This document shows positions 1-64,000 of a DNA stretch of 64,000 nt, piece by piece. This stretch comes from Pseudoxanthomonas suwonensis. GTDB taxonomy: Bacteria > Pseudomonadota > Gammaproteobacteria > Xanthomonadales > Xanthomonadaceae. How positions within the stretch are numbered: position 1 is the stretch's first letter; every line of letters starts with the position of its first letter. A model generated the notes under the pieces. That model was not told the DNA's origin, did no database searches, and saw only the letters and a program-made list of their open reading frames with translations. The stretch lies in assembly GCF_000972865.1 (NCBI RefSeq), contig NZ_CP011144.1, forward strand, positions 868,001-932,000, in the 5' to 3' direction. The translations under genes were made by a program, and so were the position numbers.

Positions 1-1178
<1,178 letters not shown>

Positions 1179-1246
1179 TCAGGAGTGAAGGCGTGTTTGG
1201 CGGTTCGATGCGGGATCGCGGCGGCCGGTCAGGGCCGCCACGCGCC

Positions 1247-5401
<4,155 letters not shown>

Positions 5402-5575
5402 TGGGTGTACCACCTTTGGCAGTGCGGGCCGCGCGTCCGCGACCCGGGGGAACATGAAGCTGTCAGTTGGAAGTCGCTGGTATTGCCGGCACCAGCACGC
5501 CATCTCCCGCTACTTCCGACTACCAGCTCCCCTGTATGGAACTGGGTTTGCAGTGTTGCTCAGTACTTCGGAGCC

Positions 5576-5600
5576 GTTCCGGAGCATGGGGCTCCGGAAC
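5576..5600 (-). repeat. Perfect 10-bp inverted repeat in the rplL-rpoB spacer
   Basis: GTTCCGGAGC and its exact complement are separated by five bases (5586-5590). In the transcript this forms a strong hairpin just downstream of the attenuator-like hairpin and about 175 bases before rpoB. In E. coli the same spacer holds an RNase III processing hairpin. A similar role here is inferred from position only. Confidence 0.6.
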
Positions 5601-5607
5601 GACCAAA

Positions 5608-5631
5608 GGCCGGGGGCTTTCGCCCCCAGCC
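5608..5631 (-). terminator. Attenuator-like hairpin after rplL
   Basis: On the transcribed strand the sequence GGCTGGGGGC, GAAA, GCCCCCGGCC forms a ten-pair stem with one G-U pair and a GNRA tetraloop, followed by TTT. It starts about 42 bases after the rplL stop. In E. coli an attenuator between rplL and rpoB lowers polymerase subunit synthesis relative to ribosomal proteins. This hairpin has the right place and shape, though its U tract is short, so it is probably leaky. Confidence 0.7.
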
Positions 5632-5672
5632 TTCGCGCATCGCCCGTGTGGACCGGCGACGCAAGATGCCGC

Positions 5673-6047
5673 TTACTTCAGCTCGACGGTGGCGCCGGCG
5701 GCCTCGAGGTCCTTCTTGAACTTCTCGGCATCTTCCTTCGACACGCCGTCCTTGACGTCCTTCGGCGCGCCTTCGACCAGGTCCTTGGCTTCCTTCAGGC
5801 CCAGGCCGGTGATGGCACGGACGGCCTTGATGACCTCGACCTTCTTCTCGCCGGTGGCCTTCAGCACCACGGTGAACTCGGTCTGCTCTTCGACCGGGGC
5901 GGCGGCAGCGGCCGGGCCGGCGGCCACGGCGACCGGGGCGGCGGCGGAGACGCCGAACTTCTCTTCGATGGCCTTGACCAGCTCCATCACTTCCATCAGG
6001 GTCTTGCCGGCGATGGCTTCGACGATCTGCTCGTTGGAAAGGGACAT
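5673..6047 (-). CDS. rplL: 50S ribosomal protein L7/L12
   Basis: Stalk protein of the large subunit that recruits translation factor GTPases. It has 124 residues. The N-terminal helical dimerisation segment ([12 protein letters not shown]) is followed by an Ala/Pro-rich hinge at about residues 35-53 and the C-terminal factor-binding domain with the helix [20 protein letters not shown]. It follows rplJ by 57 bases and precedes the attenuator-like hairpin before rpoB. Ordinary in every respect. Confidence 0.98.
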
Positions 6048-6104
6048 TGTGATTACCTTCTGGATGTTTATCTAAAAAGGGAAAGTTGGAATCGTCGACG
6101 CGAC

Positions 6105-6638
6105 TCAGGCCGTCTCGGCCGCGGTCTCTTCGGCCGGCGCGGACTCGCCGCCACCCTGCTGCTCGCCGACGGCCTTGACCGCGCGGGCGAACATGGTGGC
6201 CGGCTCGGCCAGGACGCGGGCCAGCATGGCCAGGGCCTGCTCGAGCGTCGGCAGCGAGGCCAGGACCTCGACGTGGCTGGCCGGGTACAGCTGGCCGCCC
6301 ACGGCGACCACCTTCGGCTGCAGCTTGTCGTTGGCCTTGGCGAACTCCTTGATCAGGCGACCGGCGGCGCCGGGCTCCTCGGTCGAGAACGCATACAGCA
6401 GCGGACCCACGAGCGCATCCTTGGTGCACTCGAATTCCGTGCCTTCGACGGCGCGCGCGGCCAGCGTGTTCTTGACGACTTTCAAGTACACGCCGTTCTC
6501 GCGGGCCTTCTTGCGCATCGCGGTCATCTGGGAGACCGAGGTGCCTGCGTATTCGGCGGCGATCAGGGAGTGCGCCTTGGCGGCGACGTCGGCCAGTTCG
6601 GCGACGACTTCCTTCTTCTGGGACAGATTGAGAGCCAT
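6105..6638 (-). CDS. rplJ: 50S ribosomal protein L10
   Basis: L10 anchors the L7/L12 dimers to the ribosome and, in the family, represses its own operon by binding the mRNA leader. The protein has 177 residues and begins [19 protein letters not shown]. The C-terminal helix that binds L12 is followed by a low-complexity Gly/Glu/Ala tail (residues about 160-177). The ATG at 6638 has a strong GGAGGAG ribosome site. The upstream 519 bases, which separate it from rplA, contain the expected place for an L10 leader. Confidence 0.98.
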
Positions 6639-6860
6639 AACACTCCTCCGTATGAACTCCGCTCGCGGCTCCTGCCGCTTGCGGTCCTGGGCGGCGCCCT
6701 TCCGTGCGCGCCGGGGATGCCTCGGGCATCCCGGTGCTGGCCTATCTGATCCGGCGTCCCGAACGGGTCGGTCTGCCGGTGAAACTTCCAGAAGGCGGCA
6801 CCATCTGCGCAGGCGTCGGGTCCTCGCGGACCTTCGATTAAGCGATCCCGCTGCATCGAC
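6639..6860 (-). promoter_or_regulatory. Probable L10 leader upstream of rplJ
   Basis: This G+C-rich leader lies directly before rplJ and contains several potential stems, for example GGGATGCC/GGCATCCC around 6712-6731 and a CCGC/GCGG stem close to the start codon. Autogenous L10(L12)4 binding to such leaders is known from other Proteobacteria. I did not match the consensus base by base, so this is mostly positional inference. The rest of the spacer (6861-7157) holds an inverted repeat listed separately and no gene. Confidence 0.4.
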
Positions 6861-7020
6861 GGCGAATCCCTGCCAGTGCGAGCTTCCGTGCCCGTCGTCG
6901 ATGTGCGCCGACCGCGCCTGCGGTCTTTGACGGCTGTCGCCGGGGTGAGCCGGCGACTGCCCTCAAAATTCGCTGCTGTATTCGGCCGCGGGGCCTACGA
7001 CAGCAGCGTTACTTCTTTCA

Positions 7021-7118
7021 CCGTCGTTCCCGCGTAGGCGGGAACCCAGTGACTATTGCTTTCCGGCGACCTGAAGCGTGCTTCAAGTCGCTGGATCCCC
7101 GCCTGCGCGGGGATGACG
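7021..7118. repeat. Intergenic inverted repeat, CCGTC..CCAGTGACT family, copy 1
   Basis: Left arm CCGTCGTTCCCGCGTAGGCG continues to GGAACCCAGTGACT. The right arm CTGGATCCCCGCC continues to GCGCGGGGATGACG. Each arm is itself a hairpin (TTCCCGC/GCGGGAA and ATCCCCGC/GCGGGGAT) and the arms can pair with each other. It sits between rplA and rplJ inside the operon. Related copies are at 26865-27009, 45202-45284 and 63963-64000. Confidence 0.8.
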
Positions 7119-7157
7119 ATTTGACAAAGCCGCGCGCGGTGCGCGCGGGTCAAATCG

Positions 7158-7856
7158 TCACTTCAACGTCAGCGAAGCCTGGTCGACGGTCACGCCCGGG
7201 CCCATGGTCGAGCTGAGCGAGATCTTCTGCAGGTAGGTGCCCTTGGAGGTCGCCGGCTTCGCCTTGATCAGGTCCAGCAGCAGCGCCTGCAGGTTCGACT
7301 TCAGCGCTTCATCGCTGAACTCGGCCTTGCCGATGGTGGCGTGGATGATGCCGGCCTTGTCGGTGCGGTAACGGACCTGGCCCGACTTGGCGTTCTTCAC
7401 CGCCTCGGCCGGGTTCGGCGACACGGTGCCGACCTTCGGGTTCGGCATCAGGCCGCGCGGGCCCAGCACCTGGCCGAGCTTGCCGACCACGCGCATGGCG
7501 TCCGGGGTGGCGATGACCACGTCGTAGTTCAGGTCGCCGGCCAGCATCTTCTCGGCCAGGTCATCCATGCCCACGGCTTCGGCACCGGCGGCGGTGGCCT
7601 CGTCGGCCTTGGCGCCGGCCGGGGCGAACACGGCCACGCGCACGCTCTTGCCGGTACCGGCCGGCAGCACGGTCGAGCCGCGCACCTGCTGGTCGGACTT
7701 CTTGGCGTCCACGCCCAGACGCACGGACACGTCGACGGCCTCGACGAACTTGGCCTTGGTGAAACCCTTGATGATCTTCAGCGCCTCATCGATGGAGTAA
7801 GCCTTGCCCGGCTCCACTGCCGCCTTGATCGCCTTCTGTCGCTTGTTCAGTGCCAT
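7158..7856 (-). CDS. rplA: 50S ribosomal protein L1
   Basis: Large-subunit protein of the L1 stalk at the E site, 232 residues. It starts [18 protein letters not shown] at the ATG at 7856; the open frame extends seven codons upstream but those overlap the end of rplK. The conserved segment [18 protein letters not shown], which contains the family signature, is present at about residues 120-140. It lies four bases after rplK and the two are translated together. L1 is the known translational repressor of the L11 operon in other bacteria. Confidence 0.98.
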
Positions 7857-7860
7857 GTTC

Positions 7861-8289
7861 TCAGCCCTCCACCACAAGGCCCATCGAACGGGCCGAGCCC
7901 GCGATGGTGCGCACAGCCGCGTCCAGGTCGGCCGCCGTCAGATCGCCTTCCTTCGCCTTGGCGATTTCCTCGAGCTGCTTGCGGGTGACCTTGCCCACCT
8001 TGTCGGTGTTCGGGCGCTTGGAGCCGGAGGTGATACCGACGGCCTTCTTGAGCAGCACGGAAGCCGGGGTGCTCTTGGTGATGAAGGTGAAGGTACGGTC
8101 CGAGTAGGCCGTGATGATGACCGGGGTCGGCAGACCCGGCTCGAGCTTGGAGGTCGCCGCGTTGAACGCCTTGCAGAACTCCATGATGTTCAGGCCGCGC
8201 TGGCCCAGCGCGGGACCGACCGGCGGCGAGGGGTTGGCCTGGCCGGCCTTCACCTGCAGCTTGATGTAACCGACGACTTTCTTTGCCAT
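7861..8289 (-). CDS. rplK: 50S ribosomal protein L11
   Basis: Binds 23S rRNA at the GTPase-associated centre and takes part in stringent factor activation. It has 142 residues and begins [20 protein letters not shown]. The proline-rich N-terminal hinge ([14 protein letters not shown]) binds thiostrepton-type drugs and looks wild type. The C-terminal rRNA-binding domain follows. It is the first gene after the nusG terminator-like sequence and has its own promoter about 160 bases upstream. Confidence 0.98.
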
Positions 8290-8453
8290 TTCAGTGCTCT
8301 CCGGGTGCTAGCGCCTGCATCGCAGGCTCCCCATCGTTCCGGGAAAATCACGCGTCCCGGCATCGCGTTGAAACCTGAAATCCCGTTCGCGACAAAGGCC
8401 GCCAGGGCGGCGGCCAGTGCGGATGCCCGGCTGACCCGGACAGGGAGCCGCGC

Positions 8454-8462
8454 AGTATAGCA
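8454..8462 (-). promoter_or_regulatory. Extended -10 promoter for rplK-rplA
   Basis: On the minus strand the sequence TGCTATACT is an extended -10 element with TATACT as core (8454-8459). Transcription would start near 8447 and give a leader of roughly 158 bases before rplK. No good -35 lies at 17 bases; TTGCCC sits 20 bases upstream. E. coli has the L11 promoter in the same spacer between nusG and rplK. The leader holds a GCCTGC/GCAGGC hairpin near the rplK start, a possible L1 target. Confidence 0.6.
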
Positions 8463-8471
8463 GGGTTTTCG

Positions 8472-8502
8472 GCGTCCCGGGGCAAGCCCCCGGGGGGCCG
8501 CC
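8472..8502 (-). terminator. GC hairpin after nusG
   Basis: The self-complementary run GCCCCCCGGGGGCTTGCCCCGGG lies a few bases after the nusG stop on the minus strand and can fold into alternative GC stems. No U tract follows directly. It may be a weak or Rho-assisted terminator that separates secE-nusG from the L11 operon. Evidence is limited to the symmetry and position. Confidence 0.35.
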
Positions 8503-8505
8503 CGG

Positions 8506-9063
8506 TCAGGCCTTCTCGACCTGGCCGAATTCCAGCTCCACCGGGGTGGAGCGGCCGAAGATCAGCACCGCCACGCGCAGGCGGCTCTTCTCGTAGTTGA
8601 CCTCTTCGACCACGCCGTTGAAGTCGTTGAACGGGCCATCGGTGACCCGGACCATCTGGCCCGGCTCGAACAGGACCTTCGGACGCGGCTTCTCCACGCC
8701 CTCCTGCACGCGCTGCAGGATCGCGTCGGCCTCATCGTCGCGGATCGGCAGCGGGCGGTCGGCGGTGCCGCCGATGAAGCCCATGACCTTGGAGGTCTCC
8801 TTGACCAGGTGCCAGCTCTCGCTGTCGATGCGCGGGATGCCGGCCTCCTCGTGGGTCTCGATCTGGACCAGCACGTAGCCCGGGAAGAACTTGCGCTCGG
8901 AGCGGCGCTTCTGGCCGGCGCGCATCTCCACGACCTCCTCGGTCGGGACCAGGACGTCGCCGAAGCGCTCCTCCATGCCGTCGCGGACGATGCGGTCGCG
9001 CAGCGCCTGGGCGACGCTCTTCTCGAAACCGGAATAGGCGTGAACCACGTACCAACGCTTCAC
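8506..9063 (-). CDS. nusG: Transcription termination/antitermination protein NusG
   Basis: Binds the clamp helices of RNA polymerase, suppresses pausing and links polymerase to Rho or to the ribosome. It has 185 residues. The NGN domain starts [21 protein letters not shown], and the C-terminal KOW domain carries the signature [19 protein letters not shown] at about residues 130-150. The start codon is GTG (9063), supported by the conserved N-terminus. It follows secE by 13 bases, the universal secE-nusG pair. Confidence 0.98.
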
Positions 9064-9076
9064 TGCGACATTCTCC

Positions 9077-9487
9077 TCAGCGGCCGAAGTTCAGGAACAG
9101 CTCGATCGCCCACTTCACGACGAAGTCGAAACCGGCAAGGATCAGGCTCAGGATGATCACCACGATGATCACGACCCAGGTCATGCGGGTGGTCTCCTGC
9201 CGGGTCGGCCAGACCACCTTGCGCAGCTCGAAGCGCGACTCGGACAGGAATTCGCGAGTATCGCGCCCCTTGCTGCTGGTCAGGAACACCAGGGTGCCGG
9301 CCACCAGGCCCGCCGCGACCGCCAGGCCGCGCAACTGCGGTGCCCAGTCGCCCAGCTGGGCCGCGCGATCCGGCGCGGAGAACCAGAACCATACGAACAG
9401 GCCAGCCAGCACCAGCAGTGTGGAAATGGCGTACTTGGCGATGTCGCCGCCGGAGGCGGACTGTGCCGGGTCGATCTTGCTGTTCAA
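9077..9487 (-). CDS. secE: Preprotein translocase subunit SecE
   Basis: Small essential subunit that clamps SecY. It has 136 residues with three predicted membrane helices (about 18-36, 50-68 and 103-130), the long form as in E. coli. The conserved cytosolic amphipathic segment with [13 protein letters not shown] precedes the last helix. The start appears to be TTG at 9487 (MNSKIDPAQ), because no in-frame ATG lies nearby upstream; this is the least certain point. Its neighbours are tRNA-Trp upstream and nusG downstream. Confidence 0.94.
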
Positions 9488-9557
9488 GACGCTTTAGCTC
9501 TCGTTTCCGTTGCTCTGGGGCCGGCCGGACCGGCCCGTCGCGCGGGCGTTGGGGAAG

Positions 9558-9633
<76 letters not shown>

Positions 9634-9663
9634 ACGTCGAAAACCTGTGACTTCCCTTAGACG

Positions 9664-9728
9664 GCGAAGGCGGACCGAGGTTCCGGCCCGCCCTTCGCGC
9701 TTTCCGGCGAACCCGTCGCCGGGATCCG
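9664..9728 (-). other. Hairpins in the tuf to tRNA-Trp spacer
   Basis: GGCGAAGGCGG and CCGCCCTTCGC (about 9664-9700) are complementary with one bulge. A second stem, CCGGCGA/TCGCCGG, follows at about 9702-9721. They lie directly after tuf on its strand and could slow or partly end transcription before tRNA-Trp, or mark processing. No U tract is seen, so I do not call a terminator. Confidence 0.35.
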
Positions 9729-9736
9729 CAGGGGGC

Positions 9737-10927
<1,191 letters not shown>

Positions 10928-10982
10928 GGCTGCCTATCTCGCTGACGGTTGGTGTGGTGAACAACTGCTCTTGTTGAAAAGT

Positions 10983-11020
10983 CCGGCCATGGATGGCCGG
11001 GCTCTTGCGGGAGACCCGCA
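10983..11020. repeat. CATGGATG double hairpin, copy 1
   Basis: CCGGCCAT-GG-ATGGCCGG forms an eight-pair stem with a two-base loop. After GCTCTT comes GCGGG-AGA-CCCGC, a second hairpin. The same layout recurs at 15108-15145, 15149-15180 and 21453-21498. Here it lies between tRNA-Thr and tuf. Confidence 0.7.
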
Positions 11021-11024
11021 TATA

Positions 11025-11100
11025 TGGTGCTCACGAAAGGAATCGAACCTTCGACCTCCTCCTTACCAAGGAGGTGCTCTACCGACTGAGCTACGTGAGC
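11025..11100 (-). tRNA. tRNA-Thr (anticodon GGT)
   Basis: A 76-base cloverleaf with encoded CCA. Acceptor GCTCACG pairs with CGTGAGC, the discriminator is A and the anticodon loop reads TTGGTAA. It is the last tRNA before tuf in the tRNA-tuf transcript. Confidence 0.97.
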
Positions 11101-11146
11101 TTGGAACTTCTTGCAGCGCGGAACCGGAACGACTTGGGCGGCGCAA

Positions 11147-11220
<74 letters not shown>

Positions 11221-11288
11221 GAGGGGAACCGCTTCCCGGCCTACCGCTCCGGGCCTTGCCTCGTTGTTCCGGTACCGCATCTTGAAAC

Positions 11289-11374
11289 TGGTGGAGGGAG
11301 GTGGATTCGAACCACCGAAGGCGTAAGCCAGCAGATTTACAGTCTGCCCCCGTTGGCCGCTTGGGTATCCCTCC
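11289..11374 (-). tRNA. tRNA-Tyr (anticodon GTA)
   Basis: An 86-base tRNA with a long variable arm and encoded CCA. Acceptor GGAGGGA pairs with TCCCTCC, the discriminator is A and the anticodon loop reads CTGTAAA. It is the first RNA of the transcript, about 40 bases after the predicted start site. Confidence 0.97.
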
Positions 11375-11421
11375 GGGATTCTGCCACCGCGACCAAGACG
11401 ACCGGGGTGAAACAGCCCGCA

Positions 11422-11450
11422 ATTCTGACCATCCCCAGCGCCGCTGTCAA
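11422..11450 (-). promoter_or_regulatory. Sigma-70 promoter of the tRNA-tuf operon
   Basis: On the minus strand a perfect -35 TTGACA (11445-11450) is followed after 17 bases by CAGAAT (11422-11427, four of six matches). The discriminator after the -10 is TGCGGGC, G+C-rich as in stable-RNA promoters under stringent control in E. coli. Transcription would start near 11415 and read tRNA-Tyr first. The promoter sits between the ychF stop and the first tRNA. Confidence 0.75.
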
Positions 11451-11474
11451 CGCACCCCGGCGGTCTTTTTCCGG

Positions 11475-12566
11475 TCAGACGTTGAAGCGGAAATGCAGGA
11501 CGTCGCCCTCCTGCACCCGGTACTCCTTGCCCTCCAGGCGCATCCGCCCGACCTCGCGCGCCCCGGCCTCGCCGCGGTAGCGGAGGAAGTCGTCGAAGGC
11601 GATGGTCTCGGCGCGGATGAAGCCCTTTTCGAAGTCGGTGTGGATGACCGCCGCGGCCTGCGGCGCGGTGGCTCCGGCCTTGACCGTCCAGGCGCGAACC
11701 TCCTTCACCCCGGCGGTGAAATAGGTCTGCAGGCCCAGCAGCCGGTAGGCGGCCCGGATCACCCGGTTCAGGCCCGGCTCCTCCAGGCCCAGGTCGGCCA
11801 GGAAGGTGTCGCGGTCCTCGTCCTCGAGCTGGGCCAGCTCCTCCTCGATCGCCGCCGACACCGGCACCACCTCGGCGCCCTCGGCCACCGCGCGGGCACG
11901 CACCGCCTCCAGCAGCGGGTTGTCGTGGAAACCGTCCTCGAGCACGTTGGCCACGTACATGACCGGCTTGAGGGTCAGCAGGAACAGGTCGCGGACCAGC
12001 GCCCGCTCCTCCTCGTCCAGGCCCAGTGCGCGGCCCGGGCGGCCTTCACCCAGGCCGGCATGCAGCTTCTGCAACACCGGCTTGCGCGCGATGGCATCCT
12101 TTTCACCGGCCTTGGCCGAACGTTCGGCGCGGTTGAGCGCCTTTTCGACACTGTCCAGGTCGGCCAGGGCGAGCTCGGTGTCGATCGTCTCGATGTCCGA
12201 CAGCGGGTCGACCTTGCCGGCGACGTGGACGATGTCCGGGTGGTCGAAGCAGCGGACCACGTGGGCGATGGCGTCGACCTCGCGGATGTGGGCCAGGAAC
12301 TTGTTGCCCAGGCCTTCGCCGCTGGCCGCGCCGGCGACCAGGCCGGCGATGTCGACGAACTCGACCGCGGTCGGCACCACCTTCTCCGGCTTGACGATCT
12401 CGGCCAGCTGGCCCAGCCGCGGGTCGGGCACCGGCACCACGCCCACGTTCGGCTCGATCGTGCAGAACGGGAAGTTGGCCGCGGCGATGCCGGCCTTGGT
12501 CAGTGCGTTGAACAGGGTCGACTTGCCGACGTTCGGCAGGCCGACGATGCCGCATTTGATGCCCAT
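11475..12566 (-). CDS. ychF: Redox-regulated ribosome-associated ATPase YchF
   Basis: Obg-related P-loop protein of 363 residues that in E. coli prefers ATP and binds ribosomes. The G1 motif GLPNVGKST lies at residues 9-17; a coiled-coil domain and a C-terminal TGS domain ([13 protein letters not shown] [12 protein letters not shown]) follow. The ATG at 12566 (MGIKCGIVG) is the conserved start. The frame continues upstream, but that stretch is only the spacer after pth. ychF follows pth in the same order as in many Proteobacteria. Confidence 0.97.
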
Positions 12567-12638
12567 GATGCTTCGGTTCCAGGAATCGGGAGGTTGGGGG
12601 CTGGGTACCGGCGCCACCGGAGCCCAGCCCGCAGCCAC

Positions 12639-13220
12639 CTAGGCCCTGGGGGTATGCAGCCGCTTCATTGCCTCGCTGAAATCGCCGGCCACCGCCAGCG
12701 GCAGCACCGCCAGCGCGTCGTCGATCGAGCGGTCGATCAGCACCGCGTCGTCCTTGCCGGGCCTGCCCAGCACCCAGCCGGTCACCCGGTCCTTGTGCCC
12801 GGGATGGCCGATGCCGATCCGCAGGCGGTGGAACCGGCCGTGGCCCAGGAGCTGCATCGTGTCGCGCAGCCCGTTCTGGCCGCCGTGGCCGCCATCGAAC
12901 TTCAGCCGCGCCGCGCCCGGCGGCAGGTCGAGTTCGTCGTGCGCCAGCAGCGCCTCTTCCGGCGCGATCTTCCAGTAGCGCAGCGCCGCGGTGACCGACT
13001 TGCCGGACAGGTTCATGTAGGTCGCCGGCCTGAGCAGCCAGACGCTGCGACCGGCGATGTCGACCTTCGCGGTCTCGCCGAACAGCTTGGACTCCAGGCC
13101 GAAGCGCACGCCGGCCTGCGCGGCCAGCGCGTCGACAAAACGAAACCCGGCGTTGTGCCGGGTGTTCGCGTGTTCCGGGCCGGGATTGCCCAGCCCGACG
13201 ATGAGTCGAAGTTCCGCCAT
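12639..13220 (-). CDS. pth: Peptidyl-tRNA hydrolase
   Basis: Releases tRNA from peptidyl-tRNAs that drop off the ribosome. It has 193 residues. The motif GLGNPGPEHANTRHNAGF contains Asn12 and the catalytic His22; the Asp of AHDELDLPPG and the GHGGQNGLR segment complete the active site. It lies 51 bases after rplY and 72 bases before ychF on the same strand. Normal length. Confidence 0.97.
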   Translation of the reverse strand: MAELRLIVGLGNPGPEHANTRHNAGFRFVDALAAQAGVRFGLESKLFGETAKVDIAGRSVWLLRPATYMNLSGKSVTAALRYWKIAPEEALLAHDELDLPPGAARLKFDGGHGGQNGLRDTMQLLGHGRFHRLRIGIGHPGHKDRVTGWVLGRPGKDDAVLIDRSIDDALAVLPLAVAGDFSEAMKRLHTPRA

Positions 13221-13271
13221 CGCGCCGGCAGCCGGGGTCCCGCCCGGCGGACCGGGCGGGACGGCAACGGC

Positions 13272-13892
13272 TTACTTCTTCTCTTCGCCGCCTTCGGCCG
13301 GGGTCTCTTCCTCGACCCGGGCGTGCTTGGCGATCACCACCGCCAGGTCGTGGTCGGCACCCAGCTTCAGCTCCGGGATCTCCACGCCGGCCGGCAGCTT
13401 CAGCTCCGACAGGTGGACCACGTCGCCCACGGCCAGCGCCGACAGATCGACCTCGATGGCCTCCGGCAGGTCCTTCGGCAGGCACGACACGGTGACTTCG
13501 TTCAGCTCGTGGGTGACGACCACGCCGGCCGACTTGCCCGCCGGCGACTTCTCGACGTTGACGAAGTGCAGTGGCACGGCGGCGCGCAGGACCTCGTTCT
13601 CGTTCACGCGCTGGAAGTCCAGGTGCATGATCAGCTGCTTGTACGGATGGCGCTGCATGTCACGCAGCAGCACGCGCTGCACGTCGCCATTGAGGCTCAG
13701 GTCCAGAATCGAGGAGTAGAACCACTCGTTCTGGCTGGCCAGCCACAGCTTCTCGTGGTCCAGCTGGATGTTGACCGGCTTCAGGTCGCCACCGTAGACG
13801 ATGGCCGGAATCTTGCCATCGCGACGCAGGCGGCGGCTCGCACCCTTGCCCTCGTCCTCGCGACGCTCGACGTTGATCGTATGAGTTGCCAT
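13272..13892 (-). CDS. rplY: 50S ribosomal protein L25 (Ctc type)
   Basis: Binds 5S rRNA. At 206 residues this is the long Ctc/TL5-like form: an N-terminal L25 domain (about 1-92, with ASRRLRRDGKIPAIVYGG) is followed by a C-terminal beta domain (about 100-190) and an acidic tail ending EEKK. The long form is usual in Xanthomonads. It lies between prs and pth, the conserved order. Confidence 0.97.
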   Translation of the reverse strand: MATHTINVERREDEGKGASRRLRRDGKIPAIVYGGDLKPVNIQLDHEKLWLASQNEWFYSSILDLSLNGDVQRVLLRDMQRHPYKQLIMHLDFQRVNENEVLRAAVPLHFVNVEKSPAGKSAGVVVTHELNEVTVSCLPKDLPEAIEVDLSALAVGDVVHLSELKLPAGVEIPELKLGADHDLAVVIAKHARVEEETPAEGGEEKK

Positions 13893-13917
13893 TTTTCTAT
13901 CACTCTTCAGGTTGTAG

Positions 13918-14014
13918 GGACCGCTTCGCAGCGGTCGTCGCGACTCGTCCGCGACCAGACGAGCCTTGTGGTTCCCGGGGATCGGGAATCCGGAATCGCA
14001 TCGCCGCGATTCCG
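13918..14014 (-). other. Two hairpins between prs and rplY
   Basis: GACCGCT-TCGC-AGCGGTC (13919-13936) and CGGAATCGC-ATCGCC-GCGATTCCG (13991-14014) are perfect stems of seven and nine pairs in the 178-base spacer. Neither is followed by a U tract. They may be the 3' end of prs mRNA, part of an rplY leader, or both. No gene is seen here. Confidence 0.5.
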
Positions 14015-14070
14015 CATTGCCGTCCCCCGGCGGCCGGCGTCCTGCCGGCCGGATGCCGCGGTCGACCCGC

Positions 14071-15030
14071 TCAGTCGACGTAGAGCGAGCTGACCGACTC
14101 GCCGAACGCGATCCGGCGGATCGTCTCGGCCAGCAGTTCGGCGACGCTGACCTGGCGGATCCGGCCGCAGGCCCGGGCCGCCGGCGACAGCGGGATGGTG
14201 TCGGTGACCACCAGCTCGTCCAGCTGCGAGCCGCTGATGTTGTCCACCGCCGGGCCCGAGAGCACCGGGTGGGTGCAGTACGCGGCCACCTTCTGCGCGC
14301 CCTGCGCCTTCAGCGCCGCGGCCGCCGCGCACAGCGTGCCGGCGGTGTCGACGATGTCGTCCACCAGCACGCAGGTCTTGCCGGCCACGTCGCCGATGAT
14401 GTTCATCACCGTCGACACGTTGGCGCGCGGCCGGCGCTTGTCGATGATCGCCAGGTCGGCGTCGTCCAGGCGCTTGGCCACCGCGCGGGCGCGGACCACG
14501 CCGCCCACGTCCGGCGAGACCACGATCAGGTTCTCGGTGCCGTAGGCGCGCCAGATGTCGGCCAGCAGCAGCGGCGAGGCGTAGACGTTGTCGACCGGGA
14601 TGTCGAAGAAGCCCTGGATCTGGTCGGCGTGCAGGTCCACGGTCAGCACCCGGTCGGTGCCCACCGCGGTGAACATCTTGGCCGCGACCTTGGCCGTGAT
14701 CGGCACCCGCGAGGAACGCAGCCGGCGGTCCTGGCGCGAATAGCCGAAGTACGGCACCACCGCGGTGACGGACGCGGCGCTGGCGCGCTTGAGCGCGTCG
14801 ATCAGCACCAGCAGCTCCATCAGGTTCTCGGCGGCCGGCGCGCAGGTCGGCTGGACCACGAACACTTCCTGGCGGCGCACGTTCTCCTCGATCTCGACCT
14901 GCACCTCGCCGTCGGAGAAGGTCGACACCAGCGCCTTGCCCGGGCGCACGCCCAGCTCGCGGCAAATGCTCTCGGCCAGCAGCTTGTTGGCGTTGCCGGA
15001 GAAGACAAGCAGATTGCGGTCGTCTTGCAT
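14071..15030 (-). CDS. prs: Ribose-phosphate pyrophosphokinase (PRPP synthase)
   Basis: Makes PRPP from ribose 5-phosphate and ATP for nucleotide, His and Trp synthesis. It has 319 residues from the ATG at 15030 ([18 protein letters not shown]), the conserved Xanthomonad start; the open frame runs far upstream through a repeat and is not coding there. The PRPP-binding motif [14 protein letters not shown] and the signature [12 protein letters not shown] are present. The order prs, tRNA-Gln, ispE is conserved in the family. Confidence 0.97.
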
Positions 15031-15107
15031 CTTCGTCATCCCGGCGGCGGCTCGGATCAAGGTGAACGTGATGGAACACCGCAATCCCTGCGGTTTTCCG
15101 TTGATTA

Positions 15108-15145
15108 CCCGCACATGGATGTGCGGGCTTTTGCGAGGGACTCGC
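15108..15145. repeat. CATGGATG double hairpin, copy 2
   Basis: CCCGCACAT-GG-ATGTGCGGG forms a nine-pair stem, then CTTTT, then GCGAG-GGA-CTCGC. It is in the prs leader. Copy 3 follows directly, so the unit is locally duplicated. Confidence 0.75.
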
Positions 15146-15148
15146 ATT

Positions 15149-15180
15149 CCCGCATGTGCGGGCTCTTGCGAGGGACTCGC
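15149..15180. repeat. CATGGATG double hairpin, copy 3 (shortened)
   Basis: CCCGCATGTGCGGG, CTCTT, then GCGAG-GGA-CTCGC: the same unit as at 15108 but with the first hairpin shortened by six bases in its centre. The difference from copy 2 suggests deletion within a hairpin tip. Confidence 0.7.
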
Positions 15181-15198
15181 GTCCATGACTCGCATCAG

Positions 15199-15275
15199 TG
15201 GCAGGGGCGGCAGGATTCGAACCTGCGGATGCCGGGATCAAAACCCGGTGCCTTGGACCTCTTGGCGACGCCCCT
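15199..15275 (-). tRNA. tRNA-Gln (anticodon TTG)
   Basis: A 77-base cloverleaf with encoded CCA. Acceptor AGGGGCG pairs with CGCCCCT, the discriminator is G and the anticodon loop reads TTTTGAT. It lies four bases after the ispE stop, so it is probably processed from the lolB-ispE transcript. Confidence 0.97.
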
Positions 15276-15278
15276 GTG

Positions 15279-16142
15279 TCAATCCGGTCGCGGGCGCGCC
15301 AACGCATCCCGCAATGGCGAATCCGACACGCCGGCCGCGACCCAGGCATTCCACTGCCGCGGCAACCGCGCCAGTGCATCCTGCGCCACGTCCGGGTCGG
15401 CGAACTCGACGAAGCATCCGCTGCCGGTGCCGGTCAGGCGCGGCAGCCCGATCCGCGCCAATCCGGCGAACACGGCCTCGATGGCCGGTTCGCGGCGGCG
15501 CAGGACCGGCTCGAACGCATTGTCGAGCACCGTTCCGGCAGCGAAGTCGGCTATTTTCGCGGGCGGGGAATCCCGCGTCAAATCCGGGGACTGGAACAGC
15601 GCGGCGGTCGGCACGTGGATCCCGGGGTCGACCAGGACGTACCAGGCCGGCGGCAGGTCGACCGGCTGCAGGCGCTCGCCCACCCCTTCGGCCCAGGCGC
15701 TGCGGCCGCGCACGAACACCGGTACGTCCGCGCCGAGCCGCACGCCCAATGCGGCCAGCCGGCCCTCGCCCAGCCCCAGCCCCCAGAGCCGGTCCAGGGC
15801 GCACAGCACGGTGGCCGCATCGGACGAGCCACCACCGAAGCCGCCGCCGGCCGGAATGCGCTTTTCGACGTGGATGTCGACACCTTGAGCGCAGTTGGCC
15901 TCGTTTTTCAGGAGAGCCGCCGCGCGCACCGCCAGGTCGGCCGGGTCGTCGACCCCGGGCAGGCGGTCGCCCTGGCGCACGATCCGGCCATCGGCGCGCA
16001 CCCGCAGCCGGATCCGGTCGCCCCAGTCCAGCAGGCGGAACACGGTCTGCAGTTCGTGGTAGCCGTCGGCGCGGCGGCCGGTGATGCGCAGGAACAGGTT
16101 CAGCTTGGCCGGCGCCGGCCACTCGCTCCAGCCCACACTCAC
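15279..16142 (-). CDS. ispE: 4-diphosphocytidyl-2-C-methyl-D-erythritol kinase
   Basis: GHMP kinase of the non-mevalonate isoprenoid pathway, 287 residues with the chosen start. The substrate motif [20 protein letters not shown] is near the N-terminus, and the glycine-rich ATP loop [17 protein letters not shown] is intact. I chose the GTG at 16142 because it overlaps the lolB stop as GTGA; another GTG two codons later (16136) is possible. Its neighbours lolB (upstream) and tRNA-Gln (downstream) are conserved. Confidence 0.95.
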
Positions 16143-16765
16143 GGCGCCGCTTCCCAGCGGTCGACCACCAGGCGGACCCGGGCGCCGTCGCGGCTGGCCT
16201 GCAGCCGGCGCGGCATTTCCGGCCAGCCGTCCGCCGCCGGCTGCCATTCCTGGTAGTCCACGGTCCAGCCGTCGGCGACCAGCCGCCGCAGCCGCCCGTC
16301 GTCGCCGAATTCCTGCCCGGCGCCGGCCGGCGCCGGCAGCCCGCGCACCCACCAGGCCATGGCCTCGACCGGGATCGGCCAGCCGGTGGCCTGCCACAGC
16401 AGGGCCTCGGCATCGGGACCCGAGTACGGGCCGCCCTCCAGGCCTTCCAGGGTGGCCCCGCCCGGCTCACCGGACAGCCGCCAGCTCTGCCGGGTTACCG
16501 GCGCGCCGAGCGAGACGCGGTAAGCCGGCCCCTGCTGCTGCCAGTCCAGGCGGCCGCTGCCGCCCTTGTCGCCGACGCTGACCGCGATCCGGCCCTGCAT
16601 CGACCAGGCCGGGATCACCTCCAGCCGTTGCTGGCGTTCCTGCTGGCGGGCCTGGGCCTCGGCGGCGTCGACCGCCGGCGCCGGCGGCCGCACCGGCGCG
16701 GAGGTGCAGGCGGCGAGCAGGACCGTGGCCAGCGCCGCGCCGGCCAGGCGGAAGCGGCGGCTCAC
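16139..16765 (-). CDS. lolB: Outer-membrane lipoprotein LolB
   Basis: Inserts lipoproteins into the outer membrane after LolA delivery. It has 208 residues from a GTG start at 16765 that overlaps the stop of the TPR gene (GTGA). The signal peptide ends in the lipobox LLAAC with the lipidated Cys at residue 20. The LolB fold segment [25 protein letters not shown] follows, and the C-terminus has [13 protein letters not shown]. The TPR-lolB-ispE order is typical of Xanthomonads. Confidence 0.93.
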
Positions 16766-18522
16766 CGGGCCGGCTCCGGCTCGGGGACCGGCGGCGGCAG
16801 GGTCACCTGCAGCTTGTCCAGCGCGCGGCGCAGCGAGCGGTTGTCCGGGTCGAGCCGGCGCGACTCCTCGAAGTAGCGCCTGGCCTCTTCCCGGCGGCCC
16901 AGCACCCACAACACCTCGCCGACGTGCGCGCCGATCTCTGGGTCCTTCAGCATGCCCCAGGCACGGCGCAACTCGACCAGCGCCTCCTCGTTGCGGCCCA
17001 GCCGGTACAGGACCCAGCCATAGCTGTCGACGATGGCGGCGTTGTCCGGCTCGGCGGTGCGGGCACGGTCGATCAGCTCCAGCGCCTCCTGGTAGCGGTG
17101 GGTGCGGTCGGCCAGGGTGTAGCCGAGCGCGTTGAGCGCGGCCACGTTCTCCGGCTCGGCGACCAGCACCTTGCGCAGGTCGGCCTCGGTGCGGTCGATC
17201 CGGTCCTGCCGCTCCCAGGCCAGCGCGCGCGCGTACAGCAGCGCCGAATCGTCGGGATACGCGGCCAGGCCGCGGCCGAGCGCCTCGATCTCGCCGCCGG
17301 TATCGCCGGCGCGCTGCCGCAGTTCGCCTTCCAGCAGGTAGGCGTTGCGGCGCGCCTCGTCGTCGCTGCCGGCATCGTTCTGCAAGGCGTGGGCCTCGGC
17401 ATAGGCCTCGGCCACCTTCCCCTGCTCGTACAGCGCCGCGGCGATGCGGATCCGGGCCTCGGCCCGCTGCGGCCCGCCGGGCACGCCGCGGTACCAGTCC
17501 ACCGCCTCGGCCGGACGCTTGAGGAACTCGGCGATCCGCCCGAGCAGCATGCGCCGGGCCGGGTCGGGCCGGCCGCCGTCCGCGGCGGAAAGCTCGTCGT
17601 AGAGCGTCGCCAGCGTCGGGCCGTCGTCGCCTCGGGCCAGCAGCGAGGCGCGGATCCCGTAGCTCTGGGTGTCCTGCAGCCCCAGCGCCATGACCCGCGC
17701 GGCGGCGGCGAAGTCGCCCAGCGATTCGTAGGCGGCCGCGAGCATGCCGCGGACCTCCGGATCGGCGGCCGCGCGCGGTTCGGCCACGGCCAGCATCGCC
17801 CGCGCCCGGTCGGTCTGCCCGGCCTGGTGCAGCTGGCCGGCGCGCAGCACCGCCACCCGCGGTTCGTCGGGGAAGCGCCTGACCATCTCGTCGATGATGC
17901 GCGCGGACAGCTTCGGCGCATCCAGGCGCAGCGACAGCCGCCCGAACTCCTGCCAGGCCTGCAGCTGTTCCGGGATCGCGCCGCGGTCGACCAGGTCGCC
18001 CAGGACCCGCGCGACCACGTCCGGGTCGCGGCCACCGGCCAGCGCCACCAGCGCGAAGCGCCAGGCGCGCGGATCCGGCGTGGCCAGGATCCGCAGCAGT
18101 TCGCGGCGTGCCTGGCGCACCTGGCCCTGGCGCAGGGCCAGCGAGGCGGTGGCCGTCTGCAGCGCCAGCGAATCGGGGGCGCGCTGGCGCCAGAGCTTCA
18201 GCGCCTGCCCGGCGCGCGCGTCGTCGTTGGCGAGCATGGCGATGCGCGTGGCCCGCTCGGCCAGCAGCACGTCGCCCTCGGCCGCCCGCGCCGCCTCCAG
18301 GTACCAGCGCGCGGCATCGGCCAGCTGGCCGGCCTGGAAGGCGTATTCGCCGGCCATCAGCTGTTCGAGCGGGACCGCGGCGGGGACCGGCGGCGCGGCG
18401 GGTGCGGCGGTGGCGGGGCCAGCGGCGGACAGGGCCAGCAGCAGCCAGGGCAGCCGGCTCGGGCGACGGGAATGCGGACGCGGGCGTCCGGATGCGGCGA
18501 CGGAAAGCTCAGGTTCGGGCAT
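16762..18522 (-). CDS. Secreted or periplasmic TPR-repeat protein
   Basis: Protein of 586 residues with a short basic N-terminus, a hydrophobic stretch (WLLLALSAAGPATA, about residues 23-36) that looks like a signal peptide, then many helical tetratricopeptide units to the end. Clear TPR units include YEQGKVAEAYAEAHAL and LYRLGRNEEALVELRRAWG. The start MPEPELSVAAS at 18522 was preferred over an upstream ATG that lies in the divergent promoter. It is the first gene of a unit with lolB and ispE, coupled by overlapping stop and start codons. The context suggests a role in outer-membrane lipoprotein or envelope assembly, but that is inference. Confidence 0.85.
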   Translation of the reverse strand: MPEPELSVAASGRPRPHSRRPSRLPWLLLALSAAGPATAAPAAPPVPAAVPLEQLMAGEYAFQAGQLADAARWYLEAARAAEGDVLLAERATRIAMLANDDARAGQALKLWRQRAPDSLALQTATASLALRQGQVRQARRELLRILATPDPRAWRFALVALAGGRDPDVVARVLGDLVDRGAIPEQLQAWQEFGRLSLRLDAPKLSARIIDEMVRRFPDEPRVAVLRAGQLHQAGQTDRARAMLAVAEPRAAADPEVRGMLAAAYESLGDFAAAARVMALGLQDTQSYGIRASLLARGDDGPTLATLYDELSAADGGRPDPARRMLLGRIAEFLKRPAEAVDWYRGVPGGPQRAEARIRIAAALYEQGKVAEAYAEAHALQNDAGSDDEARRNAYLLEGELRQRAGDTGGEIEALGRGLAAYPDDSALLYARALAWERQDRIDRTEADLRKVLVAEPENVAALNALGYTLADRTHRYQEALELIDRARTAEPDNAAIVDSYGWVLYRLGRNEEALVELRRAWGMLKDPEIGAHVGEVLWVLGRREEARRYFEESRRLDPDNRSLRRALDKLQVTLPPPVPEPEPAR

Positions 18523-18533
18523 TGGCACCCACC

Positions 18534-18553
18534 GGGCCGTAAAATGGCGGCCC
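18534..18553 (+). promoter_or_regulatory. hemA -10 region within a GGGCCG/CGGCCC palindrome
   Basis: TAAAAT (18540-18545, five of six matches to a -10) lies in the centre of the palindrome GGGCCG-N8-CGGCCC, about 43 bases before hemA. A clear -35 is not visible. The dyad across the -10 could be an operator or a chance stem; the TPR gene diverges from the same spacer. Confidence 0.45.
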
Positions 18554-18587
18554 AAACAAGCCAGCAGATTATCGCAAGCACCTGAAC

Positions 18588-19883
18588 ATGACGCTGTGGC
18601 TCCTCGGCCTCAACCACCAGACCGCGCCGGTCGACCTGCGCGAACGGGTGGCGTTTGCCGGCGAAACGGCAGGCCAGGCGCTGGCCGCGCTGCGCGCCCT
18701 GCCGGAAGTCTCCGAGGCCGCGCTGCTGTCGACCTGCAACCGCACCGAGGTCTATGCGGTCGCCTCCGACGGCGAGGCGCTGGCGGCCTGGCTGGACGGC
18801 CACGCCCAGGGCCTGGGCGCCTACCTGTACCTGCACCGCGACGCCGACGCCGTGCGCCACCTGTTCCGGGTCGCCACCGGGCTGGACTCGATGGTGCTGG
18901 GCGAGCCGCAGATCCTGGGCCAGGTGAAGGACGCCTGGTCGCTGGCGCGCCAGCACGGCGCCCTCGGCGGGCGCCTGGACCGGCTGTTCCAGCAGACCTT
19001 CGCGGTGGCCAAGCGCGCCCGCACCGACACCCGGATCGGCGCCAACCCGGTGTCGGTCGCCTCCACCGCGGTGCGCCTGGCGCAGGACTCCTTTGCCCGC
19101 CTGCCCGATTCCACCGTGCTGCTGGTCGGCGCCGGCGAGACCATCGAACTGGCCGCCCGCCACCTGGCCAAGGGCGGCGTGGGCCGGCTGCTGGTCGCCA
19201 ACCGCACCCTCGCCCACGCCCAGGACCTGGCCAGCCGCCACGGCGGCTACGCCCTGCCGCTGGCCGAGCTGGACCGCCACCTGGCCGAGGCCGACGTGGT
19301 GTTCTCGGCCACCGCCAGCCGCGAGCCGGTGCTGCGCCAGACCCAGGTCGAGGCCGCGCTGGCCGCCCGCCGGCGCAAGCCGGTGCTGCTGTTCGACCTG
19401 GCCGTGCCTCGCGACATCGAGCCGGGCGTGGCCGGCCTGTCCGACGCCTACCTCTATACCGTCGACGACCTCGAGCGCGCGGTCGAGGACAATCGCCGCA
19501 GCCGCCACGAAGCCGCCGAGGCGGCCGAGGCGATCATCGACCTGCAGGTCGCCCGTTACATGGAGACCCTGCGCGCCGGCGAGCGCCAGGACACGCTCAA
19601 GCGCCTGCGAGCGCTGGGCGACAGCACCCGCGACGAACTCCTGGCCCGCGCCCGCCAGCAGCTGGCCGGCGGCCGCGAACCGGACGAAGTGCTGCAGCTC
19701 CTCGCCCACACCCTGACCAACCGCCTGCTGCACCCGCCGACTGCCGCGCTGCGCGAGGCCGCGCTCAGCGGCGACGCCGAGCTGGCGCGCGCGGCCGAGC
19801 GCCTGTTCCCGGAAAAGGCGCCCTACACCCACCCCCACCTCCCTCCGCCGCGACTGCCCGATGACCCCGAGCCTGCGCCGTAA
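18588..19883 (+). CDS. hemA: Glutamyl-tRNA reductase
   Basis: First committed enzyme of tetrapyrrole synthesis by the C5 route: it reduces glutamyl-tRNA to glutamate-1-semialdehyde with NADPH. It has 431 residues. The catalytic Cys50 lies in [11 protein letters not shown], the signature segment with [17 protein letters not shown] follows, then the NADPH-binding motif [12 protein letters not shown] and a C-terminal helical dimerisation domain. The gene diverges from the TPR gene. Its last 23 bases overlap prfA, which suggests coupled translation, a pairing seen in many Proteobacteria. Confidence 0.97.
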
Positions 19884-20943
19884 GCTGGAAGCGCTGGCCG
19901 AGCGCCGCGAAGAACTCGAACGCCTGCTCGCCGACCCCGGCGTGGTCGCCGACAACGCGCGCTTCCGCGACCTGTCGCGCGAATTCGCCCAGTTGGAGCC
20001 GGTCGCCGCCGCGCTGGCCGCCGAAGCGAAAGCCAAGGCCGACCTCGCCTCGGCCGAGGCGATGCGCGACGACCCGGAGCTGGCCGAGCTGGCCGGCGAG
20101 GAGATCACCGCCGCGCGCGAACGGCTGGAATTCCTGGACGGCGAGCTGGCCCTGCTGCTGGTGCCGAAGGACCCGCGCGACGACGGCAACCTGTTCCTGG
20201 AGGTGCGCGCCGGCACCGGCGGCGACGAGGCGGCGCTGTTCGCCGGCGACCTGTTCCGGATGTACGCGCGCTACGCCGAGCGCCAGGGCTGGAAGGTCGA
20301 GGTCGAGTCGGAGAACCCGGGCGAACACGGCGGGCACAAGGAGATCGTGGCCCGCATCGTCGGCCGCGGCGCCTATTCGCGGCTGAAGTTCGAGTCCGGC
20401 ACCCATCGCGTACAGCGGGTGCCGGCGACCGAGTCGCAGGGCCGCATCCACACCTCGGCGGCGACCGTGGCGATCATCCCCGAGGCCGACGAGATCGAGG
20501 AGATCGCGATCAACCCGGCTGACCTGAAGGTCGACACCTTCCGCTCCTCCGGCGCCGGCGGCCAGCATGTCAACAAGACCGATTCGGCGATCCGCATCAC
20601 CCACCTGCCGACCGGCGTGGTGGTGGAGAGCCAGACCGAGCGCAGCCAGCACGCCAACCGCGACAAGGCGATGAAGCGGCTGAAGGCGCAGCTGCTCGAC
20701 GCCGAGCGCGGCCGGCAGCAGGCCGCGCAGGCCGAGTCGCGGCGGCTGCAGGTCGGCAGCGGCGACCGCAGCCAGCGCATCCGCACCTACAACTTCCCGC
20801 AGGGCCGGATCACCGACCACCGGGTCGAGGGCCTGACCCTGTACGACCTGCCGGACATCCTCGAAGGCGACCTCGACCCACTGGTCACCCGCCTGCAACA
20901 GGAACACCAGGCCGACGAACTGGCGCGGCTGACGGCGGAGTGA
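19861..20943 (+). CDS. prfA: Peptide chain release factor 1
   Basis: Recognises UAA and UAG and triggers peptide release. It has 360 residues. The codon-recognition tripeptide PAT lies at 188-190 and the catalytic GGQ at 233-235 ([15 protein letters not shown]), the same numbers as E. coli RF1. Its GGQ is the substrate of PrmC, encoded at 43372 in this window rather than next to prfA. A repeat-rich spacer follows. Confidence 0.98.
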
Positions 20944-21273
20944 GTTTTGCGCTCGGGCTGTGTTTGGTGTTCGGGCGTGAAAGGCACCAGCCTGAGCAAC
21001 AGCAACAGCAACAGCTAAGCTGAAGCGCCTGCTTTGGAGGGGTCCGCCGTGCCCAGGGGGTCTGGCGCATCGCTCCGCTGCGGCGTCCTGCCTCCGAGTC
21101 GCGACCGCAGCACATCCCTGTGCTGCTTGCGCCAGACCCCCTGGGCACGACGGCCTCGGGAGCTTTGGGGGCGTGGCTTCGATCAGACGAGCAACAACAA
21201 AGGCACCCCTCCCCGGCCCTCCCCTTCGCCTGCGGCGAAAGGGAGGGGGCAAACCCGCGAAGGCGCCGCTCTC

Positions 21274-21367
21274 TGTAGGAGCGGGCATCACCGCGACCCG
21301 ACGCCGTCGGCCCAGGCGACGCCCTCCTGATTGCAACGCCCGTGTCGCGGTGATGCCCGCTCCTACA
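21274..21367. repeat. REP doublet 1
   Basis: TGTAGGAGCGGGCATCACC on the left and its near complement ending GCTCCTACA on the right flank a conserved middle (GCCGTCGG..CAGGCGAC..GACGCCCG type). It lies inside the prfA-moaB composite. Confidence 0.85.
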
Positions 21368-21452
21368 AAAGCCGTGCGCTGGTCGTCGCCGGTGAACGAA
21401 GCCACGACCCCAAAGCTCCCCGAAGACGTGGCGGGCCGGGAGTATTGCGGCA

Positions 21453-21498
21453 GCGGCCATGGATGGCCGCGTCGGCGAGTCGGCACAGGGATGTGCCG
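21453..21498. repeat. CATGGATG double hairpin, copy 4
   Basis: GCGGCCAT-GG-ATGGCCGC (21453-21470), a ten-base spacer, then CGGCACA-GGGA-TGTGCCG (21481-21498). The first hairpin matches the copy at 10983. It is enclosed by the 17-base inverted repeat at 21434/21508. Confidence 0.7.
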
Positions 21499-21563
21499 TC
21501 GAGACGACCGCAATACTCCCGGCCTGCCGCGGCTCAGACCGAAGCCGACCACACCCGGCGCTC

Positions 21564-21648
<85 letters not shown>

Positions 21649-21679
21649 TCCAGCATCTCCCCGTCGCCGGGTATAGGCT

Positions 21680-22204
21680 ATGCCCATGACCGCCGGCTCC
21701 GACTTCATCCCGCTCGACGTCTGCGTGCTGACCGTGTCGGACACGCGCACCGCCGACAACGACACCTCCGGCGACTGGCTCGCCGCGGCGCTGGCCGAGG
21801 CCGGCCACCGCGTCCACGCCCGCGCCCTGCTGCCCGACGACCGCTACCGCCTGCGCGCGACCGTGTCGCAGTGGATCGCCGACCCGCAGGTCGACGGCAT
21901 CCTCGTCACCGGCGGCACCGGCTTCACCGGCCGCGACTCCACCCCCGAAGCGCTGCTGCCGCTGCTCGACAAGCAGATGCCCGGCTTCGGCGAACTGTTC
22001 CGCGCGGTCAGTGTCGAGGAGATCGGCACCTCCTCGCTGCAGTCGCGCGCCTTCGCCGGCCTGGCCAACGCCACCTTCCTGTTCGCCCTGCCCGGCTCCA
22101 CCTCGGCCTGCCGCACGGCCTGGGAGAAGATCATCCGGCACCAGCTCGACGCCCGCACCAGACCCTGCAACCTCGCCACGCTGCGCCCGCGGCTGCGCGA
22201 ATAG
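21680..22204 (+). CDS. moaB: Molybdenum cofactor biosynthesis protein MoaB
   Basis: MoaB/MogA-family protein of 174 residues that binds molybdopterin and, in the family, helps adenylation or is a paralogue of MogA. The fold motif [20 protein letters not shown] (about residues 75-95) and [19 protein letters not shown] are typical. An in-frame ATG two codons later (21686) is an alternative start. TATAGG lies only a few bases before the ATG, so a leaderless transcript is possible. It precedes ppk2 by 16 bases. The modABC transporter is also in this window (57983). Confidence 0.93.
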
Positions 22205-22220
22205 GACCGAGGACACCGGC

Positions 22221-23045
22221 ATGGCCGACAGCGGTGACGCGCGCAAGCGCGGCAAGCCCAAGGCGCTGCGCAAGGGCGACTACAAGGACCTGGTCGCCCC
22301 CATGCAGCTGGAGCTCACCCGCATGGCCGAATGGCTGCAGGCCACCGGCCTGCGCCTGGTGGTCCTGTTCGAGGGCCGCGACACCGCCGGCAAGGGCGGC
22401 GCGATCAAGGCCCTGTCCGAACACCTCAACCCGCGCCAGTGCCGCGTCACGGCGCTGCCGCGGCCGACCGAGCGCGAGACCACCCAGTGGTACTTCCAGC
22501 GCTACGTCGCCCACCTGCCCGCGGCCGGCGAGATGACCCTGTTCGACCGCAGCTGGTACAACCGCGCCGGGGTCGAGCGGGTGATGGGTTACTGCACCCA
22601 CACCGAGTACACCGCGTTCCTGCACCAGGCGCCGCAGTTCGAGCGGATGCTGGTCGACGACGGCATCCTCCTGTTCAAGTACTGGCTGTGCGTGGACCAG
22701 GTCGAACAGGAGAAGCGCTTCGCCGAGCGCCACGAGAACCCGCTCAAGGGCTGGAAGCTCTCGCCCGTGGACCTGGAGGCGCGCCGACGCTACCCCGAGT
22801 ACACCCGCGCCCGCGAGGAGATGCTCGCCGCCACCCACACCCCGCATGCACCGTGGACCCTGGTGGACTTCAACGACCAGCGCCGCGGCCGGCTGACCCT
22901 GATCCGCGACCTGCTCGACCGCCTGCCCGACGTGACGGTGCCCAACGACCGGCCCGCACTGACCCCGCTGCGCGGCAAGCCCAGGCGTGAGCGCTACGGC
23001 GTGCTCGAACCGATCCCGGCGTACGCGCCCCGCGGCGACGGCTGA
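22221..23045 (+). CDS. ppk2: Polyphosphate kinase 2 family protein
   Basis: Single-domain PPK2 of 274 residues, a kinase that uses polyphosphate to phosphorylate nucleotides. The Walker A motif [11 protein letters not shown] lies at about residues 50-60, Walker B is [17 protein letters not shown], and the lid segment [15 protein letters not shown] is present. The start [12 protein letters not shown] at 22221 was chosen because the frame upstream overlaps moaB. Substrate class (GDP, ADP or AMP) cannot be decided by eye. It converges on acyP with two bases between the stops. Confidence 0.93.
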
Positions 23046-23047
23046 CT

Positions 23048-23335
23048 TCAGCCGATCGCGAACCCCGCCGGCACCGCGCCGGCGTCCGGCGCCGGCAGCC
23101 GCTCCAGCGCCTCGACCCGCGCCCGCGGCGGTCCCTGCCGCAGCCAGTCCTCCAGTTCCGCCAGCGCCTGCGGCGCTCCCGCCGCGACGACCTCGACCGC
23201 GCCGTCTTCGCGGTTGACCGCGCTGCCATCCAGGCCCAGCCGCAGCGCCTGCTCGCGGGCAGAGGCGCGGAAGAACACGCCCTGCACCCGGCCGCTCACC
23301 CGCCAGCGCAGCGCCTGGCGCGCGGCACCGCTCAT
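23048..23335 (-). CDS. acyP: Acylphosphatase
   Basis: Hydrolyses acyl phosphates. It has 95 residues. The signature VSGRVQGVFFRASAREQA includes the catalytic Arg, and the catalytic Asn is in SAVNREDGAVEVV. The start ATG at 23335 overlaps the stop of the thioredoxin-like gene (ATGA), so translation is probably coupled. The C-terminus (AGFAIG) is slightly longer than usual. Confidence 0.92.
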   Translation of the reverse strand: MSGAARQALRWRVSGRVQGVFFRASAREQALRLGLDGSAVNREDGAVEVVAAGAPQALAELEDWLRQGPPRARVEALERLPAPDAGAVPAGFAIG

Positions 23336-23907
23336 TCGATCCGGCCGCCGCCGGCCTTCACCGCGTTCTCGATGTCGTACGCGGTGACCGGGCCGAGGAA
23401 ATGCCGGGCGACCGTGCCGTCGGGCGCCAGCAGGTAGGTGGTGGGCAGCCCGCGCGGGGTGGCGAAGTCCTGCGGCGGGCTCATCGGATCGAGGATCACG
23501 ATCGGATACGACACCGGGCGCTCCTGCAGGAACGCGCGCATCTCCTCCACGGTGATGTCCTCGTAGGCCAGCCCGACCACCTCGATCTGCTGGCGCATGG
23601 TGTGCAGCGCCGCCAGTTCGGGCATCTCCTTGATGCACGGCTTGCACCAGGTGGCCCAGAAGTTCACCACCACCCAGCGGCCGCGGTGCGCGGCCAGATC
23701 GTAGAGCGTGCCGTCGACCGCCGTGGCGGCGAAGCGCGGCACTTCGGCGGTGCGTTCGACCACGCCCGGTTGCGCCAGCGGCGGCTCGGGTTGTGCTGGC
23801 GTCTGTTCCGCGGGCACGGCGGCGGGCTCGGGCACCGGCGCCTGTTCCTGGCGGCACGCCGGCAAGGCCAGCAGCAGGATGGACAGGCACAGGATCGGAA
23901 GGCGCAT
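23332..23907 (-). CDS. TlpA-like thioredoxin-fold lipoprotein
   Basis: Protein of 191 residues with a lipoprotein signal (LALPAC, Cys18), a Pro/Ala/Glu-rich linker (about 20-55), and a TlpA/ResA-type thioredoxin domain with the active site WCKPC (Cys88, Cys91) and the cis-Pro segment GLPTTYLL. It is expected to act as a membrane-anchored periplasmic thiol reductant, for example in cytochrome c maturation or disulphide repair; the target is unknown. It overlaps acyP and lies two bases after yihY. Confidence 0.92.
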   Translation of the reverse strand: MRLPILCLSILLLALPACRQEQAPVPEPAAVPAEQTPAQPEPPLAQPGVVERTAEVPRFAATAVDGTLYDLAAHRGRWVVVNFWATWCKPCIKEMPELAALHTMRQQIEVVGLAYEDITVEEMRAFLQERPVSYPIVILDPMSPPQDFATPRGLPTTYLLAPDGTVARHFLGPVTAYDIENAVKAGGGRIE

Positions 23908-23909
23908 GG

Positions 23910-25875
<1,966 letters not shown>

Positions 25876-25876
<1 letters not shown>

Positions 25877-26217
25877 TGGCCGGGCCCACTTCACCGCGCC
25901 TGACCGGTGCCGCGCTACTGGCGCTGGCGGCGCTCTACGCGCTCTGGTTCCACGACGACCGCCATGCCGTGGCGGCGCTGCTGGTGTTCGCACTGCCGCC
26001 GCTGCTGCTGGCCGTGCCGGCCTGGCGCGGCGGCCGCCGCGCGGCGTTCTGGGCCGGGGTACTGGCGCTGTTCTGGTTCAGCCACGGGGTGATGGTCGCC
26101 TGGACCCGCCCCGGCGAACTGCTGTTCGCCTGGCTGGAGATCCTGCTCTCGCTGCTGGTGATCGGCGCGAGCAGCTGGCCGGGCCTGCGCGCCCGCTTCG
26201 GTTCGCGCCGCGGCTGA
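25876..26217 (+). CDS. DUF2069-type membrane protein
   Basis: Protein of 113 residues with four predicted membrane helices and short loops, ending RARFGSRRG. It belongs by pattern to the DUF2069 proteins that follow wrbA in many gammaproteobacteria. Its start overlaps the wrbA stop (TGATG), so the two are translated together. Function unknown. Confidence 0.85.
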
Positions 26218-26375
26218 ACGGCCCGCGTGGCCGCGGGCGGCCCGGATGCCGCTGCGCGTCCCGTCGCCGACCCGCCATCGCCGATAATGGCCGCACTCCG
26301 CGGCGCGCGGCCTTTTTCACCCGCGCCCCCCTCTTCTTTCAACCCGGCGCCCGACGCCGGGCACAGGGCACCGAC

Positions 26376-26861
26376 ATGGAAGAACTGCTGATCGTCACCA
26401 CCGGCGGCACCATCGACAAGATCTACTTCGACGACAAGTCCGACTACCAGATCGGCGAGCCGCAGATCGGCACGATCCTGCGCGAGCTGGGCGTGAGCTT
26501 CCGCTTCAGCGTGATCCCGATCCTGCGCAAGGACTCGCTGCACATCACCGACGAGGACCGCGAGCTGGTCCGCGCCACCATCGCCGCCCAGCCGACCCGC
26601 CACGTGCTGGTCACCCATGGCACCGACAGCATGGTCCAGACCGGCCTGGTGCTGAAGTCGATCGCGGACAAGACCATCGTCATGACCGGCGCGCTGAGCC
26701 CGGCGCGGTTCCGTGGTTCGGACGCCGAGTTCAACATCGGCTGCGCGATCGGCGCGGTGCAGTCGCTGCCGCACGGCGTGTACATCGCCATGAACGGGCT
26801 GGTCTGGGATCCGGCGAAGGTGCGCAAGAATGTGGCGGCGAACCGGTTCGAAGCGGTCTGA
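26376..26861 (+). CDS. Short asparaginase-domain protein
   Basis: Protein of 161 residues that corresponds to the N-terminal domain of bacterial asparaginases only. Both catalytic threonine motifs are present: TTGGTIDK (Thr12) and THGTDSM (Thr83, Asp84). The whole C-terminal domain (about 130-170 residues) is missing, yet the gene ends cleanly and no remnant follows. Such single-domain proteins occur as a family in Proteobacteria, so this is probably not a pseudogene. Activity and substrate are unknown. GATAAT at 26283-26288 may be its -10. A repeat begins three bases after the stop. Confidence 0.85.
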   Translation: MEELLIVTTGGTIDKIYFDDKSDYQIGEPQIGTILRELGVSFRFSVIPILRKDSLHITDEDRELVRATIAAQPTRHVLVTHGTDSMVQTGLVLKSIADKTIVMTGALSPARFRGSDAEFNIGCAIGAVQSLPHGVYIAMNGLVWDPAKVRKNVAANRFEAV

Positions 26862-26864
26862 GCG

Positions 26865-27009
26865 CCCGTCGTCCCGGCGCACGCCGGGACCCAGTGACTT
26901 TCGCGCACGCAGGCAAGTCCGCGCGCTCGGATGGAGCAAAAGCAAAGACGCTGGGTCCCGGCTAGATCAGCCATTCGGCTGCTGTGAAGCGTTTCGCCGG
27001 GACGACGGG
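26865..27009. repeat. Intergenic inverted repeat, CCGTC..CCAGTGACT family, copy 2 with insert
   Basis: Left arm CCCGTCGTCCCGGCG to GCCGGGACCCAGTGACTT; right arm CTGGGTCCCGG to GCCGGGACGACGGG. The right arm is interrupted in its loop by about 34 bases (about 26962-26995) containing the small palindrome CAGCC-ATTC-GGCTG. It separates the asparaginase-domain gene from the SufT-like gene. Confidence 0.8.
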
Positions 27010-27080
27010 AGATTGAGGTGGCATGCGGGGAATCGGCGCGCCGATTTCCGGAGCCGGCAGGCCGGCGAGCGTCGCCGCCC

Positions 27081-27632
27081 TCAGAACATCCCGGTTTCCA
27101 GCCGCGCGGCCTCGGACATCATGTGCCGGCCCCACGGCGGGTCGAACACCAGCTCCACATCGGCCTCGGCGATGGTCGGGATCTGCTCGAGCTTGCTGCG
27201 CACGTCGTCGACCAGGATCTCGCCCATGCCGCAACCGGGCGCGGTCAGGGTCATCTTCACCTCGACCATACGCCGGCCGTCCTCGCACGGCTTGAGGCTG
27301 GCCTCGTACACCAGCCCCAGATCGACGATGTTGAACGGGATCTCCGGGTCGAAGCAGGTGCGCAGCTGGCGCCAGACCATCGCCTCGACTTCCTCGTCGC
27401 CGGCACCGGCCGGCAACTCCAGCTCCGGCGGCGGCTCCTTGCCGATCGCGTCCGCGTCCTTGCCGGCGATCCGGAACAGGTTGCCCTCGACGAACACCGT
27501 GTAACTGCCGCCCAGGCCCTGGGTGATGTAGCCGACGCTGCCGGCCGGCAGGGTCACGGCCTCGCCCTGCGGCACCATGACGGCGGCGCAGTCGCGCTCG
27601 AAACGGACGGGTTCACTGCTGCGGGAGTACAT
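27081..27632 (-). CDS. SufT-like iron-sulfur cluster assembly protein (DUF59/MIP18)
   Basis: Protein of 183 residues. The C-terminal MIP18/DUF59 domain has CFDPEIPFNIVDLGLVYE and the cysteine motif TLTAPGCGMGEILVDD. An N-terminal extension of about 70 residues (with LPAGSVGYITQGLGGSYTVF) is typical of stand-alone SufT proteins. The start MYSRSSEPVRFERD at 27632 was chosen because the upstream frame crosses the promoter. A TAGAAT -10 lies 63 bases before it. The suf genes themselves are not in the window. Confidence 0.88.
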   Translation of the reverse strand: MYSRSSEPVRFERDCAAVMVPQGEAVTLPAGSVGYITQGLGGSYTVFVEGNLFRIAGKDADAIGKEPPPELELPAGAGDEEVEAMVWRQLRTCFDPEIPFNIVDLGLVYEASLKPCEDGRRMVEVKMTLTAPGCGMGEILVDDVRSKLEQIPTIAEADVELVFDPPWGRHMMSEAARLETGMF

Positions 27633-27694
27633 GCGGTCGATATGGGGCGCGCTGGCCGCACATGCAAGCCGCTGCCGGGAAGGACAAGGCGGGC

Positions 27695-27700
27695 ATTCTA
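27695..27700 (-). promoter_or_regulatory. -10 element TAGAAT for the SufT-like gene
   Basis: Minus-strand GCTAGAATGCC matches a -10 in five of six positions. The same extended form GCTAGAAT precedes pip and gap in this window. No strong -35 is visible. Confidence 0.5.
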
Positions 27701-27748
27701 GCCGATGCGGGCAACGCGTATCCTTGGCGCCCCTGCCCGGACGCCCCG

Positions 27749-28183
27749 ATGCCGCCCGCCCCGAACGCCCAGCCACCCGCCACTCACCGCGCCCCGCGCT
27801 GGCTGTGGCCGTTCATGCTCCTGCTGGGCAGCGCGACGATGGTCGTGGCGTGGAGCTCGCTGGCCCTGGCCACCGGCCGCCAGCACGGCTGGCTTGCGCT
27901 GCTGGCGGCGCTGGAGGCGGCCTGGATGCTGCGCCTGGGCGGCATGCCGGCCGGCTGGCCGCGGCGCCTGCTGGCCGCGGCCACCACCGTGGCCATGGCC
28001 GTGGCCGTGCAGTGGTTCGTGGTGGCCGGCCACATCGGCGGGCAGATGGGCATGGCGCCGTGGGAAGCGGCGCCGAAGATGGGTGCGTTCCACGTCTGGA
28101 TCCTGGCCCGGCTGGCCAACACCTGGTTCGATGTGCTCTGCCTGGCACTGGCCCCGCTGCTGGCGCTGCGGGCCGCGCGCTAG
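27749..28183 (+). CDS. Small membrane protein of unknown function
   Basis: Protein of 144 residues with a short Pro-rich N-terminus and four predicted membrane helices (about 18-38, 45-60, 70-92 and 115-140). I do not recognise a family. It starts at the ATG at 27749 (MPPAPNAQPPATH); an upstream in-frame ATG at 27662 would add 29 unlike residues. It diverges from the SufT-like gene and is followed by a REP doublet, so it is likely a single-gene unit. Confidence 0.7.
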   Translation: MPPAPNAQPPATHRAPRWLWPFMLLLGSATMVVAWSSLALATGRQHGWLALLAALEAAWMLRLGGMPAGWPRRLLAAATTVAMAVAVQWFVVAGHIGGQMGMAPWEAAPKMGAFHVWILARLANTWFDVLCLALAPLLALRAAR

Positions 28184-28218
28184 GTCGCCCCGCTGCGGGC
28201 GTGGCCTGGCCCCGCTTC

Positions 28219-28315
28219 TGTAGGAGCCGGGTTCAGCCGGCGACGCGACGCCTCGGCACAGGCGACACCTTCATGGTTCCGACGCCCGTGTCGCCCACTG
28301 AAGTGGGCTCCTACA
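28219..28315. repeat. REP doublet 2
   Basis: TGTAGGAGCCGGGTTCAGCC on the left; GTCGCCCACTGAAGTGGGC then TCCTACA on the right. The middle has CCTCGGCACAGGCGAC and GACGCCCGTG. The two heads carry different stem sequences, so the doublet was assembled from, or has diverged into, two REP variants. It is downstream of pntB. Confidence 0.9.
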
Positions 28316-28337
28316 AGGGGAGCCGGCAAGGCGCCCA

Positions 28338-28422
28338 AATGGGGTCAGGTTCATTTTCTTGGGGAAATGACCTGACCCGTTGGACCGGGCATTGGCGCTG
28401 GGAAATTGAACCTGACCCCATT
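28338..28422. repeat. TCAGGTTCA inverted repeat, copy 1
   Basis: AATGGGGTCAGGTTCA (28338-28353) and its perfect complement (28407-28422) enclose a second, shorter TCAGGTCATTTC-type motif at 28366-28379. GGCGCC lies just outside both ends. It begins 21 bases after the pntB stop on the pntB strand and is followed by REP doublet 2. A related copy is at 31919. Confidence 0.85.
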
Positions 28423-28442
28423 AGGGGCGCCTCGGCCGAGGC

Positions 28443-29882
28443 TCAGTGCCCGCCACCGTCCAGCGCCTTGAGCTCGCTGACCAGGGCGCTGGCCATCTCG
28501 GCGCCGTCGCCGTACAGCATGCGGGTATTGTCGGCGTAGAACAGCGCGTTCTCGATGCCGGCGAAACCCGTGCCCTTGCCGCGCTTGATCACGATCGCGT
28601 TCTTCGACTCGACCACGTCCAGGATCGGCATGCCGTAGATCGGCGATGCGGGATCGGTCTTGGCCACCGGGTTGACCACGTCGTTGGCACCGATCACCAG
28701 CGACACGTCGGTGTTCGGGAACTCCGGATTGATGTCGTCCATGTCGGCAATCAGGTCGTAGGGCACGCCGGCCTCGGCCAGCAACACGTTCATGTGCCCG
28801 GGCATGCGCCCGGCGACCGGATGGATCGCGAACTTGACCTTCACGCCGCGGTCGATCAGCCGCTGCGCCAGTTCCCAGATCTTGTGCTGGGCCTGGGCCA
28901 CGGCCAGGCCGTAGCCGGGCACGATCACCACGCGCTCGGCGTAGGCCATCATCGCCGCCACGTCGCCGGCCTCGATCGGCTTCTGCGAACCGCTGATCTC
29001 CTGCGCCTGGCCGCCGCCGCCGAAGCTGCCGAACAGCACGCCGGTGATCGGCCGGTTCATCGCCTTGGCCATCAGCCGGGTGAGCAGGATGCCGGCCGCG
29101 CCGACCATCATGCCGGCGATGATCAGCGCCTCGTTGCCCAGCACGTAGCCTTCGAATGCCACCGCCAGTCCGGTGAAGGCGTTGTACAGCGAGATCACCA
29201 CCGGCATGTCGGCGCCGCCGATGGGCAGGGTCATCAGCACGCCCAGCGCCAGGGCGACGACGAAGAACGCGGCGATCGCCCACATCTCCAGGGTCACACC
29301 GGCCCACACGCCCAGCACCACCATGGCCACCGCCACCAGCAGGTTGAAGGCCTGCTGGCCGGGGAACACCACGCGCCGGTCCAGGCGCCCGTCGAGTTTG
29401 GCCCAGGCGATGATCGAGCCGGACAGCGCCACCGCGCCGATCGCCGAACCCAGCAGCGCCAGGGTCAGCACCACCGTGCCCGGGTGCGTGCCCGCGCCAT
29501 CGAGCGGCAGCACATCGCCGTGCGCCAGCGCCGAGAAGCGCAACAGTTCCACCGCGCCGATCGCCGCGGCCGAACCGCCGCCCATGCCGTTGTACAGCGC
29601 CACCATCTGCGGCATGTCGGTGATGGCCACCTTCTTGCCGGAGATCCAGGCGGTGACCGTGCCCAGCACCAGCGCGGTGACGATCAGCGGCATGTTGTGC
29701 AGGCCCGGCAGCAGGAAGGTCGCCGCGGTGGCGATCAGCATGCCCCAGCCGGCCCAGTGGATGCCGCTGCGCGCGGTGGCCGGCGAGGCCATGCGCTGCA
29801 GGCCGAGCAGGAACAGGGTCGCCGCGACCAGGTAGCTGACCCCGACCAGCCAGGTGCGGAAGTCGAATTCGCCGCCGCTCAT
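28443..29882 (-). CDS. pntB: NAD(P) transhydrogenase subunit beta
   Basis: Membrane and NADP-binding (dIII) subunit of proton-translocating transhydrogenase, 479 residues. About nine membrane helices fill residues 10-270. Domain III carries the NADP-binding pattern VVIVPGYGLAVAQAQH (GYGLAVAQAQ) and VNPVAKTDPASPIYGMP. The start MSGGEFDFRTW at 29882 overlaps the pntAB stop (ATGA). It uses the proton gradient to make NADPH from NADH. Confidence 0.96.
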   Translation of the reverse strand: MSGGEFDFRTWLVGVSYLVAATLFLLGLQRMASPATARSGIHWAGWGMLIATAATFLLPGLHNMPLIVTALVLGTVTAWISGKKVAITDMPQMVALYNGMGGGSAAAIGAVELLRFSALAHGDVLPLDGAGTHPGTVVLTLALLGSAIGAVALSGSIIAWAKLDGRLDRRVVFPGQQAFNLLVAVAMVVLGVWAGVTLEMWAIAAFFVVALALGVLMTLPIGGADMPVVISLYNAFTGLAVAFEGYVLGNEALIIAGMMVGAAGILLTRLMAKAMNRPITGVLFGSFGGGGQAQEISGSQKPIEAGDVAAMMAYAERVVIVPGYGLAVAQAQHKIWELAQRLIDRGVKVKFAIHPVAGRMPGHMNVLLAEAGVPYDLIADMDDINPEFPNTDVSLVIGANDVVNPVAKTDPASPIYGMPILDVVESKNAIVIKRGKGTGFAGIENALFYADNTRMLYGDGAEMASALVSELKALDGGGH

Positions 29883-30178
29883 GCCTTGCGCTCCGGCTTC
29901 TTCGACGACTTGAACATCTCCAGCATGCGCTCGGTGACCACGTAGCCGCCGGCCGCGTTGCCCGCGCCCAGGACCACGGCGATGAAACCGATCGCCTTCT
30001 CCAGGGTGGTGTCGGCGTGGCCGAGCACGACCATTGCACCGATCAGGACGATGCCGTGGATGAAGTTGGAGCCTGACATCAGCGGCGTGTGCAGGATCAC
30101 CGGCACCCGCGAGATGATCACGTGGCCGGCGATCGCCGCCAGCATGAAGATGTACAGCGCAACGAAACCGTCGTTCAT
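29879..30178 (-). CDS. pntAB: NAD(P) transhydrogenase subunit alpha, membrane part
   Basis: Protein of 99 residues with three predicted membrane helices, corresponding to the C-terminal membrane part of fused PntA. The start MNDGFVALYIFMLAAI at 30178 is preferred over an upstream ATG (30229). It overlaps pntB by ATGA. In most split-type operons it directly follows the soluble alpha gene; here that gene is 1.8 kb away at 31996 with three opposite-strand genes between. Confidence 0.93.
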   Translation of the reverse strand: MNDGFVALYIFMLAAIAGHVIISRVPVILHTPLMSGSNFIHGIVLIGAMVVLGHADTTLEKAIGFIAVVLGAGNAAGGYVVTERMLEMFKSSKKPERKA

Positions 30179-30404
30179 TACCGCCTCGCTCCCCGGGCAC
30201 GGCGCCCGCCGGGATGATAACCGCAGCATGAACGGTTGGGAGGCCGGTCAACCAGTTGCACATGCATGCGTTTCCCTGGGTGTTCCCTCGCAGGAGACCG
30301 CCTTGGACCGCCGCAACGCTTCCCTGTCTTCCTTCCCGTCGCCGCGCGTTTCCCGGGGCGTCGCCTTCCTGGCCGGCCAGCGCCGGGCCGTGCGCAGCTA
30401 AGCT

Positions 30405-30974
30405 GTGCTGGTGACCACGCCCCTCGATCCCGGCTGGGAGACGCAGGCGACGCCCGTCTGGGCGTCGCTGGACGCGTTCCTGGCCGAGGTCGGGCCGCGC
30501 GCGTTCCGCTTCGCCGAGGCCGGCCTGCGCCACCGCGACGACGCCCTGGACGCGGTCCAGGACGCGATGATGAAGATGCTGGCCTACCGCGAGCGCCCGG
30601 CCGGCGAGTGGACGCCGCTGTTCTGGAGCATCCTGCGCCGCCGGATCATCGACCTGCAGCGGCGCGCGCGCTTCCGCCTGCGCTGGCTGCGTCCAGCCGG
30701 CGACATGGTGGACGCCGACGACGCCAGCATCGACTGGGCCGACCCGGGCGTGGGTCCGGCCCAGGCCCACGAGCAGCGCGAAGCCTACGCGCGCCTGGTC
30801 CAGGCGCTGCGCGCGCTGCCGGCCCGGCAGCGTGAGGCGTTCACCCTGCGCGTGTTCGAGGAGCTGGACGTGGCCACCACCGCGCGGGCGATGGGCTGTT
30901 CGGAAGGCTCGGTGAAGACCCACCTGTCGCGTGCGCGGCAGGCACTGCAATCGCAACTGGAGGACGTCCGATGA
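30405..30974 (+). CDS. ECF-type RNA polymerase sigma factor
   Basis: Sigma-70 family protein of 189 residues. Region 2 covers about residues 25-80 (DDALDAVQDAMMKMLAYRER) and region 4 covers about 125-180 (LPARQREAFTLRVFEELDV and the helix-turn-helix CSEGSVKTHLSRARQAL). The start is GTG at 30405, with another GTG two codons later. The stop overlaps the next gene (ATGA). With the following two genes it forms a small ECF module inserted between pntAB and pntAA. The target regulon is unknown. Confidence 0.9.
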   Translation: MLVTTPLDPGWETQATPVWASLDAFLAEVGPRAFRFAEAGLRHRDDALDAVQDAMMKMLAYRERPAGEWTPLFWSILRRRIIDLQRRARFRLRWLRPAGDMVDADDASIDWADPGVGPAQAHEQREAYARLVQALRALPARQREAFTLRVFEELDVATTARAMGCSEGSVKTHLSRARQALQSQLEDVR

Positions 30975-31333
30975 CGACCGCACCCGACCCCGTCGACTTC
31001 GACCCCATCGACAGCCGGGCCCGGCAGCTGCACGCCGCCGCACTGGCCGATGTCTCCGCGCCGACCCTGGCGCGGCTGCGCCAGGCGCGCCGCGCGGCTG
31101 CGGACGCCGCGCCGCGCCGGCGGCCGCTGTTCGCGCCGTGGCTGGCTGGCGGCGCGGTGGCCGCGGCCGTGGCGCTGGCGGTGCTGCTGCATCCGGGCGT
31201 GCCGACGCCCGGCGCGCCCGACCAGCCGGCGCTGGCGGCCGCGACCGCCGACCCGGCCGAACCGCTGCAGGAGGATCCCGGTTTCTATCTGTGGCTGGAT
31301 TCGGCCGACGCCATCGCCCTCGCAATGGAGTAA
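30971..31333 (+). CDS. Small single-pass membrane protein, DUF3619-like, possible anti-sigma factor
   Basis: Protein of 120 residues: a cytoplasmic part of about 50 residues rich in Ala/Arg (APTLARLRQARRAAADA), one membrane helix (about 57-75), and a short periplasmic tail ending DPGFYLWLDSADAIALAME. The arrangement resembles DUF3619 proteins, which follow ECF sigma genes. Translation is coupled to the sigma gene by ATGA overlap. An anti-sigma role is inferred from position and topology; the classical zinc anti-sigma motif is absent. Confidence 0.75.
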   Translation: MTTAPDPVDFDPIDSRARQLHAAALADVSAPTLARLRQARRAAADAAPRRRPLFAPWLAGGAVAAAVALAVLLHPGVPTPGAPDQPALAAATADPAEPLQEDPGFYLWLDSADAIALAME

Positions 31334-31336
31334 CCC

Positions 31337-31786
31337 ATGAAGTCCCTCCGCATCGCCATCTGCCTGTTCGCGCTCGCGCTGCCCGCGCTGGCCACGGCGC
31401 AGGCCACGCCGCCCGCGAAGCAGGAAACGGCGCCGGCCACCGCCCCGCTGCCCGCCTGGGAACAGCTCAGCGCCGAGCAGCGCGAGACCTTGATCGCGCC
31501 GGTGCGCGAGCGCTGGAACGATTCGCCGCAGGAGCGCGGGCGCATGCTCGAGCACGCGCGCCGCTGGAAGTCGATGCCGCCGGAGGAGCGCGAGCGCGCC
31601 CGCCGCGGCATGCACCGCTTCGAGCAGATGAGCCCGGAGCAGAAGCAGCAGGCGCGCGCCATCTTCGAGCAGACCCGGGACATGACCCCGGAGCAGCGCC
31701 AGGCGTTCCGCGAGCGCTGGAAGAAGATGAGCCCCGAGCAGCGCCAGCAGTGGCTGCACGAGCATCCCGCACCGGCGCAGCCCTAG
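31337..31786 (+). CDS. DUF3106 secreted protein
   Basis: Protein of 149 residues with a clear signal peptide (MKSLRIAICLFALALPALATAQA in pattern, cleavage near residue 22) and a helical, charged domain made of repeated turns of the type MSPEQRQ, MPPEERER, MSPEQKQQ, MTPEQRQ. The repeats recall LTxxQ-type periplasmic proteins such as CpxP and Spy, but homology is not shown. It starts three bases after the membrane protein stop. A REP doublet starts ten bases after its stop. Confidence 0.85.
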   Translation: MKSLRIAICLFALALPALATAQATPPAKQETAPATAPLPAWEQLSAEQRETLIAPVRERWNDSPQERGRMLEHARRWKSMPPEERERARRGMHRFEQMSPEQKQQARAIFEQTRDMTPEQRQAFRERWKKMSPEQRQQWLHEHPAPAQP

Positions 31787-31795
31787 TCCGCCTTT

Positions 31796-31892
31796 TGTAG
31801 GAGCTGGCTTCAGCCGGCGACACGGGCGTCGAAAGCATGAAGGAGTCGCCTGTGCCGAGGCGTCGTGTCGCCGGCTGAAGCCAGCTCCTACA
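31796..31892. repeat. REP doublet 3
   Basis: TGTAGGAGCTGGCTTCAGCC and its inverted counterpart ending CAGCTCCTACA; middle GACACGGGCGTCG..GGAGTCGCCTGTGCCGAGGCG. It lies between the convergent DUF3106 and pntAA genes. Confidence 0.92.
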
Positions 31893-31918
31893 AAAACGCA
31901 GGACCGCCCCTGCGCCCG

Positions 31919-31967
31919 AAATGGATCAGGTTCAATTTCCCCGAAAAAAATGAACCTGACCCCATTT
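31919..31967. repeat. TCAGGTTCA inverted repeat, copy 2
   Basis: AAATGGATCAGGTTCA and TGAACCTGACCCCATTT are complementary except near one end, with a short A-rich loop. It lies 29 bases after the pntAA stop and is followed by REP doublet 3. The same pair of elements in the same order follows pntB (28338 and 28219). Confidence 0.85.
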
Positions 31968-31995
31968 GGGCGGGCGAGCCCGGTAACCGCTGCCG

Positions 31996-33105
31996 TCAAC
32001 CCGCCTCGGCAGCCGCAACCTCCGGCGCTGCCGGCCACGCCGTCTTCGCCAGCAGCTCGTCGTTCCAGTCGAAGGCCAGCGCGCCGTCCTTCAGGAACAG
32101 CGCGACGAAGTTGTACACGTTGCGCGCGTACATCTCGCTGGCGTGCACCGCGCCCATGCTGGCCAGGTTGAGCGGACCGGCGACGGTCACCCCGCCCTGC
32201 TCCACCGTTTCGCCCGGGCGGGTCGCCTCGCAGTTGCCGCCGGTCTCGGCGGCCAGGTCCACGATCACGCTGCCGGGCTTCATCCCGGCGACCATCGCCG
32301 CGGTCACGATCTTCGGTGCCGGGCGACCCGGCACCGCCGCGGTGCAGACCACCACGTCGATGCCCTTCAGATGGTCTGCGAGCCGGCGCTGCTGTTCGGC
32401 GCGCTCCTCGTCGGTGAGCTGGCGCGCGTAGCCGCCTTCGCCGGCCGCGCTCACGCCCAGGTCGAGGAACTTGCCGCCGAGCGATTCGATCTGCTCGCGC
32501 GTCTCCGGGCGCACGTCGAAGCCCTCTACCTGCGCGCCGAGCCGGCGCGCGGTGGCGATCGCCTGCAGTCCCGCCACGCCGGCGCCAACGATCAGCACCT
32601 TCGACGGCCGGATCGTGCCGGCCGCGGTGGTGAGCATCGGGAAGAAGCGCGGCGCCAGCTGCGCGGCAATCAGTACCGCCTTGTAGCCTGCCATGCCGGC
32701 CTGCGAGCTGAGCACGTCCATCGCCTGCGCGCGCGTAGTGCGCGGCAGCCGCTCCAGCGGGAAGGCGCGGATGCCGCGCGCCTGCAGCGCCGCGGCACGC
32801 GCCTCGTCGGCCTGCGGTTGCAGCACGCCGACCAGGGTCGCGCCCTGCCTGAGCCCGGCGATCGCCTCGGCCGGCGGCGGCTGCACGCACAGCACCAGCT
32901 CGGCGGCGGCACGCGCGGCCGCGCCAGCGGCCTGCGCGCCGGCATCGAGATAGGCCTGGTCGGTGATTCCCGCGGCCAGGCCTGCACCTGGCTCGACCTG
33001 CACCCGCGCACCGGCGGCGAGCAGCTTCTTCACCGTTTCCGGCGTGGCCGCCACGCGCTTCTCGCCCGCCGCGGCTTCCCTCAGCACCAGCACTTCCACC
33101 GCCAT
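31996..33105 (-). CDS. pntAA: NAD(P) transhydrogenase subunit alpha, NAD-binding part
   Basis: Soluble domain I of proton-translocating transhydrogenase, 369 residues, the separate form also found in Rhodospirillum. It belongs to the alanine dehydrogenase/PNT fold: N-terminal EKRVAATPETVKKLLAAGA and the NAD motif VLIVGAGVAGLQAIATARRLGA at about residues 165-187. Its partners pntAB and pntB are downstream on the same strand, but an ECF module on the opposite strand intervenes, so they may be transcribed separately. Confidence 0.95.
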   Translation of the reverse strand: MAVEVLVLREAAAGEKRVAATPETVKKLLAAGARVQVEPGAGLAAGITDQAYLDAGAQAAGAAARAAAELVLCVQPPPAEAIAGLRQGATLVGVLQPQADEARAAALQARGIRAFPLERLPRTTRAQAMDVLSSQAGMAGYKAVLIAAQLAPRFFPMLTTAAGTIRPSKVLIVGAGVAGLQAIATARRLGAQVEGFDVRPETREQIESLGGKFLDLGVSAAGEGGYARQLTDEERAEQQRRLADHLKGIDVVVCTAAVPGRPAPKIVTAAMVAGMKPGSVIVDLAAETGGNCEATRPGETVEQGGVTVAGPLNLASMGAVHASEMYARNVYNFVALFLKDGALAFDWNDELLAKTAWPAAPEVAAAEAG

Positions 33106-33139
33106 CGCGTCCCCTCGCCCTGAACCGGATCGAGCGGCG

Positions 33140-33145
33140 ATGCTA
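33140..33145 (-). promoter_or_regulatory. -10 element TAGCAT for pntAA
   Basis: Minus-strand TTGCTAGCAT gives a -10 with four to five matches, 35 bases before the pntAA ATG. It shares the GCTA start with other -10 candidates in this window. No clear -35. Confidence 0.4.
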
Positions 33146-33241
33146 GCAAAACGCGGGCGCCGGCCGGCGCCCGGGCAATGGTTTCATGCGTATCGCAGGC
33201 GGCGTGCCGTGGCCTGCCCCCGGTCAGACCGGTGCTTTCCC

Positions 33242-33338
33242 TGTAGGAGCCCACTTCAGTGGGCGACACGGGCGTCGGGACCACGAAGAAGTCGCCTGTG
33301 CCGAGGCGTCGTGTCGCCGGCTGAAGCCAGCTCCTACA
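33242..33338. repeat. REP doublet 4
   Basis: TGTAGGAGCCCACTTCAGTG on the left, GCCGGCTGAAGCCAGCTCC then TACA on the right. The left and right stems belong to different variants. It lies between pntAA (diverging) and the end of the first DUF1631 gene, 31 bases after that stop. Confidence 0.92.
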
Positions 33339-33369
33339 AGAATGCACCGCCCCCTGCAGGGGGGCGCCG

Positions 33370-35694
33370 TCAGTGCAGGGTCGCCGATTCCGGCGCCGCC
33401 GCCCTCATGTCCAGGCGCTCGATCACGCCCTGCATGGCACTGTCGAAGGCGCCATCGTCGGCCACGTGCATGCGCAGGCGGCCGAGGCGCACCATCACCG
33501 CCAGCTCCTCGGCGGACGCGACGCAGAAGCGCACGCCGCGGCGGTTGACGAACAGCAGGCGCGAGGAGATCGGGCTGACCCACGACAGCTTGCCCGGCTG
33601 CACTCGGCCATCCTTGTCGATGAAGTCCAGCCAGGTGCCGACCGGCAGCGTGCGGATGCGCTCGGCGTCGGCGTTGTCGAAATCCAGGGTGTCGGTGCCG
33701 GCGACCAGTTCGATCGCGCCCTGCTCGACCGGGACCGGCTGCGGCAGGGCCACGGCCGGCAGTTCCGGCAGCGGCTTCTCCAGTTCCGGGCGCGCGTCGG
33801 CCACTGCCTGCAGGGTGTCGTGCAGGGCGCCGATCGCCGCGTCGGCCGCGTCGCCGTGCAGGCCGACGCTGGAGAAGACCTTGCGCAGGCCCGGCTGCCA
33901 GTTCTGCAGCCACAGCTTGCCGACGATGTGGCGCTGCGCCTCGCCCATCTCCTCGAGGATGCCGTCGGCCAGCTCCAGCGACTCGACGAACGCGTCGCCG
34001 ACCTCGCCCTCGCGCAGCAGCGCCAGGGTGAGGTGGTGCTGCCACGGGTTGCGCAGGAACTCGGCCACCGCCTGCGGCAGTTGCCGGTCTTCCAGGCGCG
34101 AGGCCAGCTCGAACTCGGCGCGGCTGCGGGCCAGCTCCAGGCGCTCCTGGCCGCGCTGGATCTCGGCGGCGCGGCGCTCGGTGATCTCGATCCGGCGGCG
34201 GTGCTGCTCGAGGAAGTCGCGGAACTCTTCCTCCAGGGTCATGAAGATGGCCAGGTTCTCGTTGAACTCGGCCACCAGCCGGTGGATGATCTCCTCGACC
34301 TTGGCCAGCAGCGTGCGCTCGGCCGCGCTCTCGCCCTGGTTGCCCTCGCAGGCCTCGGCCAGCGCGTTGAGCAGGCGCCGCGCCGGGTGGGTCTTCTGCA
34401 CGAACATGCGCCGGTCCAGCAGCGCCACCTTGACGAACGGCACCACCAGCCGGCCGATCAGCTCGCGCGGGCGGCCGGCCAGGTCGCGTTCGTCCAGCAG
34501 CACGTCGAACAGCATGCCGACCAGGTCGATCGCATCCTCGTCCTTCGGGTCCAGGCTTGTGCTGGATGGGTCCATGCCGAGCTGGCTGGCGTTGGACAAC
34601 ACCTCGCTCTTGAGCCGCTGCGACAGCGACTCCTGCTCATCGCCGATCGCCGCGCTCAGGGTCGCGCTGGGCGTGGCCTGCAGCAGCGACAGCACCGACA
34701 GCATCTCGCGCTGGCTGAGCGGGCGCTGGGCCGACTGCGCCGCCTGCACGCCGCCGGCGACCTGTTCGGCGCCACCACGCATTTCGCGGCTCTGCTGCAG
34801 CAACTGGTGCAGCGCGTCCAGCAGCATGCCCGACCCGCCCGCGCCGGGCGCGCCAGCGCCGTCGGCCGGGTCGAAGCCGTGCTGCTGCATCGCACCGCGG
34901 GTTTCCTGCCAGCGCTGCATGAAGCGCGACGCCCACGCCGGCGAGTACTCCTCGCCCGCCGCCTCGCCCCATGCGCCGTAGTCGGGCGCCTGCGGGTCGT
35001 TCGCGCGCGCCGGCTGCGCCTGGGTCCGCGCGGCGGGTGCGCCGGGCAGCACGCCTTCGCGCACCAGGCGCAGGTCCAGGGTCTCGTACAGCTTGGCCAC
35101 GGTTGCGGCCAGGTCGCGCTCGCACAGCTTGATCAGGACCAGGCGCACTTCCGGCGCCAGTTCCGAGGTGGCGAAGGCCTCGTGCACGGCCACGCCGATG
35201 TGCTCCGGGCCGATCGGGTTGCTGTCGGCGTCCAGTTCCAGCCCGCCGGCGATCCAGCCCAGGCGGCGGTCCAGGCGCAGCAGCACCGGCTTGCAGTCGC
35301 GCAGCACCACGCTGGCCAGGTTGCGCACGGCCAGGCGCGATTCCAGTTCGTGCTCGGCCACCAGGCTCAGGCCACCGGCCTGGCTGGACAGGGCGGCCTC
35401 GGCCGACAGCGGTGCGCCGGTCTCCAGCGCCTGCCACGCCTGCGACAGCTGCGCGCGGAAGCGGGCGGCGATCTCCTCGCGACGGCGGCGCAGCTCGCGC
35501 ATGCCGTCCAGGAACAGCAGCTGCGAGGCGCCGGCACGCTCGGCGCGGTCGAACATGACGTCGTCGTAGCGCGCCACCGCGACGGCGAAGGCATCGCCGA
35601 GTTGCGGCAGGAACGCATCGCGCGCCATCGCCAGCAACCGGGGGTCGCGGGCGTGGGGGTGTGGGATGTTCGGGTCTTGCTGGGTCATGCTCAT
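33370..35694 (-). CDS. DUF1631 family protein, copy A
   Basis: Large soluble protein of 774 residues. The N-terminal part has LDGMRELRRRREEIAARFRA and the segment DADSNPIGPEHIGVAVHEAF; the middle is mostly helical; and the C-terminal 90 residues form a compact beta-rich unit with LPVGTWLDFID, GKLSWVSPISSRLLFVNRRG and FCVASAEELA. The last part looks like a PilZ-type barrel to the eye, which would suggest second-messenger binding, but this is not proven. The DUF1631 gene at 35846 is a paralogue. Function unknown. Confidence 0.88.
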   Translation of the reverse strand: MSMTQQDPNIPHPHARDPRLLAMARDAFLPQLGDAFAVAVARYDDVMFDRAERAGASQLLFLDGMRELRRRREEIAARFRAQLSQAWQALETGAPLSAEAALSSQAGGLSLVAEHELESRLAVRNLASVVLRDCKPVLLRLDRRLGWIAGGLELDADSNPIGPEHIGVAVHEAFATSELAPEVRLVLIKLCERDLAATVAKLYETLDLRLVREGVLPGAPAARTQAQPARANDPQAPDYGAWGEAAGEEYSPAWASRFMQRWQETRGAMQQHGFDPADGAGAPGAGGSGMLLDALHQLLQQSREMRGGAEQVAGGVQAAQSAQRPLSQREMLSVLSLLQATPSATLSAAIGDEQESLSQRLKSEVLSNASQLGMDPSSTSLDPKDEDAIDLVGMLFDVLLDERDLAGRPRELIGRLVVPFVKVALLDRRMFVQKTHPARRLLNALAEACEGNQGESAAERTLLAKVEEIIHRLVAEFNENLAIFMTLEEEFRDFLEQHRRRIEITERRAAEIQRGQERLELARSRAEFELASRLEDRQLPQAVAEFLRNPWQHHLTLALLREGEVGDAFVESLELADGILEEMGEAQRHIVGKLWLQNWQPGLRKVFSSVGLHGDAADAAIGALHDTLQAVADARPELEKPLPELPAVALPQPVPVEQGAIELVAGTDTLDFDNADAERIRTLPVGTWLDFIDKDGRVQPGKLSWVSPISSRLLFVNRRGVRFCVASAEELAVMVRLGRLRMHVADDGAFDSAMQGVIERLDMRAAAPESATLH

Positions 35695-35845
35695 GCGCGC
35701 AACTCCCGCGCGGGCAGAGGGAAACAGGGCTGCGGCCCCCCATGCCGCACAGGCATCCTACGGTGCCGCCGGTCAGGCATCCGTGATCCAGTGGGCATTT
35801 CCGTCGACCCGGAAAACTTTAGCCCCATCACCCACCACTTGGGGT

Positions 35846-38044
35846 TCAGGCCGCGGCCGCCGGCATGTCGAGGAAGTCGACCACCGACTGCATCGCGCTG
35901 TAGAAGGCGTCCTCGTCGCGATGCAGGCGCAGCCGCCCGAGCCGGACCATCGCCGCCAGCTGCTCGGGCGAGGCCACGCAGAAGCGCGAGCCGCGCCGGT
36001 TGACGAACATGCGCCGGCCGGAGATCGGGCTGACCCAGGCCAGCTTGCCCGGCTGCACCTGGCCGTAGCGGTCGATGAAGTCCAGCCAGGTGCCCAGCGG
36101 CAGGGCCTGGAAATACTCGGCCGTATCGATGTCGAACCCGATCTGCTCGGCGGGCTCTTCGGGCAGCAGCGACGCCGCCTCCGGCTCGACCGCGGGCGGC
36201 GCCGGCTCCGGCGGAAGCTCCGGTGCCGGCGCGTCGGCGGCCTGGCGGCCACGCAGCACGTCGACCAGGGTCGCGGCGGCCGCTTCCGCCGCCGCCGGGG
36301 ACAGTCCCGCCTCGGCGTAGAGCCGCTGCAGCGCCGGCCGGTGCGCCTCGAGCCACGGCTCGGCAATGCGCGGCGAGGCGTCGATGGCGGCCAGCAGACC
36401 GTCGGCCAGGGCCATCGCTGCGGCCACCCCCGAGCTCCCGGCGACGCCTTCGCGCAGGGCGATGCGCTCCACGTGCCTTGCCCACGGCCGCCGCAGGAAT
36501 CCTTCGATCACCGCCGGCAGTTCGCGTCCGTCCAGGCGCGAGGCCACCCCCTCGCCGGCGCAGGCACGCGCCGCCAGGCGCCGTTCCTCGGCCCGCTGCA
36601 GTTCGGCCGCGCGGCGCTCGGCGATCTCCACCCGGCGCCGGTACTGCTCGAAGTAGGCGCCGAATTCCGACTCGGCCTGCAGGAACACGCCCAGGTGCTC
36701 GTCGAAGTCGCGCACCACGCGCGTCGCGGTTGCCTGCACCTGGGCCAGCAGCGCCAGCTCGGCGGCGGTCTCGCCCGGGTTGCCGTCGCAGGCGTCGGCC
36801 AGCATGTTCAGCAGGCGCCGCACCGGATGGCTGTCGCGCACGAACAGGCGCGGATCCTGCAGCGCGACCTTGGCCACCGGCACCAGCAGCTGGCCGAGCA
36901 CCGGGCGCAGGTCGGCCCGCAGCTGCGATTCGCCCAGCATGGCCTGGAACAGCATCGCCACCAGGTCCAGGGTGTCGGCGTCGGCCGGGTCGATGCGCGC
37001 CGACCCCGGACCGACGCCGAGCATCGCCGCGTGGGCCAGGATCTCGCGGCGCAGGCCGGCGCGCAGGTCGCCGCCGCGTTCTATCTCGTCGAAGCCGGCC
37101 TGCGCGGTGGTCTGCAGCAGTGACAGCGCCGACGCCAGTTCGCGCGGCGACAGGGCGCGGAGCTCGCCGGCCGCGGCGGCGTTCCCATCGTCGCGCGCGC
37201 CCTGCAGCAGGCGGTGCAGTTCGGCCGGCAGCAGTTCGTGGTCGGCGCGGGCGTGCACGTCGATCGCGCTGGCCGCCTGCGCTGCGCGCTGGCCGCCCTG
37301 CCACTGGCTGAAGAAGCGGGTGATCCAGTCCGGCGTGTCCTCGCGCCCGGGACCGGCCAGGCCGGGGATCGCGCGCCGGCGCGCGCGACCTTCGGCCAGC
37401 TCGGTGGTGCGGGCGATGGCCTGCAGCTGCTGTTCCAGCGCCTCGTAGAGCACGCCCACCCGTTCGACCATGCCCGGCTCGCACACGCGCACGGCGGCCA
37501 GCTGCGCGCGCGGCGCCAGCCGGGTCGCGGAGACGGCGGCGTATACCGCCACGCCCAGGTGCTCGGGGCCGATCGGGTTGCTGTCGCCGTCCAGGCGCAG
37601 GCCGCCAGCGATGAAGCCCAGGTAGCGGTCCAGCCGCATCAGCTCCGGCCGCCACTGCTGCTGGATCGCGCCGGCCAGGTTGCGCACCGCCAGCCGCACT
37701 TCCAGCTCGGCGTCGGCGACCAGGGTCAGGTCATTGCCGCGCGACAGGGTGCGCTCGACCGACAGCGGGCGTCCGGCCTCCAGCGCCTGCCAGGCCTTCG
37801 CCAGGTGCGCGCGGAAGCGGGCGATCAGCGACTCACGCTCGCGGCGCAGTTCCTGGATCGCGTCCAGGTAGTCCTTCTGCAGCGCCGGCGGCGCCTTGTC
37901 GGCCAGCTGGAACAGGCCGGCGCCCACCCCGTCCAGTTCGGCGGCGAACACATCGGCCAGCGGCAACAGGATGCTCTCCCGGACCTGGTTGAGCAGGTCC
38001 AGGTTGCGGCTGGGCAGTTCGTCTACGAAGGGCGGTGTCTGCAT
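35846..38044 (-). CDS. DUF1631 family protein, copy B
   Basis: Protein of 732 residues, a paralogue of the adjacent copy A with the same layout: N-terminal IQELRRERESLIARFRAHL and DGDSNPIGPEHLGVAVYAA, a helical middle including VPVAKVALQDPRLFVRDSHP, and C-terminal LPLGTWLDFID, GKLAWVSPISGRRMFVNRRG, FCVASPEQLA. The closest match between the pair is in the N-terminal part and the last 90 residues; the middle has diverged. It is upstream of copy A by 151 bases on the same strand and diverges from the nitroreductase gene. Confidence 0.88.
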   Translation of the reverse strand: MQTPPFVDELPSRNLDLLNQVRESILLPLADVFAAELDGVGAGLFQLADKAPPALQKDYLDAIQELRRERESLIARFRAHLAKAWQALEAGRPLSVERTLSRGNDLTLVADAELEVRLAVRNLAGAIQQQWRPELMRLDRYLGFIAGGLRLDGDSNPIGPEHLGVAVYAAVSATRLAPRAQLAAVRVCEPGMVERVGVLYEALEQQLQAIARTTELAEGRARRRAIPGLAGPGREDTPDWITRFFSQWQGGQRAAQAASAIDVHARADHELLPAELHRLLQGARDDGNAAAAGELRALSPRELASALSLLQTTAQAGFDEIERGGDLRAGLRREILAHAAMLGVGPGSARIDPADADTLDLVAMLFQAMLGESQLRADLRPVLGQLLVPVAKVALQDPRLFVRDSHPVRRLLNMLADACDGNPGETAAELALLAQVQATATRVVRDFDEHLGVFLQAESEFGAYFEQYRRRVEIAERRAAELQRAEERRLAARACAGEGVASRLDGRELPAVIEGFLRRPWARHVERIALREGVAGSSGVAAAMALADGLLAAIDASPRIAEPWLEAHRPALQRLYAEAGLSPAAAEAAAATLVDVLRGRQAADAPAPELPPEPAPPAVEPEAASLLPEEPAEQIGFDIDTAEYFQALPLGTWLDFIDRYGQVQPGKLAWVSPISGRRMFVNRRGSRFCVASPEQLAAMVRLGRLRLHRDEDAFYSAMQSVVDFLDMPAAAA

Positions 38045-38181
38045 CGGCCTGTGAATTTAAGGCGCGCACATGAACCGCGTGTGCAGGCCAGGTCCGTCCC
38101 TGTCCCGGAGCGTGCGGGGGGTGGGCGCCTATACTTCCCACCTGTCGGCACGCCGCGGCCGGACTTGAGCGATTTGAGATT

Positions 38182-38757
38182 ATGCGCACACTTTCGGCCC
38201 TGCAAGCCCTCGACCAGCGGCGCTCGGTGCCCTCGATGCAGCTGGGCGAACCCGGCCCGGACGAGGCCACGCTGCTGCGCATGCTGGCCTCGGCAGTGCG
38301 CGTGCCCGACCACGGCAAGCTGGTGCCGTTCCGCTTCCTGCGCATCGCCGGCGATGCCCGCCACGCGCTCGGCGCATTCCTCGCCGAGCGGGCGCTGCAG
38401 CGCGATCCGCAAGCGGCTCCCCACCAGATCGACAAGGACCGCCAGCGCTTTTCGCACGCGCCGCTGGTGGTGGCGGTGGTCGCCCGCCTGCAGGCCGGGC
38501 ACAAGGTGCCCGAGCAGGAGCAGCTGCTGAGCGCCGGCTGCGTCTGCTTCGCCCTGCTCCAGGCCGCGCAGGCGCTGGGCTTCGGCGCGCAATGGCTGAC
38601 CGCGTGGATGGCCTACGACCCGGAGGTCGCGCGCGTGCTGGGGCTGGCCGGCCACGAGCGGGTGGTCGGCTTCGTCCACATCGGCACGCCGCTGCAGGAC
38701 GTGCCCGAGCGCGAGCGCCCGGACCCACGCACGCTGCTGGCGGACTGGGCGCCGTGA
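38182..38757 (+). CDS. Nitroreductase family protein (YdjA-like)
   Basis: FMN-dependent NAD(P)H nitroreductase-fold protein of 191 residues. The FMN-binding start LDQRRSVPSMQLGEPGPDE, the segment RVPDHGKLVPFRFLRI and the C-terminal GHERVVGFVHIGTPL fit the short YdjA type. The physiological substrate is unknown. Its stop overlaps the GTG start of the exonuclease gene (GTGA), so the two are probably translated together. Confidence 0.9.
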   Translation: MRTLSALQALDQRRSVPSMQLGEPGPDEATLLRMLASAVRVPDHGKLVPFRFLRIAGDARHALGAFLAERALQRDPQAAPHQIDKDRQRFSHAPLVVAVVARLQAGHKVPEQEQLLSAGCVCFALLQAAQALGFGAQWLTAWMAYDPEVARVLGLAGHERVVGFVHIGTPLQDVPERERPDPRTLLADWAP

Positions 38758-39731
38758 CCGCCGGCGACGCCGCCGTCGCGCCCGGCCCGGCGGCGGCGCA
38801 ACCGTCGCTGCACCTGGTCGACGCCAGCCTGTACGTGTTCCGCGCCTGGCACTCGATGCCCGACGAGTTCCGCGACGCCCACGGCTGGCCGACCAACGCC
38901 GTGCACGGCTTCGCCCGCTTCCTGCTCGACCTGCTCGAGCGCGAGCGGCCACGGCACATCGCCATCGCCTTCGACGAGGCGCTGGACAGCTGTTTCCGCA
39001 ACCGCATCTATCCGGCCTACAAGGCCAACCGCGAGCCGGCGCCGGAGGAGCTCAAGCGCCAGTTCGCGCACTGCAAGGCACTGTGCGCCGCACTCGGGCT
39101 GGCGGTGCTGGCCGACCCCGACTACGAGGCCGACGACCTGATCGGCAGCGCCCTGTACCGGGCCCGGCCGGCCGGCTACCGCGGGATCATCGTCTCCGCC
39201 GACAAGGACCTGTCGCAGCTGCTGGGCGAGCACGACGAGCAGTGGGACTACGCCCGCGCCCAGCGCTGGAACGCGGCCGGGGTCAAGGCGCGGCACGGCG
39301 TGCACGCCCACCAGATCGCCGACTACCTGGCGCTGACCGGCGACGCGGTCGACAACATCCCCGGCGTCGGCGGCGTCGGCGCCAAGACCGCGGCGGTGCT
39401 GCTGGCCCACTTCGGCAGCCTCGACGCGCTGCTGGAGCGGGTCGACGAGGTCGCGTTCCTGCGCCTGCGCGGCGCCGCCCAGGTCGCCGTCCGCCTGCGC
39501 GAGCAGCGCGAGCACGCGCTGCTGTGGCGGCAGCTGACCACGATCGCCTGCGACGCCCCGCTCGGCTACGACGACCCGGTCGCCGCGCGCGCCGAGGCCG
39601 ACCCGGAGATGCTCGACGCGCTGGCCGCGACCCTGCGCTTCGGCCCGATGACCCGGCGCCGCCTGCGCACCGCGGCCGGGCTGGACGCCGACGGCGCCGC
39701 CGACGCGCCTCCGTCACCGTTTCCCGCTTAG
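38754..39731 (+). CDS. 5'-3' exonuclease / flap endonuclease family protein
   Basis: Protein of 325 residues related to the 5'-nuclease domain of DNA polymerase I and to Xni. It has the N-terminal metal site HLVDASLYVFRAWH, IAFDEALDSCFRN and YPAYKANREPAP, the acidic cluster DPDYEADDLIG and ADKDLSQLL, and the helix-hairpin-helix DAVDNIPGVGGVGAKTAA. All the usual acidic residues appear present, so activity is likely. The GTG start at 38754 overlaps the nitroreductase stop. It would process flaps or primers in repair and replication. Confidence 0.92.
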   Translation: MTAGDAAVAPGPAAAQPSLHLVDASLYVFRAWHSMPDEFRDAHGWPTNAVHGFARFLLDLLERERPRHIAIAFDEALDSCFRNRIYPAYKANREPAPEELKRQFAHCKALCAALGLAVLADPDYEADDLIGSALYRARPAGYRGIIVSADKDLSQLLGEHDEQWDYARAQRWNAAGVKARHGVHAHQIADYLALTGDAVDNIPGVGGVGAKTAAVLLAHFGSLDALLERVDEVAFLRLRGAAQVAVRLREQREHALLWRQLTTIACDAPLGYDDPVAARAEADPEMLDALAATLRFGPMTRRRLRTAAGLDADGAADAPPSPFPA

Positions 39732-39740
39732 CATTGGCCC

Positions 39741-40301
39741 ATGGCCGACGACCCCGATTCCAATCCACCCCGCACCGTCTACGAAGGCCGCTACCAGCGC
39801 ATGGTGGTGCGCGGCACCTGGGAGTACTCCGAGCGCACCCATCCCGGCGGACTGGCCGCGATCATCATCGCCGTCACCCCGGATGACCGCGTGCTGTTCG
39901 TCGAGCAGTTCCGCATTCCGCTGCAGGCGCGCACGATCGAGATGCCGGCCGGGCTGGTCGGCGACATCGACGCCGGCGAGTCGATCGAGCAGTCCTCGAT
40001 CCGCGAGCTGGAAGAGGAAACCGGCTGGACCGCCGGGCACGCCGAGGTGCTGATGACCGGCCCCACCTCCTCCGGCGCCAGCAGCGAGAAGATCGCCTTC
40101 GTCCGCGCCACCGGCCTGCGCAAGGTCGGCGCCGGCGGCGGCGACGCCAGCGAGGACATCACCGTGCACGAGGTGCCGCGCGCCGAGGCCGCCGCCTGGC
40201 TGGCGCGCAAGCTGGAGCAGGGCTACGAGCTGGACGCCAAGCTCTGGGCCGGCCTGTGGATGATCGACCACAACCTGGACGGCAGCCCGCGTGGGCGCTG
40301 A
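39741..40301 (+). CDS. NUDIX hydrolase, ADP-ribose pyrophosphatase type
   Basis: Protein of 186 residues. The Nudix box is complete: GDIDAGESIEQSSI followed by RELEEETGW. The proline-containing stretch after it (TGPTSSGASSEKIAFV) and the N-terminal domain with RGTWEYSERTHPGG resemble ADP-ribose pyrophosphatases. Specific substrate not proven. It overlaps the next gene by 11 bases. Confidence 0.9.
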   Translation: MADDPDSNPPRTVYEGRYQRMVVRGTWEYSERTHPGGLAAIIIAVTPDDRVLFVEQFRIPLQARTIEMPAGLVGDIDAGESIEQSSIRELEEETGWTAGHAEVLMTGPTSSGASSEKIAFVRATGLRKVGAGGGDASEDITVHEVPRAEAAAWLARKLEQGYELDAKLWAGLWMIDHNLDGSPRGR

Positions 40302-41085
40302 CAGCCACGCCGCCGCCGCGCCGCTGCTGCAGGCCGGCGATCCGCCGCCGTTCGAGCTGCTGAACCCCGAGGGCGCATCGCCCTGGCTGTTCACCGCCGA
40401 CCACGCCGGCCAGGCGGTCCCGCGCGCGCTCGGCGACCTGGGCCTGCCGCCGGGCGCGATCGACCGCCACATCGGCTGGGACATCGGCGTCGCCGGCACC
40501 GCCCGGCAGCTGGCGCGACTGCTCGACGCCTGGACCATCCTGCAGACCTACTCGCGGCTGGTGATCGACTGCAACCGGCCGCTGGATTCGCCGACCTCCA
40601 TAGTCATCGCCAGCGACGGCACCGCCGTGCCGGCCAATGCCGGGCTCGCGCCGGAGGCGCGCACCGCGCGCGTGCTGGAGATATTCCTGCCCTACCACGC
40701 CAAGATCGTCGAGGCGCTGGACCTGCGCAGCGCGACGCGGCGCCCGACCCTGCTCGTCACCCTGCACAGCTTCACCCCGAAAATGAGCGGGATGGCGCGG
40801 CCCTGGCACTGCGGCGTGCTCTACCACCGCGACGCGCGCCTGGCGCACGCCCTGCGCGACGCGCTGCAGGCCGAGGGCGACCTGGTGGTCGGCGACAACC
40901 AGCCCTATTCGGTCAGCGATACCAGCGACTACGCGATCCCGGTGCACGGCGAATCGCGCGGCCTGCCGCACGTGGAACTGGAGATCCGCCAGGACCTGAT
41001 CGCCGACGAAGCCGGGCAGCTCGCCTGGGCGCGGCGCCTGGCGCGGCTGCTGCAAATGCTGGAGCCGGGCTTCGCCGTTGCCTGA
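40291..41085 (+). CDS. N-formylglutamate amidohydrolase family protein
   Basis: Protein of 264 residues with the family motifs LFTADHAGQAVPRALG, HIGWDIG, SRLVIDCNRPL, TLHSFTPKM and VHGESRGLPHVELEIRQD. The metal-binding His and Glu positions appear kept. The GTG start at 40291 lies inside the end of the NUDIX gene, so coupling is likely. No histidine degradation genes are nearby, so a general amidohydrolase role is as likely as a Hut role. Confidence 0.9.
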   Translation: MGADSHAAAAPLLQAGDPPPFELLNPEGASPWLFTADHAGQAVPRALGDLGLPPGAIDRHIGWDIGVAGTARQLARLLDAWTILQTYSRLVIDCNRPLDSPTSIVIASDGTAVPANAGLAPEARTARVLEIFLPYHAKIVEALDLRSATRRPTLLVTLHSFTPKMSGMARPWHCGVLYHRDARLAHALRDALQAEGDLVVGDNQPYSVSDTSDYAIPVHGESRGLPHVELEIRQDLIADEAGQLAWARRLARLLQMLEPGFAVA

Positions 41086-41172
41086 GCGGCGAATGAATCC
41101 GTGACCGGCCGCACTGTAACCGGTACCAGTCCCGGTCGTGCAGGTCCGGCGCGATCCGGCATACTCGACCGG

Positions 41173-41853
41173 ATGCCTCGCTCCCCCCTCCCGATGCCCG
41201 CCACGCGCCCGATCCTCCTGCCCCTGCTGCTGGTCGCCACCCTGGGCGGCTGCTCGTTCGGCGGCGGCAGCAAGTCCACCCCCAGCGTGTACGAGGCGTT
41301 CGATTCCTCCAATACGTACTCGCGCAGCCTCGACCATTCGCCGCGGCAGGCCTGCGAGGCCGCGCGCCGCGCACTGCTGAGCCAGGGCTTCGTGGTCGGA
41401 CGCGCCGAAGCCGACGTGGTCGAGGCGCGCAAGTATTTCCAGCAGGACGAGAGCCACGAGCAGGTCGAATTCCGCGCGGTGTGCATGCCGCAGACGCGCG
41501 GCGACCAGCAGACTCTGGTCTTCGTCAACGCGGTGCAGGACCGCTACGCGCTGCGCCGGAGCAACACCAACGCCAGCCTCGGCGTGAGCGCGCTGGGCTC
41601 GGTGTCGCTGCCAATCGGCTCCAGCGAGGACTCGCTGGTCAAGGTCGGCAGTGCGACGCTGCAGGACCCGAACTTCTACAAGCGCTTCTTCGCCGTGCTC
41701 GACCGCTTCCTGCCCGAGCAGATCGAGCGCCCGGGCAAGCCTGCGGCATCGCCGCAGGCGCAGCCCACGCTGTTTCCGATGCTGCAGTACCCGCAGCCGG
41801 TGCCGGCCGAGTTGCCGCCGGAACAGGCGCCGCTGCCCACGCCGCCGTTGTAG
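41173..41853 (+). CDS. DUF2242-like lipoprotein
   Basis: Predicted lipoprotein of 226 residues: signal peptide with lipobox LGGC, then a domain with YEAFDSSNTYSRSLDHSP and CEAARRALLSQGFVV that fits DUF2242, and a Pro/Gln-rich tail. An in-frame ATG seven codons later (41194) is also possible. The stop codon TAG at 41851-41853 lies inside the head of a REP (TGTAGGAG), so the last residues (PTPPL) may have been set by the repeat. Function unknown. Confidence 0.85.
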   Translation: MPRSPLPMPATRPILLPLLLVATLGGCSFGGGSKSTPSVYEAFDSSNTYSRSLDHSPRQACEAARRALLSQGFVVGRAEADVVEARKYFQQDESHEQVEFRAVCMPQTRGDQQTLVFVNAVQDRYALRRSNTNASLGVSALGSVSLPIGSSEDSLVKVGSATLQDPNFYKRFFAVLDRFLPEQIERPGKPAASPQAQPTLFPMLQYPQPVPAELPPEQAPLPTPPL

Positions 41854-41946
41854 GAGACGTGCTCCGGCCGACGATCGATGCCGTCGGTGCAGGCGACTTC
41901 TGCATGATCCCGACGCCCGTGTCGCCCACTGAAGTGGGCTCCTACA
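41849..41946. repeat. REP doublet 5
   Basis: The left head TGTAGGAG is followed by a degenerate stem (ACGTGCTCCGGCCGACG); the right head GCCCACTGAAGTGGGCTCC then TACA is intact. The TAG in the left head is the stop codon of the DUF2242-like gene. Doublet 6 follows after 17 bases. Confidence 0.85.
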
Positions 41947-41963
41947 GGGACGGCCTGCGCTTT

Positions 41964-42060
41964 TGTAGGAGCTGGCTTCAGCCGGCGACACGCCACGCAG
42001 GCACAGGCGACTCCTTCATGGTCCCGACGCCCGTGTCGCCGGCTGAACCCGGCTCCTACA
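41964..42060. repeat. REP doublet 6
   Basis: TGTAGGAGCTGGCTTCAGCC on the left and GCCGGCTGAACCCGGCTCC then TACA on the right. On the minus strand the right head provides the TAG stop codon of pip at 42056-42058. Confidence 0.9.
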
Positions 42061-43000
42061 GCGCGAAGGCGTCGGTGGCGCGCACCAGGGCGTCGACGTT
42101 CTCCGGTTCGAACGCCGAATGCCCCGATGCCGGGCTGATTTCCAGCTTCGAGGCCGGCCAGGCCTTGTGCAGTTCCCAGGCGTTCTGCAGCGGGCAGACC
42201 ACGTCGTAGCGGCCGTGCACGATCACGCCGGGAATGCCGGCGATGCGGTGCACGTCGCGCAGCAGCTGGTCCTCGACCTCGAAGAAACCGCCGTTGACGA
42301 AGTAGTGGTTCTCGATCCGGGCGAAGGCCAGGGCGAAGTGCGGGTCCTGGTGGCTGTCGACGAAGTCGGCGTCCACGTGCAGGAAACTGGTCGCCCCCTC
42401 CCACACGCTCCAGGCCTTGGCCGCGGCCAGCCGGGTGGCCTCGTCCTCGCTGGTCAGGCGGCGGTGGAAGGCCGAGATCAGGTCGTGGCGCTCCACCGGC
42501 GGGATCGCCGCGAGGTAGTGCTCCCACGCATCCGGGAACAGGCGGTTGGCGCCTTCCTGGTAGAACCACTCCAGCTCCCAGCGGCGCAGCATGAAGATGC
42601 CGCGCAGGACCAGTTCGGCCACCCGCTGCGGATGGGTTTCGGCGTAGGCCAGCGCCAGGGTCGAGCCCCAGCTGCCGCCGAACACCTGCCAGCGCTCGAT
42701 GCCGAGCTTGCCGCGCAGCTTCTCGATGTCGGCGACCAGGTCCCAGGTGGTGTTGTCGACCAGGTCCGCGTGCGGAGTCGAGCGGCCGGCGCCGCGCTGG
42801 TCGAACAGCACGATCCGGTACTTCGCCGGATCGTGGAAGCGGCGCATCTTCGCGCTGCAGCCGCCGCCCGGGCCGCCGTGCAGCAGCACCACCGGCTTGC
42901 CGTCCGGGTTGCCGCACTGTTCGTAGTAGAGCTCGTGGCGGCCGTCGACCTTGAGGGTGCCGGTGTCGAACGGTTCGATCTCGGGATAGAGCGTGCGCAT
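42056..43000 (-). CDS. pip: Proline iminopeptidase
   Basis: Alpha/beta hydrolase that removes N-terminal proline from peptides, 314 residues (family S33). HGGPGGGCSAKMRRFHDP forms the oxyanion hole, GGSWGSTLALAYAETHP carries the nucleophile Ser, and the Asp (GRYDVVCP) and His (SGHSAFEPEN) complete the triad. The start MRTLYPEIEPFDTG at 43000 is the conserved one; a TAGAAT -10 lies about 29 bases upstream. The stop codon TAG belongs to REP doublet 6, and the C-terminus ends ATDAFAL. Confidence 0.95.
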   Translation of the reverse strand: MRTLYPEIEPFDTGTLKVDGRHELYYEQCGNPDGKPVVLLHGGPGGGCSAKMRRFHDPAKYRIVLFDQRGAGRSTPHADLVDNTTWDLVADIEKLRGKLGIERWQVFGGSWGSTLALAYAETHPQRVAELVLRGIFMLRRWELEWFYQEGANRLFPDAWEHYLAAIPPVERHDLISAFHRRLTSEDEATRLAAAKAWSVWEGATSFLHVDADFVDSHQDPHFALAFARIENHYFVNGGFFEVEDQLLRDVHRIAGIPGVIVHGRYDVVCPLQNAWELHKAWPASKLEISPASGHSAFEPENVDALVRATDAFAL

Positions 43001-43028
43001 GCCGGGGCTCGCTGCGGATGAACGGCCG

Positions 43029-43034
43029 ATTCTA
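43029..43034 (-). promoter_or_regulatory. -10 element TAGAAT for pip
   Basis: Minus-strand GCTAGAATCGG, five of six matches, ends 28 bases before the pip ATG. Same extended form as at 27695 and 55751. Confidence 0.5.
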
Positions 43035-43179
43035 GCGCAGGCGCCACGGACGGCCGGATGCGCGAATTTGCCGGCGCAGATCCGCCGGCACCGCCGCCTC
43101 GATGATCCGACCGCAGCCTGGCCCGCGGGAGGCACCTGCCCGGGAAAGCCACCGCACCGGTGCCGATGCCCAGATGGCT

Positions 43180-43257
43180 GGTGACACGGGCGTCGGGAAT
43201 ACGAGGGCGTCGCCTGGGCCGGCGGCGTCGTGTCGCCGGCTGAACCCGGCTCCTACA
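43180..43257. repeat. REP doublet 7, left head missing
   Basis: The middle (GACACGGGCGTCGGGAATACG, GGGCGTCGCCTGGGCC) and right head (GCCGGCTGAACCCGGCTCC then TACA) are present. The left TGTAGGAG head and stem are gone, replaced by CCAGATGGCTGG. It is a decayed copy, 22 bases before doublet 8. Both lie in the 371-base spacer between pip and prmC, which holds no gene. Confidence 0.8.
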
Positions 43258-43279
43258 ACAGCCGCAGCGCGACCGCTCC

Positions 43280-43376
43280 TGTAGGAGCCGACTTCAGTCG
43301 GCGACACGGGCGTCGGGATCCTGAGGGCGTCGCCTGTGCCGTCAACGCCGGATCGAAGACAAGCCCGGCTCCTACA
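43280..43376. repeat. REP doublet 8
   Basis: TGTAGGAGCCGACTTCAGTC on the left. The right head has lost its stem pairing (GATCGAAGACAAGCCCGGC) but keeps GGCTCCTACA. On the minus strand this end gives the TAG stop codon of prmC at 43372-43374. Confidence 0.85.
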
Positions 43377-44217
43377 GCGGCAGGCGGCCGAGGGTGACGC
43401 GGTCGCGCAGCTCGAGGTCGCGCACGGTTTCCACCTCGACCAGCCCCGCCTGCTCCAGCAGCGCGCGCACCGCCGGCCCCTGCTCCAGGCCGTGCTCGAG
43501 CAGCAGCCAGCCGCCGGGAACCAGGTGCCGCGGTGCGGCAAGGGCGATCGTGCGGATCGCGTCCAGCCCGTCGGCCCCTGAGGACAGCGCGCGCGGCGGC
43601 TCGTGGCGCAGGTCGCCCTCGGCCAGGTGCGGGTCGCCCTCGGCGATGTAGGGCGGGTTGCTGGCGATCAGGTCGAAACGGTCGTTGCCCAAGGCTTCGG
43701 TCCAGTCGCCACGGCGGAACCATACGTTGTCCAGCGCGTGCGCCTGCGCGTTGCGCACCGCCACCGCCAGGGTCGCCTTGCTCACGTCGGTGGCGACCAC
43801 CGCCGCCGCTGGCCGCTCGCTGGCCAGGGCCAGGGCGATGGCGCCGCTGCCGGTGCCCAGGTCGGCGATCCGCACCGGCTGGTCCGGCCCGACCCGCGCC
43901 AACGCCAGTTCCACCAGCAGTTCGGTCTCCGGGCGCGGGATCAGGGTGTCGGGCGTGACTTCCAGGTCCAGGGTCCAGAACCCGCGCCGCCCGGTCAGGT
44001 AGGCCACCGGCTCGCCGGCGGCGCGGCGCTCGACCAGGGCCCGGAAGCGGCCTGCGGCCCCGGCGTCGACCGGATCGGTGGCGTGGGCGAACAGCCAGGC
44101 GCGGTCCACGCCCAGCGCGTGGACCAGCAACGGCTCGGCATCGCCGCGCCCGATCCGGGCGGCGGCTTCGCGCAGCAGCGCGTCGAGGCGGGAATCGGAG
44201 TCGGCGGAGATGCTCAT
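43372..44217 (-). CDS. prmC: Release factor glutamine methyltransferase
   Basis: Methylates the Gln of the GGQ motif in RF1 and RF2 with S-adenosylmethionine. It has 281 residues. A small N-terminal helical domain precedes the Rossmann methyltransferase domain with [16 protein letters not shown] and the catalytic motif [13 protein letters not shown]. The start [14 protein letters not shown] at 44217 was chosen; an ATG 13 codons upstream is less conserved. The stop TAG is part of REP doublet 8. It diverges from ahpC and is not linked to its substrate gene prfA (19861). Confidence 0.95.
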
Positions 44218-44295
44218 GCGGGCTGGACGATGGACCAAACCAGTGGCGGGTGCCACTGCTGCGGCGCTGCACCAAAGATTGAACCTTGATTATCG

Positions 44296-44332
44296 ATAGT
44301 CAATGACTATCTATTTAATCCCTTTAATCGAT
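44296..44332 (+). promoter_or_regulatory. OxyR binding site upstream of ahpC
   Basis: ATAG-N7-CTAT-N7-ATCC-N7-CGAT matches the OxyR consensus (ATAG-N7-CTAT repeated at ten-base spacing) in 13 of 16 positions, with the first half perfect. It lies in an A+T-rich island and ends exactly at the -35, the place of an activator that contacts polymerase. oxyR itself is at 46995. Confidence 0.88.
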
Positions 44333-44361
44333 TTGATCTGTCTATCGTGACCGCCTAGGAT
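44333..44361 (+). promoter_or_regulatory. ahpC promoter
   Basis: -35 TTGATC (44333-44338), 17 bases, -10 TAGGAT (44356-44361). The transcript would start near 44368, about 30 bases before the ahpC ATG. The -35 abuts the OxyR site. Confidence 0.8.
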
Positions 44362-44399
44362 GGCGGCCTCGCTTCCACCACCCCAAGAGGACCTTCCCC

Positions 44400-44963
44400 A
44401 TGTCCCTGATCAACACCACGGTCAAGCCGTTCAAGGCCACCGCCTTCCAGAACGGCGAGTTCATCGAAGTCACCGACGCCAGCCTGAAGGGCAAGTGGTC
44501 GGTCGTGATCTTCATGCCGGCCGCCTTCACCTTCAACTGCCCGACCGAGGTCGAGGACGCCGCCAACAACTACGCCGAGTTCCAGCAGGCCGGTGCCGAG
44601 GTCTACATCGTGACCACCGACACCCACTTCTCGCACAAGGTGTGGCACGAGACCTCCCCGGCGGTCGGCAAGGCCCAGTTCCCGCTGGTCGGCGACCCGA
44701 CCCATCAGCTGACCCGCGCCTTCGGCGTGCACATCGACGAAGAGGGCCTGGCCCTGCGCGGCACCTTCATCATCAACCCGGAAGGCGTGGTCAAGACCCT
44801 GGAAATCCACGACAACGCCATTGCCCGCGACGTCAGCGAGACCCTGCGCAAGCTCAAGGCCGCCCAGTTCGTCGCCGCCAACCCGGGCCAGGTGTGCCCG
44901 GCCAAGTGGAAGGAAGGCGCCCAGACCATCGCCCCGTCGCTGGACCTGGTCGGCAAGATCTGA
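44400..44963 (+). CDS. ahpC: Alkyl hydroperoxide reductase subunit C (peroxiredoxin)
   Basis: Typical two-cysteine peroxiredoxin of 187 residues that reduces hydrogen peroxide and organic peroxides. The peroxidatic Cys47 is in AAFTFNCPTEVEDAA and the resolving Cys166 in GQVCPAKWKEG, as in E. coli. AhpF, its reductase, is next on the same strand. A strong AGAGGA ribosome site precedes the ATG. Expression is probably high and peroxide induced through the OxyR site upstream. Confidence 0.98.
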   Translation: MSLINTTVKPFKATAFQNGEFIEVTDASLKGKWSVVIFMPAAFTFNCPTEVEDAANNYAEFQQAGAEVYIVTTDTHFSHKVWHETSPAVGKAQFPLVGDPTHQLTRAFGVHIDEEGLALRGTFIINPEGVVKTLEIHDNAIARDVSETLRKLKAAQFVAANPGQVCPAKWKEGAQTIAPSLDLVGKI

Positions 44964-45000
44964 GTTCCGCCCCGCCCTCCCGGCCCGCCGGGAAGGACGG

Positions 45001-45030
45001 CACTCCCATCCCCGGACGGGGATGGGAGTG
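45001..45030 (+). terminator. Strong hairpin after ahpC
   Basis: CACTCCCATCCCC, GGAC, GGGGATGGGAGTG: a perfect 13-pair stem 38 bases after the ahpC stop. There is no U tract, so it may be a partial terminator or an mRNA-stabilising hairpin that raises ahpC over ahpF. Confidence 0.55.
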
Positions 45031-45110
45031 GCTGGAAGCCATCGCTCCCACGCAGCCGCCGCGCCATGCGGCACGCCACGCAGGCCGCGTCGGCTTCCAT
45101 CCACTCCCAT
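45022..45110. repeat. 19-base inverted repeat sharing an arm with the ahpC hairpin
   Basis: ATGGGAGTGGCTGGAAGCC (45022-45040) pairs with GGCTTCCATCCACTCCCAT (45092-45110) with one mismatch. The left arm overlaps the right side of the hairpin at 45001-45030, so the two structures exclude each other. The 369-base ahpC-ahpF spacer holds no gene. Confidence 0.7.
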
Positions 45111-45201
45111 GCAGCACGGTGCCCTGCCCGCAGGGCGCAGCGGGACCGGCTTGCCGGCCGTTGCGGCAGCGACGCCATCGAGAAACGCCTGAACAGCCGC
45201 C

Positions 45202-45284
45202 GTCGTTCCCGCGAAGGCGGGAACCCAGTGACTTCAAGCCATCGAAAGTCAAAGGCGCTGGGTTCCGGCCTTCGCGGGAACGAC
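45202..45284. repeat. Intergenic inverted repeat, CCGTC..CCAGTGACT family, copy 3
   Basis: GTCGTTCCCGCGAAGGCGGG continuing to AACCCAG (45202-45228) pairs with 45258-45284 with a single mismatch, 27 bases per arm. Each arm also folds on itself. It lies 49 bases before ahpF. Confidence 0.88.
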
Positions 45285-45332
45285 TGGGAAAGTGCTGATT
45301 TCCGCTAGTACCCTCCCCCAGGAGTTCCCGCC

Positions 45333-46922
45333 ATGTTGGACGACAGCCTCAAGACCCAGCTCCAGGCCTACCTGGAACGCCTGACCCGCCCGGTGCACCT
45401 GGTCGCCTCGCTCGACGACGGCGACGCCTCGGCGCAGATGCTCGCCCTGCTGCAGGACATCGAGGCCCTGTCGGCGAAGATCACCCTGGAAGCGCGCCGC
45501 GACGATGCCGAGCGCAAGCCGTCGTTCGCCGTGACCAGCCCCGGCCACGACATCTCGCTGCGTTTCGCCGGCCTGCCGATGGGCCACGAGTTCACCTCGC
45601 TGGTGCTGGCCCTGCTGCAGGCCGGCGGGCATCCGTCCAAGGCCGCAGCCGAGGTGATCGAGCAGGTGAAGTCGCTCGACGGCGAGTTCGTGTTCGAGAG
45701 CTACTTCTCGCTGTCCTGCCAGAACTGCCCGGATGTGGTCCAGGCGCTGAACCTGATGGCGGTGCTCAACCCGAAGGTCAGGCACGTGGCCATCGACGGC
45801 GCGCTGTTCCAGGACGAGGTCGAGGCACGCCAGGTGATGTCGGTGCCGACCGTGTTCCTCAACGGCCGGATGTTCGGCGCCGGGCGCATGGGCCTGGAGG
45901 AGATCGTGGCCAGGCTCGACAGCGGCGCGGAGAAGCGCGAGGCGGAGAAGATCGCCAGGAAGGCCATGTTCGACGTGCTGGTGGTCGGCGGCGGCCCGGC
46001 CGGCGCCGCGGCGGCGGTCTACGCCGCGCGCAAGGGCATCCGCACCGGCGTGGCGGCCGAGCGCTTCGGCGGCCAGGTGCTGGACACGATGGCGATCGAG
46101 AACTTCATCTCGGTGCCGCACACCGAGGGCCCGAAACTGGCCGCGGCGCTGGAGCAGCACGTGCGCGAATACGACGTGGACGTGATGAACCTGCAGCGCG
46201 CCACCGCGCTGGTGCCGGCCGGCGCCGACGGCCTGGTCGAAATCAGGCTGGCCAATGGCGCCTCGCTGAAGTCGAAGACCGTGGTCCTGTCCACCGGCGC
46301 GCGCTGGCGGCAGATGGGCGTGCCCGGCGAGAACGAATACCGCAACAAGGGCGTGGCCTACTGCCCGCACTGCGACGGCCCGCTGTTCAAGGGCAAGCGG
46401 GTGGCGGTGATCGGCGGCGGCAACTCCGGCGTGGAGGCGGCGATCGACCTGGCCGGCATCGTCGCCCACGTCACCCTGGTCGAGTTCGATGCGAAGCTGC
46501 GCGCCGACGAGGTCCTGCAGCGCAAGCTGCGCAGCCTGCCGAACGTGCGCATCGTCACCAGCGCGCAGACCACCGAAGTGCTGGGCGACGGGCACAAGGT
46601 CACCGGCCTGGTCTACACCGACCGCGTCGGCCACGACGCGCACCGGCTCGAGCTGGAAGGCGTGTTCGTGCAGATCGGCCTGCTGCCCAACACCGAATGG
46701 CTCAAGGGCACCGTGGAACTGAGCCCGCGCGGCGAGATCGTGGTCGACGACCGCGGCCAGACCAGCGTGCCGGGCGTGTTCGCCGCCGGCGACTGCACCA
46801 CCGTGCCGTACAAGCAGATCGTGATCGCGATGGGCGAGGGCTCCAAGGCCGCGCTGGCCGCGTTCGACCACCTGATCCGCGCTTCGGCGCCGGAAGCCGA
46901 GCCGGTCGCGGAAGCCGCCTGA
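45333..46922 (+). CDS. ahpF: Alkyl hydroperoxide reductase subunit F
   Basis: Flavoprotein disulphide reductase that recharges AhpC with NADH, 529 residues. The N-terminal double thioredoxin-fold domain has the redox pair CQNC (Cys129, Cys132). The thioredoxin-reductase part has the FAD motif [19 protein letters not shown], the redox pair CPHC (Cys344, Cys347), the NADH motif [17 protein letters not shown] and the C-terminal [19 protein letters not shown]. Start ATG 45333 has an AGGAG ribosome site. It is separated from ahpC by repeats, so relative output may be set by those structures. Confidence 0.98.
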
Positions 46923-46994
46923 AAGCGCTAGGGTGGACCCGCGTCCGCCTTTCGGCGTTCCGGGAGGCGGCGCGATCCGGCGGGAGGGAATGCG

Positions 46995-47978
46995 ATGAAC
47001 CTGCGCGACCTCAAGTACCTGGTGGCCCTGGCCGACCACAAGCATTTCGGCCGCGCCGCCGCGGCCTGCTATGTCAGCCAGCCCACGCTCTCCACCCAGA
47101 TCCGCAAGCTGGAGGACGAGCTGGGGGTGCCGCTGGTCGAACGCGCGCCGCGCAGGGTGATGCTGACCCCCGCCGGCCGCGAGGCCGCCGAGCGCGCGCG
47201 CCGGATCGTGGCCGAGGTCGAGCAGATGAAGGAGGCCGCGCGCCGCAGCCAGGATCCGGAGGCCGGCACGGTGCGGCTGGGCATCTTCCCCACGCTCGCT
47301 CCCTATCTGCTGCCGCACGTGGTGCCGCGGGTGCGCGCCCGCTTCCCGCAGCTGGAACTGCTGCTGGTGGAGGAGAAGAGCGACGAACTGCTTACCCGCC
47401 TGCGCGACGGCAAGCTCGACGCGGCGGTACTGGCCCTGCCCGTCCACGACGAGCAGTTGCACGCCGAGTTCCTGTTCGAGGAGCCGTTCGTGCTGGCGGT
47501 CCCGGAGAACCATCCGCTGGCGCGGCGCGCCACGCTGACCCTGGACGAGCTGTCCGAACAGCGCCTGCTGCTGCTGGAGGACGGCCACTGCCTGCGCGAG
47601 CAGGCGCTGGACGTGTGCCGCCTGTCCGGCGCGCACGAGAAGACCGAGTTCCGCGCCACCAGCCTGGAGACGCTGCGGCAGATGGTCGCCGCCAACGTCG
47701 GCGTGACCCTGCTGCCGACCCTGGCAGTGAAGCCGCCGGTGGCGCGCTCGGACAACATCCACCTGCTGCGCTTTGCCGACTCGCACCCCAGCCGCAGCAT
47801 CGCCATGGTCTGGCGGCGCAGCTCGGCCATGGCCGGCTTCCTGGCGCGGCTGGCGCAGGTGTTCCGCGACCTGCCGCCGGGGCTGCTCTCGCCGGTCGCC
47901 TCGCCCGACGAGGGCAGGCCCGGCGCCCCGGTGCAGCCGGCCGCCACACCGCCACCGCCGCGCGGCGACTGGGCCTGA
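46995..47978 (+). CDS. oxyR: Hydrogen peroxide-responsive regulator OxyR
   Basis: LysR-family regulator of 327 residues. The N-terminal winged helix has FGRAAAACYVSQPTLSTQIR. The sensor cysteines are at residues 199 and 208 (GHCLREQALDVC), the same numbers as in E. coli OxyR, so disulphide switching is expected. The C-terminus is extended by about 20 Pro/Ala-rich residues. It follows ahpF by 72 bases in the same direction and probably controls ahpC through the site at 44296. Confidence 0.96.
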   Translation: MNLRDLKYLVALADHKHFGRAAAACYVSQPTLSTQIRKLEDELGVPLVERAPRRVMLTPAGREAAERARRIVAEVEQMKEAARRSQDPEAGTVRLGIFPTLAPYLLPHVVPRVRARFPQLELLLVEEKSDELLTRLRDGKLDAAVLALPVHDEQLHAEFLFEEPFVLAVPENHPLARRATLTLDELSEQRLLLLEDGHCLREQALDVCRLSGAHEKTEFRATSLETLRQMVAANVGVTLLPTLAVKPPVARSDNIHLLRFADSHPSRSIAMVWRRSSAMAGFLARLAQVFRDLPPGLLSPVASPDEGRPGAPVQPAATPPPPRGDWA

Positions 47979-48120
47979 ACGCGGCGGCCCGATGCGGTTG
48001 AACCCCCGCCCGTTACGGGCTACGGTGTTCCCACAACCAGTCGACCCGGGGCGGACGCGGAAACGCGCCGCCTTTTTCTTCATGCGCGCCCGGCGCGCAC
48101 CCACCCGTGAGAGGAGCACC

Positions 48121-48552
48121 ATGCCCACCCAACCCGCCAGCGGCCTGCCGCCGTCCCTGATCATCTCCAGCCGCGACCTGGCCCGGCTCGAAGCCCTGCT
48201 CGACTCCCCGGTGCTGAGCCGCCACCCGGCGGCGCTCGCGCTGATGGACGAACTCAACCGCGCCGAGGTGCTGCCACCCGAGCGCATCCCCGCCGACGTG
48301 GTGACCATGCATTCGCAGGTCGAGTGCGAGGACATCGCCAGCGGCGAGAACCACGTGCTGACCCTGGTGTATCCGAACGAGGCCGACGTCGAGCGCGGAC
48401 GCGTCTCGGTCCTGGCGCCGGTCGGCAGCGCCCTGCTCGGCCTGTCGGTCGGCCAGTCGATCGACTGGGAGGTCCCTGGCGGCCGCACCCTGAAGCTGCG
48501 GGTGAAGTCGGTCCGCTACCAGCCCGAAGCGGCGGGCGACCTGCACCGCTGA
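48121..48552 (+). CDS. rnk: Rnk-like nucleoside diphosphate kinase regulator
   Basis: Protein of 143 residues. A short helical N-terminal part (IISSRDLARLEALLD) is followed by a GreA/GreB-type C-terminal domain (VECEDIASGENHVLTLVYP and APVGSALLGLSVGQSIDWEVP). In E. coli Rnk binds RNA polymerase and affects Ndk and alginate-type regulation; the role here is inferred from family. The ATG at 48121 has a GAGAGGAG ribosome site. A GC hairpin (48558-48580) and two REP doublets follow. Confidence 0.9.
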   Translation: MPTQPASGLPPSLIISSRDLARLEALLDSPVLSRHPAALALMDELNRAEVLPPERIPADVVTMHSQVECEDIASGENHVLTLVYPNEADVERGRVSVLAPVGSALLGLSVGQSIDWEVPGGRTLKLRVKSVRYQPEAAGDLHR

Positions 48553-48557
48553 GCGCA

Positions 48558-48580
48558 GGCCGGCGCAGTGCGCGCCGGCC
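48558..48580 (+). terminator. Terminator-like hairpin after rnk
   Basis: GGCCGGCGC, AGTGC, GCGCCGGCC is a perfect nine-pair stem six bases after the rnk stop. No U tract follows, so efficiency is uncertain. Confidence 0.5.
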
Positions 48581-48594
48581 GCGATCCTTGCGGT

Positions 48595-48691
48595 TGTAGG
48601 AGCGGACTTGAGTCCGCGACACCGACGACGTCGGCACAGGCGACTCCCCCATGGTTCCGACGCCCGGGTCGCGGTCATGCCCGCTCCTACA
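48595..48691. repeat. REP doublet 9
   Basis: TGTAGGAGCGGACTTGAGTC on the left and GTCGCGGTCATGCCCGCTCC then TACA on the right, with ACCGACGACGTCGGCACAGG in the middle. It is nearly identical to doublet 10, 30 bases away, which indicates a recent local duplication. Confidence 0.92.
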
Positions 48692-48721
48692 CACACAAGA
48701 AAGCCGTCGCGCTGTTGCTCT

Positions 48722-48819
48722 TGTAGGAGCGGACTTCAGTCCGCGACACCGACGCCGTCGGCACAGGCGACGCCCCCAATGGTTCCGACGCCCGGGTCGC
48801 GGTCATGCCCGCTCCTACA
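48722..48819. repeat. REP doublet 10
   Basis: Same structure and almost the same sequence as doublet 9 (differences in TTCAG/TTGAG, GCCGTC/GACGTC and the middle). On the minus strand its right head gives the TAG stop codon of pgk at 48815-48817. Confidence 0.92.
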
Positions 48820-49990
48820 TGCCGCGTGCTTCCAGCGCCGCCACCGCCGGCAGGGTCTTGCCCTCGAGGAACTCGAGGAACGCACCGCCGCCGGTGGAGA
48901 TGTAACTGACCTGGTCGGCGATGCCGTACTTGTCCACCGCCGCCAGCGTGTCGCCGCCGCCGGCGATGGAGAACGCCTTCGAGCCGGCGATCGCGCGGGC
49001 CAGGGTCTCGGTGCCCTTGCCGAACGCGTCGAACTCGAACACGCCGACCGGACCGTTCCACACCACCGTGCCGGCGGCCGCGATCAGCTCGGCATACTGC
49101 GCCGCGGTGCGCGGACCGATGTCCAGGACCAGGTCGTCGGCGCCGACCGCGTCGACCGGCTTCACCTCGGCCGGGGAATCGGCCTTGAACTCCCTGGCCA
49201 CCACCACGTCCACCGGCAGCGGGATCTGCGCGCCGCGCACCTTCGCATCGGCGTCGATCTCGCGCGCGGTGTCGAGCAGATCGGCCTCGTACAGCGACTT
49301 GCCCACGCCGTGCCCGGCCGCGGCGATGAAGGTGTTGGCGATGCCGCCGCCGACGATCAGCTGGTCGACCTTGCCGACCAGGCTGGTGAGCAGTTCCAGC
49401 TTGGTCGAGACCTTGCTTCCGGCCACGATCGCCAGCAGCGGGCGCGCCGGGTTGGCCAGCGCCTTGTCCAGCGCGTCGAGCTCGGCCATCAGCAGCGGGC
49501 CGCCGGCGGCGACCGGAGCGAAACGGATCACGCCGTGGGTCGAAGCCTGGGCGCGGTGCGCGGTGCCGAACGCGTCCATCACGAACACGTCGCACAGCGC
49601 CGCGTACTTCCGCGAGAGCGCCTCGTCGTCCTTGCCCTCGCCGAGGTTCATGCGGCAGTTCTCGAGCAGCACGATCCGGCCTGGCTGCACCTCCACGCCG
49701 TCCACCCAGTCCTTGACCAGCGGCACCTCAACGCCCAGCAGTTCGGACAGGCGCGCGGCCACCGGCGCCAGCGAATCGGCCTCGCTCCACACGCCTTCCT
49801 TCGGCCGGCCCAGATGCGAGGTGACCATCACCGCCGCGCCCTTCTCCAGGGCCAGCTTCAGCGTCGGCACCGAGGCGGTGATGCGCTGTTCGGAGGTGAT
49901 TTTTCCGCCTTCGATCGGGACGTTGAGGTCCTGCCGGATCAGCACGCGCTTGCCGGCAAGGTCGAGGTCGGTCATGCGGACGATGGACAT
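48815..49990 (-). CDS. pgk: Phosphoglycerate kinase
   Basis: Glycolytic kinase that makes ATP from 1,3-bisphosphoglycerate, 391 residues. N-terminal substrate-binding motif [13 protein letters not shown], the signature SHLGRPKEG and the nucleotide-binding segments GGGIANTFI and [18 protein letters not shown] are all present. The protein ends VAALEARGM, and the TAG stop is inside REP doublet 10. It is downstream of gap and the DUF2339/DUF3999 pair on the same strand. A start at Met6 (49975) is also possible. Confidence 0.97.
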
Positions 49991-50101
49991 GGTTCTGGCT
50001 CGTTGCGTTGGGGAAGGGGCGTGGCTGCGCGGCCAGCGGCCGCGACGGCGCGGACCGGCATTGTCCCGCCCATGCGCCGGCGCGGCAAACCCGCCGGTGG
50101 C

Positions 50102-51520
50102 TCAGTCCGCGGAAGGACGCTGGCGCAGCAGGCTCAGGCCCAGCGCGGCGACCAGCACCGCGCCGCCGATCAGCAGGCCCCACAGCAGCAGGCTCTTCCA
50201 GTCGACCTGCCGCTGCGGCTGCAGCGCGCGCTCGCCGGCCAGTTCCTCCACCGCGTCGGCCAGATAGGCGGGTGCTGGCTGCCAGCCGGCGCCGCGCTGG
50301 CGGCGCAGCGCTTCCAGCAGCGCCGGGATCGGCGCCTCGGCGCGGCTGGCGTTGGCACTGCCGGCTGCCAGCGCGAACGGCGGCGATCCCTGCGCCAGGA
50401 ACACCACCACCTCCGGGCGGTAGCCCAGGCGCAGCACCGGCACCACGTCGCCGACCGGACTGCCCGCGCTCAGCCGCCAGTGGCGGTCGCGCACCATCGA
50501 AGCCAACGGCTTCGGCTCGGAATGGTCCGCGCCCCCGTCGCCGCTACCGCCGACCTGGAACGCCATCCACGGCCCGGCGCGCCACAGCCACGACCCGCGC
50601 GCATCCTCGCGGCTGTGCAGGGTCCACTGCACCGCGCTGTTGCCGGGCAGGCGCACGTCGGCGCGCTCCACCGGGAAGCGCCCGGGCAGGACATATTCGA
50701 AATAGTCGCGGCCGCCCTCGCTGCGCCGCTGCCCGGCGATCTCCACCCATTCCCAGCGGGCATCGGGCGGCGGCGGTGCCAGCTCGGCGATCACCCCGGT
50801 GAGCGCCGGCACCAGGCCCGGGCGCAATGGCAGCAGGCGCAGGTAGCGCGCCTGCCCGTCCAGCACGATCCGGCCCTGGACCAGGCGTTCGCCGCCGCGC
50901 TCCAGGTCCAGCAACGTGGTGCCTTCATTGAGCGTGCGCCACCGGCGCAGGTCGTTGCTGCCCTCGACCCGGTAGCGCACCTGCAGCGACTGCTGCGGCC
51001 GCTCCCATTCCAGCAGCAGCGCGCGCACCGGCTCGCGCAGGCGGCTGGCGTCGACCAGCCACTGCCCCGGCGCCGCGACCGCGCCGTCGCGCGGCTCGAT
51101 CCCGGCCTCGATGCGGACGATGCCGCCGTCCTGGTCGCGCTCGGCGACCAGGCGCAGGTCGCCGCCACCGGCGGCCGGATCGACCGCGGGCAGCGGGAAC
51201 CACGGCAGTGCCAGCGTGCGCGGCGGTTGCGCCAGCGGCTGCGCCGGCGACAGCAGCGCCGCCGGCAACGGCTGGCCGTCGGCGTTGAACACCTCGATGT
51301 CGCCCAACGCGGCCTGGCTGGCACTGCGGTACACCGCCTCGCCCAGCTCCACCCGGTAGGCGCCGCTCTCGTCCTGGCCCAGTACCAGCGGCCACTGCCG
51401 CGCGTAGTCGTCGCGGCTGCCGGCCAGCGCCGCCATCGACGGCAGCGCCAGCAACACCAGCAGCAGACCCAGCCATCGTTCCAGCCTCATGTGCGCCGGT
51501 CTCATGTCCGCTGGCTTCAT
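50102..51520 (-). CDS. DUF3999 family protein
   Basis: Protein of 472 residues with an N-terminal signal or anchor (ERWLGLLLVLLALPSMAALA), a large periplasmic beta-rich region with YRVEGSNDLRRWRTLNEGTT, and one C-terminal membrane helix (SLLLWGLLIGGAVLVAALGLSLL) followed by RQRPSAD. The start at 51520 overlaps the DUF2339 stop (ATGA). Two more in-frame ATGs follow at exactly 15-base steps (51505, 51490) in an imperfect 15-base repeat, so the true start is uncertain. DUF3999 genes are commonly next to DUF2339 genes. Function unknown. Confidence 0.85.
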   Translation of the reverse strand: MKPADMRPAHMRLERWLGLLLVLLALPSMAALAGSRDDYARQWPLVLGQDESGAYRVELGEAVYRSASQAALGDIEVFNADGQPLPAALLSPAQPLAQPPRTLALPWFPLPAVDPAAGGGDLRLVAERDQDGGIVRIEAGIEPRDGAVAAPGQWLVDASRLREPVRALLLEWERPQQSLQVRYRVEGSNDLRRWRTLNEGTTLLDLERGGERLVQGRIVLDGQARYLRLLPLRPGLVPALTGVIAELAPPPPDARWEWVEIAGQRRSEGGRDYFEYVLPGRFPVERADVRLPGNSAVQWTLHSREDARGSWLWRAGPWMAFQVGGSGDGGADHSEPKPLASMVRDRHWRLSAGSPVGDVVPVLRLGYRPEVVVFLAQGSPPFALAAGSANASRAEAPIPALLEALRRQRGAGWQPAPAYLADAVEELAGERALQPQRQVDWKSLLLWGLLIGGAVLVAALGLSLLRQRPSAD

Positions 51521-54363
51521 GTCCGTCCTTCCTCCAGTGGGTCGTCGTGCGTGCGCGGCGGCGCCGGCGCCAGGTAGCCGACGATGGTGCACAACACGCC
51601 ATAGGCGATGAACGAGACGATACCGAGTACGCCGCCCAGGTGCTGGCGGTCGACCAGCAGCAGCTTGGCCAGGACCACGCCCATCAGCACCGCGCCGGCC
51701 AGCCACAGCCCGCGCCGGCCGCGGCGCGAGCCGACGATCCAGCCGATCACGCCGAGCACGCTCCAGACCACGGTCAGGCTGGTCTGGGCCAGGCTGGTGG
51801 AGAGCAGCTCCGGGTTCCAGTCGATGCCACCCCAGTGATGCACGCTGCGCAGCGTGCTCGCGCTCAGCAGCAGGAAGCCGCCCAGCGCGACCACGCCGGT
51901 GCGCAACTGCGACAGCGTCGCGGGCGAGTGCGCCGACCACAGCCAGACGGCGGCGAGCGCCAGCGCGATCAGCTGCGCCAGTTCGGCCGGATTGAGCAGC
52001 GGCAACCACGGCAGCGGCGCCGGCGACGCCGCCAGCGCCAATGCCAGCAGCCAGCCGGTCGCGATCAATGCGAAGACCACGCCCAGCAGCGGCGTGCGCA
52101 GGCCGGCGACGGCGCCGGCGTCGCGCGGGAACGCGAGCCACGGCCAGCGCCGCAGCGCCAGCGCGGCCAGCGCCAGCCACGGCAACGCCAGCAGGGCCAC
52201 GCGCCAGCCCTGCGCGAGGCCGGCGTCGGTCGCCAGCCAGGAGGCCCACAGCGACAGCGACAGCGGCCACAGCAGCCACCAGGCGAACTGCGCCAGGCCG
52301 GCCGTGCCGCCGTCGTCGTCGTCGCGCAGGCACCACAGGCTGCGCAGGCCCAGCACCGCGAACAGCGCCCACGCGGCCGCCCCCCAGCCGCCGCCGAACG
52401 GATGCGCGTGCACGGCGTCCTGCCACAGCGCCAGCGGCATCGCCAACGCAAACGCGGCGAACACCGTTGCCGCCAGTGCGCGCGCCGGACGCCAGCGGTG
52501 CACCTCTGCCGCGATCCAGCCGCTGGCCGCGGCGAAGGCGAGCAGCGCATCCGGACGTGCATCGGCGGCGACGAAGCGGTCGATCTCGTGAACGCCGTTG
52601 CCGCTCCACCAGGCCAGGCCCCACAGGTAGAACGCCAGCGCGCTGCCAGTCATGCCATGCGCGCGTGCGGCCCAGGCGCTGGCCAGGCCGGCCAGCGCGA
52701 TCAGCAGCGCACCCATCGCGGTCGGGTTGAACAGCGGACGCGCATCGCCGCCGGCGTGGTCGAGCAGCCCGGCCAGCAGCGCGCACGCCGCCAGCAGCTG
52801 CAGCGCGGCGCCGGCGAACTGCGGCAACCCGCGGCCCTGGCGCAGGCCCAGCCAGAACAGGCCGGCACCCTCCAGCGCGAACGCGCTGGCAGTGGCGCGC
52901 GCCGACAGCGCCAGCGGCACAGCCAGGGTGGCGAAGCCCACGGCCAGGATCGCGTGCGATTGGCCCAGCACCGCGTAGCCGGCGCGGCGCAGCAACGCCC
53001 AGGCCAGTCCCGCATACAGCACGCCCAGGCCCAGCGCGCACAGCGCCAGCGGCAGGCGGTCGCCGTCGGCCAGCACGCCCTCCATCAGCCCCGCCTGCAA
53101 TGCGAACGCGACCAGCGGCGTGCCGAACACCAGGCAGCCGTCGATGAAGTCGCGCCGTCCTTCCGGCTGGCGCCGCGCGAACAGGATCGGCACCAGCAGG
53201 TAGAAGGCGAAGAACAACGCCAGGAACGGCTGGGTGCTCGCATACTGCTCCGGCCGGTAGTCGTATACGCCCCACAGCGTGCCGATGCCGAAGGTGAACA
53301 CGAAACCGAGCAGGTTGAGGATGCGCCAGGCGCGGAACCAGGCGATCGCCACGATCGCCGCGTTGAGCAGCGCGTAGTACGAGAACAGCGCCACGTGGTT
53401 GCCGCTGCCGGTCGACAGCCACAGCGGGGCGAGGAAGCCGGCCAGCAGCGCGAACACCGCCAGCGCCTTGGCGTCCTGCAGCACCGCCAGCAGGCCCATC
53501 CCGGCCACCAGCAGCCCGCTCAGCGCGAACGCCGCGCCGGCGGGCAGCACGCCGTACAGCTTGAACGCCGCATACACGGTCAGCAGCAGCACGCCGATCG
53601 CGCCACCCTGCAGGCTCAGCGCGAACACCCGGTTGCTCTGGCGCCGGCGCCAGGCGAAGGCGAGCGCGGCCAGCGCGACGGCGGCCACGCCGGCCAGGCG
53701 CAGTTCCAGCGGCAGCGAGAACAGGCCCTGGTCGCTGGCGTACTTGAGCAGCGCCGCGACGCCGGCCAGCAGCACCAGCATGCCGATCTTGACCGGCACG
53801 TTGCCGACGGTGAACCAGCGCTTGACCGTGCGCAGCAGGGCGGCGCCCGTGTCGGGCGTACCGGGGGCATCCTCGCGCCACGGCCGTGCGTTTGGCGGCG
53901 GCGGCAGCGGCGGCGGCGTGGAAGCGGCCGCACCGGTCGCGGCGCCGCCCGCAGGCGGGGCGGACCCGGTATCGGACGGCTGACCGGCGGAGGATGCCGC
54001 GGGCTGGTGCACTGCGGGTTCGTGCATTGCAGGAGCGTGCACCGAGGAGGCAGGCGACGATGCGGCGGAGACGGGTCGTGCCGGCGGTTGCGTCCGCATC
54101 AACTCGGACAGCGTCGGCGCCGCATCGTCCTGCGCCGGGCCGACGCCGGCCGCGGGGGCATCGGCCGGAGGCCGGGCCGCCTCGTCCCGGGCACGTGCCG
54201 GCGCCGGGCGTGCGGTGGCAAGGCGGAGTTCGGCGAGTGCGCCCTCCAGCGCCGCCACCCGCCCCTTCAGCGAAGACAGCGACACCAGAGCGACGACCAG
54301 CAGCACCGGCATCGCCAGCAGCGCCAGCCCGACCAGCACCAGGAACCCCACCAGTCCGTCCAT
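51517..54363 (-). CDS. DUF2339 family polytopic membrane protein
   Basis: Very hydrophobic protein of 948 residues. One N-terminal membrane helix (MDGLVGFLVLVGLALLAMPV) is followed by a short coiled segment, a Pro/Ala-rich linker of about 120 residues, and from about residue 165 to the end some 25 or more predicted membrane helices. PVKIGMLVLLAGVAALLKYA is the typical entry to the DUF2339 core. Start ATG at 54363; the open frame upstream has no membrane pattern. It is coupled to the DUF3999 gene by ATGA overlap, so the two probably form one complex. No known function. Confidence 0.87.
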   Translation of the reverse strand: MDGLVGFLVLVGLALLAMPVLLVVALVSLSSLKGRVAALEGALAELRLATARPAPARARDEAARPPADAPAAGVGPAQDDAAPTLSELMRTQPPARPVSAASSPASSVHAPAMHEPAVHQPAASSAGQPSDTGSAPPAGGAATGAAASTPPPLPPPPNARPWREDAPGTPDTGAALLRTVKRWFTVGNVPVKIGMLVLLAGVAALLKYASDQGLFSLPLELRLAGVAAVALAALAFAWRRRQSNRVFALSLQGGAIGVLLLTVYAAFKLYGVLPAGAAFALSGLLVAGMGLLAVLQDAKALAVFALLAGFLAPLWLSTGSGNHVALFSYYALLNAAIVAIAWFRAWRILNLLGFVFTFGIGTLWGVYDYRPEQYASTQPFLALFFAFYLLVPILFARRQPEGRRDFIDGCLVFGTPLVAFALQAGLMEGVLADGDRLPLALCALGLGVLYAGLAWALLRRAGYAVLGQSHAILAVGFATLAVPLALSARATASAFALEGAGLFWLGLRQGRGLPQFAGAALQLLAACALLAGLLDHAGGDARPLFNPTAMGALLIALAGLASAWAARAHGMTGSALAFYLWGLAWWSGNGVHEIDRFVAADARPDALLAFAAASGWIAAEVHRWRPARALAATVFAAFALAMPLALWQDAVHAHPFGGGWGAAAWALFAVLGLRSLWCLRDDDDGGTAGLAQFAWWLLWPLSLSLWASWLATDAGLAQGWRVALLALPWLALAALALRRWPWLAFPRDAGAVAGLRTPLLGVVFALIATGWLLALALAASPAPLPWLPLLNPAELAQLIALALAAVWLWSAHSPATLSQLRTGVVALGGFLLLSASTLRSVHHWGGIDWNPELLSTSLAQTSLTVVWSVLGVIGWIVGSRRGRRGLWLAGAVLMGVVLAKLLLVDRQHLGGVLGIVSFIAYGVLCTIVGYLAPAPPRTHDDPLEEGRT

Positions 54364-54526
54364 CCCGCCCCCCGTCCGTCCGTTTCCGCAGCGGTCGCCG
54401 GTCGTGCCCGGCAACGGCTTGGCGTCGGCAGCGTCGGCGATGCATGGCCGGGTTGCAAGGTGTCGGCGGCCGCGTGCGGCGTGCGGCACTCGCAGTTCGG
54501 CGCGGGGTCCCGGCGCCCGGGGTCGT

Positions 54527-54624
54527 TGTAGGAGCCGACTTCAGTCGGCGACCCGACGCCGTCGGCACAGGCGACGCCCCCGCAACCCCGACGCCCGTGT
54601 CGCCGACTGAAGTCGGCTCCTACA
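54527..54624. repeat. REP doublet 11
   Basis: TGTAGGAGCCGACTTCAGTC on the left and GCCGACTGAAGTCGGCTCC then TACA on the right, with matched stems on both sides. It lies between the gap terminator and DUF2339. The remaining 163 bases of this spacer (54364-54526) show nothing I can identify. Confidence 0.93.
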
Positions 54625-54626
54625 GA

Positions 54627-54651
54627 AAAGGGCGCCCGTGGGGCGCCCTTT
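54627..54651 (-). terminator. Rho-independent terminator of gap
   Basis: AAAGGGCGCCC and GGGCGCCCTTT are perfectly complementary (11 pairs) with a three-base loop. On the minus strand the stem is followed by TTTTCTG-like sequence, giving a U tract. It lies 34 bases after the gap stop and should end most gap transcripts before DUF2339. Confidence 0.88.
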
Positions 54652-54685
54652 CCGTCACGACTGTCCGATGCCTGTTTGCCGCCGC

Positions 54686-55756
<1,071 letters not shown>

Positions 55757-55870
55757 GCACCGGCCCACCCGCGGCCACGGGCCGGGCGCAGCGGCCTTGA
55801 CTGCAATCAAGGCGCGTGTCGCGGCGTCGCCGGACACTGGCGCCACTCCCCACACGCAAGCGAGTTGCCA

Positions 55871-56494
55871 ATGAAACGGAAGCACCTGATCGCCCTCCTG
55901 GCCGCCGTCGCGGCGGGCACCGCCCTGCCCGCCGCGGCCCAGTCCGCCGGCGACTGGACCCTCGGCTTCGGCCTGCACCAGGTCGATCCGAAGTCCGACA
56001 ACGGCGCCCTGGCCGGCGGCACCCTGCCGCTGTCGATCGGCAGCAACGCCCGCCCGAGCCTGACCTTCGAGTACTTCCTGCGCGACAACCTCGGCCTGGA
56101 AGTGCTGGCCGCCTGGCCGTTCGAGCACGACATCTCGGTCGACGGCATCGGCCGGGTCGGCAGCACCAAACATCTGCCGCCGACGGTCAGCCTGCAATAC
56201 CACTTCAACGACGCAGGCGTGGTCTCGCCGGTGCTGGGCCTGGGCCTGAACTACACCACCTTCTTCAGCGAGGAAACGCGCGGCGCGCTGGCCGGCACCG
56301 ACCTGTCGCTCGGCTCGTCGTGGGGCCTGGCCGCGCACGCCGGCCTGGACTTCCGCATCAACGCGCGCGGCGCGATCCGGGTCGACCTGCGCTGGATCGA
56401 CATCGACAGCCGGGTCCGCGTCGACGGCGCCCACCTGGGCACCGCCAACATCGACCCGCTGGTGTACGGCGCCGCCTACGTCCTGAAGTTCTGA
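55871..56494 (+). CDS. OmpW family outer membrane protein
   Basis: Eight-stranded outer membrane barrel of the OmpW/AlkL type, 207 residues. A signal peptide (about 22 residues ending PAAAQS) is followed by WTLGFGLHQVDPKSDNG, the segment RPSLTFEYFLRDNLGLEVLA and LPPTVSLQYHFNDAG typical of the family. The last residue is Phe (AAYVLKF), the usual signal for barrel insertion. Start ATG 55871; an upstream TTG in frame is less likely. Such proteins pass small hydrophobic molecules. Single-gene unit. Confidence 0.93.
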   Translation: MKRKHLIALLAAVAAGTALPAAAQSAGDWTLGFGLHQVDPKSDNGALAGGTLPLSIGSNARPSLTFEYFLRDNLGLEVLAAWPFEHDISVDGIGRVGSTKHLPPTVSLQYHFNDAGVVSPVLGLGLNYTTFFSEETRGALAGTDLSLGSSWGLAAHAGLDFRINARGAIRVDLRWIDIDSRVRVDGAHLGTANIDPLVYGAAYVLKF

Positions 56495-56537
56495 GCCGGC
56501 GCGGGAGTGGCCGCGGCGCGTCGGTTACAGTGCCGGC

Positions 56538-57404
56538 ATGACCGCTTCCACTCCCACCCCCGCGTCCGGCGGCACGACACGGCACGCAGGCGCGCGCCGG
56601 CGCCGCCTGGCCATCCTGCTGTCGCTGCCCCTCGCCCTGGCACTGGCGTTGCCCGCGCAGGCCTGGGGACCGCTGGGCCATCGCCTGGTCGCGCGCCTGG
56701 CCGAACCCGACCTGACCCCGCAGGCACGCGCCACCGTCGCCCGCCTGCTCGCGGGCGAACCCGAACCCACCCTGCCCGGCATCGCCAACTGGGCCGACGA
56801 ACTGCGCAGCAGCGATCCCGGCCTGGGCAGGCGCTCGGCGCGCTGGCATTACGTCAACCTCGACGGCGACGGCTGCGGCTACGACGCCGCACGCGACTGC
56901 CCACGCGGCGACTGCGTGGTCGCCGCGCTGGAGAAACAGACCGCGATCCTGGCCGACCCCGGGCGCACCGATGCCGAGCGCCGCCAAGCGCTGAAGTTCG
57001 TGGTCCACTTCGTCGGCGACGTGCACCAGCCGCTGCACGCCGGCCACGCCCATGACCGCGGCGGCAACGACTACCAGGTCAACTACCGCAACAAGGGCAG
57101 CAACATGCACTCGCTGTGGGACAGCGGCCTGCTCAACGCCCGGCGCCTGGACGAGGATGCCTGGCTGGCGCGGCTGCGCGCGCTGCCGGCGCCGCCACCG
57201 GTCTCGCCGATGCCGGCCGACGCGCCGCGGCTGTGGGCCGAGCAGTCCTGCCGCGTGGTGGCCGCGCCGGGCTTCTATCCGCGCGGCCACGTGATCGACG
57301 AGGCGTACGTCGATGCGCACCTGCCGATTGCCGAACGGCAACTGCGCCTGGCCGGCGCGCACCTGGCGGCCACGCTCAACGCCGCGTTGGGCGGCAATGG
57401 ATAA
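56538..57404 (+). CDS. S1/P1 family nuclease
   Basis: Secreted zinc-dependent single-strand nuclease or phosphodiesterase of 288 residues. A long signal peptide with a basic start is predicted to be cut after Ala42, so that Trp43 of WGPLGHR becomes the mature N-terminus, which in the family binds a zinc ion through its amino group. His48, the motif KFVVHFVGDVHQPLHAGH and the Asp/His set NDYQVNYRNKGSNMHSLWDS supply the remaining zinc ligands. It is one of the few secreted enzymes here and probably acts in the periplasm or outside. Confidence 0.93.
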   Translation: MTASTPTPASGGTTRHAGARRRRLAILLSLPLALALALPAQAWGPLGHRLVARLAEPDLTPQARATVARLLAGEPEPTLPGIANWADELRSSDPGLGRRSARWHYVNLDGDGCGYDAARDCPRGDCVVAALEKQTAILADPGRTDAERRQALKFVVHFVGDVHQPLHAGHAHDRGGNDYQVNYRNKGSNMHSLWDSGLLNARRLDEDAWLARLRALPAPPPVSPMPADAPRLWAEQSCRVVAAPGFYPRGHVIDEAYVDAHLPIAERQLRLAGAHLAATLNAALGGNG

Positions 57405-57420
57405 CCACGGAGGATCGCCC

Positions 57421-57957
57421 ATGCCTGTCCATCCCGCTCAACCATTCCACCCGTCCGCCACGCTGCGGCGCCGCGCTCGCCTGCTGCTGCTGGCGTCGTT
57501 GGCTGCCGGACCCGTGGCCGCGCAGCATGCGCACGCGCCCGGCGCCGACACGCCTGCGCCGCCACCCTCGGTGGAGATCCCGCTGGAAGCGCAGGCGCGT
57601 GCGGGGCTGGCCCAGGCCCGCGTCGAGGCGACCGCCCATGGCCAGGCCCTGGACTGCACCGGCGTGGCCCTGGTCGACCTGCTGCGCCAGGCCGGCGCCA
57701 TGCCGGACGCGCCGCTGCGCGGCGGTGCGCAGCTGGGCCGCCGGGTCGAGGTGGTCGCGCGCGACGGCTACCGGGTGACGTTCTCGCTGGGCGAACTCGA
57801 CCCGAGCCTGGGCAACCGCCAGGTGTTCCTGGTCGACCGCTGCGATGGACAACCGCTGGACGCCGCCGCCGGTCCGCTGCGCCTGGTCGTACCCGAGGAC
57901 AGCCGGCCGGCGCGCGGGATCCGCCAGATCGAACGCATCACCGTGCTTTCGCCGTAA
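57421..57957 (+). CDS. Secreted small molybdopterin-domain-like protein
   Basis: Protein of 178 residues with a signal peptide (cleavage near AQHAHA, residue 37). The mature part has [32 protein letters not shown] and [20 protein letters not shown], a pattern seen in the C-terminal half of the sulphite-oxidase fold (oxidoreductase molybdopterin-binding family). It is far shorter than real sulphite oxidases and lacks the cofactor-binding Cys, so it is unlikely to be an enzyme on its own. It lies 25 bases before modA, which supports a link to molybdenum. Confidence 0.75.
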
Positions 57958-57982
57958 CGCCGCCCCACCGGAGAACGACGAC

Positions 57983-58771
57983 ATGCCCACCTTCACCGCG
58001 ATCCTGCTTCGCCTCTCGATCCCCCTCCTGCTCGCCGGCGCGGCGCTGTTGCCCGCCGCCGCCCGCGCCGCGGACGACGCGCCGCTGACTGTGTTCGCCG
58101 CCGCCAGCCTCAAGGAGTCGCTGGACGAGGCGGCTGCCGCCTACCAGCAGGCCACCGGCACGCCGGTGCGGATTTCCTACGCGGCCAGTTCGGCACTGGC
58201 GCGGCAGATCGAACAGGGCGCACCGGCGCAGGTGTTCATCTCGGCCGACCTGGACTGGATGGACTACCTGCAGCAACGCAACCTCGTCGACACCGGCAGC
58301 CGCCGCAACCTGCTCGGCAACCGGCTGGTGCTGGTCGCGCCGCAGGCGAGCACCGCGAAAGTCGATCCGGCGAAGCCGGGATCGATCGCGTCGGCGCTGG
58401 GAGATGGCCGCCTGGCCGTAGGCCAGACCGCGACGGTGCCGGCCGGCAAGTACGCCCGCGCCGCGCTCGAATCGCTCGGGCAGTGGGATGGCGTGAAGAC
58501 CCGCCTCGCCGAATCGGAAAGCGTGCGCGCCGCGCTGATGCTGGTGGCGCGCGGCGAGACGCCGCTGGGCATCGTCTACGCCTCCGATGCCAAGGCCGAA
58601 CCGCGCGTGCGCGTGGTCGCCACGTTCTCCGAGGACAGCCATCCGCCGATCGTCTACCCGGTGGCGGCGCTGCGCGGTGCGCCGGAGCCGGCGCGCGACT
58701 TCGTGCGCTGGCTGGCCTCGCCGCCGGCGCGCGCGATCTTCACCCAGCGCGGCTTCGACGTGCTCGACTGA
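57983..58771 (+). CDS. modA: Molybdate ABC transporter, periplasmic binding protein
   Basis: Binding protein of 262 residues with a signal peptide ending ARAADD. The family signature [15 protein letters not shown] is directly after it, followed by [21 protein letters not shown] and the C-terminal region [21 protein letters not shown]. It captures molybdate (or tungstate) for ModB and ModC, encoded directly downstream. Start ATG 57983 has a GGAG ribosome site. Confidence 0.95.
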
Positions 58772-58780
58772 GGCGGCGGC

Positions 58781-59482
58781 GTGGCGACGACGTGGTTCTC
58801 GCCCGAGGAACTGACCGCCATCGGGCTCAGCCTGAAGGTGGCCACGGTCGCCGCGCTGGCCAGCCTGCCGTTCGGCGTGGCCGTGGCCTGGTTGCTGGCG
58901 CGGCGCCGCTTTCCCGGCAAGGCGCTGCTCGACGCGCTGGTGCACCTGCCGCTGGTGCTGCCGCCGGTGGTGATGGGCTTCGCCCTGCTGGTGCTGTTCG
59001 GCAACCAGGGACCGATCGGGCGCTGGCTGTATGACACCCTGGGGATCACCCTCGCCTTCCGCTGGACCGGCGCCGCGCTGGCCTGCGCGGTGATGGGCTT
59101 CCCGCTGATGGTGCGGGCGATCCGGCTGTCGATCGAGAACGTGGACCGCCGGCTCGAGCAGGCCGCCGCCACGCTCGGCGCCGCGCCGTGGCGCGTGTTC
59201 CTCACCATCACCCTGCCGCTGGCCTGGCCCGGCCTGGTCGCCGGCGCGGCGCTGGCCTTCGCCAAGGCGCTGGGCGAGTTCGGCGCGACCATCACCTTCG
59301 TCTCCGCCATCCCCGGCGAAACCCAGACCCTGTCGGCGGCGATCTACGGCCTGCTGCAGGTGCCCGGCGGCGAGGCCGGCATCTGGCGGCTGGCGGTGGT
59401 GTCGTTGTTCATCTCGCTCGGCGCGTTGCTGCTGTCGGAATGGCTGGTGCGGCGGCAGCGCAGCGCGGAGGAGGAGGAATGA
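58781..59482 (+). CDS. modB: Molybdate ABC transporter, permease
   Basis: Inner membrane permease of 233 residues with five to six predicted helices. The EAA motif that contacts the ATPase reads EQAAATLGAAPWRVFLTITLP. The sequence ALAFAKALGEFGATITF is typical of ModB. The start is GTG at 58781, nine bases after modA. modC is 124 bases downstream, a looser link than usual. Confidence 0.95.
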   Translation: MATTWFSPEELTAIGLSLKVATVAALASLPFGVAVAWLLARRRFPGKALLDALVHLPLVLPPVVMGFALLVLFGNQGPIGRWLYDTLGITLAFRWTGAALACAVMGFPLMVRAIRLSIENVDRRLEQAAATLGAAPWRVFLTITLPLAWPGLVAGAALAFAKALGEFGATITFVSAIPGETQTLSAAIYGLLQVPGGEAGIWRLAVVSLFISLGALLLSEWLVRRQRSAEEEE

Positions 59483-59606
59483 GGCCGCTGCTTCCCATGT
59501 CCGGGCACCGCCGCGCCCGATGCGTCGTTGCGCCTGCCGGCGTCCGTCGGATCGTCGCCGGTCGCGGTGCTTCGGGATCGGGCATGACCGCCAGCGGAGT
59601 CGGCGC

Positions 59607-60221
59607 GTGCTGAGCCTGGACCTGCAGCTGCGCCGCGGCGGTTTCCGCCGCCACGTGCGCATCGAGGAGCAGGCGCGCGTGGTCGCGCTGGCCGGACCCT
59701 CGGGAGCGGGCAAGACCACCGTGCTCAACGCCATCGCCGGCCTGGTGCGGCCGGAATCCGGGCACATCCGCATCGACGACCGTGTGTTGTACGACAGTGC
59801 ACGCGGCATCGACGTGCCCGCCCACCGCCGCCGGATCGGCTACGTGTTCCAGGACGCGCGCCTGTTCCCGCACCTGGACGTGCGCCGCAACCTGCGCTAC
59901 GGCCGCCATGGCGACGCCCAGGCCCGCTTCGGCTTCGACGCGGTGGTGGAACTGCTCGGCATCGGCCACCTGCTGGCGCGGCGCACCGCCAACCTGTCCG
60001 GCGGCGAGGCGCAGCGCGTGGCGATCGGCCGCGCGCTTCTGTCGCAGCCGGCGATCCTGCTGTTCGACGAACCGCTCACCGCGCTGGACCCGGCGCGCCG
60101 CGAGGAACTGATCCCCTACCTGCAGCGCGTGCGCGACGAGGTGCGCCTGCCGATGCTCTATGTCAGCCATCATCCCGACGAGGTGCGGCGGCTGGCCGAC
60201 GTGGTGCACGTACTGGATTGA
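59607..60221 (+). CDS. modC: Molybdate ABC transporter, ATPase (short form)
   Basis: ATPase of 204 residues with Walker A GPSGAGKTT, the signature LSGGEAQRVAIGRALL, Walker B ILLFDEPLTALD and the switch His (YVSHHPDE). The usual C-terminal TOBE/Mop domain of ModC (about 120-150 residues), which binds molybdate, is missing. The gene ends right after the ATPase domain with no remnant. The GTG start at 59607 fits the conserved N-terminus (LSLDLQLRRGGF); an upstream ATG would add unlike residues. Confidence 0.92.
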   Translation: MLSLDLQLRRGGFRRHVRIEEQARVVALAGPSGAGKTTVLNAIAGLVRPESGHIRIDDRVLYDSARGIDVPAHRRRIGYVFQDARLFPHLDVRRNLRYGRHGDAQARFGFDAVVELLGIGHLLARRTANLSGGEAQRVAIGRALLSQPAILLFDEPLTALDPARREELIPYLQRVRDEVRLPMLYVSHHPDEVRRLADVVHVLD

Positions 60222-60446
60222 CGTGGCCTTGCCTGCCACCGGCGCAGGCTGGAAGTTCCGCTCGGACGTGCACTATCGCGGCGAAGGCCGCTTCATGGTC
60301 GCCGGCAAGGGAAGTGTCGCGGCGACGGCTATTCTGCCCGGGACATGCTGGAGCAGTGAGCGGCACACCGCATCCGGCCGCCCCCCGGTGGGCGACGGCC
60401 GCCGCCGCTGGCATGATCGCGCCGCGGATTTCGATGGAGCAGGCAC

Positions 60447-61712
60447 ATGGTTGTCGAGAGCGGCGCGCGCAGACGGTACCCGGCCCTGTTGTGCCTGTTG
60501 GCGATGGCGTGCGGCGCAGCCCCGCACGCGACCATGGCGGCCGGTGGCGACGGCCTGGAAGACGCGCGTGCGCCTTACGCCTCCGCCCACGAGAACGAGG
60601 GCATGGACTGCGCGACCTCGCCTCCCGCCACGGCGGTGCAGGCGAACCTGCCGGACCCGTTCGCCGGCCCCGACGGCACCCGGATCGCGGCCCGCGAGCA
60701 GTGGCGCTGCCAGCGCCAGCAAACGCTGCGGACGCTGGAAGATCAGGTATACGGGCGGAAGGGAACGGCTCCGGACAGCGTGACCGGCAACGTATACCCC
60801 GATCGCATCGACGTGACCGTGGACTACCGTGGCAGGCGCGAGACCTTCAGCGCCGTGCTGCACCTGCCTGACGGCCCCGGGCCGCATCCGGCGATCGTGG
60901 TAGTGGGTGGGATCGGCGGCATCGACCCGCGGCTGCTGGCCAGCGAAGGCGTGGCGCGGATCGACTACCTGCCGACCGCGATCGGCGCCGAGACCGGCAG
61001 CGGACGCGCAAGACGAGGCGCGTTCTTCGACCTGTACGGAGACGAGGTGCGGTCGACGGGCACGCTGATGGCCTGGGCCTGGGGCATCAGCCGCCTGCTC
61101 GACGTCATCGCGCAATCGGACCAGCGCCTGCTGCGCGCCGATGCGGTCGCGGTCGCCGGATGTTCGCGATTCGGCAAGGGCGCGCTCGCGGCCGGGGCGT
61201 TCGACCAGCGGGTGGCGCTGACCATGCCCATCGAATCCGGATCCGGCGGCGTGCCGGTCTGGCGCGGGGTGGCCGGCACCGGCGCGCAGCCCCCGCACAG
61301 CGCCTATGGCGAACAGCCCTGGCTGGGCGACGCGTTCGGCGCTTTCGCCGAAGCGGTGGACACGCTGGCGACCGACCAGCACCAGGTCGTGGGCCTGGTC
61401 GCGCCACGCGGCCTGCTGGTCCTGGACAATCCGCACATCGACTGGCTCGGCGCACGCGCCGGCCACCTCGGCGCGCTGGCGGGCGCCGAGATCTACCGGG
61501 CGCTCGGCGCCGCCGGCAACCTCGGCTACCACTCCGCGGTCGCGGATCCGAAGCATTGCGCATGGCGCGGCGAATGGGACGCGCCGGCACGTGACGCGAT
61601 TCGCCGGCACCTGCGCCAGGCCGGTGCCGACGATCTGTCGATCATCGCCAGCGATACGGACTCCGTCCGGCTGGAGGATCACCGCGATTGGGATACGCCG
61701 CCTCTGCGGTGA
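60447..61712 (+). CDS. Glucuronoyl esterase, carbohydrate esterase family 15
   Basis: Secreted serine esterase of 421 residues that, by family, cuts the ester bond between lignin alcohols and 4-O-methyl-glucuronic acid on xylan. An N-terminal signal region of about 32 residues is followed by PDPFAGPDGTRIAAREQW. The CE15 motif GCSRFGKGAL holds the nucleophile Ser240; Glu263 (PIESGSGG) and His370 (DPKHCAW) complete the triad, and the Ser-Glu spacing of 23 equals that of known enzymes. No other xylan genes are near. It may be a single-gene unit. Confidence 0.92.
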   Translation: MVVESGARRRYPALLCLLAMACGAAPHATMAAGGDGLEDARAPYASAHENEGMDCATSPPATAVQANLPDPFAGPDGTRIAAREQWRCQRQQTLRTLEDQVYGRKGTAPDSVTGNVYPDRIDVTVDYRGRRETFSAVLHLPDGPGPHPAIVVVGGIGGIDPRLLASEGVARIDYLPTAIGAETGSGRARRGAFFDLYGDEVRSTGTLMAWAWGISRLLDVIAQSDQRLLRADAVAVAGCSRFGKGALAAGAFDQRVALTMPIESGSGGVPVWRGVAGTGAQPPHSAYGEQPWLGDAFGAFAEAVDTLATDQHQVVGLVAPRGLLVLDNPHIDWLGARAGHLGALAGAEIYRALGAAGNLGYHSAVADPKHCAWRGEWDAPARDAIRRHLRQAGADDLSIIASDTDSVRLEDHRDWDTPPLR

Positions 61713-61882
61713 CGCCCCGTGGGCGGCGCGCATGACGCAGCCATCCACCCACAGACCACGCCCATCCGCGGCAACACCCTCGTTTCCGATCCCCGCACCG
61801 CGCATCCCCCGTCACCTCGCCTCCCACGCTCCTGTCAACATCCCCTCACGGCCGCGGCCACGCCATGGCTTAAGCTGCCGCC

Positions 61883-63838
61883 ATGGCCAGGCACTTCACC
61901 GACTTGGAGGCGGCCCTGGAGCACGTGCTCGCCCGGTTGCCGCCGGACCTGCGCGTCGGCGCGCCGCTGGGGCTGGGCAAGCCGCACCGCCTGCTCAACG
62001 CGCTGTACGCGCGCATCGAGGACGACCCGGCGCGGCCGCTGCGCCTGTACACCGCGCTGTCGCTGGACCCGCCCGTGCCGGGCAAGGGCCTGCAGGCGCG
62101 CTTCCTGGAGCCGTTCCTGCAGCGCCACTTCGGCGACGACTTCCCGCGCCTGGCCTACGTGCAGGCGATGAAGCGCGATGCGCTGCCGGGCCACGTCGAG
62201 GTCGAGGAGTTCTACCTGCAGTCCGGCGCGCTGCTCGGCTCGGCGCAGATCCAGCAGCGCTACGCCAGCCTCAACTACACCCACGTCGCCGACGCGCTGG
62301 CCCACCGCGAACTCAACCTGATCGTGCAGAAGATGGCGCGCGAGCCCGACGGCGAACGGCTGTCGTTCTCCTGCAACAACGACATCACCCAGGACACCGT
62401 CGACGCGCACCGGGCGCGCGGCCTGCCGCGGCCGCTGCTGGTGGCCGAGATCGACCCGCGGCTGCCCTGGCTGGGCGGCACCGCGCTGGCGCCGGACGGC
62501 TTCTTCGACGTGGTGGTCGAGCCGCCTGGCCCGCACCCGCGCCTGTTCGGCCTGCCGCGGCAGCCGGTGGCCGACGCCGACTACGCCATCGGCCTGTACG
62601 CCAGCGCGCTGGTGCGCGACGGCGGCACCCTGCAGATCGGCATCGGCGCGCTGGCCGACGCGCTGTGCCACGCGCTGGTGCTGCGGCACGCCGACAACGC
62701 GCGCTACCGCCGGGCGCTGGCGGCGCTGGACCCTGAACTGGAACGACATCCTGCGGTACTGGAGAGCGGCGGCCTGGACCCTTTCGAGACCGGCCTGTAC
62801 GGCTGCAGCGAGATGATCAACGAGGGCTTCAAGCACCTGGTCGAGGCCGGCGTGATCCGGCGCAAGGTGGTCGACGACCCGGCGCTGATGCAGCGGCTGG
62901 CCGACGGCACCGCCAACCTCGGTGACCAGGCACGGCTGCAGCGCGACGGCGAATACCTGCATGGCGCGTTCTACCTGGGCTCGCCTGACTTCTATGCCTG
63001 GCTGCGCGGCCTGCCGGAGGAGCAGTGCCGCGCCATCGGCATGCGCCGGATCCGCGAGATCAACCAGCTGTACGGCAACGACGAAGGCCTGGAGCGCCTG
63101 CAGCGCCGCGAGGCGCGCTTCTTCAACAGCTGCATGATGGCCACCGCGCTGGGCGCGGCGGTGTCCGACGCGCTGGAGGACGGGCGCGTGGTCTCCGGCG
63201 TCGGCGGCCAGTACAACTTCGTGGCCATGGCCCATGCGCTGCCGGACGCGCGCTCTGCGCTGATGTTCCGCGCGGTGCGCGAGTCGGGCGGCCGGACGGA
63301 ATCCAACGTGCGCTGGAACTACGGCCACGCCACCATCCCGCGCCACCTGCGCGACCTGTACGTGAACGAATACGGTATCGCCGACCTGCGCCACCGCAGC
63401 GACGAGGACTGCGTGGTGGCGATGGCCGGCATCGCCGACGCGCGCTTCCGCCGGCAGCTGCTCGACGAGGCCACCGCCAACGGCAAGCTCCGCAAGGACT
63501 TCGCCGCGCCCGCGCACTGGGAACGGAACACGCCGCAGCGGCTGGCCGAGTCGCTAGCGCCGTTCCGCGCCGACGGCACCTTGCCCGACTATCCGCTGGG
63601 CAGCGATTTCACTCCGGTCGAGCAGCGGCTGGTGCGCGCGCTGGCGTGGCTGCAGGCGCGCACCGGCTCGCGCGCGGCGAAACTGCGCACGGTGCTGCAG
63701 GCCCTGGCCGCGCCGCCGGCCGCCGACCCCGAGGCCATGCAGCGCATGCAGCTGCAGGCGCCGCGCGGCGCGGACGACTGGCTGCAGGCGCGGCTGCTGC
63801 GACTGGCGCTGGCCGGCAGCCGCCGCGAAACCGGCTGA
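61883..63838 (+). CDS. Acetyl-CoA hydrolase/transferase family protein
   Basis: Large CoA-transferase-fold protein of 651 residues. The N-terminal half has VGAPLGLGKPHRLLNALYARI and SFSCNNDITQDTVDAHRARG. The catalytic Glu is probably in GLYGCSEMINEGFK (about residue 313). The C-terminal half has VVSGVGGQYNFVAMAHAL and VNEYGIADLRHRSDED, typical of acetyl-CoA hydrolase/transferases. The C-terminus is extended by about 90 helical residues relative to the common 430-500-residue family. Substrate pair (acetate, succinate, butyrate) cannot be told from sequence. Confidence 0.88.
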   Translation: MARHFTDLEAALEHVLARLPPDLRVGAPLGLGKPHRLLNALYARIEDDPARPLRLYTALSLDPPVPGKGLQARFLEPFLQRHFGDDFPRLAYVQAMKRDALPGHVEVEEFYLQSGALLGSAQIQQRYASLNYTHVADALAHRELNLIVQKMAREPDGERLSFSCNNDITQDTVDAHRARGLPRPLLVAEIDPRLPWLGGTALAPDGFFDVVVEPPGPHPRLFGLPRQPVADADYAIGLYASALVRDGGTLQIGIGALADALCHALVLRHADNARYRRALAALDPELERHPAVLESGGLDPFETGLYGCSEMINEGFKHLVEAGVIRRKVVDDPALMQRLADGTANLGDQARLQRDGEYLHGAFYLGSPDFYAWLRGLPEEQCRAIGMRRIREINQLYGNDEGLERLQRREARFFNSCMMATALGAAVSDALEDGRVVSGVGGQYNFVAMAHALPDARSALMFRAVRESGGRTESNVRWNYGHATIPRHLRDLYVNEYGIADLRHRSDEDCVVAMAGIADARFRRQLLDEATANGKLRKDFAAPAHWERNTPQRLAESLAPFRADGTLPDYPLGSDFTPVEQRLVRALAWLQARTGSRAAKLRTVLQALAAPPAADPEAMQRMQLQAPRGADDWLQARLLRLALAGSRRETG

Positions 63839-63962
63839 AACGGCGGCCGGCGGGAATCCCGCGGCGCAGGCGGGGCGACTTGGGCTTCATCGGAATTGTG
63901 CCGGAACCTGCGACTTCGACCCGCTTCGCGACGGACAGCTCTCACCTCGCATCCTCCTATAG

Positions 63963-64000
63963 CCGTCATTCCCGCGCAGGCGGGAATCCAGTGACTTTGC
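63963..64000. repeat. Intergenic inverted repeat, CCGTC..CCAGTGACT family, copy 4 (cut by window edge)
   Basis: CCGTCATTCCCGCGCAGGCG continuing to GGAATCCAGTGACTTTGC. Only the left arm is in the window. It matches the other three copies in every conserved position. Confidence 0.85.

Follow-up and report, generated by a model that had tools for sequence, protein, structure and literature searches.

A short repeat with the head sequence TGTAGGAG lies scattered through a 64,000-nt stretch of the Pseudoxanthomonas suwonensis chromosome (the window), and in several genes of this stretch the stop codon is part of such a head. This raises the question of whether the repeat settles at TAG stop codons that were already present or brings the stop codon with it. 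The head occurs 21 times in the window, compared with 0.31 occurrences expected from shuffled sequences, and its TAG is the in-frame stop of the DUF2242 lipoprotein, pip, prmC and pgk genes (Table 1). A preliminary description of this DNA had named these four genes, and both open reading frames (ORFs) and gene calls confirm them; they are the only called genes in the window with such a stop. The name pip comes from that description, the Pfam assignment being alpha/beta hydrolase. The gene caller was seeded from eight window genes, a self-trained version having chosen antisense ORFs. Three further ORFs that end on a head in the TAG frame (27705-28223, 30931-31800 and 51547-54531, all on the + strand) were rejected as genes, being uncalled and having no Pfam match at 1e-3; the last of them is antisense to a called gene. 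The share of heads used as stops in the window, 4/21, is not clearly unusual beside the 36/482 of a larger sample of the genome (binomial P = 0.067).

Table 1. REPINs, heads and genes in the window, with positions counted from its first letter; z values compare the fold with that of shuffled sequences.
Feature	Position	Strand	Relation to stop codons	Fold or Pfam match
REPIN	21274..21367		no called gene's stop supplied	
REPIN	28219..28315		no called gene's stop supplied	
REPIN	31796..31892		begins 9 nt past DUF3106 gene (31337-31786); no stop supplied	
REPIN	33242..33338		no called gene's stop supplied	
DUF2242 lipoprotein gene	41194..41853	+	stop TAG 41851-41853 in head; ORF from 41101	PF10001, E 2.5e-50 (ORF from 41101)
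REPIN 1	41849..41946	+	two inverted TGTAGGAG heads; left head is DUF2242 stop	-41.3 kcal/mol, z -1.99
REPIN 2	41964..42060	-	right head is pip stop	-67.3 kcal/mol, z -7.51
pip-like alpha/beta hydrolase gene	42056..43000	-	stop TAG 42056-42058 in head	PF00561, E 3.4e-34 (ORF 42056-43135)
Lone head	43250..43257	-	lacks an exact partner at REPIN spacing on its 3' side	
REPIN 3	43280..43376	-	right head is prmC stop	-47.1 kcal/mol, z -3.59
prmC	43372..44217	-	stop TAG 43372-43374 in head	PrmC_N PF17827, E 1.3e-16 (ORF 43372-44256)
REPIN 4	48595..48691		adjoins REPIN 5; supplies no stop	
REPIN 5	48722..48819	-	right head is pgk stop	-58.8 kcal/mol, z -4.39
pgk	48815..49990	-	stop TAG 48815-48817 in head	PF00162, E 1.9e-141
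REPIN	54527..54624		no called gene's stop supplied	-69.9 kcal/mol, z -11.18

The repeats of the window are GTAG-type REPs paired as REPINs. GTAG stands at the 5' end of an imperfect palindrome in the head sequences and, in GTAGGAGC heads, GA lies between GTAG and the palindrome, as in the Pseudomonas/Xanthomonas group. The GTAG belongs to the element, since a T precedes it in 313/329 heads. Inverted head pairs are of uniform length, 116/123 pairs in 800 kb of the chromosome measuring 94-98 bp. Exact heads number 1285 in the genome, compared with 175 for a reversed-pattern control and 15-398 copies in 16 congeners, and they are mostly extragenic, with 7 of the 482 heads in 1.2 Mb lying within genes, all 7 antisense. 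The genome has two Y1_Tnp genes, one of which (Y1_Tnp match E 3.3e-11) is surrounded by heads, ten of them exact in the surrounding 3.3-kb locus, and takes its own stop from a head's TAG. This position makes it the likely cognate RAYT (REP-associated tyrosine transposase).

Use of the head's TAG as a stop is a real, genome-wide pattern. Three 400-kb stretches of this chromosome, together 1.2 of its 3.89 Mb (31%), were surveyed for offsets between heads and gene ends; 148 of their 482 heads face the 3' end of a gene. In 36 of these 148 the TAG is the stop codon (offset -5); no other offset from -8 to +6 is populated among the 148, the remainder lying farther out (46 between +7 and +42, or 1.28 per nt, 34 between +43 and +150, and 32 past that). 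The 36 heads at a single offset compare with 1.28 expected (Poisson 5e-39), so that the overlap between heads and stops, earlier claimed to exceed chance, exceeds it very far. No head in the 1.2 Mb starts 0-6 nt past a stop (P = 1e-4 under a flat density, although P is only 0.02 for the empty +4 to +6 alone, the figure that is relevant if the usual flank keeps heads out of the nearest positions). Equally, no called gene in the 1.2 Mb continues through a head in sense orientation; over 246 heads, the median distance to a stop in the two remaining frames is 81 and about 165 nt.

Comparison with relatives indicates where these stops came from. In 16 congeners, pgk ends in TGA (13), TAA (2) or TAG (1), the lone TAG having a REP-like hairpin, and DUF2242 (13 loci in total) ends in TGA in all ten REP-free loci. 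The 73 readable pip loci have TGA in 60, TAA in 6, TAG in 2 and REP-like stops in 5, the 12 from Pseudoxanthomonas accounting for TGA in 7, TAG in 2 and REP in 3. REP-free congeners have TGA or TAA in 15/15 cases for pgk, 10/10 for DUF2242, 13/15 for pilU and 8/9 for glcD, the last two scored by eye. REP calls on relatives that lack a GAG head are soft, the hairpin rule alone firing on 83/451 TGA stops, and those for prmC in L060 and pip in L110 and L081 are of this kind. Wider comparison used orthologs from a G014 stretch (60 reciprocal matches for 331 genes), supplemented by single-gene searches and stretches of G001, G002 and G004; the resulting set of 15 REP-stop genes excludes prmC, for which both relatives were scored as REP, the one in G001 only by the soft rule. 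C-terminal length is the same as in the closest REP-free relative for 3/15 REP-stop genes, compared with 154/198 TGA genes (P = 1e-5) and 18/23 plain TAG genes, so the stop has usually moved. The preliminary description had set identical endings in REP-free relatives, as a sign of target choice, against quite different ones; the relatives in fact stop, for the most part, a few codons away in TGA, and the endings are neither identical nor 'quite different'. REP-stops also recur. For each of six genes, between 1 and 7 of the 16-17 genomes have one, and on a six-gene tree this requires 19 parsimony changes, whether gains or losses. The stems differ between congeners: glcD carries GAG, AGC and GTG heads, and ribBA has GAG, AGC and GCG heads.

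The reading that these observations make probable is that the stop codon comes with the repeat, most often in place of a TGA seen in relatives, and that only the TAG frame survives. In this reading the GTAG-type REPINs are small non-autonomous elements of a RAYT, each with two inverted heads beginning with (T)GTAG. A REPIN arriving at the 3' end of a gene would provide a new stop codon in the TAG of its outward head, whereas out of that frame the protein would gain a long tail (median about 27 or 55 residues), and such arrivals are not seen. Selection would have removed the other frames, leaving the TAG frame, with RAYT probably having moved the REPINs. The joint may have arisen by insertion straight into the final codons, or the spacer may have been lost or replaced once the REPIN was in place. 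Several observations fit less easily. The C-T found beside 46/175 isolated heads is present at 1/36 stop heads (P = 8e-4); these are therefore not ordinary insertion joints, and for most of them direct insertion accompanied by that flank was dismissed. In three congeners a single REPIN fills the DUF2242-pip spacer from stop to stop. Pure supply predicts TAG at the background rate in REP-free relatives, but it is found in 9/27 pairs for REP-stop genes (one being an apparent decayed REP) compared with 16/441 for TGA genes. Simple insertion before the native stop is countered by some proteins (those of ribBA, lpxH and others) that are 2 to 9 residues longer than in REP-free relatives and than such insertion permits, and even arrival followed by selection by a peak at unchanged or near-unchanged gene length that is higher than expected. 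Of the two explanations offered in the preliminary description, insertion near 3' ends with the TAG then used is the one that fits better.

A second possibility, which is unlikely, is directed re-joining, in which a deletion, RAYT-driven or other, replaces the native spacer and stop and fuses the coding region to a head, giving REPINs that run from stop to stop. The spacer between DUF2242 and pip has this form, consisting of exactly one REPIN from stop to stop in L057, L055 and L062 (81, 84 and 97 nt) and of two tandem REPINs here (202 nt between stops), whereas in ten REP-free loci the two genes are 28-96 nt apart or overlap by 14. The missing C-T flank and the empty interval just past stops point the same way. 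However, a process of trimming should leave heads 0-6 nt past native stops, for which reason a trimming ratchet was rejected as sole cause, and only one stop-to-stop pair of genes occurs in 1.2 Mb of this chromosome. The related proposal that gene ends are the true joining site of REPs, with RAYT repeatedly swapping native stop and spacer for a REPIN cut from stop codon to stop codon, is possible though doubtful. If it were true, roughly 100 genes in each genome (36 were counted in 31%) would have had their translation stop and 3' hairpin taken over by a selfish repeat, with a rise in TAG usage and with the RAYT gene itself ending in the same way.

Target choice, in which the transposase prefers pre-existing GTAG, so that TAG stops preceded by G are such sites and the stop came first, is decidedly unlikely as a general account. 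In its favour, REP-free relatives have TAG for 6/15 REP-stop genes (5 without one decayed REP, B260 in G004, which was counted as REP-free TAG), resembling plain TAG genes (11/23) and not TGA genes (5/198). Conversely, relatives carry REP-stops in 9/49 pairs for genes of G000 that end in a REP-free TAG, against 6/525 for TGA or TAA genes. Among 80 prmC loci, TAG without a REP is found in 37 and a REP-like head as the stop in 7; the REP-like stop of L060 is possibly a chance hairpin. In Stenotrophomonas, a LysR-type gene has heads of at least four REP types on its stop, and its last codon is nevertheless TGG in 31/31 orthologs, the strains showing REP-type swaps, not clean empty sites, among the matches listed. 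Against this, REP-free relatives of pgk, DUF2242, glcD and pilU, and of pip outside Pseudoxanthomonas, nearly all end in TGA or TAA, C-terminal length has mostly shifted, and the eight REP-free TAG relatives that remain when the decayed REP is set aside read GTAG in three cases, CTAG in five and TGTAG in none. A REP-free TAG could, moreover, be the scar of a lost REP. Furthermore, the accessible text of PMC8266576 has TnpA_REP cleaving between C and T, GTAG being element sequence and guide. The earlier suggestion of GTAG as transposase target is unsupported as the main cause by the TGA and TAA relatives, the shifted C-termini and this cleavage site. For IS200/IS605-like target retention, in which GTAG would be host sequence already in the empty site, the orthologs give a mixed picture: at the window genes other than prmC the REP-free ones mostly end in TGA, TAG is present in 9/27 pairs overall, and GTAG in three of the eight that do not resemble a decayed REP. 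Target choice may apply to a minority of genes, as the TAG-rich REP-free relatives suggest, and some, such as prmC and coaE, possibly had a TAG beforehand, REP-free relatives of REP-stop genes carrying TAG above the background rate. It is highly improbable that positive selection keeps the hairpin tight against the stop for mRNA protection, termination or translational damping: the five REPINs tested do fold more stably than shuffled sequences (z from -2.0 to -11.2, the weakest matched by 8/200 shuffles), the UAG lies within the REPIN stem and in E. coli, according to work cited in the available part of PMC12306157, REPs up to 15 nt from the stop reduce translation, but a hairpin 0-6 nt past a native stop should do as well and none is seen, and REPINs have no terminator-like U run, with 0/5 terminator-like matches (GC-rich stem and T run) in 41700-49000 coinciding with a REPIN.

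The pattern makes REP target choice testable, since there are few places other than stop codons in which an arriving element leaves a trace that can be aligned. The affected genes include pgk, coaE and lpxH, which are essential in many bacteria, and the pattern is repeated in related species. Should the E. coli results carry over, a hairpin abutting the stop codon would be predicted to affect translation of these genes.

The general fact of REP-supplied TAG stops is already in print: Di Nocera 2013 (PMC3733652) states, in the text available, that REP termini often provide a TAG stop codon, there called 'opal', to flanking ORFs. The present counts put numbers on that remark, a mobile repeat setting the stop at about 1/4 of the 3' ends it faces. 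The window repeats resemble the GTAG-tagged REPs described there, whose palindrome has GTAG at one of its ends and which often form oppositely oriented pairs and lie mostly downstream of genes; unlike the present analysis, the accessible text neither tests target against supply nor gives a distribution of offsets or frames, and it mentions no spacer running from stop to stop. With the REPINs of Bertels and Rainey 2011 (PMC3116915) they share two inverted REPs forming one unit of uniform length, although host and sequence family differ and that paper has 0 occurrences of 'stop codon'. They are also similar to the Pseudomonas/Xanthomonas type of REP-RAYT system in the available sections of Nunvar et al. 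2010 (PMC2817692), in which GTAG is followed by GA before the palindrome, as in GTAGGAGC. In those systems REPs in many cases lie very near the rayt stop codon or directly after it, whereas here that codon is itself the TAG of a head.

The genome is a single contig of 3.89 Mb, of which the window covers 868001-932000. Copies of the REP element head, TGTAGGAG, which begins with GTAG, number 1285 genome-wide, compared with 175 for the reversed control pattern, and 21 of them lie in the window. As 16 congeners carry between 15 and 398 heads, the family has expanded in this genome. Inverted pairs of heads number 123 in 800 kb and 116 of these span 94-98 bp, which is the REPIN layout, whilst T precedes GTAG in 313 of 329 heads, so that the element starts TGTAG.

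The preliminary description placed the stop codons of four genes on the TAG of a head, and all four lie in frame at exactly the coordinates it claimed (see table). These genes belong to the Pfam families DUF2242, alpha/beta hydrolase (pip-like), PrmC and PGK. A gene caller seeded from the window genes, using a home-made codon model, returned the same four (n = 4) and no further called gene in the window ending on a head.

Coordinates of the head-derived stops and associated features
Feature	Coordinates	Strand or sequence	Remark
DUF2242 stop	window 41851-41853		TAG of head
pip stop	window 42056-42058		TAG of head
prmC stop	window 43372-43374		TAG of head
pgk stop	window 48815-48817		TAG of head
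DUF2242-pip spacer	window 41851-42058		convergent genes
Other long inverted repeat	window 45202-45290	CGTTCCCGCGAAGGC...GCCTTCGCGGGAACG	between genes presumed ahpC-like and ahpF-like
Y1_Tnp gene, likely cognate RAYT	L031 1363-1917 = G000:C1:2795338-2795892		stop on head TAG
LysR-type gene	L111:11930-12814	-	orthologs among L067-L129

The share of heads acting as stops in the window (4/21) agrees with that elsewhere in the genome (P = 0.067). The count over a larger part of the genome bears out the earlier proposal of an overlap above chance. Of the 482 heads in three 400-kb stretches, which make up 31% of the genome, 148 have a gene 3' end on their 5' side. In 36 of these 148 the TAG of the head is the stop (offset -5), a number at one position that, against 1.28 per nt, gives P ~5e-39. 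Apart from these, the interval from -8 to +6 holds no head; the remainder fall at +7 to +42 (46), +43 to +150 (34) or beyond (32). The empty stretch from 0 to 6 has P = 1e-4, or 0.02 if the usual flanked joint allows only +4 to +6. A separate set, outside these counts, adds three head-stop cases among 30 plus-strand heads of the first 264 kb. Seven heads in the three stretches lie inside genes, every one antisense to its gene; thus, none of the called genes continues through a head that shares its orientation. Heads placed in either of the other two frames would extend the ORF by a median of 81 and about 165 nt. As to TAG stops in general, positions 720001-1120000 of this genome have 46 in 331 called genes (13 of the 46 on REP heads) and 620001-1020000 of the REP-poor congener G014 has 26 in 330.

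Such stops could arise because the REP landed on a pre-existing TAG or because it brought the TAG with it. From the stops of relatives, those of pgk and DUF2242 look to have been brought by the REP: pgk ends in TGA in 13 of 16 congeners, TAA in two and TAG in one, the last with a REP-like hairpin, and DUF2242 ends in TGA at 10 of 13 loci and on a REP head at three. The same is probably true of pip, where 73 readable loci comprise TGA 60, TAA 6, TAG 2 and REP-like 5 (two of these possibly chance hairpins), and the 12 readable Pseudoxanthomonas loci comprise TGA 7, TAG 2 and REP 3. At prmC either origin would fit, the 80 loci (L051-L130) comprising TGA 34, TAG without REP 37, TAA 2 and REP-like 7, one of which chance may explain. 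A pre-existing TAG, one of the two explanations put forward in the preliminary description, is therefore unlikely at pgk and DUF2242 and may hold at prmC. Among the release factors modified by PrmC is one that recognises TAG.

The same question was addressed with the 25 REP-stop genes that lie in the first and second 400-kb regions, taking one ortholog per species. Orthologs of 16 were present in stretches of four congeners, giving 38 pairs; in 11 the relative also has a REP-stop, although calls lacking a GAG head are soft because the hairpin rule fires on 83 of 451 TGA stops. The 27 REP-free relatives end in TGA (17), TAG (9) or TAA (1). C-terminal length is the same in 8/27 REP-stop pairs versus 346/441 for TGA genes and, with one closest relative per gene, in 3/15 REP-stop, 154/198 TGA and 18/23 plain TAG genes. 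The stop has thus usually shifted by a few codons, which a pre-existing TAG does not predict. In favour of a pre-existing TAG, REP-free relatives carry TAG at 6/15 REP-stop genes versus 5/198 TGA genes, near the 11/23 of plain TAG genes, and REP-stops occur in relatives of REP-free TAG genes in 9/49 pairs versus 6/525 for TGA/TAA genes. Some REPs may therefore land on TAG stops, or TAG may remain after REP decay, or both. Among the nine TAG relatives, B260 of G004 resembles a decayed REP; the other eight read GTAG (3) or CTAG (5).

Arrival of the REP may be recurrent. Five further REP-stop genes encode, by Pfam, CoaE, RibBA, an FAD-linked oxidase (presumably glcD), a calcineurin-like phosphoesterase (taken as lpxH) and a PilT/U-type ATPase (assumed to be pilU). 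Scored by eye, REP-stops are present in 4/17 genomes for coaE, 4/16 for lpxH, 3/16 for ribBA, 7/16 for glcD and 1/16 for pilU; pgk has them in 2/17. Over a six-gene tree with branch support of 33-100, parsimony needs 19 gains or losses to account for the distribution at all six genes. A given gene can carry different head types in different species (GAG, AGC and GTG at glcD; GAG, AGC and GCG at ribBA), which argues for recurrent arrival or for REP types swapping there.

Across 80 family loci, including Stenotrophomonas, a hairpin of at least 7 pairs directly follows 32/101 GTAG stops, 5/88 other TAG stops and 129/962 TGA stops. Half of the 32 belong to one gene, a Stenotrophomonas LysR-type regulator (Pfam). 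At least four REP types sit on its stop in different strains, and its last codon, TGG, is constant in 31/31 orthologs. At three of its loci (L087, L092 and L122) TAA replaces TAG before the same stem. The Y1_Tnp gene of L031, likely to encode the cognate RAYT, is surrounded by ten exact heads and uses the TAG of one of its REP heads as its stop. Its ortholog in G004 ends in TAG followed by a REP-like palindrome, and those in G002 (CTGTAG) and G014 (GTCTAG) have no clear palindrome. No exact head lies within the 3.3-kb locus of a second Y1_Tnp gene (L032).

Stop heads differ in their flank from isolated heads, which favour C-T at -4/-3 before TGTAG (46/175), matching the C|T cleavage by TnpA_REP described in PMC8266576. 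Only 1/36 stop heads has this flank (P = 8e-4), and stop heads are thus not ordinary insertion joints. In the window, two tandem REPINs fill the DUF2242-pip spacer from stop to stop and, in three Pseudoxanthomonas species (L055, L057 and L062), it is a single stop-to-stop REPIN; ten REP-free loci have different spacers of 28-96 nt, or an overlap of 14. This comparison points to the native spacer having been lost or replaced, at least at this locus. Gradual trimming is disfavoured, as no heads lie 0-6 nt past native stops.

Within the portions of the REP literature searched, no paper was recognised as testing whether the TAG is targeted or supplied. Taken with the statement of Di Nocera et al. 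(2013; PMC3733652) that REP termini often give TAG stops to flanking ORFs, the use of head TAGs as stops is a well supported instance of an already published pattern, to which the evidence of frame, offset, orthologs and spacers is now added.
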